A DNA stretch of 64,000 bases from an uncultured Bacteroidota bacterium (GTDB taxonomy: Bacteria > Bacteroidota > Bacteroidia > Flavobacteriales > Flavobacteriaceae): positions 248,001 to 312,000 of the forward strand of contig CACJNF010000001.1 in the NCBI GenBank assembly GCA_902594745.1, in the 5' to 3' direction. A model generated the notes under the pieces. The model was not told the origin of the DNA, ran no database searches, and worked only from the letters and a program-made list of their open reading frames with translations. Position numbers and translations under genes: made by a program. Shown one piece after another: positions 1 through 64,000 of the stretch. Every line of letters starts with the position of its first letter. Within the stretch, counting starts at the first letter, position 1.

Positions 1-541
1 AGAAATAGCCAAAGCTTCTTGCAATGGATTCTAAATATGCCTTATTGTCAGCCATATCGTTATAATTTGGAAAAGTCCTTTGTGCAGCTATATATGTTAA
101 AGCAACAATACTACCCCACTCGTTCATTGCATCTAATTTTAGTAGAGATTGCATAAGCTTGTGAAAAGATACTGCAGAAACATCCCAACCTTTAGCTAAC
201 CAATCATAATTTAAGTCTGTATAGTGTTTACCTTTTCTAACATTAACAGACATTCCTATCGAATGAAGAACGAAATCTAATTTTCCGTTAAACTTTTCAG
301 TTGCATGAGAAATTAATTTTTCTAAATCTTCTAAATTGGTTGCATCGGCAGGAATTATTTCAGAATTAGTTTTTTCAGCTAATTCATTAATTGTCCCCAT
401 CCTTATAGAAACAGGGGCATTAGTAAGGATAAACTCACCTCCTTCTTCATATACTTTTTCAGCAGTTTTCCATGCAATAGAACTATCATCTAGCGCACCA
501 AAAATTATACCTTTTTTACCTTTTAAAATAGAATTTGACAT
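1..541 (-). CDS. fabI: Enoyl-[acyl-carrier-protein] reductase FabI, 3' part off the left edge
   Basis: NADH-dependent enoyl-ACP reductase, the last reduction step of type II fatty-acid elongation, cytosolic. The first 180 residues are visible. They begin MSNSILKGKKGIIFGALDD, the FabI glycine-rich nucleotide site, then show the LHSIGMSVNVRKGK stretch, and near the edge NDMADNKAYLESIARSFGY, which matches flavobacterial FabI around the catalytic Lys region. The remaining C-terminus lies outside the window. The ATG overlaps the stop of the preceding small gene by one base (TAATG), so this is the visible end of the recN transcription unit. Identity is clear from the SDR-family motifs; the frame is uninterrupted. 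Confidence 0.96.
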   Translation of the reverse strand, partial: MSNSILKGKKGIIFGALDDSSIAWKTAEKVYEEGGEFILTNAPVSIRMGTINELAEKTNSEIIPADATNLEDLEKLISHATEKFNGKLDFVLHSIGMSVNVRKGKHYTDLNYDWLAKGWDVSAVSFHKLMQSLLKLDAMNEWGSIVALTYIAAQRTFPNYNDMADNKAYLESIARSFGYF

Positions 542-711
542 TACTTATATTTTTTATTTTTTGGTTTCTGCCAACTAAATGCTGACCCAATTACAACACC
601 TACTGCTAACCATACTGGTTGGTTTGTTGAAGCAAAAACTGCCGCTCCAATTGCAGTCCAAACACCAATCCATGCACCACTATTATTAGAATTCTTATGT
701 TTCATAATCAT
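541..711 (-). CDS. Small hydrophobic membrane protein, unknown function
   Basis: A protein of about 56 residues lying exactly between recN and fabI, with a one-base stop/start overlap with fabI. After a short polar start (MKHKNSNN) it has a Gly/Ala-rich hydrophobic stretch that could form two short membrane helices separated by STNQPVW, and a basic tail (WQKPKNKKYK), suggesting an inner-membrane protein with a cytosolic C-terminus. I chose the ATG at 711; a second ATG at 705 is equally plausible, and a GTG at 726 is possible but less likely. I do not recognise a family. The precise packing between two conserved genes argues that it is real. Confidence 0.6.
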   Translation of the reverse strand: MIMKHKNSNNSGAWIGVWTAIGAAVFASTNQPVWLAVGVVIGSAFSWQKPKNKKYK

Positions 712-726
712 ATTATAAAGATACAC

Positions 727-2379
727 TTAATTCAATAACTCATTAGCAAGTTCATTTGCTGATTTGTTTGATTTATCTCCTGATAACATCTCTGCGATTT
801 CTTTTACTCTTTCTTTATCTTCAAGTAATTTGATATCAGTTATAATTTTATTATCAACTTCCTTTTTAAATACCTTGTAATGAAAATCACCTTTTGATGC
901 AACTTGAGGTGTATGTGTTATAACTATAACTTGCATATTTTTTGACATTTGACCCATTAAATCTGCAACTTTTGAGGATACAGATCCTGATATACCAGTA
1001 TCTATTTCATCAAAAATTATAGTTGATAATTTAATATAGCTTGACAAAATTGATTTAATTGAAAGCATTATTCTTGAAACCTCCCCACCCGAGGCTATAT
1101 TTCTTAGATCACTATATTTATCACCTTTATTTGACTTAAGTAAAAATTTACCTTCACTAAATCCATTTTTTTGAATTGATTCTGTTTTTGACAAATCAAT
1201 TTTTATTTCAGAATTATTCATTCCTAATTCTGATAGGTTTTGATTTAATAATTTCTCAAAATCATTCTTAACAGAATATCTTTTTTTGTGAATAAGATTA
1301 GCTCTAGAAATAAGATCACTTAATAAGATATCTTTTGAAGATTTTAAATCTTTAATTTCTTGATCAATATCATGATGTCCATCTACAACTAATATTAGTT
1401 TCTCCTTTATTTTAATTAATTCATCTATTGATGATACTCTATGTTTATTTTGTAATGTGTAGATTTTATCAAGATTTCCTCTTAATTGATTTATATTTTC
1501 TTCTGAGTTAGAGAGGTCATTAAGTATTGATTGAGAGTCATCAATCATGTCATTTAGACTTTGAATGATAGAACTAAGGCTATCTGCCAAAGAATTAATT
1601 CGATTAGAAGATCCAGAGACTTTGTTAAGCTTTCTTACAATATTTGAGAGTTTTTCTGAGATTCCTACATGCTCCGAATTAAACTCTTCATTAATTAGAG
1701 CTAAGGCTTCTTTAATATCATCTACGTTATCTGCCTCCTTAACTTTGTTTTCTATATCTTCTAGGTCAATATTATCAAGATCTATACTATTAAATTCATT
1801 TAATAAATAATTATTATAATCAAGATCTGAGTCAAGAGTATCTCTATGTATTTCTTTTTCTTGAATTTTTTTCTCTAATGCCATTAAAGACTTAAAATCA
1901 TTTGTATAAGTATTGAAATTAATTGTGTTATTTGATAAAGAATCAAGAATTAAAAAAATAAAGTTTGTATCTAGTATATTGAGATTATTAAATTGAGAAT
2001 GAATATCCAGTAAAGAATTTGTTAAACTTGATAATTGGTCTAGCCTAACAGGAGTATCATTAACAAATGCTCTTGATTTCCCACTTTGATTAATCTCTCT
2101 TCTAATTATTGTATGATTATCAAAATCTAAATCATTATCTGAAAAAAATACCTCAAGATTTTGACCATTGAGGTCAAAAGTTGCTTCAACAAAGCATTTT
2201 TTATCTTTATTGATAATTTTTGTATTGTCAACTCTGGAGCCAAGAACAAGTGATAACCCTCCCAGTAAAATTGACTTTCCAGCTCCCGTTTCTCCAGTGA
2301 TTGAAGTCATACCATTTTCAAATGATATTTCGACGTTATCAATTAGAGCGTAATTACTTATTCTTAATCTTTTTAACAT
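727..2379 (-). CDS. recN: DNA repair protein RecN
   Basis: SMC-like ATPase of double-strand-break repair, cytosolic. The 550-residue length is normal for RecN. It starts MLKRLRISNYALIDNVEI, with the Walker A motif GETGAGKS at about residues 30-37. A long Asp/Ser/Asn/Leu-rich coiled-coil region spans about 150-350, followed by the ABC signature region (ASGGEVSR) and Walker B (IIFDEIDTGISG) at about 425-465. Its start lies inside the end of coaBC (26-base overlap), which suggests translational coupling in the bamD-rpoZ-coaBC-recN-fabI unit. No LexA-type operator is obvious upstream, as expected inside an operon. Confidence 0.97.
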   Translation of the reverse strand: MLKRLRISNYALIDNVEISFENGMTSITGETGAGKSILLGGLSLVLGSRVDNTKIINKDKKCFVEATFDLNGQNLEVFFSDNDLDFDNHTIIRREINQSGKSRAFVNDTPVRLDQLSSLTNSLLDIHSQFNNLNILDTNFIFLILDSLSNNTINFNTYTNDFKSLMALEKKIQEKEIHRDTLDSDLDYNNYLLNEFNSIDLDNIDLEDIENKVKEADNVDDIKEALALINEEFNSEHVGISEKLSNIVRKLNKVSGSSNRINSLADSLSSIIQSLNDMIDDSQSILNDLSNSEENINQLRGNLDKIYTLQNKHRVSSIDELIKIKEKLILVVDGHHDIDQEIKDLKSSKDILLSDLISRANLIHKKRYSVKNDFEKLLNQNLSELGMNNSEIKIDLSKTESIQKNGFSEGKFLLKSNKGDKYSDLRNIASGGEVSRIMLSIKSILSSYIKLSTIIFDEIDTGISGSVSSKVADLMGQMSKNMQVIVITHTPQVASKGDFHYKVFKKEVDNKIITDIKLLEDKERVKEIAEMLSGDKSNKSANELANELLN

Positions 2380-3574
2380 TCTTGTAAATAGTTTCCATTA
2401 TATCTATTGAAACATCTTTTTTATGTTTCCTTTCAAATGGAGTAATTTCTAAATCTGAATTTATAAAATCAATTTGATTAAAGTCATTTGAAATTGGATT
2501 AAAATCTCCAATTTTATTAACTATTATTGCGTCAAGATTTTTAGACTTCAATTTCACCTTTGCATTATCAATGTGGTCATCAGTCTCTAGGGCAAATCCA
2601 ACTAGATATTGATTCTTTTTAATTTTACCTAATTCCTTAATTATATCCTTGGTAGGTTTAAGCTTAATAGAATCTAAACCTATATCTTTTTTAATTTTAG
2701 TGTCTTTAAATTCAGTTGGTTTAAAGTCAGAAACAGCTGCAGAACAAATTACAACGTCAGATGATTTAAAATGAGTCATAGTTTCTTCAAACATCTGATC
2801 AGAATCTAGGACCCTATATGTATCTATATTAAACAAGTCCATTGATAAATTTGTTGGACCTAAGATAAGTTTCACATTTGCTCCAAGAGAAATAGCTGCT
2901 TTAGCTAAGTGATATCCCATTTTTCCAGATGAACTATTACCAATAAATCTGACTGGATCAATTTTTTCATGAGTTGGGCCAGCAGTTATTAAAAAATTAA
3001 GATTATTTAGTGGAAGAGATTCTTTAACCTTAATTTCAATATGTTTAATTATCTCTTCTGGCTCTAACATTCTGCCCTCACCTTCTAAACCACTTGCAAG
3101 AGAGCCTTTACCAACAGGAAGTACATTAGTCTTATTCTTAACTAGTTTCTGAATATTTTCTTGATTAAGAGAATTTCTATACATTTCAAGGTCCATTGCT
3201 GGAGCAATAAATACGGGACAACTACTTGATAAATAACATGCTAAAAGAATATTATCACATTTAGCATTTGCCATTGAAGATATAGAGTTTGATGTAGCAG
3301 GAGCAATTATAAAGATATCAGCCCATTCGGAAAGCTCCACATGATTATTCCAAGTAGGGTTTCCGTTTTTCTCAGTAGAAAATTCTGAGTAAACATCATT
3401 TTTTGAAACAGTTGAAAGAGTTAGAGGAGTGACAAATTCTTTAGAGGAAGGAGTCATAACAACTTTAACATTACAGTTTAGCTTAACAAGTTGCCTTATA
3501 AGTAAAGGTGTCTTATAGGCAGCTATTCCACCTGTTACTCCTACTAGTATATTCTTTTGAGCTAAAACACTCAT
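2354..3574 (-). CDS. coaBC: Bifunctional phosphopantothenoylcysteine decarboxylase / phosphopantothenate-cysteine ligase
   Basis: Two consecutive steps of coenzyme A synthesis on one 406-residue cytosolic flavoprotein. The N-terminal CoaC half shows the FMN-binding start (VGVTGGIAAYKTP), the active-site His in WNNHVELSEWADI, and the APAMDLEMY loop. The C-terminal CoaB half shows ITAGPTHEKIDPVRFIGNSSSGKMG, the CTP and phosphopantothenate site, then a Lys-rich loop. The length is typical. It follows rpoZ by 11 bases and overlaps recN by 26. In many flavobacteria a DUF4835 gene sits between coaBC and recN; here there is no room for it. Confidence 0.97.
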   Translation of the reverse strand: MSVLAQKNILVGVTGGIAAYKTPLLIRQLVKLNCNVKVVMTPSSKEFVTPLTLSTVSKNDVYSEFSTEKNGNPTWNNHVELSEWADIFIIAPATSNSISSMANAKCDNILLACYLSSSCPVFIAPAMDLEMYRNSLNQENIQKLVKNKTNVLPVGKGSLASGLEGEGRMLEPEEIIKHIEIKVKESLPLNNLNFLITAGPTHEKIDPVRFIGNSSSGKMGYHLAKAAISLGANVKLILGPTNLSMDLFNIDTYRVLDSDQMFEETMTHFKSSDVVICSAAVSDFKPTEFKDTKIKKDIGLDSIKLKPTKDIIKELGKIKKNQYLVGFALETDDHIDNAKVKLKSKNLDAIIVNKIGDFNPISNDFNQIDFINSDLEITPFERKHKKDVSIDIMETIYKNVKKIKNK

Positions 3575-3585
3575 TTTATTGAAGT

Positions 3586-3918
3586 TTATTGCTCAGTATC
3601 AGCTTCTGTATCCCTATAATAGATTTTATTTTCAAGCCATTCTTCAATAGCTATTGCATATGGCTTAGGAAGTTTTTCATAGAATTTTGAAACTTCAATT
3701 TGCTCTTTATTCTCAAAGATTTCTTCAAGGCTATCATTGTGAGTGGCAAACTCATCGAGTTTATCATGCAATTCTTTCTTGATTTCAGAATTAATCTGAC
3801 CTGATCTCTTAGCAATTATTGAAATAGCCTCATAAATATTATCAGTAGGATTTTCAATCTCAAGTTTATTATATGTTTTAGTGCTGTTCGCTGCGTTAGA
3901 GTTTCTGTATTTATTCAT
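3586..3918 (-). CDS. rpoZ: DNA-directed RNA polymerase omega subunit (Bacteroidota type)
   Basis: A small 110-residue protein that stabilises the RNA polymerase beta' subunit. The conserved part is DNIYEAISIIAKRSGQINSEIKKEL at about residues 27-52, the omega-like helix pair, followed by an acidic stretch and the Bacteroidota-specific C-terminal segment FYEKLPKPYAIAIEEW. Position supports the call: in this class omega sits between bamD and coaBC, with small gaps on both sides (8 and 11 bases). The N-terminal Asn/Ser-rich tail is variable in the family. Confidence 0.88.
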   Translation of the reverse strand: MNKYRNSNAANSTKTYNKLEIENPTDNIYEAISIIAKRSGQINSEIKKELHDKLDEFATHNDSLEEIFENKEQIEVSKFYEKLPKPYAIAIEEWLENKIYYRDTEADTEQ

Positions 3919-3926
3919 TAGTTTAT

Positions 3927-4709
3927 TTATAAAAGTTGTTTAGCAATGTTAATCTTTTCAGACAAGTCTTCAATAAAAATGGTATCTGGATAATACCTTA
4001 AAAAATTATCAAGTGACCTCTCTAATTCTGTAACCCTCTCAACAATTCTCGACTCAATACTATTTATAGCAATTTCATATTGAGACAACCACTTATAATA
4101 GAGAGCCTCCTCTCTAAAAATAGTACCAGGATTGTCAGCTACAAAGTTATCAAGTGATTTAATTGCTGAAGTATAATCTCTAATAGTATAGTATTGCTTT
4201 GAAATTTCAAAGTCTTTTTCTTCTAGCTTATTCTGAAGCTCATCCATTAGTTCAAGTGCCTCAGAGACATATTCACTATTTGGGAATCTATTTATAAATA
4301 CCTGGAGTTTATCAATACCAGTGTATGTATCATCTTGATCTAGAGTATAACGAGGTGATAACATGAAGTATGATTTAGCCTCCATAAAATATGCTTCTTG
4401 AATCCTTTGGCTGTTTGGATAAGATTTTATAAAATTTTCAAATTGAATTGCAGCAGAGTAATATAATTTAGTCTCAAAATAAGAGTTAGCAAAAAAGTAG
4501 ACTAGTCTTTCACCCTGAGGTTTTCCTCTGTAACTTGGTATAATTTGCTCAATCAATGCATTTGCCCTTCTAAACTCTCCGTTATTATAATAATTCTCAG
4601 CTGCAGTATACTTATCAACCTCATTTTCAGTGCTATTAAGTAACTTTTGATAATCATTACAGGATAGCAACAAAGTTGAAAAGGACATTAAAAAAAATAT
4701 TCTATACAT
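3927..4709 (-). CDS. bamD: Outer membrane protein assembly factor BamD (lipoprotein)
   Basis: A 260-residue periplasm-facing lipoprotein of the BAM complex, which inserts beta-barrel proteins in the outer membrane. It has a lipoprotein signal peptide with a lipobox ending LLLSC at about residue 17, then TPR-like helical repeats (for example AAENYYNNGEFRRANALIEQ and AAIQFENFIKSYPNSQRIQEAYFMEAKSY) typical of BamD/YfiO. It appears to be the first gene of the bamD-rpoZ-coaBC-recN-fabI unit; a TAAATTTG promoter element lies 18 bases upstream of the start codon. Confidence 0.95.
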   Translation of the reverse strand: MYRIFFLMSFSTLLLSCNDYQKLLNSTENEVDKYTAAENYYNNGEFRRANALIEQIIPSYRGKPQGERLVYFFANSYFETKLYYSAAIQFENFIKSYPNSQRIQEAYFMEAKSYFMLSPRYTLDQDDTYTGIDKLQVFINRFPNSEYVSEALELMDELQNKLEEKDFEISKQYYTIRDYTSAIKSLDNFVADNPGTIFREEALYYKWLSQYEIAINSIESRIVERVTELERSLDNFLRYYPDTIFIEDLSEKINIAKQLL

Positions 4710-4726
4710 GTAGATTTATTGTTTGG

Positions 4727-4734
4727 CAAATTTA
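4727..4734 (-). promoter_or_regulatory. Putative -7 promoter element for the bamD unit
   Basis: On the minus strand this reads TAAATTTG, a full match to the Bacteroidota -7 consensus TANNTTTG. It lies in the 33-base gap between ligA and bamD and would place the transcript start about 12 bases before the bamD ATG. No clear TTTG is visible at -33. Confidence 0.45.
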
Positions 4735-4742
4735 ATATAAGT

Positions 4743-6740
4743 TTATGAAATAAGATCTATTAAATTAACTTCATTAATAATAGATACTCCAAGTTCATTA
4801 GCAGTATTTAATTTTGATGGTCCAATATTGTTACCTGCAACTAGATAATTAGTTTTCTTGCTAACAGATGAACTAACTTTTCCACCATTTAATTCTATTA
4901 TATTCTTAATCTCATCTCTACTATGAGATTCAAAGACACCCGAGATAACAAATATTTTACCATTCAATTTTGCTGAATGATTATCATTATCTTTTTGATA
5001 GAAATTCAGACCAAAAGATTTAAGCTTATTTATTATTTGGATATTATTAATGTCACTAAAAAAATCAACTATACTCTTAGCTGTTTTATCTCCAATTTCA
5101 TCAATAGATGATAAAGATTCAATGTCCATATGAGCTAATTTATCTATTGAGTCAACATGTTTAATTATTTTTTTTGATGCAGACTCACCCACATATCTAA
5201 TACCTATGCCGAATAAAACTTTTTGGAATGAATTTAATTTTGATTCTTCAATCCCTTTCTTAAGATTCTTTGCTGATTTCTCTCCATAACCTTCAATTTT
5301 AGAAATTTCATCATAATTAAGATTATATATATCGGCTATATCTCTTAAAAATCCTAGATCATAAAAAAGTCTTATTGTTTCATCTCCCAGTCCATCAATA
5401 TTCATTGCTTTTCTTGATACAAAATGTTGAATTCTACCAATAGCTTGAGGTCTACAATCTATATAATTTGTACAAAAATAGTTAGCTTCAGATTCTAGTT
5501 TTTCTAGCTTGCTATTACACTCAGGACAAATTTCTGGAAAGATTATTTCATCCTCTGAACTACCCCTTCTTTCCTCATCAATACCCGTAATTTTAGGAAT
5601 TATCTCCCCACCTTTTTCAACTAGCACGAAATCGTTAACCCTTAATTTTAGTTTAAGCATTTGATCATAACTATGAAGAGAGGCTCTCTTAACAGTTGAA
5701 CCAGAGATTAAAACGGGCTCCAGATTAGCAACTGGTGTTATAGCACCAGTCCTCCCCACATTAAATGAAATTGATTTTAATCTTGTAGCAAGATTCTCAG
5801 CCTTATACTTATAAGATATTGCCCATCTTGGGAATTTTGATGTGAATCCCAGTTGGTTCTGATAATCTATCTTATTTATTTTAATAACTACTCCATCAAT
5901 CTCAAATGGTAATGTTTTTCTATTTATTTCCCAATATTTAATATATTCTTTTACTCCTTGAATACTATTAACTACTCTTTCATAATTAGGCACATTAAAT
6001 CCCATTTCTCTTGCAACATTTAACAATTCAGAGTGATCTTCAATAGCTATATCATCAGAAACAATAGAGTATAAAAAGCATTCCAAGGGTCTTCTTGCAA
6101 CTTCATTAGAATCGAGCATTTTAATACTTCCTGATGCGGTATTTCGAGGATTCATGAATGGTTGTTCACCATTATCTTTTCTTTTTTTATTAAGCTGAGC
6201 AAAAGAGTCTAAGTGAATGATTATTTCACCTCTAATCTCAAATTTATTTTTCTTGAAACTTTCTTTTAATTTGATAGGGATTGACGATATTGTCTTTAAA
6301 TTTTTTGTGATATTATCTCCATTTGATCCATCACCTCTTGTCAATCCTCTTACAAGTTTACCTTCATCATACAATAAGTTAACAGACGCACCATCGTATT
6401 TAAGTTCACAACAAAATTCAAAGTCTGTTATACCAATGTTTTTAACCACTCTATTATACCAAGCTTCAAGTTCCTCGGAAGAATAAGTATTATCTAGTGA
6501 ATACATTGGATAAACATGAGACTCTGAATCAAATTTTTCAGACAGGCCACCACCAACTCGATTTGTTGGAGAATTTTCATCCTTAAATTGTGGATAATTA
6601 TTTTCGAGTCTAACTAATTCAATTAAAAGCTCATCATATTCAATATCAGATATGATATTTTTATCAAGATCGTAATAATAATGATTATGTTGGTTAATTA
6701 GATCTCTTAATTCTTGTATTTTTTGTTTAATCTTATCCAT
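4743..6740 (-). CDS. ligA: NAD-dependent DNA ligase LigA
   Basis: Seals nicks in duplex DNA during replication and repair using NAD+. The 665-residue length and domain order are standard: N-terminal Ia domain with the YYDLD region, adenylation domain with catalytic Lys in ELKYDGAS (about residue 113), OB fold, a four-Cys zinc finger (CPEC, then FC and DC, about residues 403-427), helix-hairpin-helix repeats (IDGLGDETIRLFYDLGF, IEGYGEKSAKNL), and a C-terminal BRCT domain (GKIFVISGVFESHSRDEI). It abuts prmC with no gap. All key residues are present. Confidence 0.98.
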   Translation of the reverse strand: MDKIKQKIQELRDLINQHNHYYYDLDKNIISDIEYDELLIELVRLENNYPQFKDENSPTNRVGGGLSEKFDSESHVYPMYSLDNTYSSEELEAWYNRVVKNIGITDFEFCCELKYDGASVNLLYDEGKLVRGLTRGDGSNGDNITKNLKTISSIPIKLKESFKKNKFEIRGEIIIHLDSFAQLNKKRKDNGEQPFMNPRNTASGSIKMLDSNEVARRPLECFLYSIVSDDIAIEDHSELLNVAREMGFNVPNYERVVNSIQGVKEYIKYWEINRKTLPFEIDGVVIKINKIDYQNQLGFTSKFPRWAISYKYKAENLATRLKSISFNVGRTGAITPVANLEPVLISGSTVKRASLHSYDQMLKLKLRVNDFVLVEKGGEIIPKITGIDEERRGSSEDEIIFPEICPECNSKLEKLESEANYFCTNYIDCRPQAIGRIQHFVSRKAMNIDGLGDETIRLFYDLGFLRDIADIYNLNYDEISKIEGYGEKSAKNLKKGIEESKLNSFQKVLFGIGIRYVGESASKKIIKHVDSIDKLAHMDIESLSSIDEIGDKTAKSIVDFFSDINNIQIINKLKSFGLNFYQKDNDNHSAKLNGKIFVISGVFESHSRDEIKNIIELNGGKVSSSVSKKTNYLVAGNNIGPSKLNTANELGVSIINEVNLIDLIS

Positions 6741-7574
6741 TTAAAATGATAGCTTAACAAGTCTTTTCTTTCCTCTAAAATCCATTCTAAAGTTAACATC
6801 ATTTGGCTTAAATTCGGTTAACAAACTCTTAAATTCTTTAATAAAAGCAGGATTTATTTCAAGGTATATTTGGCCCCCTTTATTTAAGTTTCTATCTGCA
6901 AAAACAAGTATTTGCTTATAGAAATGAAGTGGATCGTCTATTGGAGCAAACAATGCAATATGAGGTTCAAAATTTACATTCTCATCTATTTCATCTTTTG
7001 AATAATAATCAAGATAAGGAGGGTTTGAGATAATAATATCAAAGAATTGATTCTCTGTAAACTCAGTGTTCAGATCATATTCTATTATTTTTACATTTGA
7101 CTCAAGGATATCATTATTTATTTTACATACATGGAGAGCATCTTTTGATATATCTGCTAATGTTACATCAAGATTTATTGCTTTAGAAATTGATATCCCA
7201 ATACATCCTGACCCAGTTCCTAAATCAATTAATTTTTTTTTATCACCGTTATTATTATCATCAATTACCCATTGGACTAACTCTTCTGTTTCTGGTCTTG
7301 GTATTAGCACATTTTCATCTACATAAAAATCATAACCAAAAAAACTTTTCTTATTTATAATATAATCTAAAGGATAATTTCTAAGAATTTTTTTAAGACT
7401 TTCCCTTAAAAGCATATCATTTTCTGGTTTTATATTAAAATTTGGGTCTAGGGCTATTTTTAAAGGGTCAATATTACATATCTCTTTAAGTAATATTTTA
7501 AAAATATAATCAGATTCTTTATTTGTTTTTTGTAATTCAGATCTATAAAAATCTCTAAATTCAATTATATTCAT
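6741..7574 (-). CDS. prmC: Peptide chain release factor N5-glutamine methyltransferase
   Basis: SAM-dependent methylation of the GGQ glutamine of release factors RF1 and RF2. The 277-residue protein has an N-terminal helical domain, then a Rossmann methyltransferase core with the SAM loop DLGTGSGCIGISI at about 116-128 and the substrate-glutamine motif ISNPPY at about 184-189. PRPETEELVQW, another PrmC hallmark, is also present. It overlaps the upstream GNAT gene by four bases (ATGA) and touches ligA directly, so the three are probably co-transcribed. Confidence 0.96.
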   Translation of the reverse strand: MNIIEFRDFYRSELQKTNKESDYIFKILLKEICNIDPLKIALDPNFNIKPENDMLLRESLKKILRNYPLDYIINKKSFFGYDFYVDENVLIPRPETEELVQWVIDDNNNGDKKKLIDLGTGSGCIGISISKAINLDVTLADISKDALHVCKINNDILESNVKIIEYDLNTEFTENQFFDIIISNPPYLDYYSKDEIDENVNFEPHIALFAPIDDPLHFYKQILVFADRNLNKGGQIYLEINPAFIKEFKSLLTEFKPNDVNFRMDFRGKKRLVKLSF

Positions 7575-8050
7575 TTTAAATCTTTAAGCATCCAAACAGG
7601 ACAGGCAGTATGACCTGTATTTCCCATTGGTTTATCAATATATTTAAATCCTTTTTTTAAATATAACTTTTGAGCACTAATCATATTAGGCATTGTTTCA
7701 ATATAACATTTACTGAAATTTGATTTTATTGCAAATGTTAAACACTTATCAATCATTTTGTTTCCAAAACCCTTTCCTCGAACAGACTTGTGAAAATACA
7801 TTTTTTGAAGTTCACATATATCACTAGTGCTTTCTTTTAGTTTAGATATTCCTGCTCCACCTAGGATTTGATTCTCATGTTCAATTATATAATATATGGA
7901 TCTTGGATTTTGATAAGCTTCAAACATTTTATCAAGCTCTGGATCTTCATATGCAGAACCTGTTTTTGGTATTTTCATTTCAACAAGAACCTCCCTGAGA
8001 ATTCTTGATAGACTTTGGTTATCACTCTCATTAATCGATCTTATAAACAT
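7571..8050 (-). CDS. GNAT family N-acetyltransferase
   Basis: A 159-residue acetyl-CoA-dependent acetyltransferase of unknown substrate. The acetyl-CoA motif A region is visible as LQKMYFHKSVRGKGFGNKMID (the RGKGFG pyrophosphate loop), preceded by the central beta strand GGAGISKL and followed by YIETMPNMISAQKLYLKKGF, the usual motif B. It is the first gene of the GNAT-prmC-ligA minus-strand unit, with a four-base overlap into prmC. The substrate cannot be read from the sequence. Confidence 0.85.
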   Translation of the reverse strand: MFIRSINESDNQSLSRILREVLVEMKIPKTGSAYEDPELDKMFEAYQNPRSIYYIIEHENQILGGAGISKLKESTSDICELQKMYFHKSVRGKGFGNKMIDKCLTFAIKSNFSKCYIETMPNMISAQKLYLKKGFKYIDKPMGNTGHTACPVWMLKDLK

Positions 8051-8059
8051 AATGACCTT

Positions 8060-8088
8060 TTTGACTTAAATTTACAATTCTAATTTTT
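8060..8088 (+). promoter_or_regulatory. Putative ribD promoter, imperfect
   Basis: TTTG at 8060-8063, a 17-base spacer, then TAATTTTT at 8081-8088, which is one base off the TANNTTTG consensus. The arrangement and the short distance to the ribD ATG at 8098 fit a Bacteroidota promoter with a very short leader. Confidence 0.35.
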
Positions 8089-8097
8089 AAATTAATT

Positions 8098-9132
8098 ATG
8101 GACACACACATTAAATACATGGAAAGATGTATTGAATTAGCATCGGAAGGAATTGGAAACACGTATCCAAACCCTATGGTTGGATGTGTAATTGTTCATA
8201 ACAATAAGATAATTGGTGAAGGTTCACATCAACAGTACGGGTGTAATCATGCTGAAGTTAATGCAATCAATAGCGTAGTTGATGAGAACATACTTAAAGA
8301 GTCAACATTATATGTTAACCTTGAACCGTGTAATCATTATGGAAAAACTCCACCTTGTACAAAGCTAATTCTTGAGAAAGGAATTAAGAATGTAATAATA
8401 GGATCAAAAGATCCTAACAGTCATGTTTTGGGAGGTGGAATCAGTACTCTTATTTCAAATGGTTGTAATGTAGAGTATGGAATTATGAAAGATGAGTGTG
8501 ATTTACTTAATAAAAGATTTTTTACATATCATAATCAAAAGAGGCCATACATTATATTGAAATGGGCGGAATCTAAAGATGGGTACATAAGTCCCAAGAA
8601 ATCTAATCGAAATAAAGGAGATATATTTTGGATTTCAAATGAAGAATCTAGGAAAATGTCTCACTATTTTAGGAGTCAAGAACATTCAATCTTAGTAGGA
8701 GTTCAGACTGTAATTGATGATGATCCAGAATTAACCACTAGGTTGGTTGAAGGCAATAATCCTAAAAGAATAGTTCTCGACCCAAATAATAGAATCCCAT
8801 TAAATTCAAAAGTATTATCTAATGAGTCAGAAACAATTATTTTTTCATCAACAAAAAATTTAGAATTAAATATAGATAATGAGGTTATTAATCAGTTTGA
8901 CCTTGATTCGATTCTAGAATCATTATTTAAACGTGGTATTCAGTCAATTATTGTAGAAGGAGGAGCATATACTATTCAAAAGTTCATAGATTCTGACAAA
9001 TGGGATTGTATTAGAATATTTAAGTCTGAAAAGAATCTTAAAGAAGGATTAGTTGCTCCAAAATATGAAATTGACAAATTAGAATTTAAATTGGTTGGAG
9101 ACAACAAGTTTTATGAAATTTTCAAAAACTAA
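8098..9132 (+). CDS. ribD: Bifunctional riboflavin biosynthesis deaminase/reductase RibD
   Basis: Deaminates and then reduces the pyrimidine intermediate of riboflavin synthesis. The 344-residue protein has an N-terminal zinc cytidine-deaminase-like domain (HAEVNAI near residue 50 and PCNHYGKTPPCT near 76, supplying the His/Glu and two Cys ligands) and a C-terminal reductase domain (ILKWAESKDGYISP; VGVQTVIDDDPELTTR; IVEGGAYTIQKF). Divergent from the GNAT-prmC-ligA unit; its last four bases overlap the convergent thioesterase gene. Other riboflavin genes are elsewhere, except ribBA at 59249. Confidence 0.96.
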   Translation: MDTHIKYMERCIELASEGIGNTYPNPMVGCVIVHNNKIIGEGSHQQYGCNHAEVNAINSVVDENILKESTLYVNLEPCNHYGKTPPCTKLILEKGIKNVIIGSKDPNSHVLGGGISTLISNGCNVEYGIMKDECDLLNKRFFTYHNQKRPYIILKWAESKDGYISPKKSNRNKGDIFWISNEESRKMSHYFRSQEHSILVGVQTVIDDDPELTTRLVEGNNPKRIVLDPNNRIPLNSKVLSNESETIIFSSTKNLELNIDNEVINQFDLDSILESLFKRGIQSIIVEGGAYTIQKFIDSDKWDCIRIFKSEKNLKEGLVAPKYEIDKLEFKLVGDNKFYEIFKN

Positions 9133-9521
9133 AATAATTCACTAATTAATTTAGGACACCTCTGCGGTTTCATTGATTTTGAATTTAGAAAGGCTAAAGT
9201 TGTAGCACCCTCTGTTGTAAGCTCATCATTTTGATTAAAAATTTGATACTTAAATTCAATAGTTGAAGTTGGCCTTTTATCACAAATTACTTTTACATAT
9301 AATGAATCACCAAAGAAAAGAGATTTGATAAATTTTATTTCACATTTAACAACAGGAAGTATTATATCACTTTCTTCAATTTTTTGGTATGGCATTTTTA
9401 GCTTTTCAAGCCACTCGATTCTTGCTAGTTCAAAAAATTTTAGATAATTACTATGATGAACTATCCGCATTTGATCAGTTTCACTATATCTAACTTTTAT
9501 TATGTCAGTTTTATATTCCAT
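9129..9521 (-). CDS. Acyl-CoA thioesterase, YbgC/4-hydroxybenzoyl-CoA type hotdog fold
   Basis: A 130-residue hotdog-fold thioesterase. The YbgC-like signature is clear: VRYSETDQMRIVHHSNYLKFF near the N-terminus, where the Asp in ETDQM corresponds to the catalytic acid, followed by the long hydrophobic helix ELARIEWL. The family hydrolyses short- or medium-chain acyl-CoA esters. In flavobacteria this gene commonly sits divergently next to dnaA, as here. It shares four bases with the end of ribD on the opposite strand. Confidence 0.88.
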   Translation of the reverse strand: MEYKTDIIKVRYSETDQMRIVHHSNYLKFFELARIEWLEKLKMPYQKIEESDIILPVVKCEIKFIKSLFFGDSLYVKVICDKRPTSTIEFKYQIFNQNDELTTEGATTLAFLNSKSMKPQRCPKLISELF

Positions 9522-9646
9522 TTTTTTTTAATATGTGAAGGAATTGACTGTTCTTCCTACAAATTTATGATGTTTGATTTTAAATAAAAAAAAATTAATA
9601 ATCAATAGGTAAACTAATTTTTTTTTCACTTTTTTTAATTAATATT

Positions 9647-9658
9647 TGTTCAAGAACA
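9647..9658. repeat. Short inverted repeat upstream of dnaA
   Basis: TGTTC-AA-GAACA, a perfect 5+5 dyad 51 bases before the dnaA ATG. A further TGTTC lies at about 9549. It could be an operator for dnaA or for the divergent thioesterase gene, but half-sites this short also arise by chance. Confidence 0.25.
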
Positions 9659-9708
9659 TTAAACAATAATTCATAAATATATTCAATTAACCCTTAGCCA
9701 AGAAAAAA

Positions 9709-11136
9709 ATGAGTCAATCACCCTCATCTGTATGGAATAACTGTCTAGCTTTTATTAAAGATAATATTCAACCTCAAGCATACAATACTTGGTTCGAGCC
9801 AATAATTCCTGTTAAATTATCTGAAGATGTTTTAAGCATTCAAGTTCCAAGTAAATTTTTCTATGAGTGGCTTGAAGAACATTATGTGAAAATTCTCAGA
9901 ATTGCCCTTACTAAAGAATTGGGTTCTAAAGCAAGGCTTGTTTATGTAATTAAAATGGAAAATACGTATGGCAATAAGATGCCATTTACTGAGAGTATTC
10001 CAAGTTCCTCAAGTAATGGTATTAAACCTCAATCAATCGAATCTCCCTTTAGCACTTTTGCAAGCGAATTAAAAAATCCTTTTGTAATTCCTGGAATAAG
10101 AAACCTTCAAATAGAATCTCAATTAAATCCAAATTACACATTTGAAAATTTTCTTGAGGGTGATTCTAATAGATTAGCAAGATCAGCTGGAATTGCTGTA
10201 TCCAACAAACCCGGTGGAACATCTTTTAATCCATTGCTAATATATGGTGGGGTTGGGCTTGGCAAGACTCATCTTGCTCATGCAATTGGTGTAGATATTA
10301 AACAGAAATATCCAGAAAAAACAGTCTTATATATTTCTGCAGAGAAATTTACACAACAATATGTTGATTCAGTTAAAAAAAACACGAGAAATGATTTTAT
10401 ACATTTTTACCAGTTAATTGATATTTTAATTGTTGATGATGTTCAATTTCTGTCAGGAAAATCTGGCACACAAGATGTTTTCTTTCACATATTTAATCAT
10501 CTTCATCAAAATGGTAAGCAGGTAATTTTGACGTCTGACAAGGCTCCTATTGATATGCAAGATATCGAGCAAAGACTTTTATCAAGATTTAAATGGGGCT
10601 TATCTGCAGAGCTTCAAAATCCTAACTTTGAAACTAGAGTTTCAATACTCAAGAATAAGCTATACAGAGATGGAGTTGAAATTCAGGATGAAGTAATAGA
10701 GTTTGTTGCGAAGAATATAAACTCGAATGTGAGAGAACTTGAGGGAGCTATTATTTCACTTATCGCTCAATCCTCATTTAATAAAGCAGAAATAACTGTT
10801 GATCTAGCCAAAGAGGTTATAAATAAATTTGTAAAGAATAACAGAAGAGAAGTGTCTATTGACTATATACAAAAAGTTGTCTCAGATTACTTCCAAATGG
10901 ATATTCAAACACTTCAATCAAAAACTAGAAAAAGACACATTGTTCAAGCAAGACAGATTGCAATGTATTTTGCTAAAAAGTTCACCAAGGCATCCCTTGC
11001 AAGTATAGGTTCACAAATAGGAAGAAGAGACCATGCAACAGTTCTTCATGCATGTAAGACAGTAGATAATCTCAGCTTTACTGATAAGCAATTTAGAAAA
11101 TACGTTGAGGATCTTAATCAGAAACTATCTAACTAG
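9709..11136 (+). CDS. dnaA: Chromosomal replication initiator protein DnaA
   Basis: AAA+ ATPase that binds DnaA boxes and opens oriC. The 475 residues show domain I (VWNNCLAFIKDNIQPQAYNTW), a Ser/Pro-rich linker, domain III with Walker A GGVGLGKTH (about 180-188) and Walker B ILIVDDVQF (about 240-248), and the C-terminal DNA-binding domain with the signature GRRDHATVLHACKTVDNL (about 441-458). The 187-base upstream gap is AT-rich and has one short dyad but no cluster of DnaA boxes, so this is probably not the origin. Only three bases separate its end from convergent mltG. Confidence 0.98.
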   Translation: MSQSPSSVWNNCLAFIKDNIQPQAYNTWFEPIIPVKLSEDVLSIQVPSKFFYEWLEEHYVKILRIALTKELGSKARLVYVIKMENTYGNKMPFTESIPSSSSNGIKPQSIESPFSTFASELKNPFVIPGIRNLQIESQLNPNYTFENFLEGDSNRLARSAGIAVSNKPGGTSFNPLLIYGGVGLGKTHLAHAIGVDIKQKYPEKTVLYISAEKFTQQYVDSVKKNTRNDFIHFYQLIDILIVDDVQFLSGKSGTQDVFFHIFNHLHQNGKQVILTSDKAPIDMQDIEQRLLSRFKWGLSAELQNPNFETRVSILKNKLYRDGVEIQDEVIEFVAKNINSNVRELEGAIISLIAQSSFNKAEITVDLAKEVINKFVKNNRREVSIDYIQKVVSDYFQMDIQTLQSKTRKRHIVQARQIAMYFAKKFTKASLASIGSQIGRRDHATVLHACKTVDNLSFTDKQFRKYVEDLNQKLSN

Positions 11137-11139
11137 CAT

Positions 11140-12168
11140 TTACCTGTAAATTCCCCTGCTGTTTATCCAGCGAATATAAGCCTTTCGATTTCTGTTGTGT
11201 TCCGACAAGTTGCTTGCGAAAAGATGATACCCTCTGTTACTTGGGTCTGCAACCATAAACAAATAATTATTTTTTTCATAGTCTAGAACAGCATCAATAG
11301 CTGATATATCAGGCATAGTAATTGGACCTGGTGGAAGACCTGCAACTCTGTAAGTGTTAAATTCTGATTCTAACTTAAGATCACGATAAAGCACCCTTCT
11401 AATGATTGTATCAAAATTTTTATAGTAGTCTTTAATTGTATATATGACAGTTGGATCAGCTTGCAACCTCATATTTTTTTTTAGTCTGTTAATGTATAGA
11501 CCTGCAACTCTTGGACGCTCATCATTTCTTCTACTTTCAATTTGAACTATTGATGCAAGTGAGATAACTTCTAATTTAGTAAGTCCTAGTTTTATTGCTT
11601 TTTCAGATCTATCTTTATTCCAGAATTTATTATACTCAGCTAACATTCTATCCCTAAAATCTTCAGGAGTAGAGTTCCAATAAATATTATAAGAGTTTGG
11701 AATAAAAATTGAAAGAACATTTTGCTCATTTAGATTATTGTCTTCAAGAAATTTTTTGTCTCTAAATGCTGATAATAAGGATGTACTATCCTCGTATATC
11801 TGTTTTGAAACTCTTCCTGCTAGATTCTCAACTCTTTCTTGATTATTGAATGTGACATTAACAGGAGTATTATTAAATTTCAAGGAATTAACAATATCAT
11901 TGTTTCCAATATCTTTGGCTATTTTAAATCTTCCTGTTTTTTTATTCTGAAGGTATTCAAGTCTCTCTGCAACTTTATAAAACGTTTTCTCAGATTTGAT
12001 GTATTTTGATATTGAATCTCTAAAGGCTAAACTATCATCTTCCATCACATATAGAAATATACTTTCATCTTCAAATAAAGTGTTTGGCTTATAATATTTA
12101 TTATAGTAGTCAATAATAAATATTAAAGACAAGACTGAAATTGGTATTAAAATTTTTAAATATTTCAT
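11140..12168 (-). CDS. mltG: Endolytic transglycosylase MltG
   Basis: Inner-membrane lytic transglycosylase that cleaves nascent peptidoglycan glycan strands and may end their synthesis. The 342 residues start with one membrane helix (ILIPISVLSLIFIIDYY, about 5-21), then a LysM-like region, then the YceG catalytic core: SIVQIESRR, holding the conserved Glu, followed by RPRVAGLYINRL, RLQADPTVIY, and GLPPGPITMPDISAI near the end. It overlaps the GNAT gene upstream by four bases, a pairing common in flavobacteria. Confidence 0.94.
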   Translation of the reverse strand: MKYLKILIPISVLSLIFIIDYYNKYYKPNTLFEDESIFLYVMEDDSLAFRDSISKYIKSEKTFYKVAERLEYLQNKKTGRFKIAKDIGNNDIVNSLKFNNTPVNVTFNNQERVENLAGRVSKQIYEDSTSLLSAFRDKKFLEDNNLNEQNVLSIFIPNSYNIYWNSTPEDFRDRMLAEYNKFWNKDRSEKAIKLGLTKLEVISLASIVQIESRRNDERPRVAGLYINRLKKNMRLQADPTVIYTIKDYYKNFDTIIRRVLYRDLKLESEFNTYRVAGLPPGPITMPDISAIDAVLDYEKNNYLFMVADPSNRGYHLFASNLSEHNRNRKAYIRWINSRGIYR

Positions 12169-12668
12169 TTATTTAAAATTTTTTGGAATAAAAGCTCATC
12201 ATTAAATTTATTATTATAAAACACCCAGTCTTTTTTTAAACCAACCTCATAATAGCCATTTTTTTTGAATAATGAAATGCTCTCAACATTATTTGAAGAA
12301 ATATTAGCATATAGTTGATGCATTGGTACATGGTTTAAAACATGTTCTTCAATTAATTTTAATGACATAGAACCTATACCTTTAGATCTAAACTTTTCAA
12401 ATATAATAATTCCAACTCCAGCCCTTCTGCTAATGTGGTTATAATCATAAAGGTCTATGAAACCATAAGAATTAGAATCGTCAAAAATTACAAGTCTAAC
12501 TTGTTTATGTTCAATAATATCAAGATGAGAATTTTCAATAAATTTTTTTAAAGTATGTTTAGAAAAGGGTGAAGAAGTATTTGAGTAAACCCATAAGGAT
12601 TTATCATTTTCTGTATCATACATCATTTCAAGATCAGAAGGTTCCAGAGCTCTAAGTCTTAATTTCAT
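12165..12668 (-). CDS. RimJ/RimL-like GNAT acetyltransferase
   Basis: A 167-residue acetyltransferase of the Acetyltransf_3 (RimJ/RimL) type. It opens with LRALEPSDLEMMYDTENDKSL, has the acetyl-CoA loop RSKGIGSMSLKLIEEHV, and ends with the motif NNVESISLFKKNGYYEVG. Its target (a protein N-terminus, an amine or a sugar) cannot be told. It is translationally coupled to mltG (ATGA overlap) and divergent from the HtrA-like gene. Confidence 0.85.
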   Translation of the reverse strand: MKLRLRALEPSDLEMMYDTENDKSLWVYSNTSSPFSKHTLKKFIENSHLDIIEHKQVRLVIFDDSNSYGFIDLYDYNHISRRAGVGIIIFEKFRSKGIGSMSLKLIEEHVLNHVPMHQLYANISSNNVESISLFKKNGYYEVGLKKDWVFYNNKFNDELLFQKILNK

Positions 12669-12741
12669 CTTGTTCTAGTTAAACTATAGTTAAAATATAA
12701 TTATTAAAATTTTAATATATTATTTTTAAAGAAAAAATAAA

Positions 12742-13878
12742 ATGAAATTGTATGCCAAAATCCTAGTAATATCTATTATTTCGTCTATGTTAGCATTTAC
12801 TTTGCTCAACAGAATTGATAATAAATTTGATTCTAAATTAATCTCAGAAATTGTTGATAACAAATATTCAAACATATCAATTCCTGCTAATTTTAACCAA
12901 AACAAATACAATAGTTCTTCACTACCAGATCTAACTTTTGCTGCAAATAAATCAATTGACGCAGTCGTTCATGTCAAAAATACAAGCATTGTGGAGGATA
13001 GTGATTCATGGGCTTTACAATTTTTTTATGGTGATGATTCAAGAAAAAAAGTTGGTACTGGATCTGGTGTAATAATTTCACCAGATGGATACATTATTAC
13101 AAATTATCATGTTATTGAAAACTCTACAGAAGTTATTGTTACAACAAATAATAATAGAGAGTATGAGGCAGAAATAATTGGATTTGATGAAGTCAATGAT
13201 ATTGCTGTTTTAAAAATAGACACAGATTCAAATCTAGATTATATTTTCTTTGGCGATTCAGATTCAACCCTAATTGGAGAATGGGTTTTAGCAGTTGGTA
13301 ATCCTTATAATCTAAATTCAACTGTAACTGCTGGTATCATAAGTTCAAAATCCAGGGACTTGAATGAATTTGACCAAAAGAATCAGTCATTTATTCAAAC
13401 AGATGCTGCAGTTAACTTTGGAAATAGTGGAGGTGCCCTTGTAAACATTCAAGGTGAATTAATTGGAATAAATACTCTTATTCAATCCATGACCGGTGGA
13501 TATGTTGGTTATTCATTTGCGGTTCCGAGCAATACAGTTAGAAAGATATTTGAAGATATTTTAGAGTACGGAGATGTTCAAAAGGGGCTTCTTGGTGTTA
13601 GAGGGGTTGCTTTAAGATCTTCTTATTCTAAACAACTTAATATAGAAGAAACAGAAGGCTTCTATATTGATGTTATTGAGCCTGGATTTGGAGCTGATAA
13701 CGCTGGACTTCAAAAAGGTGATATAATTAAATCGATAGATGATGTCAAGATTAATAGGTTTTCTGATTTATCAGGATATTTATCATCAAAAAGACCTGGA
13801 GATAAAGTTAAAGTTAGATACATAAGAGATAAAGAGCTTATAACTGCCTCTGTAACACTTAAGAAAAGTTCTAACTAA
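12742..13878 (+). CDS. HtrA/Deg-family serine protease with a single PDZ domain
   Basis: A periplasmic quality-control protease. One N-terminal hydrophobic segment (about 5-21) acts as signal or anchor. The trypsin-like domain carries the triad His123 (ITNYHVIE), Asp153 (NDIAVLKI) and Ser229 (FGNSGGAL). One PDZ domain occupies about 285-375 (GFGADNAGLQKGDIIKSIDD). Flavobacterial DegP/DegQ homologues usually have about 460 residues and two PDZ domains; this one, with 378, has the one-PDZ layout of DegS or DegQ-short forms. Its stop overlaps the trmD start by one base. Confidence 0.92.
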   Translation: MKLYAKILVISIISSMLAFTLLNRIDNKFDSKLISEIVDNKYSNISIPANFNQNKYNSSSLPDLTFAANKSIDAVVHVKNTSIVEDSDSWALQFFYGDDSRKKVGTGSGVIISPDGYIITNYHVIENSTEVIVTTNNNREYEAEIIGFDEVNDIAVLKIDTDSNLDYIFFGDSDSTLIGEWVLAVGNPYNLNSTVTAGIISSKSRDLNEFDQKNQSFIQTDAAVNFGNSGGALVNIQGELIGINTLIQSMTGGYVGYSFAVPSNTVRKIFEDILEYGDVQKGLLGVRGVALRSSYSKQLNIEETEGFYIDVIEPGFGADNAGLQKGDIIKSIDDVKINRFSDLSGYLSSKRPGDKVKVRYIRDKELITASVTLKKSSN

Positions 13879-14555
13879 TGAGAATAGATGTACTTACCCT
13901 ATTCCCTGATGTATTTGATAATTTAAACTCCTTTTCCATTATCAAAAAAGCTATTGACTCTAATAAAGTAGAAGTCAATACTCATAACTTAAGAGATTAT
14001 GCTGACAACTCAAGAAAAGTTGATGATTATCCCTATGGTGGCTTTCCCGGAATGGTCATAAAAATTGAACCCATAGATAATTGCATAGAGTTTCTAAAGA
14101 AAAAAAACAATTATGATGAAATAATTTATTTAACTCCAGATGGAGAGTTATTGGATCAAAAAGAGTCAAATTATCTATCGACTCTAAAAAATATTATAAT
14201 TATCTGTGGACATTATAAAGGGATTGATCATAGGGTTAGAGAACATATTGTAACTAAAGAGATTTCTATTGGGAATTATGTTGTTTCAGGAGGTGAACTC
14301 CCTGCTGCAGTTCTTTGTGACTCAATAATCAGACTTTTACCTGGCATCATTGGTGATGAATCTTCAGCACTTTCAGATACTTTTCAAGATAATTTATTAG
14401 CAGCACCTATATATACTAGACCTGAAGTTTACAAAGGTTATGAAGTACCTAAAGTTCTTTTATCAGGAAATCAAATTGAAATACAAAAATGGAATGATGA
14501 GAAATCTTTAGAAAGAACAAAATTACTTAGGCCAAATCTTTTTGATAATGAATAA
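13878..14555 (+). CDS. trmD: tRNA (guanine-37-N1)-methyltransferase TrmD
   Basis: Methylates G37 next to the anticodon, preventing frameshifts. The 225 residues start MRIDVLTLFPDVFDNL and include the SPOUT trefoil-knot motifs IIICGHYKGIDHRV and SIGNYVVSGGELPAAVLCDSI, which bind SAM. The length is normal. The start overlaps the htrA stop (TAATG). The promoter of rplS begins inside its last codons, so trmD and rplS can be expressed separately despite being neighbours. Confidence 0.97.
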   Translation: MRIDVLTLFPDVFDNLNSFSIIKKAIDSNKVEVNTHNLRDYADNSRKVDDYPYGGFPGMVIKIEPIDNCIEFLKKKNNYDEIIYLTPDGELLDQKESNYLSTLKNIIIICGHYKGIDHRVREHIVTKEISIGNYVVSGGELPAAVLCDSIIRLLPGIIGDESSALSDTFQDNLLAAPIYTRPEVYKGYEVPKVLLSGNQIEIQKWNDEKSLERTKLLRPNLFDNE

Positions 14556-14570
14556 AAAGGTTTATTTTTG
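14541..14570 (+). promoter_or_regulatory. Consensus Bacteroidota promoter for rplS
   Basis: TTTG at 14541-14544, an 18-base spacer, and TATTTTTG at 14563-14570, a complete match to TTTG-N17-19-TANNTTTG. It begins in the last codons of trmD and should start transcription near 14576, about 36 bases before the rplS ATG. This is the best two-part promoter in the window. Confidence 0.7.
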
Positions 14571-14574
14571 CACG

Positions 14575-14594
14575 GATTTGATTTAATTCAAATC
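14575..14594 (+). promoter_or_regulatory. Hairpin at the start of the rplS leader
   Basis: GATTTGA at 14575-14581 pairs with TCAAATC at 14588-14594 across a six-base loop. It sits at the expected transcript start, so the rplS mRNA may begin with this stem. It could stabilise the mRNA or be an L19 control site. There is no U-tract behind it, so it is not a terminator. Confidence 0.45.
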
Positions 14595-14611
14595 TTAAAT
14601 AAATTATTTCA

Positions 14612-14956
14612 ATGGATTCTGTAGTAAATTTAGTTCAAGAAAAACTTATCAATAAAAATGATTTCCCGTCATTTTCTTCTGGTGATACGATTACCGTATT
14701 TTACGAAATTAGAGAAGGTGATAAAGTAAGAACCCAGTCTTTCAAAGGTGTAGTAATTCAAATTAAAGGTAGAGGTCAATCTAAAACTTTTACAATAAGA
14801 AAGATGTCTGGTACAGTTGGCGTTGAGAGAATTTTTCCAATTAACATGCCTGCTTTAAAGAAAATTGAAGTTAATAAGAAAGGTAAAGTTAGACAATCAA
14901 GAATTTATTACTTTAGAGAATTAAGAGGAAAGAAAGCTAGGATAAAAGAAGTATAA
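14612..14956 (+). CDS. rplS: 50S ribosomal protein L19
   Basis: A ribosomal protein at the 30S-50S interface. The 114-residue length is normal for L19. The family motifs are [20 protein letters not shown] at about 22-41, [30 protein letters not shown], and the C-terminal [15 protein letters not shown]. It has its own strong promoter and a structured leader; icd follows five bases downstream and may be co-transcribed. Confidence 0.98.
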
Positions 14957-14961
14957 ATCTT

Positions 14962-16194
14962 ATGTCAAAAATTAAAGTAGCCAATCCCATAGTCGAGATA
15001 GATGGAGATGAAATGGCTAGAATTATCTGGAAATTTATAAAAGAAAAACTTATTCTAGACTATCTAGATCTTGATATAGTATATTATGATCTAGGAATTG
15101 AGTCAAGGGATAAAACTGATGACCAAATCACAATTGATGCTGCTAATGCTATAAAAGAACATAATGTTGGGATAAAATGTGCAACAATAACACCAGATGA
15201 ACAAAGGGTTGAAGAGTTCTCTTTATCAAGAATGTATAAATCTCCAAATGGAACAATTAGAAACATTGTTGGAGGTACTGTTTTTAGAGAGCCCATTATA
15301 TGTAGATCCATTCCAAGATATGTCCAAGGCTGGTCAAGACCAATATGTATTGGTAGGCATGCATTTGGTGACCAATATAGAGCAACCGATGTGATTACTC
15401 ATGGACCTGGAAAACTTGAAATGAAGTTTACTCCAAAAGATGGAGAAGAGCCAACAACATGGGAAGTATATAATTTTGAAGAGGATGGAATTGCAATGTC
15501 AATGTATAATATTGACTCATCAATTTATGGATTTGCAAGATCATGTATGAATATGGCACTTACCAAGAGATGGCCTCTATATTTATCTACAAAGAATACA
15601 ATACTTAAAGCATATGATGGTAGATTCAAAGATATTTTTCAGGAGGTATATGATAATGAATTTAAAGATAAATTTGAGAAGGAAAACATAACATATGAAC
15701 ATAGACTAATTGATGATATGGTAGCTGCTGCTATTAAATGGAAAGGTGGATTTGTTTGGGCTTGTAAAAATTATGATGGTGACGTTCAATCAGATGTAGT
15801 TGCTCAAGGTTTTGGATCACTTGGTTTGATGACTTCAACATTAGTAACACCTGATGGAAAAACACTTGAAGCAGAAGCTGCTCATGGAACAGTTACTAGG
15901 CACTTTAGAAGACATCAAAAAGGTGAACAGACATCGACAAATCCAATAGCTTCAATATTTGCTTGGACAAGAGGTTTAATGCACAGAGGTAAGCTTGATA
16001 ATAATGAGAGACTTATTAAATTCTGTAAAACTTTAGAGGAGGTCTGTATTGAAACAGTTGAAGATGGCAAAATGACTAAAGACCTAGCTTTATTAGTTTT
16101 TAGAGATGATCTGGTTGACTCTAATTTTCTTACTACACAAGAATTCTTAGATGAATTAAAAAGTAATCTGGATAAAAAATTAGCTATTCAATAA
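14962..16194 (+). CDS. icd: NADP-dependent isocitrate dehydrogenase, eukaryote-like dimeric type
   Basis: Oxidative decarboxylation of isocitrate to 2-oxoglutarate in the TCA cycle, producing NADPH. The 410 residues match the type II (eukaryotic cytosolic-like) family rather than E. coli Icd: [13 protein letters not shown] at the start, [14 protein letters not shown], the substrate loop [19 protein letters not shown], and [14 protein letters not shown] with the NADP-binding His/Arg region. It follows rplS by five bases and overlaps murQ by one base. Confidence 0.96.
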
Positions 16195-17009
16195 TGAAAT
16201 TCATTAAAGTAACTGAACAAGAATCTAATCATAAAGATTTAGAAAAAAAATCTGTAATTGAGCTTGTAAATGCAATGCATAAAGAGGACAATAATGCATT
16301 AAAAGCAGTTAATAAGGTTTTACCAAAAATTTCTGAACTTATCGAGGCCATAGCACCAAAGATTGAAAAAGGAGGAAGATTGTTTTACATTGGAGCTGGA
16401 ACTAGTGGTAGATTAGGTGTTTTGGATGCTTCAGAATGTCCCCCAACATTTGGGACTCCTCCTGAAAAAGTTGTTGGACTTGTAGCTGGCGGTATACCTG
16501 CCTTATATAGCTCAATTGAGATTGCCGAAGATGATATGAGCCAAGCATGGAAAGATTTATCTGAACATAAAGTTGATTCTAATGATTTTGTCATTGGAAT
16601 TGCAGCATCAGGAACTACTCCTTATGTTGTTGGTGGTCTTAAGGATTGTCAAGAAAATAATATTTCTACTGCATGTATTGTTTGCAATGAAAACTCCCCT
16701 TTATCTAAATATGCAGATTTTAAAATTGAAGTAATTGTTGGCCCAGAATTTTTAACTGGAAGTTCTAGATTGAAGGCTGGAACTGCACAAAAATTAATAT
16801 TGAATATGATATCTACTATCTCAATGATTTTAGATGGTCATGTTAGAGGGAATAAAATGATTGACATGCAGATGTCTAACGCTAAGCTTAATAAACGTGC
16901 TAGAAGAATTCTTATGGAAGAATTAGGTGTTGATGAAAGTAAAGCTGATGAATTAATCCTAAAATACAAAAGTATTCGTTTAGCAATAGATAACTTTAAT
17001 AATGAATAA
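16194..17009 (+). CDS. murQ: N-acetylmuramic acid 6-phosphate etherase
   Basis: Cleaves the lactyl ether of MurNAc-6-P to give GlcNAc-6-P, part of cell-wall recycling. The 271-residue protein has the SIS sugar-phosphate fold with YIGAGTSGRLGVLDASECPP (about 63-82) and the later VIGIAASGTTPYVVGGL loop, and a C-terminal RRILMEELG segment. It overlaps icd by one base and the downstream small gene by eight. No MurNAc kinase or anhMurNAc gene is nearby. Confidence 0.96.
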   Translation: MKFIKVTEQESNHKDLEKKSVIELVNAMHKEDNNALKAVNKVLPKISELIEAIAPKIEKGGRLFYIGAGTSGRLGVLDASECPPTFGTPPEKVVGLVAGGIPALYSSIEIAEDDMSQAWKDLSEHKVDSNDFVIGIAASGTTPYVVGGLKDCQENNISTACIVCNENSPLSKYADFKIEVIVGPEFLTGSSRLKAGTAQKLILNMISTISMILDGHVRGNKMIDMQMSNAKLNKRARRILMEELGVDESKADELILKYKSIRLAIDNFNNE

Positions 17010-17229
17010 ATTCTTAAAAAAAGGCTTTATTCAGGTTTTTACAGGTATCTCTCTTTGCTTCATTGGGCCTGTACTAGTTTCTCAAGCATTTAACAATCAA
17101 GATCACCCCCTTTTTATTGTTGTTCTAATAATTGGCGTCATTCTTCTTGTTTTAGCTATCTATTTCGGGTATAGAGGAATAAGTAATATATTAAATGGGA
17201 CTTTAGGGCCAAAAAATAAATTAAATTGA
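17002..17229 (+). CDS. DUF6095-like small membrane protein
   Basis: A 75-residue protein with two membrane helices, about 8-29 (IQVFTGISLCFIGPVLVSQAF) and about 36-60 (LFIVVLIIGVILLVLAIYFGY), and short charged ends. In flavobacteria a protein of this size and pattern, which I recall as DUF6095, directly follows murQ. Here too it overlaps the murQ end by eight bases. Function is unknown; a link with cell-wall recycling is only suggested by position. Confidence 0.72.
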   Translation: MNKFLKKGFIQVFTGISLCFIGPVLVSQAFNNQDHPLFIVVLIIGVILLVLAIYFGYRGISNILNGTLGPKNKLN

Positions 17230-17231
17230 AT

Positions 17232-17239
17232 TATTTTTG
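17232..17239 (+). promoter_or_regulatory. Putative -7 element for the thrS-infC-rpmI-rplT unit
   Basis: TATTTTTG, a full TANNTTTG match, placed so that transcription would begin about 12 bases before the thrS ATG. No TTTG is seen at the matching upstream distance. Confidence 0.45.
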
Positions 17240-17256
17240 AAAATTGATACAATAAT

Positions 17257-19206
17257 ATGATTAATGTTAGTTTTCCAGATAAATCAGTAAAAAAGTTTGA
17301 AAAAGGAACTAAAGTTATTGATATAGCTAAAAGCATAAGTGAAGGTTTAGCCCGAAAAGTTATATCAGCATCATATAATGATGAAATAGTTGAAACAGAA
17401 TCACCAATTAACGAAGATGGTTCAATCAAACTTTTTTCATGGGATGATGATGAGGGTAAACAAGCTTTTTGGCATTCATCTGCACATATTCTGGCTCAAA
17501 CAATTAAATCTTTTTATCCTAAATCTAAACTTACTATAGGTCCTTCAATTGAAAATGGATTCTATTATGATGTTGATTTTGGTGATGATGTTTTTTCTGA
17601 AAAGGATTTTAATAAAATTGAATCAAAGTTTTTAGAGCTAGCAAGAGAAAATCATAGTTTTACCATGAAATCTGTATCAAAAAAAGAAGCAATAGATTTC
17701 TATAAGTTAGAGAATAATGAATATAAAGTTGAATTAATTGAGGGTCTTGACGATGGATCAATTACATTTTGTGATCATTCTAATTTCTCAGATTTATGTA
17801 AAGGAGGGCACATTCCATCAACTGGAATAGTTAAAGCAGTAAAACTTCTTAATGTTGCAGGAGCATATTGGAGAGGAGATGAAAAAAATAACCAGTTAAC
17901 AAGAGTTTATGGAATATCTTTTCCAAAACAAAAATTACTTACAGAATATCTTGAACTCCTTGAAAAAGCTAAGGAAAGAGATCACAGAAAAATTGGTAAA
18001 GAGTTAGAATTATTTACATTTTCTAATAGAGTTGGTCATGGACTTCCACTTTGGTTACCAAATGGAACTGAATTAAGGGACCGATTACAAGACTTTCTTG
18101 AAGATGCCCAAAGAAGGGCTGGCTATAAGAAAGTAATGTCTTCTCATATAGGTGCAAAAGAATTATATGAAACTTCTGGACATTATGAAAAGTATGGAGC
18201 AGATAGTTTCCAGCCAATATCTACCCCTAATGAAACCGAAACATTCATTTTAAGGCCAATGAATTGCCCTCATCACTGTGAAATTTATAATGCCAAACCC
18301 CAAAGTTACAGGGATCTTCCGTTAAGACTCGCTGAATTTGGAACTGTATATAGGTATGAACAAAGTGGAGAGTTACATGGTCTAAGTAGAGTTAGAGGGT
18401 TTACTGTTGATGATGCACATATTTTTTGCACACCTGAGCAAGTTGATTCAGAGTTTAATAATACTATTGATTTAGTCCTTTATGTATTCAATTCTTTAGG
18501 ATTTCATGACTTTTCTGCTCAAGTATCATTAAGAGATCCTAATAATCCTGATAAATATATTGGTTCAGATAAAAATTGGGAAATTTCTGAACAAGCTATA
18601 CTAAACTCTGCTAAAGAAAAAGGACTTGATTATAATGTAGAGTATGGTGAAGCTGCATTTTACGGACCAAAACTTGATTTCATGGTTAAAGATGCACTTG
18701 GAAGAAAATGGCAATTAGGAACTATTCAGGTTGATTATAATCTTCCCGAAAGATTTGATTTGACTTATAAAGGAAGTAATAATGAAGATTTAAGACCAGT
18801 TATGATACATAGAGCTCCATTTGGGAGTATGGAAAGATTTGTAGCAATTTTAATTGAGCATACTGGTGGAGTATTTCCTTTATGGCTAACAACCATACAA
18901 GTAGAAATTTTAATTGTAAGTGAGAACTTTAAAAATTATGGTCAAAAAGTTTTAAATATCTTAGAAAATCACGAAATTCGCGCGCACTTAGATGATAGAA
19001 ATGAGACTGTCGGAAAAAAAATTAGAGAATCTGAGATAAAAAAGGTTCCTTTTATGATAGTTGTTGGGGAAAATGAAGTAAAAAATGAGACAATATCTAT
19101 TAGAAGGCATCACGGAGAAGATCTAGGTGAAATGAAGATTGAAAAATTTACAGATATAATCAAGAAAGAGATTTCTGATTGTATCCCAAAATTTAATATT
19201 AACTAA
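17257..19206 (+). CDS. thrS: Threonyl-tRNA synthetase
   Basis: Class II aminoacyl-tRNA synthetase, cytosolic. The 649 residues include the N-terminal TGS domain (about 1-62), the editing domain with HSSAHILAQ, the catalytic core with motif 1, the zinc site in [12 protein letters not shown] (about 333-344), motif 3 ([13 protein letters not shown]) and the C-terminal anticodon-binding domain. It heads the classic thrS-infC-rpmI-rplT cluster; infC begins within a few bases of its stop. Confidence 0.98.
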
Positions 19207-19211
19207 AAATA

Positions 19212-19775
19212 ATTGTTATAGCTATAAGAAGAAGAAAATCAAACAGGAGATTCCAAAGAGTAATTAAAGAAGATCCTCATAAAATTAACACAAAGATCAC
19301 AGCATATGAAGTTAGATTAGTTGGTGATAACGTAGATGTAGGTATATATTCTACAAGTGAGGCCCTTAGAATCGCTAGAGATTTAGAACTAGATTTAGTA
19401 GAAATTTCTCCAAAAGCATCTCCACCTGTATGTAAAATTCTTGAATACAAGAAATTCTTATACGAACAGAAAAAAAGGGACAAAGCACTTAAATCAAAGG
19501 CAACTAAAATTGTTGTAAAAGAAATAAGATTTGGACCTCAAACAGATGAACATGATTATCAGTTTAAAAAGAAGCATGCAGAGAAGTTTTTAAATGAAGG
19601 TGCAAAGTTAAAAGCATTTGTTTTTTTTAAAGGACGATCAATTATTTTTAAGGAACAAGGTCAGATATTGTTATTAAGATTAGCTCAAGACCTTGAGGAG
19701 ATTGGAAAAGTCGAACAGATGCCAGAGTTAGAAGGAAAGAGAATGATTATGTATATAACACCAAAAAAGAATTAA
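19212..19775 (+). CDS. infC: Translation initiation factor IF-3 with a non-AUG start
   Basis: IF-3 checks start-codon pairing on the 30S subunit. The frame reads [13 protein letters not shown], then [48 protein letters not shown] and [13 protein letters not shown], through to ITPKKN, all strongly IF-3. No ATG, GTG or TTG occurs in frame before 19668 (about residue 151), so the start must be rare. I place it at the AUU at 19212, six bases after the thrS stop; the AUA at 19218 would give the family's usual MAIRRR N-terminus and is the alternative. E. coli infC uses AUU for self-repression by IF-3. Both ends of the call fit the gaps to thrS and rpmI. Confidence 0.93.
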
Positions 19776-19787
19776 AAAAGAGGAACT

Positions 19788-19985
19788 ATGCCTAAAATGA
19801 AAACAAAATCCAGCGCTAAGAAAAGGTTTAAAGTAACTGGATCAGGAAAAATTAAAAGGAAACATGCTTTTAAAAATCATATTTTGACAAAAAAGTCAAA
19901 AAAAAGAAAGCTAAGGCTTACTCATTTTGGCCTAGTTCATGAAAGTGACGAAAATAATATTAAAAGACAGTTAAGATTAAAATAA
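19788..19985 (+). CDS. rpmI: 50S ribosomal protein L35
   Basis: A small basic ribosomal protein of 65 residues, normal length. It starts [20 protein letters not shown] and continues [18 protein letters not shown], the L35 signature. Standard infC-rpmI-rplT order, 12 bases after infC and 6 bases before rplT. In other bacteria L20 represses this unit through the leader; no such structure can be identified here by eye. Confidence 0.98.
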
Positions 19986-19991
19986 TTAGCA

Positions 19992-20336
19992 ATGCCAAGA
20001 TCAGTAAATTCAGTAGCTTCAAGAGCTAGAAGAAAAAAAATACTTAAACAAGCCAAAGGATACTTTGGTAGAAGAAAAAATGTTTGGACAGTTGCAAAGA
20101 ATGCTGTTGAAAAAGCATTATTGTATGCATATAGAGACAGAAAGACAAAGAAAAGAAACTTTAAATCTTTATGGATTATGAGAATAAATGCAGCTGCTCA
20201 TCAGCATGGACTAACTTACAGTGAATTTATGTTTAAACTTAAGACAAATAACATTTCTTTAAATAGAAAAGTTTTAGCTGATTTAGCCATGAATAATCCA
20301 AATGCTTTTGAAGCTATAGTTAAATCTCTTAAATAA
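19992..20336 (+). CDS. rplT: 50S ribosomal protein L20
   Basis: Early assembly protein that binds 23S rRNA. The 114 residues begin [19 protein letters not shown] and contain the RNA-binding [19 protein letters not shown] and the globular part [22 protein letters not shown]. It is the last gene of the thrS-infC-rpmI-rplT unit. The 60 bases after it contain a T-rich run but no hairpin that I could find. Confidence 0.98.
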
Positions 20337-20396
20337 TATTCCCAACTCCTACCTCAACTTTTTATTTTTTTCTAGGTCTAAAAAGAAAAATATAGA

Positions 20397-20942
20397 TTGA
20401 AAGAAGGTGCTTTACTTAAATTATTAAAGAATCCTGATTCAAAAGACAAAGGATTTAAACTTCTTGTAGATTTATATCAAGAAAAAATATATTGGATGAT
20501 TAGAAAGATAGTATTATCTCACGATTCAGCTAATGACGTATTACAAGATACTTATATTAGAATTTTTAAAGGAATTGATAATTTCAAAGAAAAAAGCAAA
20601 CTAAGTACTTGGATATACAGAATTGCTTATAATGAGTCAATTCGTTTTTTGAATAAAGAATCTAAAATGAAAAAAGTTGAGCTAGATTCTAAAGATGATA
20701 ATTATTCAAGAAAATTATTTGCAGATACATTTTTTGATGCAAATAATCTATCACTAAAATTTCATCAAATATTATCAGAGCTTTCTATTAGGCAAAGAAA
20801 TATTTTTAACATGAAATATTTTGATGAACTTAAATTTGAGGAGATAGCTAAAATAACAGAAATAAATATTAATACTGTTAAGTCAGTGTACTATAAAGTT
20901 GAAAAAAAAATAAAAAAAGAAATAAATGAATCATCACTATAA
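20397..20942 (+). CDS. ECF-family RNA polymerase sigma factor
   Basis: A 181-residue extracytoplasmic-function sigma factor. Region 2 lies at about 22-85 (VLQDTYIRIFKGIDNFKEKSKLSTWIYRIAYNESIR, the -10 recognition and core-binding part) and region 4 at about 122-176 (LSIRQRNIFNMKYFDELKFEEIAKITEININTVKSVYYKVEKKI, the -35 helix-turn-helix). The start is a TTG at 20397; no better ATG exists before region 2. Its end overlaps the next gene by 17 bases, typical of a sigma/anti-sigma pair. Its signal and regulon are unknown. Confidence 0.93.
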   Translation: MKEGALLKLLKNPDSKDKGFKLLVDLYQEKIYWMIRKIVLSHDSANDVLQDTYIRIFKGIDNFKEKSKLSTWIYRIAYNESIRFLNKESKMKKVELDSKDDNYSRKLFADTFFDANNLSLKFHQILSELSIRQRNIFNMKYFDELKFEEIAKITEININTVKSVYYKVEKKIKKEINESSL

Positions 20943-21255
20943 AAAATTGGGAATCAGAGTTCCTAAAGATTATTTTAAAAAATCTAGAGAAGAAATTATA
21001 GGTAAAATTAATCTTAAAGAGAAAAAGTCGACTGAAAATTATAACTATAGCTATTATTATCTATCAATGGCTGCTGTATTTATTGGAACATTGATTTTTT
21101 ATAATTTTCCATTAAACAATAAAAATTTAACAGAATTTGATTCAAATTCACCAATAATATCTACAGTAATTTCGGGTGAAGAAATTACTGATGAATATAT
21201 AATTGAGTTTTATTCAGAATCTGTAGTTTTAAACGAAATTTATTTTGGCAATTAA
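20926..21255 (+). CDS. Single-pass membrane protein, probable anti-sigma partner
   Basis: A 109-residue protein translationally coupled to the sigma gene. It has a basic cytosolic N-terminus of about 45 residues (with the stretch KLGIRVPKDYFKKSREEI), one membrane helix at about 47-64 (YYYLSMAAVFIGTLIFYNF) and an acidic outer domain of about 45 residues. That layout fits a short anti-sigma factor, but I see no zinc anti-sigma motif (HxxxCxxC) or other family signature, so the role is inferred from position and topology. Confidence 0.65.
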   Translation: MNHHYKKLGIRVPKDYFKKSREEIIGKINLKEKKSTENYNYSYYYLSMAAVFIGTLIFYNFPLNNKNLTEFDSNSPIISTVISGEEITDEYIIEFYSESVVLNEIYFGN

Positions 21256-21286
21256 ACTATTTAGAAATTTTTGTTTCAAATTGAAT

Positions 21287-21703
21287 ATGAAAAGTTTGAA
21301 TAATATCATATTGATATTTTTAGTTTCTATTTTGACTATCAACTTATCTTTTAGCCAAGAAAAAAGTGGAGGCTCTAATAAATACTCAAAGGAGTTAATA
21401 GAGACCTTGTCAGGTTATCAGAAAGAACTAATAGAGAAAGAGAGAAAGTATCTTAACAAACAAAGGAATGCAATAAGAGAAACTTTTTCAATAGAGCAAA
21501 AAGAGATGATTTCTGACAGTACATTAACATACAGTCAAAAAAGAAGCAAAATAATTGCATCTTTTTCTTCAGATCAAAAAGAACTTATTAGAAAGTATGA
21601 TAAAAGAATTGATACAATTAGAAAAAAGTTTTATAATTCTCTAAGTGAAACTCAGAAAGCATTAATCAAGAAAAGAAGAAAGAAGTCAAAGAAAAATGAT
21701 TAG
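21287..21703 (+). CDS. Secreted protein of tandem 26-residue LSxxQK repeats
   Basis: A 138-residue protein with a signal peptide ending near SFSQ (about residue 23), then a short Ser/Gly linker. Four segments of the form (L/F)S-x-x-QK-x-(L/M)I begin at residues 41, 67, 93 and 119, exactly 26 apart, each followed by a Lys/Arg-rich helix; the last ends in a very basic tail. The LSxxQ spacing recalls the LTxxQ motif of Spy/CpxP/CnrX periplasmic proteins, which in some ECF systems act as sensors. I chose the ATG at 21287 over a TTG at 21245 because it gives a clean signal peptide. It follows the sigma and anti-sigma-like genes. Confidence 0.75.
   Translation: MKSLNNIILIFLVSILTINLSFSQEKSGGSNKYSKELIETLSGYQKELIEKERKYLNKQRNAIRETFSIEQKEMISDSTLTYSQKRSKIIASFSSDQKELIRKYDKRIDTIRKKFYNSLSETQKALIKKRRKKSKKND
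21407..21700 (+). repeat. Four 78-base coding repeats (last one partial)
   Basis: Repeat units start at 21407, 21485, 21563 and 21641, each encoding an LSxxQK-type segment plus a charged helix. The bases have diverged although the protein register is exact, so this is an old duplication held in frame, not a recent slippage product. Confidence 0.7.
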
Positions 21704-21724
21704 ACTTTTTAACAAAACGTTGGG

Positions 21725-21754
21725 TTTAAGTTAAACCTTATTAAAATATATTTG
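21725..21754 (+). promoter_or_regulatory. Putative promoter of the TonB-receptor-like gene
   Basis: TATATTTG at 21747-21754 matches TANNTTTG in full. TTTA at 21725-21728, 18 bases upstream, is one base off the -33 TTTG. The start would be near 21760, about 15 bases before the ATG, so the barrel gene may be transcribed apart from the sigma operon. Confidence 0.5.
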
Positions 21755-21774
21755 CGACACCAAACAAAACTTAC

Positions 21775-24279
21775 ATGAAAAATTTATTCAAATTATTTCT
21801 AATTCTATTTTCTGCATCATTATTTTCTCAACAAACTGGCGGAGGTAGCTATGAGCAGTATCAAAATATGGTTTTTAATGTTTCAGGGCTAGTGTCTGAC
21901 TCTGATACTGATGAACCTTTAGAATATGCTACAATATCTTTAAAAAACAAGCGAACACCTGATAAAGTTTTTGGAGGAATTACTGGGACTGATGGTAAAT
22001 TTTCAGTAGAAGTTCCTCCAGGGATATATGAGGTAGTTATAGACTACATTTCTTTTGAATCATATTCTAATTCTAATCTTATCGTAAGAGGTAATACAGA
22101 TATAGGTAAAATATCATTAAACATTGATGTTTCTGTATTAGATGAAGTTGAAGTTAGAGCAGAAAGAACTCAAGTTGAAATAAGATTAGATAAAAAAATC
22201 TATAACGTAGGCCAAGACATTACTGTCAAAGGTGGCAATGTCTCTGATGTACTTGCAAATATACCCTCTATTGATGTAGACTTTGATGGTAATATTTCAT
22301 TACGCGGAAACAGTAATGTAAGAATTTTAATTAATGGAAAGCCATCTGGTCTTGTTGGTCTATCTGGACCTCAAGGTCTAAGGTCATTACCTTCTGAATC
22401 AATAGAAAAAGTTGAGGTAGTAACATCACCATCAGCAAGATACTCAGCTGAAGGAACTGCTGGTATTTTAAATATAATCCTCAAGAAACAAAATCTATTA
22501 GGCTTCAATGGAAATTTTAATGTGAATCTCGGTATACCAAGAAATGAAGGATTAAATGGAACTCTAAATGTAAGAAATGAAAAAGTAAACTTATTTGGTA
22601 CAGTTAACCTTAGTAACTCTGAAAATTCAGGTACTTTTTTTTCAGAAACTAATTATACTAGACAAGACCTAACAATTGAAGAAACAAATGATTCAGATTA
22701 TAATAACAAAAACATTTTTTTCAATTTAGGAAGCGAATATTACTTTGATGATAATACTTCTCTAACTATTAGTGGTTATTACAAGAAAGGAGATGACTCG
22801 AGCTTTCTTACTAATATTGTGAACGATATATCTAGAGGGTCCATATCCTCAACTAACAAAAGATTAAGAGATGAGACAGAGATGGATGAATCTTTTGAAT
22901 ACGCCCTAGACTTCTACAAAGATTATGATAGAGATGGACAGACACTTAGCGCAAGAATATCTTATGAAGAGAGTGAGGATGATGGATTAGAAGACATTGA
23001 AGACTTTTCAACCTTTCCTCTAATTTCAGAATCAATTTTTGAAAAAGTATCAAATATTGATTTTCAAAAAAGATTTCTTGCTCAAATAGATTATGTCCAA
23101 CCTATAGATGATAATACTGAATTTGAATTAGGATATAGGGGGAATTTTGTTGAAAGGGAAACAGACTATGATGTTTCTTTTTTAAATAACGGTAATTATG
23201 TATCCGACTCTGGGCTATCTAATGTTTTTAATTATAAAGAGGCTGTTAATTCAATATACACTCAGTTTGGTAAGAAGTTAGATAAGTTTTCATTTTTATT
23301 AGGATTACGATATGAAAATTCTAGACAAGAGATTAATCAAAAAACTACTAAAGAGTTTGAAATAAAAAAATATTCTGATGTTTTTCCAACCTTAAATCTT
23401 GCTTATGAATTTTCAAGTCAGGAAACTTTAACATTTGGATATAGTAAAAGAGTAAGAAGACCTAGAGGTTGGAATATAAATCCATTTCCACGAAGAAATT
23501 CTGTAACTAGTTTTAGAAGAGGTAACCCCTTCTTAGATCCAACTTTTACGACTGCGCTTGAGGTTGACTATTTAAAGAGATTCAAAAAATTTACTCTTAA
23601 TACATCAATTTTTTATAGACAATCTGATGGTAATATTGAGAGTATTACTGAAGAAACAGGCGAGATTGTTGATCTTATTGTTGGTAATGACTCGAGTGCT
23701 CCAATACTTCAAGTTCCTGTTTTAGAGTCGTATCCTATAAACTTATCAAATAATAAACGTATTGGATCTGAATTAAGTTTAACATACACTCCTTCAAGAA
23801 GTGTAAGGTTGAATGCAAGTTTTACAATTAATTCTAGTTCAATAAGAGGGCAATTCGAAGACCAAAATTTTGATTCTGATGATACTAATTGGAGTACTAG
23901 ATTTAATGGTTTTTTCAGACTTCCAAAGGAATACAGTCTTCAATTTTTTGGTTTTGTTCGTGGACCAAGTGAAAGTGCTTTTTCAAAAAGAAAAGCTTTT
24001 GGATTTGTTACTGGAGCAATACAGAAATCTTTACTAGACAAGAAAGGAACACTTTCGCTCAAGTTTAGTGATTTATTTAATACTAGTCAGTGGAGATACG
24101 AGTCATTCCAAGATTCTTTCTACAGAAAAGGTGAAGGTAGATGGAGAGAACCAACTTATGTACTTACCTTCAGTTATAGGTTTAATGACAACAAGTATAA
24201 GCAGAGAAGAAAGAATATTAGAAGAAATCCAGGAGATTCTGACCAAGGAGGTGGTGAAGAACCAATCTTTAATAATTAA
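21775..24279 (+). CDS. TonB-dependent-receptor-like outer membrane beta-barrel protein
   Basis: An 834-residue outer membrane protein of the OMP_b-brl_3 type. Signal peptide about 1-19; a carboxypeptidase-D regulatory-like domain about 34-115 (VSGLVSDSDTDEPLEYATISLKN); a plug domain about 140-240 (KGGNVSDVLANIPSIDVDFDGNIS is split around the LRGNSNVRILINGKPSG part; then EKVEVVTSPSARYSAEGTAGI); then a barrel of alternating aromatic strands. The C-terminal Asn/Arg/Gly tail is polar. The substrate is unknown. It lies downstream of an ECF sigma locus but has its own promoter-like element. In related species this class often imports chelates or peptides. Confidence 0.9.
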   Translation: MKNLFKLFLILFSASLFSQQTGGGSYEQYQNMVFNVSGLVSDSDTDEPLEYATISLKNKRTPDKVFGGITGTDGKFSVEVPPGIYEVVIDYISFESYSNSNLIVRGNTDIGKISLNIDVSVLDEVEVRAERTQVEIRLDKKIYNVGQDITVKGGNVSDVLANIPSIDVDFDGNISLRGNSNVRILINGKPSGLVGLSGPQGLRSLPSESIEKVEVVTSPSARYSAEGTAGILNIILKKQNLLGFNGNFNVNLGIPRNEGLNGTLNVRNEKVNLFGTVNLSNSENSGTFFSETNYTRQDLTIEETNDSDYNNKNIFFNLGSEYYFDDNTSLTISGYYKKGDDSSFLTNIVNDISRGSISSTNKRLRDETEMDESFEYALDFYKDYDRDGQTLSARISYEESEDDGLEDIEDFSTFPLISESIFEKVSNIDFQKRFLAQIDYVQPIDDNTEFELGYRGNFVERETDYDVSFLNNGNYVSDSGLSNVFNYKEAVNSIYTQFGKKLDKFSFLLGLRYENSRQEINQKTTKEFEIKKYSDVFPTLNLAYEFSSQETLTFGYSKRVRRPRGWNINPFPRRNSVTSFRRGNPFLDPTFTTALEVDYLKRFKKFTLNTSIFYRQSDGNIESITEETGEIVDLIVGNDSSAPILQVPVLESYPINLSNNKRIGSELSLTYTPSRSVRLNASFTINSSSIRGQFEDQNFDSDDTNWSTRFNGFFRLPKEYSLQFFGFVRGPSESAFSKRKAFGFVTGAIQKSLLDKKGTLSLKFSDLFNTSQWRYESFQDSFYRKGEGRWREPTYVLTFSYRFNDNKYKQRRKNIRRNPGDSDQGGGEEPIFNN

Positions 24280-24434
24280 GATTTCATTTTTTTTGAGATA
24301 AAATCTCTTATCTTTTGAAATACATATGAGGAAGCCCAATATGGTGCTACAATTGCTAAAAAAATCATAAGCCAAAAGCCCATTGTAAATATTGCTAAGA
24401 AAGCTAAAAATCCGAGGTATTGTTGAAACTCCAT
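24276..24434 (-). CDS. Small membrane protein, 52 residues
   Basis: An open frame starting MEFQQYLGFLAFLAIF and continuing TMGFWLMIFLAIVAPYW, then ASSYVFQKIRDFISKKMKS. It would form one long or two short membrane helices with a basic C-terminal tail. It fills the whole gap between the barrel gene and fumC, its stop overlaps the barrel gene's stop on the other strand, and its composition is that of a membrane protein, not of random AT-rich DNA. I do not recognise a family. It is short, so confidence is moderate. Confidence 0.6.
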   Translation of the reverse strand: MEFQQYLGFLAFLAIFTMGFWLMIFLAIVAPYWASSYVFQKIRDFISKKMKS

Positions 24435-24441
24435 ATATTTG
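24434..24441 (+). promoter_or_regulatory. Putative -7 element for fumC
   Basis: TATATTTG, a full TANNTTTG match, 47 bases before the fumC ATG. It touches the start codon of the divergent 52-residue membrane-protein gene, so the two starts share this short region. Confidence 0.45.
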
Positions 24442-24488
24442 TAAATGCTAAACAAAAGTAATTTTTTTTAAGTAAATTACAAAGGATC

Positions 24489-25886
24489 ATGGACTACAGA
24501 ATAGAAAAAGACACACTTGGAGAAGTAAAGGTTCCTAAAGATTCACTTTGGGGAGCTCAAACTGAAAGATCCAAAAAAAACTTTAAAATTGGAAATCCAT
24601 CCTCAATGCCAATTGAGATAATTCATGCCTATGCTATTTTAAAAAAATCAGCTGCAGCTGCTAATCAAGAATTGGGAGTATTGCCAAAAGAAAAATCCAA
24701 ACTTATTCAAACAGTATGTGATGAAATTATTTCCAATAAACATAATGATCAATTCCCTCTAGTTATTTGGCAGACAGGTTCTGGTACTCAAACTAACATG
24801 AATGTAAATGAAGTAATTTCAAATAGGGCTCACATAATTGAGGGTAAAAAACTTGGAGAATCAGACAAAACCCTATCTCCTAATGATGATGTTAATCTAT
24901 CACAATCATCAAATGATAGCTTTCCTACTGCAATAAATATAGCTGCTATGAAGATAATTGCAGATAACACATTAGTTAATCTAAAGATATTAAGAGATAG
25001 CTTAAATAAAAAGTCTAAGGAGTTTGACAAAATTGTTAAGATTGGAAGAACCCACCTTATGGATGCTACTCCTATTACATTAGGGCAAGAGTTTTCAGGT
25101 TATGTAGCTCAAATTGATAATGGAATTAAATCTATTAACAATGCAATGGACCACTTATCTGAGTTACCTATTGGAGGAACTGCTGTAGGGACCGAGTTAA
25201 ACACTCCCAAGGGCTATTCAAAAAAAGTTGTTGAATATATTTCAAAAAATTCAGGTTTTAAGTTCAAAGAATCTCCTAATAAATTTGAAGGTATTGCATC
25301 ACATGATTGTATTGTAGAGATGCATGGTGCTCTTAAGACAGCCGCTACTTCAATATATAAAATATCAAATGACATAAGACTAATGGGATCTGGACCAAGA
25401 TCAGGATTAGGCGAACTAATATTACCTGCTAATGAGCCTGGAAGCTCTATAATGCCAGGGAAAGTTAATCCTACACAATGTGAAGCAATTTCAATGGTTT
25501 GTGCTCAAATAATAGGTAATGACATGGCTGTAAGTTTTGCAGGAGCTAATGGCCACTTTGAGCTAAATGTTTTTAAACCTCTATTTGCATACAATATTAT
25601 AGAGTCATCAAAAATACTAGGAGATGCATGTTTAAGTTTTTCAAAAAACTGTATTGAAGGTCTAAAACCAAATAAAAAGAAAATAGAAAGATTTTTAAAA
25701 GATTCTCTAATGCTTGTAACTGCTTTAAACTCAAAAATTGGATATTACAAAGCAGCAGAAATAGCTAATAAAGCTTATAAAGAAGACATTACGCTCAAAG
25801 AAGCATGTATTCAACTAAATTATTTATCAGAAAAAGAGTTTGACAAATATGTCAATCCTGAAAGAATGACAAACAATGAAGGTTGA
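24489..25886 (+). CDS. fumC: Fumarate hydratase class II
   Basis: Hydrates fumarate to malate in the TCA cycle, without an iron-sulfur cluster. The 465-residue protein shows [39 protein letters not shown], and the family signature [15 protein letters not shown] at about 317-331. All are conserved active-site loops of the aspartase/fumarase family. Aspartate ammonia-lyase is a relative, but length and motifs favour FumC. It overlaps the next gene by 11 bases. Confidence 0.96.
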
Positions 25887-26349
25887 AATAGTATCTTACA
25901 CAGATAAATATTCTAAATACTTCTATGATCTAAATCACGATTGGTTAAGTGAATTTTTTTATGTTGAAGAATACGATGAAAAGGTACTCAAAAACTGTAA
26001 GGAAGAGATAATTGATAAGGGAGGATATATTTTTTTTGCTCTTCATAAAACTGAAGTCGTTGGAACTATGGCATTAATTCCTAGAGAGAATAATGTATAT
26101 GAATTAAATAAAATGGCTGTAAAAAAAGATTTAAGAGGATATGGAATAGGTCATCAATTAATACAATTTATAATTGATTATTCTGTTGAGAATAATTTTA
26201 AATCAGTAATTCTTTATTCAAATACTGTTTTGAAGAATTCAATTCATCTTTACAATAAGTTTGGATTCAAAGAAATAGATAATCCAGATGCACCTTATAA
26301 AAGGAGTGATATAAAAATGGAATTAAAATTATCTAACCTTAGAAAATAA
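25876..26349 (+). CDS. GNAT family N-acetyltransferase
   Basis: A 157-residue acetyltransferase. [19 protein letters not shown] leads into [18 protein letters not shown], the acetyl-CoA-binding motif A, then [16 protein letters not shown], motif B. Substrate unknown. It starts inside the last codons of fumC and its end overlaps the convergent CPBP protease gene by 21 bases. Confidence 0.87.
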
Positions 26350-27231
26350 TTTTTCTTTCCAGTTTGTCCATGAATACTTCCTAGCAAATACTGCAAGAAG
26401 AATAGGAAAAACTATAAAAGGAGTAATCCAATCAGTAATACCGAGGCTAGGCTCTGAAATATCAATTAGAATTGATTCTGTCTGAAATACGGTCCAATCT
26501 GCTGTTACAAGTAATGCAGCTATGAGATTATTAGCAGCATGAAAACCTAAAGCTAGTTCAAGACCGTCATCCATAAGTGTCATAATTCCTAAAACGAAAC
26601 CAACTGTTATGTATAGAATTACAAACTCGTATCCAAGTGCTGTAATCTCAGGATTAGCTAGATGTAGAGAGCCAAAAACAGTAGATGTTAAGAAAAGTGC
26701 CATAAATCTACTATTCAACCAGTGACCAAAACCTTGCATTAAATAACCACGAAAAACAATCTCCTCAACACTAGTTTGAATAGGTATAAACAAAATTGCT
26801 ATTACTGCTAAAATTAAAAATTCTTTAACTTTAAAATTGAAAACGTAGTTTTCAGGATTAAGAGAATACTCTAAAAAAACAAAGGCAGAGACGACGGTCC
26901 CCCAGAGCATAAAAGAATACAAAACCCTTTCTAAATCAATTTTTTTTCTACTGGATAGAACTGACATAATAGGTAGGTCATGCAGTTTTTTTACAACTAA
27001 CCATATACCTGGTAAAACAAACGCAAAGCTTAGCAGTAATAGAAATAACCTAAGATTTGATGGAATTGTTTTAAAAATATCCATAGGGTCAGCATCAGGA
27101 CTAGGTAATTCTGAAGGAAAAAAAGGTATCATAGGTAACTGTCCTATAATAGAGAATAGTATCAGTATGAATGACCCTAAAATATAATACCAAAAGTTTT
27201 TTAGTTTATATGATTTATCCCAAAGAAACAT
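26329..27231 (-). CDS. CPBP-family intramembrane metalloprotease
   Basis: A 300-residue multi-pass membrane protein of the CAAX protease/bacteriocin-processing (Abi) family. The catalytic motifs are present: EEIVFRGYL (EExxxR, about 157-165), SLHLANPE (His) and GFHAANNL (HxxxN). Seven or eight hydrophobic segments surround them. It starts in a one-base overlap (TAATG) with the PAS-MenA gene, so the two are tightly coupled. The natural substrate is unknown; a link with prenylation by its neighbour would be speculation. Confidence 0.87.
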   Translation of the reverse strand: MFLWDKSYKLKNFWYYILGSFILILFSIIGQLPMIPFFPSELPSPDADPMDIFKTIPSNLRLFLLLLSFAFVLPGIWLVVKKLHDLPIMSVLSSRKKIDLERVLYSFMLWGTVVSAFVFLEYSLNPENYVFNFKVKEFLILAVIAILFIPIQTSVEEIVFRGYLMQGFGHWLNSRFMALFLTSTVFGSLHLANPEITALGYEFVILYITVGFVLGIMTLMDDGLELALGFHAANNLIAALLVTADWTVFQTESILIDISEPSLGITDWITPFIVFPILLAVFARKYSWTNWKEKLFSKVR

Positions 27232-28583
27232 TATTGAAAATTAGCTAAAATTATCATATAAATAAAGGAGAATAACATATGAAAATAAATAGTATGAATG
27301 TTATACTTGATCAAAGATCTACTATTGTAGTGTTTAAATAATCCAGCTATTAAGTAATATGAGTAAATCATTGTTACTGGTATTAGCAAATACAAGAATA
27401 AAGATCCTTGAGTTTGGTTGAGAATATTTTCTGCTATATAGTAAAGAGAGCCTACTGCTATAGCTAGGTTAAGTGCATAAATCCATCTTGATGATTTTTT
27501 ACCAAAAAGAACAACTAGATGATTTTTACCAACTTTTTTATCTGATGCATAGTCAGGGTATTGATTTATAAAAAGAATATTGGTTGTTAATAGTCCAATT
27601 GGAATTCCAAGTAAAATCAAATTGTAAAATTCATTTGAAAACAACTGAATTGTTTCATTAGCAATAGCAAATCCAGTACCTAATGTTAGTAATGGTCCAA
27701 AAGAGAGAAAAATTGAAAGTTCTCCTAAGCCATATCTAGAAGAAAGTCTTATTGGTTTTGCAGTATAAAAGTATCCAACCAGTACTCCAATCAAGGCAAT
27801 TATTGCAGCGTAATATGCGTTAAATGTGGATCCAGTATTTAGATAACTTGTATATAAAATACCAGCAGCAGTAAATAAACCTAAAATAAACATCACATTA
27901 GCTAGGCTTTTAGTACCCTTTAAAGTTATTAGACCAAGCTCTACTGCCCTACTACCTCCAGATAACTGAGCACCCTGGAGAATTGTTGAGTCCATTCCTG
28001 CATTAAAATATTCCGTGTTAGCCTCATCTGTACCATGTGTAACATCAAAGTAATCATTATACAAGTTTGAAAATAGATGAAAGAATAATATTCCAAAAGT
28101 AGTCAGAATAAGAGATATTGGGCTAAATAGATTATCTCCAATTCCTGCATAATAACATCCAATAGCAAAAACTGGGAATAAAGATGCAGAAGCAAAACCA
28201 ACTCTAGTAATTGCTACACCTTTTATGATTTTTGTAGTAAAGCTAATAGGTATATTGACTTTTTCATCAATTACTTCAGTAATACCACAGTATCCTGTTT
28301 GAGGGTTATTCTTTCCATTACCAAAATTTGGGGTTATCTTAATTTTGGCGGCAAATTTTGAACCGTCTTTTCTTATAAAATTGGTTTTAGTCGTATGTTC
28401 ACCTGTTTGATTTGCATCCTTTAACCAACCAAGAACATTTTGAAGAACGATTTCTCCAGGTGAAAAGATTGATACTCTTTTAATACCGACTAATTCATCA
28501 GAAGGATACCCAAACATTTTGACAGCACCGTCATTCATGTTCGTAATTAAGCCTTCCATGTCACAGATTATTACACTTTTCAT
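27231..28583 (-). CDS. PAS domain fused to a MenA/UbiA-type prenyltransferase
   Basis: One uninterrupted 450-residue frame. Residues about 1-108 form a PAS domain (IICDMEGLITNMNDGAVKMFGY, later FIRKDGSKFAAKIKI). Residues about 115-450 form a UbiA-fold membrane prenyltransferase with NLYNDYFDVTHGTD (first Asp motif, about 173-186), TAKPIRLSSRYGLGE (about 274-288) and NQYPDYASDKKVGK (second Asp motif, about 340-353), the pattern of MenA, which attaches the isoprenoid tail in menaquinone synthesis. Standard MenA is about 300 residues with no PAS. A MenI-like thioesterase is next door. A TANNTTTG element upstream suggests its own promoter. Both Asp motifs are intact, so activity is plausible. Confidence 0.88.
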   Translation of the reverse strand: MKSVIICDMEGLITNMNDGAVKMFGYPSDELVGIKRVSIFSPGEIVLQNVLGWLKDANQTGEHTTKTNFIRKDGSKFAAKIKITPNFGNGKNNPQTGYCGITEVIDEKVNIPISFTTKIIKGVAITRVGFASASLFPVFAIGCYYAGIGDNLFSPISLILTTFGILFFHLFSNLYNDYFDVTHGTDEANTEYFNAGMDSTILQGAQLSGGSRAVELGLITLKGTKSLANVMFILGLFTAAGILYTSYLNTGSTFNAYYAAIIALIGVLVGYFYTAKPIRLSSRYGLGELSIFLSFGPLLTLGTGFAIANETIQLFSNEFYNLILLGIPIGLLTTNILFINQYPDYASDKKVGKNHLVVLFGKKSSRWIYALNLAIAVGSLYYIAENILNQTQGSLFLYLLIPVTMIYSYYLIAGLFKHYNSRSLIKYNIHTIYFHMLFSFIYMIILANFQ

Positions 28584-28603
28584 ATTAATAATTTTTTAAG
28601 TGC

Positions 28604-28611
28604 CAAATTTA
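28604..28611 (-). promoter_or_regulatory. Putative -7 element for the PAS-MenA gene
   Basis: On the minus strand it reads TAAATTTG, 20 bases upstream of the PAS-MenA start and inside the 66-base gap behind the thioesterase gene. It would let the fusion gene be expressed apart from dnaK. Confidence 0.45.
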
Positions 28612-28649
28612 CATTTTGACAAGCTAATATGAAAGTTTTTTTTTAAGTT

Positions 28650-29075
28650 TTACTTATTAATTGTTAACGTGGTAAGTTTTGCAAATGAAATATCTTTTCC
28701 TTCTTGGTTTTTAATTGAAATTTTCCAGAGTTGCATTGTCCTTCCCATATGAATTGGTTCAGCTTTAGCAATAACGGTCCCTTCACTTATACCCCTAACA
28801 TGATTAATTGACAATTCAACACCTCTTAACATCTGGTCTTCTTTTTTTGAAAAAATTGCAGCAGCTGAACTTCCAACTGTTTCTGCTAAAGCAGCAGTAG
28901 CTCCACCATGCAGGACACCAGCAGGTTGATGAAGCTTAGGGGTAACATGCATTTCAGCTACTAAGAAGGTTTCACCAACATCTGTAAAATTTATATCTAG
29001 AGTTGAAACAAGAGTACCCTTACACCTATCATTAGCTTCTTTAAGAATAAACTTTTTTAATTTATTATCAATCAA
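28650..29075 (-). CDS. Hotdog-fold thioesterase, MenI/YdiI- or PaaI-like
   Basis: A 141-residue thioesterase. The key stretch is PAGVLHGGATAALAETVGSSAA, in which the Glu of LAET matches the catalytic Glu of YdiI, then MLRGVELSINHVRGISEG and GRTMQLWKISI, both close to E. coli YdiI (MenI), the DHNA-CoA thioesterase of menaquinone synthesis. Its position next to a MenA-type gene supports that role, though PaaI-type use on other aryl-CoA esters is possible. Only three bases separate it from the end of dnaK. Confidence 0.82.
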   Translation of the reverse strand: MIDNKLKKFILKEANDRCKGTLVSTLDINFTDVGETFLVAEMHVTPKLHQPAGVLHGGATAALAETVGSSAAAIFSKKEDQMLRGVELSINHVRGISEGTVIAKAEPIHMGRTMQLWKISIKNQEGKDISFAKLTTLTINK

Positions 29076-29078
29076 GAT

Positions 29079-30998
29079 CTATTCTTCTTTTACTTCTTCA
29101 AAATCAACATCCTGTACGTCATCACCTTTGGAATCAGTGTTTGTATTTTGACTATCTGAAGCAGGTCCTTCCGCAGGCTGACCAGCACCACTTTCTGCTT
29201 GTGCTTTATACATCTCCTCTGAAGCATTTTTCCAAGCTTCGTTTATGGTATTTAATGCCTCATCGATTTTTTCTAAATCTTTTGATTCATAGGCTTTTTT
29301 CAAATCCTCAAGAGCAGACTCAATTGGCTTCTTTTTATCATCAGATAATTTATCACCAAAGTCTTTAAGCTGTTTTTCAGTTTGGAATATCATTTGATCA
29401 GCACTGTTAAGTTTATCAACTTCTTCTTTCGCTTTTGAGTCGGCTTCAGCATTTGCCTCAGCATCTTTTTTCATCTTTTCAATCTCCTCCTCTGTTAGAC
29501 CAGAAGAAGCTTCAATTCTGATATCTTGAGATTTGTTAGTGGCTTTATCCAGTGCGCTCACATTAATAATTCCGTTAGCATCAATATCAAATGTAACCTC
29601 TATTTGAGGAACACCCCTTTGTGCAGGGGGAATTCCATCAAGATGAAATCTTCCTATAGTTTTATTGTCTTTAGCCATTGGTCGCTCACCTTGAAGCACA
29701 TGAATTTCTACAGATGGCTGATTATCAGCAGCAGTAGAAAAAACTTGTGATTTTTTTGTTGGGATTGTTGTATTGGATTCAATAAGTTTGGTCATTACAT
29801 TACCCATTGTCTCTATTCCAAGTGATAATGGAGTAACATCTAAAAGTAATACGTCTTCAACATCACCAGAGAGAACACCACCCTGTATTGCAGCACCTAC
29901 TGCAACTACTTCGTCCGGATTAACTCCTTTTGATGGTTTTTTTCCAAATAAAGACTCAACCTCCTTTTGAATGATTGGAATTCTTGTTGAACCTCCAACT
30001 AAGATTACTTCATCAATATCTTTTTTAGTTAGACTAGCATCTTTTAATGCTTTTTTAACTGGATCCATAGATCTTTTTACTAATTCATCAGATAATTGCT
30101 CAAACTTAGCTCTTGAAAGCGTCGTTACTAAATGTTTAGGACCAGATGAAGTAGCTGTTACATATGGTAAGTTAATCTCTGTTTGAGTGGATGAGGAAAG
30201 TTCTATCTTAGCCTTTTCTGCAGCTTCTTTTAGTCTTTGAAGTGCCATAGAGTCATCCCTTAAGTCAATTTGCTCATTTTTCTTGAATTCTTCAGCAAGA
30301 AAATCTATAATAACTTGATCAAAATCGTCTCCTCCAAGATGAGTATCTCCATTGGTAGATAATACTTCAAATACTCCATCACCAAGTTCTAATATAGATA
30401 TATCAAATGTTCCACCTCCTAGATCATAAACTGCAATTTTTTTGTCCTTACCACCTTTATCCATTCCATAAGCTAAAGCAGCAGCAGTTGGTTCATTAAT
30501 AATTCTTTGTACTTTAAGACCTGCGATCTCACCAGCTTCTTTTGTTGCCTGTCTTTGTGAATCATTGAAATAAGCAGGAACGGTTACTACAGCCTCTGTA
30601 ACAGTGGATCCTAAATAATCTTCAGCAGTCTTCTTCATTTTTTGAAGAACCATTGCAGATAATTCTTGAGGTGTATATAATCTTCCATCAATATCAACTC
30701 TAGGGGTATCATTATCACCCTTAACTACTTTATAAGCAACAGTTTTAACATCATTAGATGATTCACTGAATTTATTACCCATAAATCTCTTTACTGAGGC
30801 AATTGTTTTTTCAGGATTAGTTACTGCTTGTCTTTTTGCAGGATCTCCTACTTTAATTTCACCATCCTCAACAAATGCAATTACAGATGGTGTCGTTCTT
30901 TTTCCTTCTGCATTAGGTATAACAACAGGTTCACTTCCTTCCATGACAGAGACACACGAGTTTGTAGTTCCTAAGTCTATTCCAATAATTTTACTCAT
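29079..30998 (-). CDS. dnaK: Chaperone protein DnaK (Hsp70)
   Basis: ATP-driven chaperone. The 639-residue protein begins [19 protein letters not shown], has the phosphate loops [12 protein letters not shown] and [12 protein letters not shown], the linker [15 protein letters not shown], a beta-sandwich substrate domain and the acidic EEVK-like C-terminus. dnaJ and grpE are not nearby. It heads a minus-strand unit with the thioesterase gene. The divergent gap to panB holds a 17-base dyad but no CIRCE element. Confidence 0.98.
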
Positions 30999-31048
30999 AA
31001 CATTTATTTTTTATTAACTATTGTCAACCATTATGCCAATTTAAATAA

Positions 31049-31065
31049 TATGACATTATGTCATA
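31049..31065. promoter_or_regulatory. 17-base perfect dyad between dnaK and panB
   Basis: TATGACAT-T-ATGTCATA: two eight-base half-sites around one base, at the centre of the 111-base divergent gap. The G/C-containing core (TGACA...TGTCA) makes chance less likely than for AT-only palindromes. It lies 51 bases from the dnaK ATG and 45 from the panB ATG, a position that could control either gene. The regulator is unknown. Confidence 0.55.
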
Positions 31066-31087
31066 ATAGTAGTAAATATATTTATAC

Positions 31088-31095
31088 TATTTTTG
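31088..31095 (+). promoter_or_regulatory. Putative -7 element for panB
   Basis: TATTTTTG, a full TANNTTTG match, 14 bases before the chosen panB ATG at 31110. It supports that start over an in-frame ATG at 31050, which lies upstream of the promoter. Confidence 0.45.
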
Positions 31096-31109
31096 TGAAA
31101 AATCATGTA

Positions 31110-31925
31110 ATGACCAATAATTCAAATCCATCAAGAGTAACAATTAAGATTCTTAACCAGATGAAAAATAAATCTGAAAAAATCTCAATGCTTACTGCTT
31201 ATGATTTTAGTTTTGCAAAAATAGTTGATGAAGCAGGTATCGATATTATTTTAGTTGGTGATTCTGCATCAAATGTGATGGCTGGTCATGAAACAACACT
31301 TCCAATTACACTTGATCAGATGATATATCATGCAAGTTCAGTCGTTAGGGCAGTTAATAGAGCTCTAGTTATTGTTGACTTGCCATTCGGAACCTACCAA
31401 GCTGATTCTAAAGAGGCATTAAAGTCTGCTATCAAAATAATGAAGGAATCAGGAGCTCATGCTGTTAAATTAGAGGGAGGATATCAAGCTAAAGAGTCAA
31501 TAGAAAGAATTATCCAAGCTGGAATTCCTGTAATGGGTCATTTAGGTTTAACACCTCAATCCATATACAAGTTTGGAACATATGAAGTCAGAGCAAAAGA
31601 TAAACAAGAGGCAGATACGTTATTAAATGATGCATTAATGCTTGAAGATATTGGCTGTTTCTCTGTTCTCTTAGAAAAAATACCAAATACACTTTCAAAA
31701 GAAGTTTCTACAAGATTAAAAGTTCCAATTATTGGAATTGGTGCGGGAAGCCATGTAGATGGTCAAGTCCTTGTACTGCAGGATATGCTTGGAATGAATA
31801 AAGACTTTAGTCCAAGATTTTTAAGAAGATATCTTGATTTGGATTCATTAATTAGTGACGCTGTAAAAAAATACTCTACTGATATTAAAAGTGGAGATTT
31901 TCCTAATGAAAAAGAGCAGTACTGA
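31110..31925 (+). CDS. panB: 3-methyl-2-oxobutanoate hydroxymethyltransferase
   Basis: First committed step of pantothenate synthesis: adds a hydroxymethyl group to the valine precursor 2-oxoisovalerate. About 271 residues from the chosen start [13 protein letters not shown]. Visible motifs are [55 protein letters not shown] and [16 protein letters not shown]. An in-frame ATG at 31050 would add 20 unlikely residues and precede the promoter. The product feeds CoaBC at 2354, and its substrate comes from the ilv genes in this window. Confidence 0.96.
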
Positions 31926-32613
31926 TTTGAAACTAAAAAAATCAGAAATACTCTTTGAGGATAACCATTTGATAATAATCAACAAAAAACCCGGAGTACT
32001 TGTTCAAGGTGATATTACTGGAGATATTTCATTAATTGAAATCACTAAAGAATATATAAAGAATAAGTATAATAAAAAAGGAAATGTTTTTTTAGGCCTA
32101 GTAAATAGAATTGATAGACCTACCTCAGGAATAGTAATTTTTGCTAAGACAAGTAAAGCTTTATCTAGGATGAATGAAATACTTAGGAATAGAGAAATAC
32201 AAAAAATCTATTGGCTAATTATATCAAATAAATTTGTTTCAAATAATGGAAAAATCGAGGGTTGGTTTAGAAAGAATGCAAAGCAGAACAAATCTTATTT
32301 TTTTAAATCTAAGGTAACGAACTCAAAATTTGGTAGCTTATATTATAAAAAAATAAAAAAATTAGATAATTATTGTTTAGTAGAAGCTGAACTTATAACT
32401 GGAAGGCATCATCAAATTAGATGTAGTTTTTCAGAATTAGGATACCCAATTCAAGGGGATTTAAAGTATGGTTCAAAAAGATCAAACAAAGACGGTGGTA
32501 TTTACCTTCACTCAAGGGAAGTGGAGTTTATCCATCCAGTTTCCAAAAATAAAATATTTTTAAAAGCAGATACTCCTAGGACAGGACTATGGATTGCCTC
32601 TCCTTCCTATTAA
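31906..32613 (+). CDS. RluA-family RNA pseudouridine synthase
   Basis: A 235-residue pseudouridine synthase. [21 protein letters not shown] opens the catalytic domain, [20 protein letters not shown] holds the catalytic Asp (about residue 70), and [21 protein letters not shown] is motif III. The usual HRLDRxTSG reads NRIDRPTSG here; the Asp is kept. There is no N-terminal S4 domain. Following panB directly is common in flavobacteria. It overlaps the panB end by 20 bases; the ATG at 31906 is preferred over an upstream GTG at 31891. The RNA target is unknown. Confidence 0.9.
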
Positions 32614-34147
32614 TCAAAATAGCTTTTTCTTTTATAATGTCTTGTAAAGGTTTTCTGTCTATTTTACTTTCTAACCATGAAATAATATCCAGGTAGAGAA
32701 AAGCTCTTTTTTCATATGGATCATCTTCATATTTTTTTAGTTCATTATAAAGATTCCTCAGGAAACCTTTTATTTCTCCCGGGTAAATATTCTCCAATCC
32801 ATTCAAATACTTTAAAATTGTTTTTTGAACTTCATGTAAATCATTAAGCTTATCTAAGTAATTATATGTTTCCTTTATAATTTTATCTAAATTAAAATCA
32901 AGTCCTGCCTCCCAATGAGCAATAAGATTGAGGATCCTAGTAAAACATTGAAGGTCTTCCCTCATTTTAATGTTTTTATTTCTAATTATTAAACTGGTAT
33001 ATCTAATGCAATTATTAAAATCATCAACTGTAAAATACATACAAGCAATTTTATAATATAGAAGCATAATATGATGGTGATCAATAAAATTTTTATTTTT
33101 TTCAATACCCTCTAGGACTTCAGGAATGATTTTAATTGAATCTTTAAATGTTCCCTCCAAGACATGAAGATTAAAAAGATTATTGTATTTATATAAAAAT
33201 ATTAATGCATTTAAATTTTGATTAACAGGGAATGATTCATCCTCAACAACTTTTATCATATCATTCAAACGATTTTTAAATTTAGAGGGGTATTTAATTA
33301 AAGATAATGCCTCAAGTAAGAAATTATAGCCCTTTAAATAGTAAACTGGATGAATTTTTATCATCTCAGGCTTTTTATTAAATGTATCAATCCATTTTGA
33401 TGCATATCTATAACTTGAAAGAAAATCTTGCGCCAAAAGACTGTACCATACCCATGATTGATAGTAAATAAGTTTCTCTCTAAATCCAAGGTCTTCAGGA
33501 TTGAAGTATTTAATTTTTTCATCAAATATTGTTTTGATCTCTTTTGACTCAGAATCACTTTTTGCATATCCTGCTTTAATTAGTTTTTCATAAAGCTGAA
33601 GAGAGATATTTGATAATGAACTTGAAATATCATTAAGGTTCTTTAAATGGTTTGTCTGAGTAACTAATTCATCAGTCCTATTAGTAAGACTTCTAGTTAC
33701 ATATAAAGATTCAATTAATTTTTCAAACTCTACAATTTCATATGCAGAAGTATTTTCGTCATATTTTAAAGCATATGATTTTACTTTATCAAGAATCTTT
33801 AGACTTTGCTTATAAAGTCCCTTTTGATATAAAATAGTTGCAAAATCAATCTGACCTCTAATATGAAGCTTAACATTTTTGTGTTGTGGATTTAATCTTA
33901 GACTAATTAATATTTGTTTATAGAGATGGGCTTTAAGATTTGAAAGTTGTTGCTTTGTAACTATGTTACTTTCAATTATCTTTTTTTCATCGTATTTGTT
34001 CATCTTATCTAGAAGGTTGAATAAGTTGAGAAACTTTGAGTCTTCATTAGAATCCATTCTTCCAACATAAAGTTTAAATTGTCTTTTCTCAGACTTTGTT
34101 AGGGATTTTATAAGTACGAAAAGGTTATCTTTTATATCAGTAGTCAT
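32576..34147 (-). CDS. Large helical-repeat (TPR-like) protein, unknown function
   Basis: A 523-residue, mostly alpha-helical protein without signal peptide or membrane segment. The N-terminus (LIKSLTKSEKRQFKLYVGR) is charged and conserved-looking; the middle has TPR-like pairs such as ILYQKGLYKQSLKILDKVKSY and ACMYFTVDDFNNCIRYTSLI. I know similar unannotated proteins of about 510-530 residues in Bacteroidota but no function. Its 3' end overlaps the pseudouridine-synthase gene by 38 bases, the longest convergent overlap in the window. Codon use resembles neighbours. Confidence 0.82.
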   Translation of the reverse strand: MTTDIKDNLFVLIKSLTKSEKRQFKLYVGRMDSNEDSKFLNLFNLLDKMNKYDEKKIIESNIVTKQQLSNLKAHLYKQILISLRLNPQHKNVKLHIRGQIDFATILYQKGLYKQSLKILDKVKSYALKYDENTSAYEIVEFEKLIESLYVTRSLTNRTDELVTQTNHLKNLNDISSSLSNISLQLYEKLIKAGYAKSDSESKEIKTIFDEKIKYFNPEDLGFREKLIYYQSWVWYSLLAQDFLSSYRYASKWIDTFNKKPEMIKIHPVYYLKGYNFLLEALSLIKYPSKFKNRLNDMIKVVEDESFPVNQNLNALIFLYKYNNLFNLHVLEGTFKDSIKIIPEVLEGIEKNKNFIDHHHIMLLYYKIACMYFTVDDFNNCIRYTSLIIRNKNIKMREDLQCFTRILNLIAHWEAGLDFNLDKIIKETYNYLDKLNDLHEVQKTILKYLNGLENIYPGEIKGFLRNLYNELKKYEDDPYEKRAFLYLDIISWLESKIDRKPLQDIIKEKAILINRKERQSIVLS

Positions 34148-34157
34148 TGTATATATG

Positions 34158-34194
34158 TATTGATTATATTATTGATTATCAATATTTTAAATAT
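34158..34194. repeat. Stacked dyads and a direct repeat upstream of the leu operon
   Basis: ATTGATTAT occurs at 34158-34166 and again at 34170-34178. The second copy is part of ATTGAT-T-ATCAAT (34170-34182), which runs into AATATTT-T-AAATATT (34180-34194). They lie in the 125-base divergent gap between the helical-repeat gene and leuA. They may be operator sites, but the sequence is very AT-rich. Confidence 0.3.
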
Positions 34195-34272
34195 TAATTA
34201 ATGTTTTCGGGTATTGTAAAATTAATATACTTTTTTTTAACTATCGTCATTTAAGTAATAATTTAGTATGTA

Positions 34273-35433
34273 ATGAAAAATCAGGTTCAAATTTTTGATA
34301 CAACTTTAAGAGACGGTGAACAGGTTCCTGGTTGTAAACTTGATACTAAAAGTAAACTAATTTTAGCTGATAAAATTGATCAACTTGGGGTTGACATAAT
34401 TGAAGCAGGTTTTCCAATTTCAAGTCCTGGAGATTTTAAATCCGTTGTCGAAATTTCCAAGATTATTAAAAATGCATCTGTATGTGCACTAAGTAGAGCT
34501 AACGAAAAGGATATTGATGTTGCTGCTGAGTCATTAAAAAAAGCAAAGAAACCTAGAATTCATACCGGCATAGGAACATCTGAAGTTCATATTAAATATA
34601 AATTCAACTCAAATAAAGATTCAATAATTGATATAGCAAAAAAATCAGTTGCTCATGCAAGAAAATATGTTGATGATGTTGAATTTTATGCTGAAGATGC
34701 TGGCAGAACAGATAACGAATTTCTTGCAAAAGTATGTGAAGAAGTTATTAAGTCTGGAGCTACTGTTTTAAATATACCTGATACAACTGGCTATTGCTTA
34801 CCTAGTGAATATGGAGATAAAATTAAGTTTTTAATGAATAATGTTAAAGGGATTGAAAATGTTACAGTTTCATGTCACTGCCATAACGATCTCGGGCTAG
34901 CAACTGCTAACTCCATATATGGAGTTATTAATGGCGCAAGACAAATTGAGTGTACAGTTAATGGTATTGGAGAGAGAGCAGGAAACACATCTTTGGAAGA
35001 AGTTGTTATGATTTTAAGACAGCATACTGATTTGAACCTAGATACTAATATTAACTCCAAACTTCTAAATGAAACAAGCCAAAAAGTATCAGAACTTATG
35101 GGGATGCCTGTTCAACCAAACAAGGCTATAGTTGGATCTAATGCATTTGCTCACAGTTCTGGAATTCATCAAGATGGTGTTATTAAAAAAAGAGAAACAT
35201 ATGAAATAATTGACCCACTTGATGTTGGTGTAGATAAATCATCAATTGTACTGACAGCTAGGAGTGGTAGAGCTGCACTGGCATTTAGAATGAAACAGTA
35301 TGGCGTTAATCTAACGAAAAAAGAGCTAGATGATGTATATAATGAGTTTTTAATAGTAGCTGACAAAAAGAAAGAAGTAACAGACACAGATTTTCCTGAA
35401 ATTCTTCAGAATAAAAATATTAGTTATGGCTAA
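34273..35433 (+). CDS. leuA: 2-isopropylmalate synthase, short form without regulatory domain
   Basis: First step of leucine synthesis: acetyl-CoA plus 2-oxoisovalerate. The 386-residue protein has the DRE-TIM barrel motifs [12 protein letters not shown] (about 9-20), the metal-binding [16 protein letters not shown] (about 198-213) and [15 protein letters not shown]. It ends before the LeuA allosteric dimer domain, which makes usual LeuA about 510 residues; short forms are known in Bacteroidota. It overlaps leuC by eight bases and heads the leuA-leuC-leuD-leuA2-leuB operon. Confidence 0.93.
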
Positions 35434-36814
35434 AACACTATTTGATAAAGTTTGGGATTCACATGTAATAGAAAAAATAAAAGATGGTCCAGATGTTCTT
35501 TTTATAGACAGACATTTCATTCATGAAGTTACAAGTCCAGTAGCATTTGTTGGACTTAAGAACAGAGGTCTTAAAGTAATGTTTCCTGATAAAACTTTTG
35601 CTACTGCTGACCACAATACACCAACAATAAATCAACATCTACCAATTAAGGATAAACTATCAGCTATGCAGGTAAAAACCCTAGAAAAAAATTGTATTGA
35701 GCATGGCATTGATTTTTGGGGACTTGGTCATAATAAAAATGGGATTGTCCATGTTATTGGTCCAGAAAATGGTATAACTCAGCCAGGACTTACAATTGTA
35801 TGTGGAGATTCTCATACATCTACTCATGGTGCATTTGGAGCTATTGCATTTGGTATAGGAACCTCTGAAGTTGAAATGGTTCTTGCATGTCAGTCAATAA
35901 TGCAACAAAAGCCTTTAAAAATGAGAATAAACATTGATGGATCTCTAAATTCTCATGTTACACCCAAGGATGTTGCAATTTATATTATATCAAGACTTTC
36001 TTCCTCTGGTGCAACTGGATATTTTGTCGAATATTCAGGAGAAGTTTTTAAAAATATGAGTATGGAGGGTAGAATGACTGTCTGTAATCTTAGTATTGAA
36101 ATGGGTGCAAGAGGAGGAATGATTGCCCCAGACGAGAAAACATTTGAATACATAAAAGGTAGAGAATATGCTCCTAAAGGAGAGGAATGGGAGAATGCTC
36201 TATCCTATTGGAAATCTTTAAAGACTGATAATGATGCAATTTTTGATAAAGAATTTAACTTTAATGCAAGTGATATTGAACCTATGATTACTTATGGGAC
36301 TAATCCAGGTATGGCCATTCCCATTTCTAAATCAATTCCGGGTTCCGGTTCAGACTCTGAATCATCGTATCAAAAGGCACTCGATTATATGGAGTTTAAG
36401 GAAGGTGAAATGATGATTGGTAAAAAAATTGACTATGTCTTCCTTGGAAGCTGCACAAACGGTAGAATTGAAGATTTTAGAACATTTGCCAGCTTAATAA
36501 AAGGTAGAAGAAAATCTGATAATGTTGATGCTTGGCTTGTGCCTGGATCACATAAAGTATTAAAAAGTATTAAAGATGAAGGAATCTTAGATATCTTAAC
36601 AGATTCCGGTTTTCAATTGAGAGAACCTGGTTGTTCTGCATGTCTAGCAATGAATGATGACAAGATACCCAAGGGAAAATATGCGGTAAGCACCACAAAT
36701 AGAAATTTTGAAGGAAGACAAGGACCTGGTGCTAGAACTTTACTTGCAAGCCCTTTGGTCGCTGCTGCTACTGCTATTACTGGAAAAATAACTGATCCAA
36801 GAGAAATTATTTAA
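35426..36814 (+). CDS. leuC: 3-isopropylmalate dehydratase large subunit
   Basis: Aconitase-family isomerase of leucine synthesis, with a [4Fe-4S] cluster. The 462 residues include [35 protein letters not shown], and the cluster Cys in [13 protein letters not shown] (about 346) and [11 protein letters not shown] (about 406 and 409). Normal length. It sits between leuA and leuD with an eight-base overlap and a one-base gap, so it is surely one operon. Confidence 0.98.
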
Positions 36815-36815
36815 A

Positions 36816-37412
36816 ATGGCTTACGATAAATTTAACATTCTAAACAGCTCAGCTGTTCCACTTAATATCGATAATGTAGATACAGATCAAATTATCCCAG
36901 CAAGATTTTTGAAAGCAACTGAAAGAAAAGGGTTTGGTGAAAATCTCTTTAAAGATTGGAGATACAACTCAGATGGCACTACTATTGATTCATTTCCTTT
37001 AAACAATAAGGTTTACAGTGGGAAGATACTTATTGCGGGTAAAAATTTTGGGTGTGGATCTTCAAGAGAGCATGCAGTTTGGGCAATATATGATTACGGG
37101 TTTAGAGCTGTAGTATCTAGTTTCTTTGCTGATATATTTAAAAATAACTGTTTGAATATTGGTGTTCTTCCTGTTCAAGTTTCTGAAGAATTTTTAGTTG
37201 ATATTTTTTCCCAAATTGATTTAAATTCAAAAAGTAGCTTTGAGGTAAACCTGGAAATTCAAGAATTTAAGATTATTGAAACCGGAAAGTCTGAAAAGTT
37301 CAATATTAGCTCTTACAAAAAGAGCAACATGTCAAATGGTTTTGATGATATAGATTACCTTATAAATAAGAAGGAAGAAATATCTAAATTTGCCAATAAT
37401 TCACCAAACTAA
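36816..37412 (+). CDS. leuD: 3-isopropylmalate dehydratase small subunit
   Basis: Swivelling-domain partner of LeuC. The 198 residues include NVDTDQIIPARFLK (about 19-32), NFGCGSSREHAVWA (about 74-87) and the FKNNCLNIGVLPV stretch, all typical of LeuD. Its stop overlaps the start of the next gene by one base (TAATG). Confidence 0.98.
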   Translation: MAYDKFNILNSSAVPLNIDNVDTDQIIPARFLKATERKGFGENLFKDWRYNSDGTTIDSFPLNNKVYSGKILIAGKNFGCGSSREHAVWAIYDYGFRAVVSSFFADIFKNNCLNIGVLPVQVSEEFLVDIFSQIDLNSKSSFEVNLEIQEFKIIETGKSEKFNISSYKKSNMSNGFDDIDYLINKKEEISKFANNSPN

Positions 37413-38926
37413 TGCCCAAACATATCGAAATAATGGATACTACTCTGAGGGATGGAGAACAGACCTCTGGAGTATCATATTCACCTAAAGAGAAACTTAC
37501 AATAGCAAAACTTTTGTTAGATGATCTTAAAATTGATCGAATAGAAGTTGCCTCTGCAAGGGTATCTCAGGGAGAACTTAACTCAGTTAAGGAAATATCT
37601 AGCTGGGCAGAAAGTAATAGTAGAATAAATAGTATTGAAGTTTTAACATTTATTGATGAAGGAAAATCTATACAATGGCTATTAGACTCAGGATGTAAAG
37701 TGCAAAATCTTTTAACCAAAGGCTCATTAAATCATTTAAAGCACCAATTAAAGAAAACCCCTGATCAACATTTTAATGACATATCAAAAACTATTGATAT
37801 TGCAGAAAAAAATTCAATAACCACTAACATATATCTTGAAGATTGGAGTAATGGAATGAAGAATAGTAAAGATTATGTTATCGATTATTTGGATTTTTTA
37901 AAAACAAAAAACATCAAAAGAGTCTTACTTCCTGACACCCTAGGAATTTTAACTCATTTTGAAACCTATGAATTCATAAATGAAGTAAGAAATAAATATC
38001 CAAATTTTCATATAGACTTTCACGGACATAATGACTATGATTTAAGTGTTGGGAACTCATTAGAAGCTGTTAGAGCTGGCTGTAATGGCCTTCATCTTAC
38101 AATAAACGGTATGGGGGAAAGGGCTGGTAATACTCCCCTTTCAAGCGCTGTTGCAGCAATTAGAGACTTCTTACCAGAATACAAAATAAATGTTGAAGAG
38201 AAGAATTTGTTTAAAGCAAGTAAATTAATTTCAACATTTTCTGGACAAAGTGTATCATCTAATAAGCCAATAGTTGGCGAAAATGTATTTACGCAAACAG
38301 CTGGTGTTCACGCAGATGGTGATAATAAAAAAGATTTATACTTCAACAACTTGAATCCAAGTAGATTTGGCAGGAAAAGAAAATATGCTCTTGGCAAGAC
38401 TTCTGGAAAAGCTAATATTAAAAAGAACCTAGATGAATTAGGAATTAAACTAAATGATGATGAGCTCAGCGTTGTAACATCTAAAGTGATTGAATTAGGG
38501 GATAAAAAAGAGAAGGTTACAATTGAAGATCTTCCTTATATTATTAGTGATGTTCTTGAATATCCAACAAAAAAGAAAGACATAATAATTGAGTCTTATG
38601 TTTTAACCCATGCAAAGACTCTTAGACCATCTGCTTCTCTTTCATTAATTATTAATGATGAACTTTATCAAGAAAACTGCTCGGGTGATGGCCAATTTGA
38701 TGCATTTATGAATGCATTAAAAAAAATATACTCTAAAAGGGAAAAGGTACTTCCAAAATTAATTGATTATGCTGTTCGTATCCCCCCAGGTAGTGATTCA
38801 GATGCATTTTGTGAAACCACTATTACTTGGGATACTGGATCAAAAAAATTTAAAACAAGAGGGCTTGATACAGATCAAACAGTATCTGCTATCAAAGCAA
38901 CAGAGAAAATGTTAAATACTGAATAA
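37412..38926 (+). CDS. LeuA/CimA-family synthase with C-terminal regulatory domain
   Basis: A second DRE-TIM acyltransferase, 504 residues. Catalytic motifs: [13 protein letters not shown] (about 9-21), HIDFHGHNDYDLSVGNS (about 205-221) and NGMGERAGNTPLSS. Unlike the leuA at 34273 it carries the extra 110-120 residue domain that binds feedback inhibitors (from about ESYVLTHAKTLRPSA on). It could be a feedback-regulated isopropylmalate synthase or a citramalate synthase of the pyruvate route to isoleucine. Family motifs alone do not decide it. It lies between leuD and leuB. Confidence 0.88.
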   Translation: MPKHIEIMDTTLRDGEQTSGVSYSPKEKLTIAKLLLDDLKIDRIEVASARVSQGELNSVKEISSWAESNSRINSIEVLTFIDEGKSIQWLLDSGCKVQNLLTKGSLNHLKHQLKKTPDQHFNDISKTIDIAEKNSITTNIYLEDWSNGMKNSKDYVIDYLDFLKTKNIKRVLLPDTLGILTHFETYEFINEVRNKYPNFHIDFHGHNDYDLSVGNSLEAVRAGCNGLHLTINGMGERAGNTPLSSAVAAIRDFLPEYKINVEEKNLFKASKLISTFSGQSVSSNKPIVGENVFTQTAGVHADGDNKKDLYFNNLNPSRFGRKRKYALGKTSGKANIKKNLDELGIKLNDDELSVVTSKVIELGDKKEKVTIEDLPYIISDVLEYPTKKKDIIIESYVLTHAKTLRPSASLSLIINDELYQENCSGDGQFDAFMNALKKIYSKREKVLPKLIDYAVRIPPGSDSDAFCETTITWDTGSKKFKTRGLDTDQTVSAIKATEKMLNTE

Positions 38927-38928
38927 TT

Positions 38929-39996
38929 ATGATTTTAAAAATAGCTGTATTATCTGGAGATGGAATTGGGCCTGAAGTTACTGAACAATCTATTAAAGTA
39001 CTTAAATCTTTAGGTAAAAAATTTAACCATAAAATTGAATTAGAAAGTGGATTAGTTGGAGCAGTTGCTATTGATAAATACAATGATCCCTATCCAGATG
39101 AAACTCATCAAGTATGTCTAAACTCAGATGCAATTCTTTTTGGTGCGATTGGCGATCCTAAATATGATAATGATCCAAAAGCTAAGGTAAGACCTGAACA
39201 AGGTTTACTCAAAATGAGAAAGAAGCTAGGACTATATGCAAACCTCCGTCCTACAAAGGTCTTTGAATCCTTATTAGAGATGTCACCAATTAAAGAAGAA
39301 AGAATATCTGGAACTGATATCCTTTTTGTTAGAGAATTAACCGGAGGTATTTACTTTGGAGAAAGAGGTAGAAAGGATAATGATAATTTTGCATTTGACA
39401 CATGTGAATATAATAGAGATGAAATTATTAGGATTGCAAAAATAGGATTTGAGTATGCACAGAAAAGATCAAGTAAGTTATGTTGTGTTGATAAAGCAAA
39501 TGTTCTTGAAACATCAAGACTTTGGAGAGAAACAGTTCAAAGTATGGAAAAAAACTATCCAAATATAGAGGTCTCATATGAATTTGTAGATGCTGTTGCT
39601 ATGAGATTAGTTCAATGGCCAAATTCATATGATGTATTGATTACTTCAAATCTTTTTGGTGATATTTTAACAGATGAAGCTTCAGTCATTTCTGGGTCAA
39701 TGGGGCTTATGCCATCTGCCTCAGTTGGTTCTGAAAACGCTCTATATGAGCCAATTCATGGCTCTTACCCAGAGGCAGCAGGAAAAAATATTGCAAATCC
39801 AATTGCTTCAATTTTATCTCTTTCAATGATGCTAGATCATTCATTTAATTTGAAAAAAGAATCAGAAATAATCAATAATGCAGTTGAAGAATCTCTTAAA
39901 AATAAATATGTAACTCCTGACCTGAGCTCAGATAAAAACTCATTCTCAACAGATCAAGTTGGTGACTATATAGTAGATTTTATTAAAAAAAATTAG
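38929..39996 (+). CDS. leuB: 3-isopropylmalate dehydrogenase
   Basis: NAD-dependent oxidation of 3-isopropylmalate. The 355 residues show [45 protein letters not shown] and the loop [24 protein letters not shown] near 260. It is the last gene of the leu operon. Its final four bases overlap the end of convergent gapN. Confidence 0.97.
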
Positions 39997-41570
39997 AGTA
40001 TATAGTCTGTAGAAATAAAATTAGAGTCATTGGAGTCTAACAGTTTTTTAAGTATCCTATTATTATGAATATTATCTTTTGAAGCTACAAAAGTTCTAAT
40101 AGAGAATGCTCTTAAAGCATCGTGAACACTTAAAGTACTTACAGCAGAATTTTTTCTACCTGTAAAAGGATAGATATCCGGACCTCTTTGACATGAACTG
40201 TTAAGATTAACTCTACATACTAAGTTTGCAAGAGTATCAATAAGCGGGCCTAGTTGTTTTGTATCACTTCCAAAAAGACTTACTTGTTGACCATATTCTG
40301 AGTTTGCCATATCATCAAGAGGTTCATCTATATCCTTAAATGAAATTACTGGAATTACAGGGCCAAACTGTTCTTCCTCATATACTCTCATATTTTGATT
40401 TACAGGATATAATATTGCAGGGAAACAATAGTTTTCAGTGACTTGTCCACCTTTTTTATTAACTATTGATGCCCCTTTAGAGACTGCGTCATCAATTAAA
40501 TCTCTTATATATTTTGGTTTGGATGGTTCAGGCAAGGGTGTTAAAAAAGAATCTTCTTCCCATGGCATTCCAAATTTTAAATCATCAACCGCTTGTGCAA
40601 ACTTCTTATTAAATTCATCTACTATTGATTCATGAACATATAAAACTTTAAGAGCTGTACATCTTTGACCATTGTATGACAGACAACCTGAGATACATTC
40701 TTGAATAGTTAAGTCAAGGTCAGCGTCTGGCAATATAATACCAGGATTTTTTGCTTCTAGTCCTAAAACAAGTCTAAGCCTATTTTTATTAGGATGCTGA
40801 TCTTGTAGTGCAACAGCAGATGAACTATGTCCAATTAGTGCAAGAACATCAACATAACCTGTTTGCATTATAGGAGGACATATTTTTCTTCCTCTTCCAA
40901 AGAGGATATTAACTACCCCAGGAGGAAAACATTCCTTGAAGGCATTTAACAAAGGAGCGATTAAAAGGACTCCATGCTTTGCAGGTTTAAAAATAGTTGT
41001 ATTACCCATTAGAATAGCCGGTATTAGCAAACAAAAAGTTTCGTTTAATGGATAATTATATGGCCCTAAACATAAAACAACTCCTAGAGGACCTCTTCTA
41101 ATATGTGCATGAATACCTGAATCTTTCTCAAATCTAGCAGAAGATCTATCAATCTTTTTGTATTCATTAATTGTATCGTAAATATAGTCTACTGTTCTAT
41201 CAAACTCTTTTTCAGAGTCTTTTTTGTTTTTTCCTATCTCCCACATTAAAAGGTTAACTACAACATCTCTATGTTCCTGAATTTTATCAGCAAACCTTTT
41301 CATGCATTTAAGTCTATCCCTAACCTTCATAGTAGGCCATTTACCTTGACCTCTATCAAATGCTTTTTTGGCTGATTCTAGAGCTTCTAATGCTGACTCT
41401 GAGTCCATGTCTGGTATTGAACCTAGGAGCGTTTGAGAATAAGGTTTATTAGGGTCAGAGCTTATTGTCGAGTAAACTTCTGAAGTATCTCCATCCCATT
41501 TTTTTAATTTTCCGCCCACAAGATATTCCCTGCAGTTTAATTGATCTACTTTAATAGTTTTTGTTGACAT
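39993..41570 (-). CDS. gapN: Non-phosphorylating NADP-dependent glyceraldehyde-3-phosphate dehydrogenase (GapN-like)
   Basis: An aldehyde dehydrogenase superfamily enzyme, 525 residues. The catalytic Cys lies in [15 protein letters not shown], very like GapN (NGQRCTA), and the general-base Glu in [43 protein letters not shown] is the cofactor region. GapN converts GAP directly to 3-phosphoglycerate with NADPH. Other aldehydes are possible. It follows ilvA by five bases at the end of the ilv operon, so NADPH supply to IlvC is a reasonable but unproven link. Confidence 0.85.
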
Positions 41571-41575
41571 AAATT

Positions 41576-42823
41576 TTAAATTAAAAAACGAAGAGTTTCT
41601 GGTTTTTCGTTTAAATACTCTCCAAAGAAACCATTTTCTTTCATCTTTTTTACTAAATCATTTAAATCTTTAGAAAATTTTAACTCAATGCCTACGATTG
41701 CTGTTCCATTTTCTCTGTTATTTTTTTTGACATATTCAAAGAAGGTAATATCATCATTTTTACCGAGTACATTGTTTACAAATTCTTTAAGTGCACCTGC
41801 TCTTTGAGGAAACTTAACAATGAAATAATGTTTAAGGTTTGAATAAAATAATGCCCTCTCTCTTATCTCTGCCATCCTTGTAAAATCATTATTTCCTCCA
41901 CAAATTAATACACCAACATTTTTATCTTTAAACATTTTGTTATTTAACTCAAGTGCTGATATTCCTATTGCACCTGCAGGCTCAACCACTATTCCATCTT
42001 TATTATAAAGATCTAGTATAGTTTGACAGATTTTACCTTCAGGAACTAATAAAATTTCATCTAAAGATTTTTTACAAATATCAAAAGGAATTTTACCAAT
42101 TTTTTTTATTGAAACCCCATCAACAAAGTTATCAATAGAGTCTAGTTTAATAATTTTTCCATCTTTTAAAGACTTACTCATTGCAGGAGCTCCTTCAGCC
42201 TCAACACCAATAATCTTTGTTTTGGGAGACAATTCTTTAAACACAGTAATTATTCCAGAAATTAAACCTCCTCCTCCAACTGGAACAATCAAATAATCAA
42301 AATGCTTATCAACTTGATCTAGAATTTCTAATCCTATAGTTCCTTGACCTTCAATAACATTAACATCATCAAATGCATGCACAAATAAATCTTTGTCAGT
42401 ATTTTGTTTTTGAGCTTCATATTGGGCATCGTCAAAATTGTCTCCGATTAATATAATTTCAACATATTCACCTCCAAAAATTTTAACCCTTTCAATTTTT
42501 TGTTTTGGAGTTGTAACAGGCATATAAATTTTTCCATAAATTTTTAGCTTATTACAGGAATATGCAAAACCCTGTGCATGATTACCAGCACTTGCACAAA
42601 CTAATGTTTTATTCTTTAGATAGTCTGAATCAATGGATCTAATTTTATTAAAAGCACCACGAATTTTAAAAGATCTAACTTGCTGAAGATCTTCTCGTTT
42701 TAAGTAAATTTTACAATTTAGATCATTTGAAAGTCTCTCATTTATAACTAAAGGAGTTAAAACTGAGACACCTTGAAGATTTTCAGAAGCATTCCTAACT
42801 CCTTTTAAATCAGGAAGTTGCAT
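41576..42823 (-). CDS. ilvA: Threonine ammonia-lyase (threonine deaminase)
   Basis: PLP enzyme making 2-oxobutanoate for isoleucine synthesis. The 415 residues show [16 protein letters not shown] with the PLP Lys (about residue 52), [13 protein letters not shown], and the GGGGLISG phosphate loop. The C-terminal part ([17 protein letters not shown]) is one ACT-like regulatory domain, so isoleucine feedback is likely. It lies in the ilvD-ilvB-ilvN-ilvC-ilvA-gapN unit with a 3-base gap behind ilvC. Confidence 0.95.
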
Positions 42824-42826
42824 TTA

Positions 42827-44299
42827 TTAAACAGATTTCATTGAAGTCATGTACTGCCTAAGTTCATCACCAATTATTTCAATTGAGTGGTATCTAATTG
42901 TTTCGTTAATCTCAATTAATTTTTTATTATCAACAGAGCTAGAACTCTTACTTATTGAGTCTGAACCAATCATATCAGCTTCTACTTTATCAAAGAATTT
43001 AGAGAGAAGTGGAATTGCATCATTATTAAAAAGATAGCATCCATATTCTGCAGTATCAGAAATAATATTATTCATTTCGTATAATTTTTTTCTGGAAACT
43101 AGATTAGCTATAAGCGGAAGTTCATGAAGAGATTCATAGTATGCAGACTCTTCTTTTATACCTGCTTCAACCATTGTTTCGTAGGCTAACTCTACACCAG
43201 CCTTTACAAGTGCTATCATTAAAATTCCATTATCAAAATATTCTTGCTCAGAAATTTCATCTGATGTCGGATCTGTCTTTTCAAAATCAGTCTTACTTGT
43301 TTCTTCTCTCCAACTTAAAAGTTGTTTATCATCATTCTCCCAATCCTTCATCATGGTCTCGGAGAATTTACCAGATAAGACATTATCCATATGCTTAATA
43401 AATAATGGAGATAATATTTCTTTAAGTTCCTCAGATAATTCAAATGCTTTAACTTTTGCAGAATTTGATAATCTGTCCATCATATTTGTTATACCTCCAT
43501 GCTTTAAAGCTTCTGTAATAGTCTCCCATCCATATTGAATAAGTTTTGCAGAGTAGCTTGGTTCAATTCCGAGTTCTTTCATTTTATTAAAACACAGTAT
43601 TGACCCTGTTTGGAGCATTCCACATAATATTGTTTGCTCACCCATTAAATCAGATTTAACTTCAGCAACAAAAGATGATTCTAAAACTCCTGCTTTATCA
43701 GATCCGAGAGATACTGCATATGCTTTTGCTGCATCAAAACCAATTCCATTAGTATCATTTTCGGGATGAACAGCAATAAGTGTAGGAACTCCAAAACCTC
43801 TTAAGTACTCTTCTCTTACCTCAGATCCTGGGGATTTTGGTGCGACCATAATAACGGTTATATCTTCTCTAACTTTAATACCCTCTTCTACTATGTTAAA
43901 TCCATGAGAATATGAAAGAATAGAGTTTTTTTTCATTAATGGCATAAGTTGTTCAACAACTGGAGTATGGTTTTTATCTGGGGTCAAATTTATTACCAAG
44001 TCAGAATTTGGTATTATTTCTTCGAAATTACCAACATTAAAGTTATTTGTACTTGCATTAACAAATGATTGTCTTTTTGAATCAATAGATGACTGCCTAA
44101 GAGCGAACGAAATATCAAGACCAGAGTCTCTCATATTAAGGCCTTGATGTAAACCTTGCGCACCACAACCAACTATTGCTATTTTTTTATTCTTGAGAAA
44201 TTCCACTCCATCACTAAATTCAGATGAGCTCATAAATCTACATTTTCCTAATTGCATTAGTTTCTCTCTAAATGATAGAGTGTTAAAGTAATTTTTCAT
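42827..44299 (-). CDS. ilvC: Ketol-acid reductoisomerase, class II
   Basis: NADPH-dependent isomeroreductase in valine, leucine and isoleucine synthesis. At 490 residues it is the long (class II, E. coli-like) form. [21 protein letters not shown] is the NADPH fold, and [14 protein letters not shown] the cofactor-selecting loop. [20 protein letters not shown] and [18 protein letters not shown] carry metal-binding acidic residues. The ilvN gene is five bases upstream. Confidence 0.97.
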
Positions 44300-44304
44300 T
44301 GTTT

Positions 44305-44838
44305 TTATTTTTGGTTTTTAAAAGTATTTAAAATTTCTGAGATTCCCATCTTTTCTTTACTCACAGCTATTCTTCCAGATCTAGTAAATTGAAGAAGCCC
44401 AAAAGGCGCAAGATCTTTATAAAGTTTTTCAGTATCTTCTCTAAATCCAGTTTTTTCAATCACAAAAAACTCTGTATTTACTGTAACAATTCTTGCATTA
44501 GAATCTTTAATTATGTTTTGTATGTGTCTCTCTTCGAATAATGCAGATGACTTCATTTTATATAAGGCAGATTCTTGAAATATTGTTTCATCATCTCTAT
44601 GGTAAAAAGCTTTTATTACTTCGACCTGTTTCTCAATTTGCTTAATCACCCTTTCTACGCCAGATTTTGTCATTTTTACAACTATAATAAATCGATATAC
44701 ATTTTTTATTTCAGATTCTGATGTTGTAAAACTCTCAATATTTATGTGCCTTTTTAGAAAAATTGCTGAAATTCGATGTAGAAGACCAACATTATTTTCG
44801 GTGTAAACGGATACAGTATAATTTTTTCTTTTTTCCAT
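44305..44838 (-). CDS. ilvN: Acetolactate synthase small (regulatory) subunit
   Basis: Valine-feedback subunit of acetolactate synthase. The 177 residues begin with an ACT domain ([23 protein letters not shown] is its start, about residues 8-30; note [18 protein letters not shown]), followed by the C-terminal domain found in IlvN/IlvH proteins. It follows ilvB by one base and precedes ilvC by five, as in most flavobacterial ilv operons. Confidence 0.95.
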
Positions 44839-44839
44839 T

Positions 44840-46534
44840 TTAATCTAGCCTAATATCTGAGACAGAAGCTCCAGAGGGAATCATTGGGAATACATTATCT
44901 TCTTTTTCCACACAAACTTCAAGAACATATGGTTTTTTGGACTTAATCATTCTCTCAACAGCAGGTTTTAAGTCTTTTCTATTATTTACCCTTTCAGAAT
45001 CGATATAATAGCCTTTAGCAATTGTAACAAAATCAGGGTTTATCATTTCAGTTGAGGCATATCTTTTATCAAAGAACAATTGTTGCCATTGTCTAACCAT
45101 CCCAAGAAAATCATTATTTAAAATAACAATCTTTACAGGAATTTGAAGTTGAAAAATTGTTCCAAGCTCTTGAATGGTCATTTGATAACCACCATCACCA
45201 ATTACTGCAACAACCTCTCTTTCCATTGCTCCCATTTTAGCTCCCATCGCAGCAGGAAGTGCAAATCCCATAGTACCAAGGCCTCCAGATGTAATATTAC
45301 TCTTTGATTTTATAAAGTTTGCATATCTACATGCTACCATTTGGTGCTGACCAACATCTGTGACTATAATCGCATCACCATTAGTAAATTCATTTATGGC
45401 AATAATTGACTCTCCCATAGTTAGTCCTTTTTTATTTGGACTTAAATCTGATTTAATTACTTTATCAAACTCAATTTTCATTAAATCATCAAATTTTGAA
45501 ATCCATTTTTTATGGGATCTTTTATCTATTTTGTTGGTAATCATTTGAAGAGATTCTTTACAGTTACCAATTACCGGTACATCAACCTTTATATTCTTAT
45601 CAACCTCTGCAGGATCAATTTCAAGATGTATAACTTTAGCTTGAGTTGCATATGTACTGGGGTCACCAGTAACACGATCATCAAATCTCATCCCAACAGC
45701 AATTAAAAGATCACACTTATTAGTCAGAACATTAGGTCCATAATTTCCATGCATACCCACCATACCAACATTTAACTCATGTGAAGTTGGTAAAGCTGAC
45801 AAACCAAGAATTGTCCATGCTGCAGGAATTCCACTTTTTTCAACAAAATTTTTAAATTCTTCTTCAGCGTTTCCTAGGATTACCCCTTGCCCCCATACAA
45901 TCAATGGCTTTTTTGCTTGATTAATGAGCTTTACAGCATGGTCTATCGAATTATCATTAACTTCGGGATAAGGAATATAGCTTCTAATTCCATTACATTT
46001 TTTATAATCATATTCAAAAAGCTCAAATTGCGCATCTTTGGTAATATCTATTAGTACAGGACCTGGTCTACCAGATTTTGCAATATAAAATGCTTTCGCA
46101 AAGATCTCAGGTATTTCTGATGCCTTAGTTATTTGATAATTCCATTTTGTAACTGGCATTGAAATCCCAATAATATCAGTTTCTTGAAAAGCATCTGAGC
46201 CTAAAAGATGAGATGGTACTTGACCAGTTATACATACAACAGGTGTTGAATCTATTTGAGCATCTGCAATACCAGTAACAAGATTAGTTGCACCAGGACC
46301 GGATGTAGCAATTGCAACCCCTACTCTACCAGAAGATCTTGCATATCCCTGAGCTGCATGAATAGCACCTTGCTCATGTCTAGCAAGAACATGTTTTAGC
46401 TTATCTTGAAATTTATAAAATTCATCATACACAGGCATTATAGCACCTCCAGGATATCCCCAGACAAGGTCTACTCCCTCGTTTAATAAACAATGGATTA
46501 CAGCTTCAGCACCACTAATTTTTTTATTTTTCAT
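44840..46534 (-). CDS. ilvB: Acetolactate synthase large (catalytic) subunit
   Basis: TPP enzyme that condenses pyruvate with pyruvate or 2-oxobutanoate. The 564-residue protein has the N-terminal PYR domain with catalytic Glu in RHEQGAIHAAQGYAR (about 54), the central FAD/cofactor domain, and the TPP motif GDGGYQMTIQELGT...NND near 445-475. All key residues are present. It is the second gene of the ilv operon. Confidence 0.97.
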   Translation of the reverse strand: MKNKKISGAEAVIHCLLNEGVDLVWGYPGGAIMPVYDEFYKFQDKLKHVLARHEQGAIHAAQGYARSSGRVGVAIATSGPGATNLVTGIADAQIDSTPVVCITGQVPSHLLGSDAFQETDIIGISMPVTKWNYQITKASEIPEIFAKAFYIAKSGRPGPVLIDITKDAQFELFEYDYKKCNGIRSYIPYPEVNDNSIDHAVKLINQAKKPLIVWGQGVILGNAEEEFKNFVEKSGIPAAWTILGLSALPTSHELNVGMVGMHGNYGPNVLTNKCDLLIAVGMRFDDRVTGDPSTYATQAKVIHLEIDPAEVDKNIKVDVPVIGNCKESLQMITNKIDKRSHKKWISKFDDLMKIEFDKVIKSDLSPNKKGLTMGESIIAINEFTNGDAIIVTDVGQHQMVACRYANFIKSKSNITSGGLGTMGFALPAAMGAKMGAMEREVVAVIGDGGYQMTIQELGTIFQLQIPVKIVILNNDFLGMVRQWQQLFFDKRYASTEMINPDFVTIAKGYYIDSERVNNRKDLKPAVERMIKSKKPYVLEVCVEKEDNVFPMIPSGASVSDIRLD

Positions 46535-46539
46535 ATTAA

Positions 46540-48213
46540 TTATTCATCAGTTACACATCCGTTAGATGCGTTAGAAACTGACTTTAAATATTTATACAGA
46601 ATACCTTTTTTAATTTTTAAATCTGGTTGTTTCCATTTTTCTTTTCTCTCCATAATTTCTTTATCAGAAATATCAACAAAAATCTTATTTTTTTCTGAAT
46701 CAATAGTTATGATATCACCATTTTCTACTATTGCTATTGTTCCACCTTCAAATGCCTCAGGTACAATGTGACCAACTACAAATCCATGAGTTCCTCCAGA
46801 GAATCTTCCATCGGTAATTAAAGCAACTTCTTTTCCTAATCCAGCACCCATTATGGCTGATGTAGGTTTTAACATCTCTGGCATTCCCGGACCTCCCTTA
46901 GGCCCTTCGTATCTTATTACTACAACATCTCCCTTTGATACTTCAGAATTTTTAATAGCTGAAAGACATTCAAATTCGCTATTAAAAACTTTAGCTGGAC
47001 CTGAAAATATTAAACCTTCTTTACCAGTTATTTTCGCAACACATCCATCTTCAGCTAAATTTCCCTTTAATATCTGAATATGACCGGTATTCTTAATAGG
47101 ATTTGATATTGGAAAAATTAGATCATTTGAACTTACATCAGGAGACTTAATTTTTGATAAGTTCTCTTCTAATGTATTACCAGTAACAGTTAGACAATCT
47201 CCATGAAGCATATTATTTTCAAGCATATATTTTAATACGTATGGAACACCCCCTATTTTATGTAGATCTTTCATTAGATATTTACCACTAGGTTTAAGAT
47301 TAGCCAAGTAGGGAGTTGAGTCACTTATTTCTTGAAAATAATCAATTGACAAATCTAAATTTGCTGCTCTAGATATTGCTAAGAAATGAAGCACTGCATT
47401 TGTTGATCCCCCGAGAACAGTAACCAGTCTTAAAGCGTTTTCAAGAGATTTCTTTGTAACAATATCAGAAGGCTTTATATCCTTCTCAATTAGATTTTTA
47501 ATTGACTTACCAATCTCAGTGCATTCATTTATTTTTTCATTGCTTATTGCAGGATTAGATGAGTTGTAGGGCAGCGACATACCTAATGCTTCAATAGCTG
47601 AAGCCATAGTATTTGCTGTATACATCCCTCCACATGCCCCAGCTCCCGGACAAGCATTTTTAATTACATTTTTATACTCACTCTCATCTATTTTTCCTGA
47701 AACTTTTTCACCCCATGCTTCAAATGCTGATACAACATCCAGTTCTTTATTATTATAACATCCAGAGTCAATTGTTCCTCCATAAACTAATATGCTTGGT
47801 CTATCAAGCCTTAACATAGCCATTAGGGCTCCAGGCATATTTTTGTCACATCCAACAACTGTTATTAAACCATCATACGACATTGCTTGAACCACAGTCT
47901 CCATTGAATCTGCAATAATATCTCTAGAAGGAAGTGAATATCTCATTCCAAAGGTTCCCATAGAAATCCCATCACTAACACCAATAGTATTAAAAATTAA
48001 TCCAACATATTTTGAAGCAGTTATACTATTTTTAATTTTAACTGATAAATCATTAAGATGCATATTACAAGGGTTACCCTCATAACCAGTACTTGCAATT
48101 CCAATAAATGGTTTGTCAAAATCTTCATCATTCAAACCAATGGCATGAAGCATAGCTTGTGCAGCTGGTTGGGAATCATCCTTTGTAACTACTCTACTAA
48201 ATTTATTATACAT
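46540..48213 (-). CDS. ilvD: Dihydroxy-acid dehydratase
   Basis: Fe-S dehydratase, common step in branched-chain amino-acid synthesis. The 557 residues show the signature [17 protein letters not shown] (about 119-135), [19 protein letters not shown] (about 190-208) with cluster Cys residues, and [17 protein letters not shown]. The first gene of the ilv operon; a promoter-like element lies 74 bases upstream on the minus strand. No leader peptide or attenuator hairpin was found. Confidence 0.97.
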
Positions 48214-48286
48214 ACACTTAAAATTATTTTAAAATTATCACCATAGAATGATGTTTTTAAGGACAATTATTATCTTAAATTATATT

Positions 48287-48294
48287 CAAAAATA
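48287..48294 (-). promoter_or_regulatory. Putative -7 element for the ilv operon
   Basis: Reads TATTTTTG on the minus strand, a full TANNTTTG match, giving a leader of roughly 65-70 bases before ilvD. Two AGCATA copies (48323-48328 and 48345-48350), 22 bases apart, lie just upstream of it and could be activator or repressor half-sites. Confidence 0.4.
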
Positions 48295-48386
48295 AATATC
48301 AACTCTTAATCAACTATATATCAGCATATTATACTGTATATTTTAGCATACCCAAATAATAAATTATAATATTGATTTTAAATAAT

Positions 48387-48394
48387 TAGATTTG
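48387..48394 (+). promoter_or_regulatory. Putative -7 element for the aldehyde dehydrogenase gene
   Basis: TAGATTTG, a full TANNTTTG match only eight bases before the ATG at 48403. If used, the mRNA would be almost leaderless. Confidence 0.35.
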
Positions 48395-48402
48395 AAATAA
48401 TT

Positions 48403-49782
48403 ATGGATTTTAAAGATATTGATAAAGTAATTGAATCTCAAGTAAAATTTGTTAAAGACAACTCTAATTCTGTCAGTAACAGGATTCAAATCTTAAACTC
48501 ATTATTAATATCAATAAAACATAATGAGTCAAAAATTTATGAGGCACTAAAACAAGATCTAAACAAACATGAGTTTGAGTCTTTTTTATCTGAAATACTT
48601 CTTGTTAAGAAAGAAATTAAATTATTCATAAGAAAACTTAGAAGTTGGTCAAAAAAAAAGAGAGTTAGTGGTTCTATTCTAAATTTTCCTTCACGTAATT
48701 ATCTGATACCTGAACCGTATGGAAATGTTTTGATTATAACTCCATGGAATTATCCATTTCAACTATCCCTAACACCCTTAATTGGCGCTATTGCTGCAGG
48801 AAATGCTGTAATAATAAAACCCTCTGAACTAGCTCCAGCAACATCAAGGGTTCTAAAAGAATTGATTGATTCTGTATTTCCCCAAAATATAGCAACTGTG
48901 ATTGAGGGAGATGCAGGTATTGCTAAATATTTGTTAGATAAGAAATGGGATTATATATTTTTTACTGGCAGTACAAGAATAGGAAAAATTATAGCTGAAA
49001 AAGCTGCAAAAAATTTAACTCCAATTACTTTAGAACTTGGAGGAAAAAGCCCATGTATAGTAGATTCAGGAGTAGATATAGACAAGGTTGCTAAAAGAAT
49101 CGTTTCTGGAAAGTTCGTTAATTGTGGTCAAACATGTATTGCTCCAGATTACATTGTTGTCAATCAACATGTTAAATCTGATCTTATTTCAGCTATTAAA
49201 GAGAATATTATAAAGACATTTGGTAATAAACCTATAGAATCTGAAAGCTATGGAAGAATTATTAATAAAAACAACCTAATAAGACTTGAAAATATTATTA
49301 AAGATCAAGTTATTGAGTTTGGCGGTAAAATCAATATAGATAAACTATATATTGAACCAACAATAATTGTTGATCCTCAAATTGATTCTGAAATAATGAA
49401 TGAAGAAATTTTTGGACCAATTTTGCCTATTTTGTCTTACGAGAATGAAAGCGAAATTAAAAATATTCTCGACACAAACCCAACACCTCTTGCATTCTAT
49501 ATTTTTTCTAAAAATCAAATGTTTATTGACAACCTAATAGAAAACAATAAATTTGGTGGCTGTGTTATTAACGATACTTTGATTCATTATATTAATCCAA
49601 ATCTTCCATTTGGAGGTATTGGTGATAGTGGAATGGGAGCCTATAGAGGTAAATTTAGTTTTGATACTTTCTCACATCAAAAGCCAGTTTTAAGTAAAAA
49701 AAATATGATAGACATACCTTTTAGATATGGTCCTTATCCAAAATCTTTCAATTTTATAAGAAAAATTCTTGAAAAAATATAA
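48403..49782 (+). CDS. Aldehyde dehydrogenase, ALDH3-like
   Basis: NAD(P)-dependent oxidation of an aldehyde, probably aliphatic or aromatic. The 459-residue length fits the short ALDH3 class. GNVLIITPWNYPFQLSLTPL leads the cofactor site, ITLELGGKSPCIVD holds the general-base Glu, and FVNCGQTCIAPDYIVV the catalytic Cys (about 247). There is no C-terminal membrane tail. Divergent from ilvD and one base before the nitroreductase gene, so likely a two-gene unit. Confidence 0.92.
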   Translation: MDFKDIDKVIESQVKFVKDNSNSVSNRIQILNSLLISIKHNESKIYEALKQDLNKHEFESFLSEILLVKKEIKLFIRKLRSWSKKKRVSGSILNFPSRNYLIPEPYGNVLIITPWNYPFQLSLTPLIGAIAAGNAVIIKPSELAPATSRVLKELIDSVFPQNIATVIEGDAGIAKYLLDKKWDYIFFTGSTRIGKIIAEKAAKNLTPITLELGGKSPCIVDSGVDIDKVAKRIVSGKFVNCGQTCIAPDYIVVNQHVKSDLISAIKENIIKTFGNKPIESESYGRIINKNNLIRLENIIKDQVIEFGGKINIDKLYIEPTIIVDPQIDSEIMNEEIFGPILPILSYENESEIKNILDTNPTPLAFYIFSKNQMFIDNLIENNKFGGCVINDTLIHYINPNLPFGGIGDSGMGAYRGKFSFDTFSHQKPVLSKKNMIDIPFRYGPYPKSFNFIRKILEKI

Positions 49783-49783
49783 G

Positions 49784-50500
49784 ATGGAGAAGACTGTCAC
49801 TGATGCGATTGAATTTAGAAGATCTGTAAGAAAATTTGACCCAAAAAAAGATCTTGATTTAGATATAGTCAAGAAATGTATTATTAATGCTACTTTAGCA
49901 CCCACTAGCTCTAACTTACAACTTTGGGAATTTCATCATATAACTGATAAAAATTTATTAAGCAAAATTTCAGAATGTTGTTTTGGTCAACCTGCTGCAA
50001 AAACTGCAAAACAAATTGTTGTAACTGTAGTAAGAAAAGATTTGTGGAAAAGTAGAGCAAATGATAATTTAAATTTTTTTAAATCAAAAAAAGATTCACT
50101 TTCTGAGAAGCAATTCAATTTGACTAAGAGATATTATAAAAAGGTTATTCCTTTTGTGTATAAAGATTTTTTCGGAATTCTTAGTCTCTGTAAATACTTG
50201 TTTGCCTACATAGTTGGTTTTTTTAGAGTTATGTACAGACAACTTAATAGAGCTGATTCAAGAATTATTGCACATAAAAGTGCTGCTTTAGCATCTCAAA
50301 ATTTCATGATAAGTATGGCAGGATTTAGTTATGACACATGCCCTATGGAGGGATTTGACTCTGTTAAAGTAAAAAGAATCTTAAACCTGAACTCAAAATC
50401 TGAAATTAATATGATAATTGGTTGCGGCATAAGACTTGAAGAAGGTGTATATGGAGAAAGGTTTAGAATTCCTTTTGAAAAAGTGTATTATAAAAGATAA
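49784..50500 (+). CDS. Nitroreductase-family FMN oxidoreductase
   Basis: A 238-residue flavin reductase-like protein. It begins with AIEFRRSVRKFDPKKD, the FMN-binding RRSVR motif, followed by NATLAPTSSNLQLWEF. The C-terminal AGFSYDTCPMEGFDSVKVKRIL is typical of the family. A hydrophobic stretch near 137-157 is unusual and could touch the membrane. The ATG at 49784 follows the aldehyde-dehydrogenase stop by one base. The physiological substrate is unknown. Confidence 0.88.
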   Translation: MEKTVTDAIEFRRSVRKFDPKKDLDLDIVKKCIINATLAPTSSNLQLWEFHHITDKNLLSKISECCFGQPAAKTAKQIVVTVVRKDLWKSRANDNLNFFKSKKDSLSEKQFNLTKRYYKKVIPFVYKDFFGILSLCKYLFAYIVGFFRVMYRQLNRADSRIIAHKSAALASQNFMISMAGFSYDTCPMEGFDSVKVKRILNLNSKSEINMIIGCGIRLEEGVYGERFRIPFEKVYYKR

Positions 50501-50510
50501 GTCAAGTTTA

Positions 50511-52439
50511 TTATAACTTAGATTCTTCAATAGATTTCTCAAGCCAATTTTGAAAATTTTTATCGGAGGTAAACTGAATTGGTTCTGACAAAATTTTACC
50601 AGAAGGAAGCATGGCTACATAGTATGGCTGAGAAGCATTATTAAAATTTATTTGCTGAAAAAGTGACCATCTCCTTCCAATATTATTTATATATTGAGTT
50701 CTTCCAGATTTATTAATGTATTTAAATTTCTCAGTATCTGAAAGCTTAGTTCTATCATCAACGTATAAGGAGATTATTACATAATTATTATCTAATAACT
50801 CGTATATTTTTGGCTTTGACCATACATTTTCTTCCATTCGTCTACAGTTGGCACAAGCCCAACCTGTAAAGTCTAATAATATAATTTTTTTATTCTCAAT
50901 AGCATAATCTTTTCCTTCATCGTAATTTTTAAAACAATTTAGCCCAAGAGGACATTCGCTCTGTTTTTCTTCAATAGAATAGAACTCAGGTGGAAGAATA
51001 CCACTTAAGAGTCTAACATTTTTACTATCATACAATCCACTTAGCAAGAAAATTGAAAACAACAAAAATAACCATCCTGAGATGCTTTTATAATTAAACC
51101 TTAACTTGCCAAAATATGACCCAAATAGATAGAGAGACATAGAAAGAAAAATTATAACCCAAATTAGGATAAACGTTTCACGCTTTAAAATACCCCATCC
51201 TTCAACTAAATCTGCATTTGAAAGAAATTTAAAAGCTAGAGCTAGTTCAATAAAACCAAGACAAACTTTTAGTTTCTTGAGCCAAATACCTGATTTTGGA
51301 ATTAGAGATAAGTACTTAGGATAAAAGGCAAGCAAGGTAAAAGGTAAAGCAAGCGCAACTCCAAATCCAAACATACCATATGTAAGCTGTGTTGCCCCAG
51401 ATTGAGCAGATGATAGTGAACCAGCTAATAAAGATCCTAAAATTGGACCCGTACACGAGAATGATACAAGAGCTAGTGTAAGTGACATAAAAAAGATTCC
51501 AATAATTCCACCCTTCTCTGATTTCTTCTCTGAACCAGATACAATATTACTAGGGATAACTATGTCAAAATATCCAAAAAATGAAATTGCAAATAAGATA
51601 AACACAAAAAAGAATGTAAGATTTACATAAACATTGGTAGAAATAGTATTTAGTATATTAGGATTTAAGCTATCAAAAACATGAAATGGAATACTTAATA
51701 AAATATATATTAAAACTATAAACCCACCGTAAAGAGACGCAGAAATAGCACCACTATATCTAAGTTTAGTTTCGTCAATAAAATAAGACACAGTCAATGG
51801 TATCATGGGAAACACACAAGGTGTTAATAATGCTAAAAAACCCGCAATTAAACCAAATATGAAAATTTCAAAATAGTTAGACCTCTCAATAAAGTTAGCA
51901 GAATTATAATTTGATTTATCTAAATCAAGTTCAAGTGCATTATACCTTCTAACATCTTCTAGAGTTACATTTTCAGACTCAGTTACAATAATACTATTAT
52001 CAAGAATTACATTGAAAGTTTCATTTCTAAAAATACATAATTCATCATCACATGATGAGTAGTCAATTTCAACTTTAATTTGATTTAAATCTTCATCTAA
52101 CAACTTTACATTTTGGTTGAAATTGGCTTCACTTTCATAGTAGTATAGGTTCATTTTAAAAACATTATCAAAGCCAACTATATAATCATCCTCATTAAAT
52201 AATTCGTCTGCTTCAAAGTCTGAAGTATTATTAATGAAGCTAAATGAGGTTGGAAGAGCACCTTCATCAGGAGAAAATTGAGAATACAATTTCCAGCCTT
52301 CTAATATTGACGCACTAAAAGAAATATTATATTCTGTATCATTGATTTTATTTACATCATATTGCCACTCTACCGGTTCAATATCCTGAGAATTTAAAGA
52401 GAAAATTGAGATAAGGCTGAATAATATATTTCTAGTCAT
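50511..52439 (-). CDS. DsbD-type thiol:disulfide interchange protein
   Basis: Carries electrons from cytosolic thioredoxin across the inner membrane to periplasmic thiol enzymes. The 642 residues have a signal peptide, an N-terminal DsbD-alpha-like domain (about 20-170), a central domain of eight or so membrane helices with Cys in TPCVFPMIPLTVSYF and FSCTGPILGSL, and a C-terminal thioredoxin domain with WACANCRRME (CxxC). All three Cys sets are present. It overlaps the tilS end by eight bases. It ends ten bases from the convergent nitroreductase gene. Confidence 0.93.
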   Translation of the reverse strand: MTRNILFSLISIFSLNSQDIEPVEWQYDVNKINDTEYNISFSASILEGWKLYSQFSPDEGALPTSFSFINNTSDFEADELFNEDDYIVGFDNVFKMNLYYYESEANFNQNVKLLDEDLNQIKVEIDYSSCDDELCIFRNETFNVILDNSIIVTESENVTLEDVRRYNALELDLDKSNYNSANFIERSNYFEIFIFGLIAGFLALLTPCVFPMIPLTVSYFIDETKLRYSGAISASLYGGFIVLIYILLSIPFHVFDSLNPNILNTISTNVYVNLTFFFVFILFAISFFGYFDIVIPSNIVSGSEKKSEKGGIIGIFFMSLTLALVSFSCTGPILGSLLAGSLSSAQSGATQLTYGMFGFGVALALPFTLLAFYPKYLSLIPKSGIWLKKLKVCLGFIELALAFKFLSNADLVEGWGILKRETFILIWVIIFLSMSLYLFGSYFGKLRFNYKSISGWLFLLFSIFLLSGLYDSKNVRLLSGILPPEFYSIEEKQSECPLGLNCFKNYDEGKDYAIENKKIILLDFTGWACANCRRMEENVWSKPKIYELLDNNYVIISLYVDDRTKLSDTEKFKYINKSGRTQYINNIGRRWSLFQQINFNNASQPYYVAMLPSGKILSEPIQFTSDKNFQNWLEKSIEESKL

Positions 52440-53361
52440 TTTTTTTAATTATTAAATCACCTTTTAATTTTGTAATACTATGGGAGTTTGACAAAATAAG
52501 TTTACCTGAATCTGAATTAAATATTTTTATAACTTCCTTATAGTTGAAACCAAATTCTTGGAATAGGTTATGAACATAAAACTCTAAAGGTCTTTTCTCC
52601 ATAAGCTTTGCAATATTAACCTTAATGGAATCTGAATTGTTTTGAAAAAGTTGAATTTTAGTTTCTTTCATTATTTCATCTACAAATATCTTAGTTGATT
52701 GGAGGTTATTGATTGTTGTTTTGAACTTTAACATAACATTATCATCAAATTCCTTAAATGTTGGAAGAACAGAGTTTCTAATCATGTTCCTATGATAATT
52801 TTCGCTAGAATTAGATGAATCCTCTCTATACTCTATAGAATTTTTTTGTGCATAATTTATAATATCAATTTTTAAAATATTAAGAAATGGCCTAAATATT
52901 TTTTTGGAACTTGATGAAATTCCTAATAATCCGTTAATTCCTGATCCTCTAGAAGAATTAATAAGGTATGTCTCAATTTGGTCATCTAAATGGTGAGCTG
53001 TAACTAAAAAATCAAAATTAAACTTAGATAAAAGATCATCAAACCAATCATATCTTAGTTTTCTTGCCCCCTCCTGAATACCCATTTTATTCTTTTTACA
53101 AAATTCAACTGTATTGAACTCATTACTGTGGCAATGAATTTTATGCTTAAGACTCCATTTTTTGACAAAATCTTGATCTATATCACTCTCTTTTGATCTC
53201 AATTTAAAGTTGCAGTGTGCAACAGAAAAGCTTAAATTATTTTTTAGAAAAAGGTTTGCAAGAACCATGCTATCCACTCCGCCGCTTACAGCAATTAAAA
53301 AATTGCATTTTTCAAATGCTTTAACCTTCTTTTTAAAAATTTCTTCAATTTTATGTTCCAC
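52432..53361 (-). CDS. tilS: tRNA(Ile)-lysidine synthase, compact form
   Basis: Converts C34 of the CAU-anticodon tRNA-Ile to lysidine, so the tRNA reads AUA. The 309-residue protein has the PP-loop AVSGGVDSMVLANLF (about 24-38), the TAHHLDDQIETYLINSSRGSG motif with its Asp/Arg residues, and EYREDSSNSSENYHRNMIRN. It ends after the substrate-binding region, without the C-terminal domain that makes many TilS proteins about 430 residues. Aquifex TilS is similarly short. The start codon is GTG. It is first in a tilS-dsbD unit. Confidence 0.93.
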   Translation of the reverse strand: MEHKIEEIFKKKVKAFEKCNFLIAVSGGVDSMVLANLFLKNNLSFSVAHCNFKLRSKESDIDQDFVKKWSLKHKIHCHSNEFNTVEFCKKNKMGIQEGARKLRYDWFDDLLSKFNFDFLVTAHHLDDQIETYLINSSRGSGINGLLGISSSSKKIFRPFLNILKIDIINYAQKNSIEYREDSSNSSENYHRNMIRNSVLPTFKEFDDNVMLKFKTTINNLQSTKIFVDEIMKETKIQLFQNNSDSIKVNIAKLMEKRPLEFYVHNLFQEFGFNYKEVIKIFNSDSGKLILSNSHSITKLKGDLIIKKND

Positions 53362-53452
53362 TCGGTAAAAATAATTAAAGTTTAGCCAAATAACTGCCTA
53401 ATAATATTTTGCATTAAAAAAAAAATTCTGAACTTGTGACATATTATCTACA

Positions 53453-54910
53453 TTGGAAGACACTAACAAAAAGGTTTTACCTCTACAAATAGCGATGTTA
53501 CCTCTAATCTTTTTGGTAACTCTATTATCTTTTAATCTATATGCTAACGTATTTATTTATGATGCAGATCCATTAGCTGGTTCAAGTCAATTTATTCTTA
53601 TACTAAGCGGAGCTTTTGCAGCTATGATTGGTCATAGATATAATGTTTCTTATAAAGACGTGATTAGTAGCATCTCAAATAGTATTAAATCAGTTACACC
53701 AGCACTTATTATATTATTATGGGTGGGAGCTCTAGCTGGTACATGGATGATTAGTGGGATCATTCCTTCAATGGTATACTATGGATTAAAAATTCTTGAC
53801 CCCAATATATTTTTACCAGCATGTATAGTTATATGTTCAATTATTTCAGTTGCAACTGGAAGCAGCTGGACAACATCAGCAACTGTTGGTATAGCCCTTG
53901 TAGGTATTGGAAAGGCTTTGGGAATACCTGCAGGAATGGTGGGTGGAGCAGTAATAGCTGGTGCTTATTTTGGAGATAAATTATCTCCCCTGAGTGATAC
54001 TACAAATTTAGCTGCTGCAGTTTCAAAAGTAGATTTATTTAAACATATTAAATATTTGACATATACAACAATTCCAAGTATTTCAATTACTCTAATAGTC
54101 TTTATTATACTTGGTATTTATCAGACATCCAATGGAGTAACTGACAATTCTTTTTTAATTGAAACAATTGAAAACACTTTTAATATTTCTTTAATACTAT
54201 TTATTGTTCCAATTATTGTGTTAATAATGATTGTAAAAAAGACCCCACCAATAAAAGCACTTACTATAGGTACACTTTTAGGAGCATTATTTGCTATTTT
54301 GTTTCAACCACAAATAATTAACGAGCTCTCAGATTCCTCAAATAACACAATTATTGCTTCATACAAAGTAGTAATTGATACTATTACAAGTAATGTGTCT
54401 ATCACTACTGAAAGTGAAATTTTAAATGAACTTTTTTCTACTGGTGGTATGATAGGGATGTTAAACACTATTTTTTTAGTTATGGCGACGATGATTTTTG
54501 GAGGTTCTATGGACGCAATTGGCGCTATTAAATCTATAAGCAAAGCGTTATTAAATTGGGCTGATAATATTTTTAAATTATTTGCTAGTACTGTAGCATC
54601 TTGTCTAGCATTAAATTTAACTGCCTCTGACCAGTATTTATCTATTGTTGTCTCAGGTAAAATGTTTGAAAAAGCTTATAAGGATAAAAAGCTTGCGCCT
54701 GAAAATTTAAGTAGAACTTTAGAGGATTCAGCTACGGTTACTTCTGCTTTAATTCCATGGAATTCATGTGGTGCATATCACTCATCTGTTTTAGGAGTTA
54801 GTGTTGGTGAGTACTTTATATATGCAATATTTAATTGGATTAGTCCATTTATGACATTGTTATATGCAGCATTTAGAATAAAAATCAGGACTTTAGCAAA
54901 CAAAAACTAA
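53453..54910 (+). CDS. nhaC: Na+/H+ antiporter NhaC family
   Basis: A 485-residue inner membrane antiporter with about 11-12 helices. Family motifs: ATGSSWTTSATVGIALVGIG and GAVIAGAYFGDKLSPLSDTTNLA (about 164-186), plus SATVTSALIPWNSCGAYHSS near the end. The start appears to be TTG at 53453, giving MEDTNKKVLPLQIAMLPLIF, which fits NhaC N-termini; the next ATG would cut into the first helix. Divergent from tilS. Confidence 0.92.
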   Translation: MEDTNKKVLPLQIAMLPLIFLVTLLSFNLYANVFIYDADPLAGSSQFILILSGAFAAMIGHRYNVSYKDVISSISNSIKSVTPALIILLWVGALAGTWMISGIIPSMVYYGLKILDPNIFLPACIVICSIISVATGSSWTTSATVGIALVGIGKALGIPAGMVGGAVIAGAYFGDKLSPLSDTTNLAAAVSKVDLFKHIKYLTYTTIPSISITLIVFIILGIYQTSNGVTDNSFLIETIENTFNISLILFIVPIIVLIMIVKKTPPIKALTIGTLLGALFAILFQPQIINELSDSSNNTIIASYKVVIDTITSNVSITTESEILNELFSTGGMIGMLNTIFLVMATMIFGGSMDAIGAIKSISKALLNWADNIFKLFASTVASCLALNLTASDQYLSIVVSGKMFEKAYKDKKLAPENLSRTLEDSATVTSALIPWNSCGAYHSSVLGVSVGEYFIYAIFNWISPFMTLLYAAFRIKIRTLANKN

Positions 54911-54925
54911 TTATCTAATCTCATA

Positions 54926-54948
54926 TTTGTATTTTTGTTAAATACAAA
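54926..54948 (+). promoter_or_regulatory. Hairpin overlapping the ftsK promoter
   Basis: TTTGTATTT (54926-54934) pairs with AAATACAAA (54940-54948) around a five-base loop. A full -7 match, TATTTTTG at 54930-54937, lies inside it, so the dyad may be an operator. It follows nhaC by 15 bases but has no T-run after it, which argues against a classical terminator for nhaC. Confidence 0.45.
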
Positions 54949-54954
54949 ACTTGT

Positions 54955-57213
54955 ATGAATAGCAAGAAAAAAGCTAATAAGAGTAAGTTTAAAGTTGTAT
55001 TTGGATACATTTTATTATTCTCATCTCTAGTTCTGTTTACTTCATTCATTTCCTACATTTTTAATTGGAAAATAGACCAAAGTAATGTTGATATGATTTT
55101 TGATAGAGATGTTGAGGTTGAGAATATTTTGGGTAAAACTGGAGCTTATATAAGCCACCTGTTTATATATAAACTTTTTGGAATTTCGAGTTTTATACTT
55201 CCAATAATTCTATTTGTATCATCTTACTTCATTTTATTTAACAAAAAAATATTTGATCTTTTTGGAAAGATTAATTGGCTATTGTTGTTATTAATCTGGA
55301 CTACAATCCTTAGTGGTTATTTAAAGAATTATTTCCCAGTGCAATCAGGACTTGTAGGATTTGAAGTTAATTTATTTTTGGAATCCTATATAGGAAGGAC
55401 AGGTATATTACTAATACTAATATTTTCGTTTATTATTTCCATTGCAATATTATTTAATGTTACTCCATCTGGCACCCTAGATTTAATTTCTAATTTGTTC
55501 AATTCTAAAGAGTCTGATGTTTTAAATTCAGAAGTTGATCTAGATGAAGATAATAATGACAAAAATATACCAGATGAAAATTTAATTGAAGATGATACAC
55601 ATTCAGATAATAATTTAGATTCTGACGATATATCAATAGAAGTTGAAAAAATAAATCAAGAAGAAGTATCATCAAAAAATATTGATTTTTCCAATGTAAA
55701 TTCTAAAAAATTTGATCCTACTCTTGATCTTAGAAACTTTAAGAATCCTAGTATTGATCTTCTTAAAGAATATGGAGATGGAACAATTAAAATAGATCAG
55801 GAAGAACTAGAATCAAATAAAAATAGAATTGTTGACACACTTAAGAACTATAATATTGGTATTAAGCAAATAAAAGCTACAATAGGCCCAACAGTTACTC
55901 TTTATGAGATTATTCCAGATGCTGGTATTCGTATATCAAAGATTAAAAACCTAGAAGATGACATTGCACTATCATTATCGGCTCTTGGAATCAGAATTAT
56001 AGCACCAATTCCAGGAAAAGGTACAATTGGTATTGAAGTCCCAAATAAAAAGAAATCAATTGTATCTATGAAGTCTCTTTTATCCTCAAAGAAATTCATT
56101 GAGTCAGATATGGAGCTTCCAATTACACTTGGTAAGACTATTAGCAATGAAACTTTCATTGTTGATTTAACAAAAATGCCACACTTGCTGATGGCAGGTG
56201 CTACTGGGCAGGGTAAATCTGTTGGAATAAATGCCATTTTGACCTCTATGCTTTATAAGAAACATCCTGCAGAGGTAAAGTTTGTTCTAGTTGATCCAAA
56301 AAAAATTGAACTATCAATCTTTAATAAAATTGAAAGACATTATTTAGCAAAACTTCCAGAGTCTGATGATGCTATTATAATTGAAAATGATAAAGTAATA
56401 AATACACTTAATTCACTTTGTAGAGAGATGGATAAAAGATATGAGCTACTTAAAGATGCAATGACAAGAAATATTAAAGAGTATAATGAAAAGTTTATTT
56501 CAAGAAAATTAAACCCTGAAAATGGTCATACTTTTTTACCATATATAGTTTTAGTTATTGATGAATTTGCCGATTTAATTATGACAGCAGGAAAAGAGGT
56601 TGAAACACCTCTTGCAAGACTAGCTCAGCTATCAAGAGCAGTTGGAATTCATCTAATTATTGCTACCCAAAGACCATCAGTAAATGTTATAACAGGACTG
56701 ATTAAGGCTAATTTCCCAGCAAGAATAGCTTTTAGGGTAACATCTAAGATTGATTCTAGAACCATTTTAGATACTGGAGGTGCTGAACAACTAATTGGTA
56801 GAGGTGATCTTCTATACTCACAATCAAATGATTTAACTAGAATACAATGTGGCTTTATAGATACATCCGAGGTTGAAAAATTGTCTGAATATATAGGCTC
56901 TCAATCAGGTTATGCTTCTGCTTATATATTACCTGAGTTTTCAAAAGATGACAATAACGAGTCTTCAAATATATCAATTGAAGATAGGGATTCTATGTTT
57001 GATGAAGCTGCAAGGGTAATTGTAACAAACCAACAAGGATCTGCTTCATTACTTCAAAGAAAACTAAAACTAGGCTATAATAGAGCTGGTAGACTAATTG
57101 ATCAAATGGAAGATGCTGGTATTGTTGGTCCATTTGAAGGTAGCAAACCAAGACAAGTTTTAATTTCTGACTTAAATTCTTTAGAGACCTTACTAAGTGA
57201 GACCAAGAAGTAA
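54955..57213 (+). CDS. ftsK: DNA translocase FtsK
   Basis: Septal ATP-driven DNA pump that clears chromosome ends during division. The 752-residue protein has four to five N-terminal membrane helices (to about 170), an acidic Asp/Glu/Asn linker (about 185-250), the motor domain with Walker A AGATGQGKSVG (about 412-422) and Walker B YIVLVIDEFADLI, and the C-terminal gamma winged-helix (LLQRKLKLGYNRAGRLIDQME) that reads KOPS-like sites. First gene of the ftsK-lolA-lptG-ribBA cluster. Confidence 0.97.
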   Translation: MNSKKKANKSKFKVVFGYILLFSSLVLFTSFISYIFNWKIDQSNVDMIFDRDVEVENILGKTGAYISHLFIYKLFGISSFILPIILFVSSYFILFNKKIFDLFGKINWLLLLLIWTTILSGYLKNYFPVQSGLVGFEVNLFLESYIGRTGILLILIFSFIISIAILFNVTPSGTLDLISNLFNSKESDVLNSEVDLDEDNNDKNIPDENLIEDDTHSDNNLDSDDISIEVEKINQEEVSSKNIDFSNVNSKKFDPTLDLRNFKNPSIDLLKEYGDGTIKIDQEELESNKNRIVDTLKNYNIGIKQIKATIGPTVTLYEIIPDAGIRISKIKNLEDDIALSLSALGIRIIAPIPGKGTIGIEVPNKKKSIVSMKSLLSSKKFIESDMELPITLGKTISNETFIVDLTKMPHLLMAGATGQGKSVGINAILTSMLYKKHPAEVKFVLVDPKKIELSIFNKIERHYLAKLPESDDAIIIENDKVINTLNSLCREMDKRYELLKDAMTRNIKEYNEKFISRKLNPENGHTFLPYIVLVIDEFADLIMTAGKEVETPLARLAQLSRAVGIHLIIATQRPSVNVITGLIKANFPARIAFRVTSKIDSRTILDTGGAEQLIGRGDLLYSQSNDLTRIQCGFIDTSEVEKLSEYIGSQSGYASAYILPEFSKDDNNESSNISIEDRDSMFDEAARVIVTNQQGSASLLQRKLKLGYNRAGRLIDQMEDAGIVGPFEGSKPRQVLISDLNSLETLLSETKK

Positions 57214-57820
57214 TTTTAATAAATCTTTACTACTATTTTTATTTAGCCTTAATTGTCTAAATGGACAAAATAATGGAATTCAAGTACTAGAGAAGGTAAT
57301 GGATAATGCAATGTATGTTAGAGATGCCTATTATAGATTTAATATTACATCAGAAAATGAGAATGATTTATTCCCTATAAGCGGAGAACTATATATCAAA
57401 AAAGAAAAGTATTTTGTTGATACTGAAGAAATAGATCAGATTTTTGATGGTGATAAACTATACACTATTATTCATGAAAATGAAGAAATAATTGTCTCAT
57501 CTGACTCAAACACTTTTTTTAATTTCACTCCTAAACAGATATTTAATTTTTTTAAAGATGACTATGAAATAGCAATAGAGGAAACTCAAGATTTTTATTG
57601 GAATTTGATTGCAAGGAATTTGATTCAAGAAGATTTAGTTTATAAAATAATTATTGATTCAAATTTGTTATCAATTAAAAAAATAGATATTAAAAATAGA
57701 GAAAATGTAATTTTAAGTAGTTTTTTAACATTAAGTTATAAATACAATTTATCTCTTCCATCATCTTTATTTAAATTTGATAAAAATAAGTTTAACAATT
57801 ACATACTAATTGAAAATTGA
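57197..57820 (+). CDS. LolA-like outer membrane lipoprotein carrier protein
   Basis: Periplasmic chaperone that carries lipoproteins from the inner to the outer membrane. The 207-residue protein has a short signal peptide ending near CLNGQ, then the LolA-like beta pattern (VLEKVMDNAMYVRDAYYRFNI, GELYIKKEKYFV, QIFDGDKLYTII). It starts with GTG inside the ftsK end (17-base overlap). In flavobacteria lolA is regularly found between ftsK and an LptF/G gene. No lipobox is visible, as expected for LolA. Confidence 0.85.
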   Translation: MRPRSNFNKSLLLFLFSLNCLNGQNNGIQVLEKVMDNAMYVRDAYYRFNITSENENDLFPISGELYIKKEKYFVDTEEIDQIFDGDKLYTIIHENEEIIVSSDSNTFFNFTPKQIFNFFKDDYEIAIEETQDFYWNLIARNLIQEDLVYKIIIDSNLLSIKKIDIKNRENVILSSFLTLSYKYNLSLPSSLFKFDKNKFNNYILIEN

Positions 57821-59262
57821 AAATTTTAGACAAATACATATTGAAGTTCTATTTAACAAGATTCCTAGGTGTTTTTGCTATTTGTTTTTTAATATTCATC
57901 ATTCAAACATTTTGGCTTTATATAGATGAGCTTGCAGGTAAGGGACTCGATATTATTACAATAGGAAAGTTTTTTATTTACTTCTCTCCTAAGCTAGTTC
58001 CATTAGTCCTTCCACTATCTATATTGCTTGCGTCACTTATTACTTATGGAACCCTTTCTGAAAATTATGAATTTATTGCAATGAAGTCTAATGGCATATC
58101 AATTGTAAGAAGTATGGTAGCGTTATTTATTTTTCATGTTTTTCTAGGGATAGGTTCATTTTATTTTTCAAATCATGTAGTAACTTTAGGAGAGTTAAAA
58201 TCATATAACTTAAGAAAGAATCTTGCCAAGTTAAAACCTACATTGAGTATTAGAGAGGGAATATTTAATGATATTGGTGATCTAAATATTAAAGTTTCAA
58301 GAAAGTATGGTGATAATGAACAGTTTTTAGAAGATATAATACTTCATTCAATTTCTGAAGATGAAATTAATAGAATTGTTGTAAAGGCTGAAACAGGCGA
58401 GGTAAGAAACTTAAATGATGGTTATCTTCAATTAGTGTTAAAAAATGGTAATAGATATGAAGACCTAAATCCATCTTCTGCTGCAGACAAACAAAAATAC
58501 CCACACTCCAAAGCTTCATTTGAAGAGTATATTCTAAATATTGACATTTCAGATTTCAATAATGTTAATCTTGATGAAGAAAACTACAAGTCAACTTATA
58601 AAATGCAGAAAATTGATCAACTTAAAACTAACTCTGACACATTAAAAACTAAGTTTGATGAGGATATGGAGATCTTTGGAAAAAGCTTTATGTTCGGTCA
58701 TACACTAAGAAAATTACCTAATTTAAATTCCAATCAAATTGAAAATTTGGAGTATAATTTAAACTCATCTTTTATAGGAATCCTAGATGATCCTGTACCA
58801 TATGAATTAAATAGCGTGCTTACAAGAGCAGATAACGAAGTGGACTTATACTTAAGACAACTTGACAATAAAAAGAAAACGTTTTTTTTACAACAGAAAC
58901 TTATTAATCTTCATAAACTAACTATCAATGAAAGATATAGCTTAATATTCGCATGTATATTTTTATTTTTAATTGGGGCATCGCTTGGAGCAATTATTAG
59001 AAAGGGAGGTTTAGGTTTACCTTTAGTGTTATCAATTGTAATATTTCTTACATATCATTATATTGGTGTTTTTGGAAAAAATGCAGCTGAGGACAATTCT
59101 TTAAGTCCATTCATTGGAAGTTGGATATCAACTTTTATAATTGCACCCTTCGCAATCTATTTAACTAAAATTGTATCAATGGATAGAGGTTTTAATTTTA
59201 CTTTCTTTGATAGACTTTACTTAATCTTAAAAAATATTAGAAGTAAGGATGAACAAAATTAA
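57817..59262 (+). CDS. LptF/LptG-family lipopolysaccharide export permease
   Basis: Membrane component of the LPS-export ABC transporter LptB2FG. The 481 residues have three N-terminal helices (LKFYLTRFLGVFAICFLIF, then two by residue 110), a periplasmic jelly-roll-like region (about 115-380), and three C-terminal helices including LGAIIRKGGLGLPL, a family hallmark. It starts with TTG, whose TTGA overlaps the lolA stop TGA by three bases. It overlaps ribBA by 14 bases. Confidence 0.9.
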   Translation: MKILDKYILKFYLTRFLGVFAICFLIFIIQTFWLYIDELAGKGLDIITIGKFFIYFSPKLVPLVLPLSILLASLITYGTLSENYEFIAMKSNGISIVRSMVALFIFHVFLGIGSFYFSNHVVTLGELKSYNLRKNLAKLKPTLSIREGIFNDIGDLNIKVSRKYGDNEQFLEDIILHSISEDEINRIVVKAETGEVRNLNDGYLQLVLKNGNRYEDLNPSSAADKQKYPHSKASFEEYILNIDISDFNNVNLDEENYKSTYKMQKIDQLKTNSDTLKTKFDEDMEIFGKSFMFGHTLRKLPNLNSNQIENLEYNLNSSFIGILDDPVPYELNSVLTRADNEVDLYLRQLDNKKKTFFLQQKLINLHKLTINERYSLIFACIFLFLIGASLGAIIRKGGLGLPLVLSIVIFLTYHYIGVFGKNAAEDNSLSPFIGSWISTFIIAPFAIYLTKIVSMDRGFNFTFFDRLYLILKNIRSKDEQN

Positions 59263-60355
59263 ACTTGACAAGATTGAAGATGCAATAAAATCTATCAATA
59301 ACGGTGAGATAATAATTGTTGTTGATGATGAAAATCGTGAAAATGAAGGTGATTTTATAACTGCTGCTGAAACAATAAATTCAGACAAAATTAATTTTAT
59401 GGCTAAACACGGAAGAGGTTTAATTTGTGTTCCAATGTCTGAAAACTTATGTTCTAAACTTAATCTTGAAAAGATGGTACCCAACAATACAGATCCACTT
59501 GAGACAGCTTTCACAGTTTCTGTAGATCTAAAAGGAAATGGTGTTACATCTGGTATTTCAGCCTCAGATAGATCTAAAACAGTTCAAGCTCTTGTTGATA
59601 GCAACACTAAGCCAGATGATCTTCAAAGACCAGGCCATGTGTTCCCGTTAATTGCAAAAGATGGTGGTGTACTAAGAAGAACTGGGCATACTGAAGCTGC
59701 AATTGATTTTGCCAGACTAGCTGGTTTTAAATCAGCAGGTGTTATTGTTGAAATCATGAGTGACGATGGCTCAATGTCAAGGTTACCAGAACTTTATGAG
59801 GTTGCAAAAAAATTTAATCTTAAAATTGTTTCAATTGAAGATCTTGTTGCTTACAGGATGAAAAATGATAGTTTAATTGATAAAATTTTTGATGAAAATA
59901 TAAAGACAAGCTTTGGTGAATATCGATTAAGAGCATTTAAACAAACTAATAATGACCAGGTACATATTGCCCTTACCCTAGGAGATTGGAAATCATCTGA
60001 GACTATTTTAACTAGGATCAACTCATCTATGAATGATAATAATGTAACTAAGATCTTAAAAGGAACTAATGAAATTAAATATGATGAAATTTTTAAAAAA
60101 ATAAATGATGAAGGTAAGGGAGCAATAATTTTTATAAATCAAAGTCAATCCCCAAAAAATATAATTGATAAGCTAAAGTCTTTAATTGAGCCATCGGAGA
60201 AACCTAAAATTGACTTTAGAGACTTTGGAATAGGTGCTCAAATACTTCATGAAATTGGTATTTCAAAAATTAATTTACTTACTAATTCTAGACAAAAACC
60301 AAGAATAGGTTTATCTGGTTATGGACTAAGTATAGAGAATTATTTTAAGTATTAA
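59249..60355 (+). CDS. ribBA: 3,4-dihydroxy-2-butanone-4-phosphate synthase with degenerate GTP cyclohydrolase II-like domain
   Basis: The N-terminal half (to about 205) is RibB: VVDDENRENEGDFITAAE, HGRGLICVPM, GVTSGISASDRSKTVQAL and RPGHVFPLIAKDGGVLRRTGHTEA is the substrate/metal region (split here for length: RPGHVFPLIAKDGG). It makes the four-carbon riboflavin precursor. The C-terminal half resembles GTP cyclohydrolase II in layout, but from KTSFGEYRL to the end there is no Cys, so the zinc-binding CxGDxxSxxCDC motif is missing and that activity is unlikely. Overlaps lptG by 14 bases and the TSUP gene end by 11. Confidence 0.93.
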   Translation: MNKIKLDKIEDAIKSINNGEIIIVVDDENRENEGDFITAAETINSDKINFMAKHGRGLICVPMSENLCSKLNLEKMVPNNTDPLETAFTVSVDLKGNGVTSGISASDRSKTVQALVDSNTKPDDLQRPGHVFPLIAKDGGVLRRTGHTEAAIDFARLAGFKSAGVIVEIMSDDGSMSRLPELYEVAKKFNLKIVSIEDLVAYRMKNDSLIDKIFDENIKTSFGEYRLRAFKQTNNDQVHIALTLGDWKSSETILTRINSSMNDNNVTKILKGTNEIKYDEIFKKINDEGKGAIIFINQSQSPKNIIDKLKSLIEPSEKPKIDFRDFGIGAQILHEIGISKINLLTNSRQKPRIGLSGYGLSIENYFKY

Positions 60356-61118
60356 ATGTATCAAGCCATAGCTTAACTGCCATATATGACACCATAATTA
60401 GGAGTGTAATTCTAATTACCTTATCTCCCTTCTTTACAGACCATCTACTAGATAACCATGCTCCTACAACTGAACCCAGAACCATCCAAAAACCAACCAT
60501 CCATAGTATCTTACCATCTAGAGCAAATATTAAAACTGCTGCAATAGAATATATAAATACTGAAAATGCTTTAACTGAATTTGTTCTTAATAAGTTCATT
60601 CTATTTATTTGAGTTAAAAGCAACATTATTACAATACCAACACCTGCTTGTAAAAAACCTCCATAAACTCCTATAAAGAAGAATCCAATTAGTCCTCCAA
60701 TGAGATACTTACCTGACAGTCTCTCAGGAAGATCTAAAGAAGCAATTGATTTAGATCTAAATACAATTATAAGTCCAACTGAAATCATGATAATTGCAAG
60801 AAATCTCTTAAATGTATCACCATCAATATCAATAGCAATTCTTGCTCCTATGATAGCACCAAATGTAGCTGCTATTCCAAAATACAAACCCCATGGATGC
60901 GTTGTAATACCTTTACTTCTATAACCATAACTTGCAACTAATGCAGCAGTTATTACCATAAGTCTGTTTGTACCATTAGCAGTAGCCTCATCAAGGCCTA
61001 AGAAAAGAATTAAAACAGGAAGAGTAACAAGAGAACCGCCACCAGCAAGTGTATTAACAACACCAGCAAAAAGACCGATACCAACTAAAATTAAAATTGA
61101 ATTTATATCTAAAAGCAT
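60345..61118 (-). CDS. TSUP-family sulfite/organosulfonate exporter (TauE/SafE)
   Basis: A 257-residue membrane permease with about eight helices. The TSUP pattern is visible in GLFAGVVNTLAGGGSLVTLPVL near the N-terminus and GGLIGFFFIGVYGGFLQAGVG (about 140-160), its second half repeat. Family substrates include sulfite, sulfonates and other small anions; this one is unknown. It ends convergently into ribBA (11-base overlap). The neighbouring DASS transporter at 61349 also handles anions, but no link can be shown. Confidence 0.88.
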   Translation of the reverse strand: MLLDINSILILVGIGLFAGVVNTLAGGGSLVTLPVLILFLGLDEATANGTNRLMVITAALVASYGYRSKGITTHPWGLYFGIAATFGAIIGARIAIDIDGDTFKRFLAIIMISVGLIIVFRSKSIASLDLPERLSGKYLIGGLIGFFFIGVYGGFLQAGVGIVIMLLLTQINRMNLLRTNSVKAFSVFIYSIAAVLIFALDGKILWMVGFWMVLGSVVGAWLSSRWSVKKGDKVIRITLLIMVSYMAVKLWLDTFNT

Positions 61119-61189
61119 GATATAAATAACAAGATAATTCTTTTTTATTTACATAAAGTTTTAAATATTTTTTTATTATCAAAATCATG

Positions 61190-61197
61190 TATATTTG
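61190..61197 (+). promoter_or_regulatory. Putative -7 element for tRNA-Ser
   Basis: TATATTTG, a full TANNTTTG match, 11 bases before the tRNA 5' end, so transcription would start close to the mature end. Confidence 0.5.
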
Positions 61198-61207
61198 CAA
61201 CTCAATT

Positions 61208-61292
61208 GGAGAAATGGCAGAGTGGTCGAATGCGGCAGTCTTGAAAACTGTTGAGGGTCATACCTCCGGGGGTTCGAATCCCTCTTTCTCCG
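61208..61292 (+). tRNA. tRNA-Ser, anticodon TGA
   Basis: An 85-base cloverleaf. The acceptor stem GGAGAAA pairs with TTTCTCC, and the discriminator base is G. The anticodon loop CTTGAAA carries TGA, flanked by GCAGT/ACTGT. A long variable arm (GAGGGTCATACCTC), the class II feature of serine tRNAs, and the T loop GGTTCGAATCC are present. The last bases of a CA run follow, so CCA is probably added post-transcriptionally. Confidence 0.96.
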
Positions 61293-61293
61293 C

Positions 61294-61329
61294 AAAACCT
61301 TGGGAGTAATATACTTTCAAGGTTTTTTT
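61294..61329 (+). terminator. Rho-independent terminator after tRNA-Ser
   Basis: AAAACCTTG (61294-61302) pairs perfectly with CAAGGTTTT (61318-61326) around a 15-base loop, followed by TTTTTTA. The only clear intrinsic terminator in the window. Confidence 0.8.
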
Positions 61330-61348
61330 ATTATTTTAGAATCTAAGT

Positions 61349-62818
61349 ATGAAACTTAACTCTAAAAATATTGGCCTAATTTCAGGTCCTTTAGCATTCA
61401 TTTTAGTATTGTTATTTTTTCAACCTGAGGGTTTGACCTCAGAGGCAAATGCAGTTTTAGCATCCACAATTTGGATAGCAATTTGGTGGATAACTGAAGC
61501 TATTCCTATTGCTGTTACTGCTCTTATTCCTATTGTATTATTCCCATTAACTGGAGGATTAGGACTTTCTGAAACAACAGCATCTTTTGGTCATAAATAT
61601 GTTTTTCTTTATGTGGGAGGATTTATTATAGCAATAGCAATTCAGAAATGGAACTTACATAAAAGAATTGCTCTTAACATAATAAACGTTATTGGAACTA
61701 GTGTAGTTAATATTATTCTTGGGTTTATGGTAGCAACTGCTTTTATGTCTATGTGGATATCTAACACTGCAACAGCTGTTATGATGCTGCCTATTGCTTT
61801 AGCAATTGTTTCGCAACTTAAAGACAATCCTGAAACAGATAAAGATGAAAATAAAATCTTTGGTAAAGCGTTAATGTTAGGTATTGCATATAGTGCTTCA
61901 ATAGGAGGTGTTGCAACTTTAATTGGTACACCTCCTAATTTAGTTTTAGCCGGAGTAGTTCAAGAATCATTTGGATATGAAATAACTTTCGCTCAATGGT
62001 TTAAATTTGGTCTTCCTATCTCTATAATACTTCTATTTTTATGCTGGAAGTACTTAACAAGTATTGCATTTAGTTTTAAACAAAAAGCTTTTCCAGGAGG
62101 TCGAGCAGAAATATCAAAACAATTAAACAAGCTAGGTAGAATTTCCTATGAGGAGAAGCTAGTAGCAATAGTTTTTGCTTTAACAGCATTTGCGTGGGTT
62201 ACAAGAGATAATCTTTTAAAACTTGTAGTTCCTGTTATTGATGATACAATTATAGCAATGATCAGTGCTGTTATAATTTTTCTACTACCAACAAAAAATA
62301 AAAAAAGAAGACTCCTTAACTGGGAAGAGGCAGTTAAACTTCCATGGGGAATTCTACTATTATTTGGTGGGGGAATGGCCTTGGCAGCTGGATTTAAAGA
62401 TAGCGGATTAGCATTATGGATTGGTACACAAATGACTTTATTAGATGGTGTTTCTCTTTTTCTATTAGTTTTCATTTTAATAGCATCTGTTAACTTCCTG
62501 ACTGAGATAACATCTAATTTAGCAACCACTGCAATGTTATTACCTGTTTTATACCCTATGGCAATGACAATTGACGTTCATCCATTTATTTTAATGGTTT
62601 CTGCAACTGTAGCTGCTTCATGCGCATTTATGCTTCCCGTAGCCACTCCCCCTAATGCAGTTGTCTTTGGTTCAGGATATCTTAGAATACCGGATATGGT
62701 TCGTGTTGGAATTTGGATGAATTTACTATCGATTATACTATTAACCCTATTTGTATATTTTATTCTTCCATATTTATGGGATTTTAACCCTATGAAGTAT
62801 ATTATACCAACTAAATAA
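61349..62818 (+). CDS. DASS-family (SLC13) sodium:dicarboxylate/anion symporter
   Basis: A 489-residue transporter with about 12 helices. Two related motifs mark the substrate and sodium sites: MWISNTATAVMMLPIALAI (about 132-150) and LTEITSNLATTAMLLPVL (about 384-401). WWITEAIPIAVTALIPIV near the start is also typical. Candidates for substrate are succinate, malate, fumarate, sulfate or phosphate. It begins 20 bases after the tRNA-Ser terminator. Confidence 0.92.
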   Translation: MKLNSKNIGLISGPLAFILVLLFFQPEGLTSEANAVLASTIWIAIWWITEAIPIAVTALIPIVLFPLTGGLGLSETTASFGHKYVFLYVGGFIIAIAIQKWNLHKRIALNIINVIGTSVVNIILGFMVATAFMSMWISNTATAVMMLPIALAIVSQLKDNPETDKDENKIFGKALMLGIAYSASIGGVATLIGTPPNLVLAGVVQESFGYEITFAQWFKFGLPISIILLFLCWKYLTSIAFSFKQKAFPGGRAEISKQLNKLGRISYEEKLVAIVFALTAFAWVTRDNLLKLVVPVIDDTIIAMISAVIIFLLPTKNKKRRLLNWEEAVKLPWGILLLFGGGMALAAGFKDSGLALWIGTQMTLLDGVSLFLLVFILIASVNFLTEITSNLATTAMLLPVLYPMAMTIDVHPFILMVSATVAASCAFMLPVATPPNAVVFGSGYLRIPDMVRVGIWMNLLSIILLTLFVYFILPYLWDFNPMKYIIPTK

Positions 62819-62844
62819 TATCATAGTTTTTATTAGCTTTATAT

Positions 62845-63477
62845 ATGAGGTTATTTATACTTATCACAATATTGTTTTTTTATGTTGCTCCCATTTATGC
62901 TCAAGAAGGATCAAAAATTGATTTAAAAAATGTAAATGTTGCTTCAGAAAGACTTCCGACAATTTTTCTTTTTGGAGATGAATACACAGTAAGAGATAGG
63001 AATGAATTTTTATCTAGTTTGTTAAAATCTCATTTTTACAGACCTGATTTAAAAATTGTAATTGACCTTGAAGAATTTATATCAAATAGAATCTTTAGCT
63101 TCAAGCATAATGGTGCCATTAAAATTAATGTTAATTCAAAAAGATTAAGAAGTCAAAATGCTTATAATGTTTTTACAGGCACAACCCAACAATATAAATC
63201 TAACAATAACGTTAGATTAACAAAGCTGATAAATAATATTAAAACTGTAAGGATTGATAGTAGCTTAGAAGGAGTAGTGTCAAGAAGAGCATTAAAAAAT
63301 GAAATCTATGTTATACAGAGACAATTAGATAGTTTGAATGTTGAAATTAAAAATGATACAATAATTGTTGATAAAAAAAATGAAAAAGAACTAAGAAGAC
63401 TTTTGAGAAAAAAAACTAAATTAAATAGAGAATTTGACAGAACACCTATTGTTGAAATCAATATTTTCACAAACTAA
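62845..63477 (+). CDS. Secreted hypothetical protein
   Basis: A 210-residue protein with a clean signal peptide (cleavage near PIYAQ, about residue 19). The mature part is rich in Asn, Arg and Lys, contains VNVASERLPTIFLFGDEYTVRD early on, and ends with a charged predicted helix (ALKNEIYVIQRQLDSLNVEIK, then LRRLLRKKTKLNREFD). No family is recognised. It follows the DASS gene by 26 bases and may be co-transcribed. It overlaps the convergent pxpC end by 11 bases. Confidence 0.72.
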   Translation: MRLFILITILFFYVAPIYAQEGSKIDLKNVNVASERLPTIFLFGDEYTVRDRNEFLSSLLKSHFYRPDLKIVIDLEEFISNRIFSFKHNGAIKINVNSKRLRSQNAYNVFTGTTQQYKSNNNVRLTKLINNIKTVRIDSSLEGVVSRRALKNEIYVIQRQLDSLNVEIKNDTIIVDKKNEKELRRLLRKKTKLNREFDRTPIVEINIFTN

Positions 63478-64000
63478 CTAACTCAAATTTAATTTTATCT
63501 CCAGTTCTTAATTGTGCCAAATTATTTAGAGATTTTTCAGCTAATTGAAGAATTCTAGGATATCCCCCTGTTGTTTGACAGTCTCTATGAAGTATTATTA
63601 TTTGCCCGGAAGGAGTTAATTGAACAGTCCCTGGTATAACTCCAGATGATATTATTGAGTTAACACCAGCTTCTATTTTTTCCTTTAAATTATAAGCCAT
63701 TCTATTATTTATACCGATTGAAAATTCTTGATTTTTAAGTTTATTAATAGACTCCTTATTAAGACAATTATATTCTGGACCTCTAAATACTTTTATATTC
63801 TTATTCAACTTAAATTTTTGACCAATTGATTTATATGTTAGATTCCTGTCATTTGCTTCAAATTTAAATTCATCACCCTTTTCAATTATACTAGAATCGC
63901 TTATCTGAGAATAGTAGGATCTACTTCCAAGAACTTTATCTACTTTAATATCCCCTTTAATTGATATATAGCATCTAGAGCCAGTAGATGAGTTATTTAT
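63467..64000 (-). CDS. pxpC: 5-oxoprolinase subunit C (PxpC/KipA-like), 5' part off the right edge
   Basis: C-terminal 177 residues of a biotin-dependent carboxyltransferase-like protein (KipI-antagonist family), which with PxpA and PxpB cleaves 5-oxoproline. Visible: a stretch with GDIKVDKVLGSRSYYSQ, the motif FRGPEYN, SIGINNRMAYNLK, IISSGVIPGTVQLTPSG and CQTTGGYPRILQLAEKSLNNL, all typical of PxpC. The frame stays open to the window edge. Stop is TGA at 63467. Confidence 0.92.
   Translation of the reverse strand: MNNSSTGSRCYISIKGDIKVDKVLGSRSYYSQISDSSIIEKGDEFKFEANDRNLTYKSIGQKFKLNKNIKVFRGPEYNCLNKESINKLKNQEFSIGINNRMAYNLKEKIEAGVNSIISSGVIPGTVQLTPSGQIIILHRDCQTTGGYPRILQLAEKSLNNLAQLRTGDKIKFELVSL

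Follow-up and report, generated by a model that had tools for sequence, protein, structure and literature searches.

A PAS sensor domain and a UbiA-fold prenyltransferase are joined in a single open reading frame of an uncultured Flavobacteriaceae bacterium, within a 64,000-nucleotide stretch of its genome that we analysed as a whole and call the window. This fusion recurs throughout the genus and well beyond it, and is the only quinone-prenylating candidate found in the genus genomes. The reading that we favour, at a probability of roughly one half, is that the fusion displaced MenA, that synthesis of the menaquinone head group was lost, and that the enzyme, controlled by its PAS domain, now adds a prenyl tail to a naphthoate obtained from outside the cell, probably DHNA.

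Results

A conserved PAS-UbiA fusion

The gene lies at positions 27231–28583 of the window (minus strand) and encodes 450 amino acids from an ATG start. Residues 1–108 (28260–28583, minus strand) are a PAS domain: residues 3–92 match nearly the complete PAS_9 profile (PF13426, positions 3–90 of 103) with 36.1 bits, above the curated Pfam cut-off of 27, and TIGR00229 (sensory_box) scores 34.1 bits against a cut-off of 22.9. Residues 115–450 (27234–28241, minus strand) form the prenyltransferase domain, a member of the UbiA superfamily by its PF01040 match (Pfam, residues 137–411, 75.9 bits against 34.2), its two Asp motifs and its predicted helical fold. The first motif, N-D-x2-D-x5-D, spans residues 176–186 (28026–28058, minus strand) and the second, PDYASD, residues 343–348 (27540–27557, minus strand); N176-D177-x2-D180-x5-D186 and P343-D344-x3-D348 are unchanged in all 56 fusions aligned, an alignment made up of families f1, f6, f11, f39 and f29 plus the locus L027, with none from f15. 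Both Pfam domains were also matched in 14 of the 14 homologues picked for one alignment (threshold 0.001). The uninterrupted PAS and UbiA frame with two Asp motifs that had originally been predicted from the letters of the window was thus confirmed.

In the structure predicted for the full-length protein (mean pLDDT 70.5), the UbiA half is the confident part, while residues 1–110, the PAS half, reach a pLDDT of only 32–57 per block; a model of the PAS domain alone has a PAS-like order of strands and helices at low confidence (mean pLDDT 52.8). The inferred topology would place the PAS domain ahead of the first membrane helix. Among the structure matches listed for the fusion model, UBIAD1 (8djk) has the top TM-score by target (0.77). 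The predicted fold also matches structures of archaeal UbiA proteins.

A search for the PAS-UbiA architecture returned the same fusion in samples of the genus, the order and the phylum. The first set comprised the bacterium's own genome and 59 relatives (60 in total), 25 of them, own genome included, from one genus. All 25 carry the fusion, stop-free in 24 and broken in one (G018). Among 395 Flavobacteriales genomes, 28 reached the threshold of E 1e-20, namely the own genome, nine from f6, 16 from f11 and two from f15. Of their copies, 22 are full-length and stop-free; the flawed ones have one stop (G129), are partial (G133, G324, G229 and G249, the last retaining the PAS part only) or are split between frames (G106). 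A family profile run against a phylum sample of 395 genomes gave 65 matches at 1e-25 or better, of which 11 have both domains in one frame (the own genome, eight from f39 and two from f29), one (G529, f39) is divided over two contigs, and the remaining 53 begin at profile position 93 or later and thus cover the UbiA part. The fusion therefore extends to five more families, three within Flavobacteriales and two elsewhere in the phylum. No plasmid relatives were found, and for standalone relatives in Firmicutes no men neighbours were seen by eye in four of 11 loci (L028, L029, L030 and L033).

Two doubts attached to the original prediction were settled by these counts. An assembly artefact that joined two genes is ruled out by the one-frame copies in 24 of 25 genus genomes and the full-length copies elsewhere in the order. 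Nor is the PAS part confined to very close strains, since full-length fusions from other Flavobacteriales families are 53–58% identical.

We then compared the two halves in 46 full-length fusions (48 loci were tried, of which L063 gave no frame and L145 was short). Mean identity between the 24 genus members and the 22 others was 63.7% for PAS and 50.1% for UbiA; among the 22 non-genus fusions it was 79.4% and 65.9%, and inside the genus 87.9% and 86.3%, respectively. Between families, then, the PAS half is better conserved than the enzyme half. Within the genus, dN/dS was taken from those of the 276 pairs whose dS lay within 0.1–1.5; it came to 0.068 for PAS (201 pairs) and 0.060 for UbiA (92 pairs). 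Across the 56 aligned fusions, 29 residues are invariant in PAS, including C7, R36-V37-S38, S41-P42-G43, Q48-N49 and W53, and 56 in UbiA. Judged by these sequence comparisons, the PAS half is under strong constraint.

Relationship to MenA and other UbiA-type enzymes

The part of PMC9235831 that deals with these motifs distinguishes the MenA motif DxxDxxxxxD from the DxxDxxxD of E. coli UbiA, and the first Asp motif of the fusion has the MenA-type spacing in 56 of 56 sequences. At the second motif, the fusion has N-x-x-P-D-x3-D where the MenA sequences compared have N-N-x-R-D. None of the curated MenA models that the fusion matched gave a score above its cut-off (NF004751, 69.4 against 264 bits; TIGR02235, 64.9 against 225; TIGR00751, 53.1 against 102), TIGR00751 being passed with 297 bits by the MenA of L120, a locus from another family. 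In a tree of 70 sequences, 19 fusions formed one clade (95/94) and 12 standalone MenA proteins of the order another (100/100), the fusions being separate from CtaB and MqnP-like proteins too. On account of the scores and the separate clade, we class the fusion as a UbiA-superfamily member working like MenA rather than as MenA. Of the predicted MenA-type enzyme, the first Asp motif stands, and the assignment to MenA proper does not. An ancestral Flavobacteriales MenA with an added PAS domain was likewise rejected, because the tree puts the fusions outside that MenA clade.

MqnP was rejected as well: PF02621 (MqnA/MqnD) occurs in 0 of 25 genus genomes, and MqnP-like proteins lie far from the fusion in the tree. 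The reference proteins L205 and L206 were taken as MqnP from their genomes, without a family model. Four PF02621-positive genomes (G081, G181, G196 and G214) have the fusion and a protein 66–70% identical to L205; in four without PF02621 (G097, G153, G162 and G142), the corresponding UbiA gene is CtaB-like, with 43–46% identity to the CtaB of the own genome. UbiA proteins of 297–309 amino acids in f11 group with CtaB, not MqnP.

The own genome has only two UbiA genes, the fusion and one CtaB-like gene. Among the places listed, 22 genus genomes (own included) have two, G004 and G023 have the fusion alone, and G018, with the broken fusion, has three. Scores at the second place resemble that of the own CtaB, and the tree includes two of these copies, from the own genome and from G015. 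No separate menA was therefore found in the own genome or, among the places listed, in the other genus genomes, an absence that the original prediction had left to be checked; if every genome had one, the chance of missing it in all 25 would be about 1e-17, given the listed completeness and with losses taken as independent.

The failed MenA cut-offs, the separate clade and the unusual second motif would also fit an enzyme acting on another ring, such as that of homogentisate, of a benzoquinone precursor or of a secondary metabolite, with the respiratory quinone imported or otherwise made. A homogentisate dioxygenase gene lies approximately 4–7 kb from the fusion in three loci of f39 (L198, where Pfam identifies it, and L194 and L195, where it was recognised by eye), and nine carriers of the fusion have PF02621 too. 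We nevertheless find this explanation unlikely, because the first Asp motif is of the MenA type, the fusion sits where relatives carry menA and other men genes, and no other UbiA protein that is not CtaB-like was seen in the genus among the places listed.

Gene neighbourhood

Upstream of the fusion, on the same strand, are DnaK and a hotdog thioesterase (28650–29075, minus strand; 4HBT, 62.1 bits), the counterpart of the first gene in related men clusters. The thioesterase scores above the cut-off of TIGR00369, and the EntH and MenI models match it below theirs. Downstream is a CPBP (Rce1-like) membrane protein (26329–27231, minus strand; PF02517, 56.6 bits, and synteny), whose gene shares one base with the stop of the fusion, as predicted; the window thus reads thioesterase-fusion-CPBP, followed by GNAT and fumC.

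In relatives, such thioesterase and CPBP genes flank menF, menD, menA and menC. L110 and L114 (Flavobacteriaceae) both read thioesterase-menF-menD-...-menA-...-menC-CPBP-menE-carboxylase, L112 reads menA-...-menC-CPBP-menE, and L120 reads thioesterase-menF-menD-menB-menA-menC-...-menE; CPBP relatives stand between menC and menE in the first three and not in L120, which has none. In L120, menD, menB and menA were named by passing NCBIfam cut-offs; menF of L120 and menC of L110 and L120 were named by Pfam domain and place, and the other men names by similarity or eye. As for the predicted link between the thioesterase and the menaquinone pathway, its place beside men genes in relatives supports it.

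The genome collection held 25 fusion loci, 24 of them genus-like (69–97% identity) and the other being L027 (57%). All 24 genus-like loci have CPBP after the fusion. A thioesterase is upstream in 23 of the 23 that reach so far, adjacent in 21 and farther off in L011 (~3.4 kb) and L019 (1.3 kb); the L010 stretch starts too close to the fusion. L027 reads thioesterase-fusion-CPBP-MenE-carboxylase (the carboxylase named by eye), and the motifs of its MenE are degenerate, with CSDNNSLSEKK in place of TSGSTGxPK and KLEN in place of NSGG. TIGR01923 gives this MenE 42 bits and the L120 MenE 108, both below the cut-off of 330. With its fusion intact and its MenE degenerate, L027 has the look of an intermediate, and this decay, along with the locus order, suggests that the fusion took the place of menA and that the head-group branch then decayed. 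In five f6 and f11 loci (L118, L119 and L159–L161), no men genes were seen by eye beside the fusion.

The fusion had also been predicted to have its own promoter. Upstream of it, TAAATTTG (28604–28611, minus strand) is a possible Bacteroidota -7 promoter element. The promoter-like TGTAAATTTG is kept upstream of the fusion in 11 of 15 aligned loci (manual count), which speaks for the prediction; against it, the TAAATTTG octamer occurs 20 times in the window with 14.7 expected, barely above chance (13 of 100 shuffles reach 20). A sigma-70 scan of the upstream region, with three promoter-like and no terminator-like hits against 2.3 and 0.5 in shuffles, was uninformative.

Menaquinone routes and respiratory chain

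By curated models, neither menD nor menB reached its cut-off in any of the 25 genus genomes; with PF02621 likewise found in none of them, no known head-group route was seen in the genus. The two men genes were below cut-off in the f6 carriers G041 and G054 also, and menF, menC and menE are not at the fusion locus of the window, the one place considered for these three. The weak menD match of the own genome is a TPP enzyme at 44843–46534 of the window; it adjoins ketol-acid reductoisomerase and is hence an acetolactate synthase. These absences come from incomplete genomes, the own one being 84% complete. Among the 35 non-genus genomes of the first set, 26 have menD and menB and six have MqnA/MqnD; the other three are G051, whose 300-kb genome has menB and no menD, and the pair of f6 carriers.

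These results bear on the reading originally given to the gene, namely a PAS-tuned MenA that ends the cell's own complete menaquinone pathway. The MenA-type motif, a position between neighbours that in relatives border men genes, and the adjoining thioesterase related to the MenI and EntH models are all in its favour. Set against this are the sub-threshold menB and menD in all genus genomes and both f6 carriers, the acetolactate synthase identity of the own genome's menD match, and menB in 0 of 28 order-sample carriers, so that we consider it improbable; the idea of a PAS domain tuning the cell's own DHNA-to-menaquinone pathway was not supported.

An unrecognised third route might instead make the naphthoate head group and use the fusion as its prenyltransferase. 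It would reconcile the lack of a known route across the genus with the quinol-oxidising genes of the own genome, and the thioesterase kept upstream in 23 of 23 genus-like loci that reach so far would fit it too. Candidate genes for such a route were not found, the degenerate MenE of L027 suggests decay rather than replacement, and another Bacteroidota genus is known to have lost head-group genes and to use DHNA from outside; accordingly, we give this alternative little credence.

In the order sample, menB was above cut-off in 286 of 395 genomes and PF02621 present in 64, never both. Neither route was seen in 45 genomes, 19 of which carry the fusion; the 28 carriers divide into none with menB, nine with PF02621 and these 19 (Fisher's exact p = 8e-14, kinship ignored). 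The 26 genomes without menB, PF02621 or the fusion include 15 of 200–300 kb in f16 and 11 others (three in f6, two in f15, one in f11, four in f7 and one in f1). The three f6 genomes, 80–84% complete, speak against a strict link, and the nine PF02621-positive carriers mean that the fusion is not tied to losing both routes.

The UbiE methyltransferase of the own genome (C2:133821–134489) scores 227.9 bits against a cut-off of 158. In the genus, 13 of 25 genomes have a UbiE above cut-off, fewer than the 19.1 expected from completeness (P ~0.005), so some members may lack it; among the other carriers, 16 of 27 have one. ActA-F, CoxA, CoxB and CoxC were read by eye in L156, a locus of the own genome, with Pfam support for the NrfD and 4Fe-4S domains of the region. 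Given these apparent genes for alternative complex III and cytochrome oxidase, a quinol is probably needed.

Menadione already bears the methyl group, and the patchy UbiE would therefore be accounted for if the fusion worked in the manner of UBIAD1, re-prenylating menadione from scavenged phylloquinone or menaquinone. The structural match to 8djk points the same way, but sequence similarity to UBIAD1 is weak (E 1.6e-4), and we hold such vitamin K remodelling to be very improbable.

Discussion

As no known vitamin K pathway was found, the bacterium may finish its quinone from a precursor made by its neighbours. In the sequence of events that we favour, the fusion would have replaced an ordinary menA within a men cluster, and the head-group genes would have been lost after its arrival. 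The enzyme would prenylate a 1,4-dihydroxy-2-naphthoate-like acid scavenged from outside, UbiE, where present, would complete the ring, and the resulting quinol would supply alternative complex III and cytochrome oxidase. Through its PAS domain, the enzyme may respond to redox state or to a ligand, with either the quinone pool or the aromatic acceptor as the most plausible signal. In the own genome, at its 84% completeness, the fusion and UbiE are present, and menD, menB and PF02621 were not found. Several observations count against this account, namely the failed MenA cut-offs and the position outside the Flavobacteriales MenA clade, the patchy UbiE, the PF02621 kept by nine of 28 order-sample carriers, and the f6 and f11 fusion loci in which no men neighbours were seen by eye. 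If no DHNA-CoA is produced, moreover, it is hard to name a substrate for the thioesterase.

More tentatively, and with the odds against it, the PAS-UbiA proteins could be a distinct, widespread family for regulated quinone supply that is independent of any Men or futalosine pathway in the cell. The unusually conserved PAS domain would then bind the quinone or its aromatic precursor and gate the prenyltransferase, placing the enzyme under direct control of its own product or substrate, and the family would have enabled repeated head-group loss and quinone auxotrophy in several marine Flavobacteriales lineages.

If the favoured reading is right, small-genome seawater bacteria, probably of the genus MED-G11, which belongs to the NS5 marine group according to the relevant part of PMC9122927, cannot make the head group of their respiratory quinone. 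This would amount to a vitamin-K-type dependency in the open sea, with the precursor supplied by others, and it offers a simple cultivation test, the addition of DHNA or menaquinone. It would also mean that a quinone-making membrane enzyme has a built-in sensor, coupling quinone supply directly to a signal. A literature search, with most subscription journals outside its scope, found neither the PAS-UbiA fusion nor a quinone auxotrophy of these bacteria reported, and a term search did not find 'quinone' in the main text of the MED-G11 papers PMC9122927 and PMC10734526.

Among known systems, MenA shares with the fusion the UbiA fold, the D-x2-D-x5-D motif and a place among the genes that flank men clusters. 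The fusion differs from it in its N-terminal PAS domain, its own clade and its sub-cut-off scores, and in a genome where menB and menD were not found. UBIAD1, the vertebrate MK-4 synthase, is the top match by TM-score to target among the PDB matches listed, yet its sequence similarity is weak. It acts on ready-made vitamin K forms and, to our knowledge, has no PAS domain.

UbiA-297 of the ebo gene cluster is a further UbiA-like enzyme of marine Flavobacteria (PMC9235831); the part of that paper concerned with it describes a DxxDxxxD-type motif and quinoline acceptors and mentions no PAS domain. For the sensor half, the closest parallels are the PAS domains of ArcB, BvgS and EvgS, which the relevant part of PMC8174306 ties to quinones, with cysteines implicated in ArcB and EvgS. 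As is proposed for the fusion, these are membrane proteins with a cytoplasmic PAS domain for which a quinone is the suggested signal, and C7 of the fusion is invariant. They are, however, histidine kinases, whereas the output of the fusion would be a quinone-making enzyme, and the likeness extends to the PAS fold only; a quinone-sensing PAS domain in the fusion is, on this comparison, plausible and no more.

Quinones are growth factors for gut bacteria, as stated in the pertinent part of PMC5738691, and the nearest precedent for the favoured reading is Porphyromonas pasteri. In this bacterium menA and ubiE were found and menF, menD, menC, menH, menE and menB were not, and DHNA is a growth factor, according to the sections of PMC9704088 on this species. 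Both cases involve Bacteroidota with a menA-type prenyltransferase and ubiE in which head-group genes, here menB and menD, were not found. P. pasteri is an oral bacterium with an annotated menA; the bacterium described here instead combines an oxidase-type respiratory chain with a PAS-fused, non-orthologous enzyme.

Integrity of the fusion and its pathway

Throughout the genus (genomes G000-G024), the PAS-UbiA fusion was found in 25/25 genomes, whereas UbiE, the methyltransferase that finishes the quinone ring, scored above the cut-off in just 13. Some members may thus make demethylmenaquinone as their sole product, or may use ready-made quinone.

The fusion was read in several pieces at locus L024 (record FRAM18_bin151) and in genomes G018 and G106. 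Because other genes are damaged there too (rluD is likewise split at L024, CtaB, another UbiA-superfamily gene, carries a stop in G018, and UbiE is broken in G106), these pieces probably reflect assembly indels and no real splitting. In G006, where the fusion is intact, the first part of the PAS domain occurs a second time some 1 kb upstream of it (C89:18784-19026); this additional copy is decayed, with four stops and 60% identity to the PAS across residues 1-80. At L019, apparently on the same contig, the thioesterase likewise stands at a greater distance.

At L027, an intact PAS-UbiA gene adjoins one for a MenE-like protein (8257-9348) in which the P-loop and NSGG motifs are both replaced; the latter looks like a decaying men gene.

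In the window itself, a gap of about 2 kb separates two HMGL/LeuA-type synthases (34273-35433 and 37412-38926); LeuA_dimer was matched in the second but not in the first. In family f39, a homogentisate 1,2-dioxygenase gene, named by Pfam at L198 and by eye at L194 and L195, lies roughly 4-7 kb from the PAS-UbiA gene.

UbiA with and without additional domains

UbiA proteins without a fusion partner occur in Bacillota (Dethiobacter and others; L028-L038) and share the second motif, N-Q-Y-P-D, with the window's fusion; inspection by eye of four of these loci (L028, L029, L030 and L033) revealed no men genes nearby. In families f35 and f42, UbiA lies inside longer frames of 443-511 aa, as at L199 (492-1850, genome G467), with further cases in G445, G494, G646 and G716. 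The ~165 additional N-terminal residues at L199 had no Pfam match at 0.01 and resemble, by eye, a flavin-binding split barrel; this type of frame is possibly a further fusion of a MenA-like enzyme.
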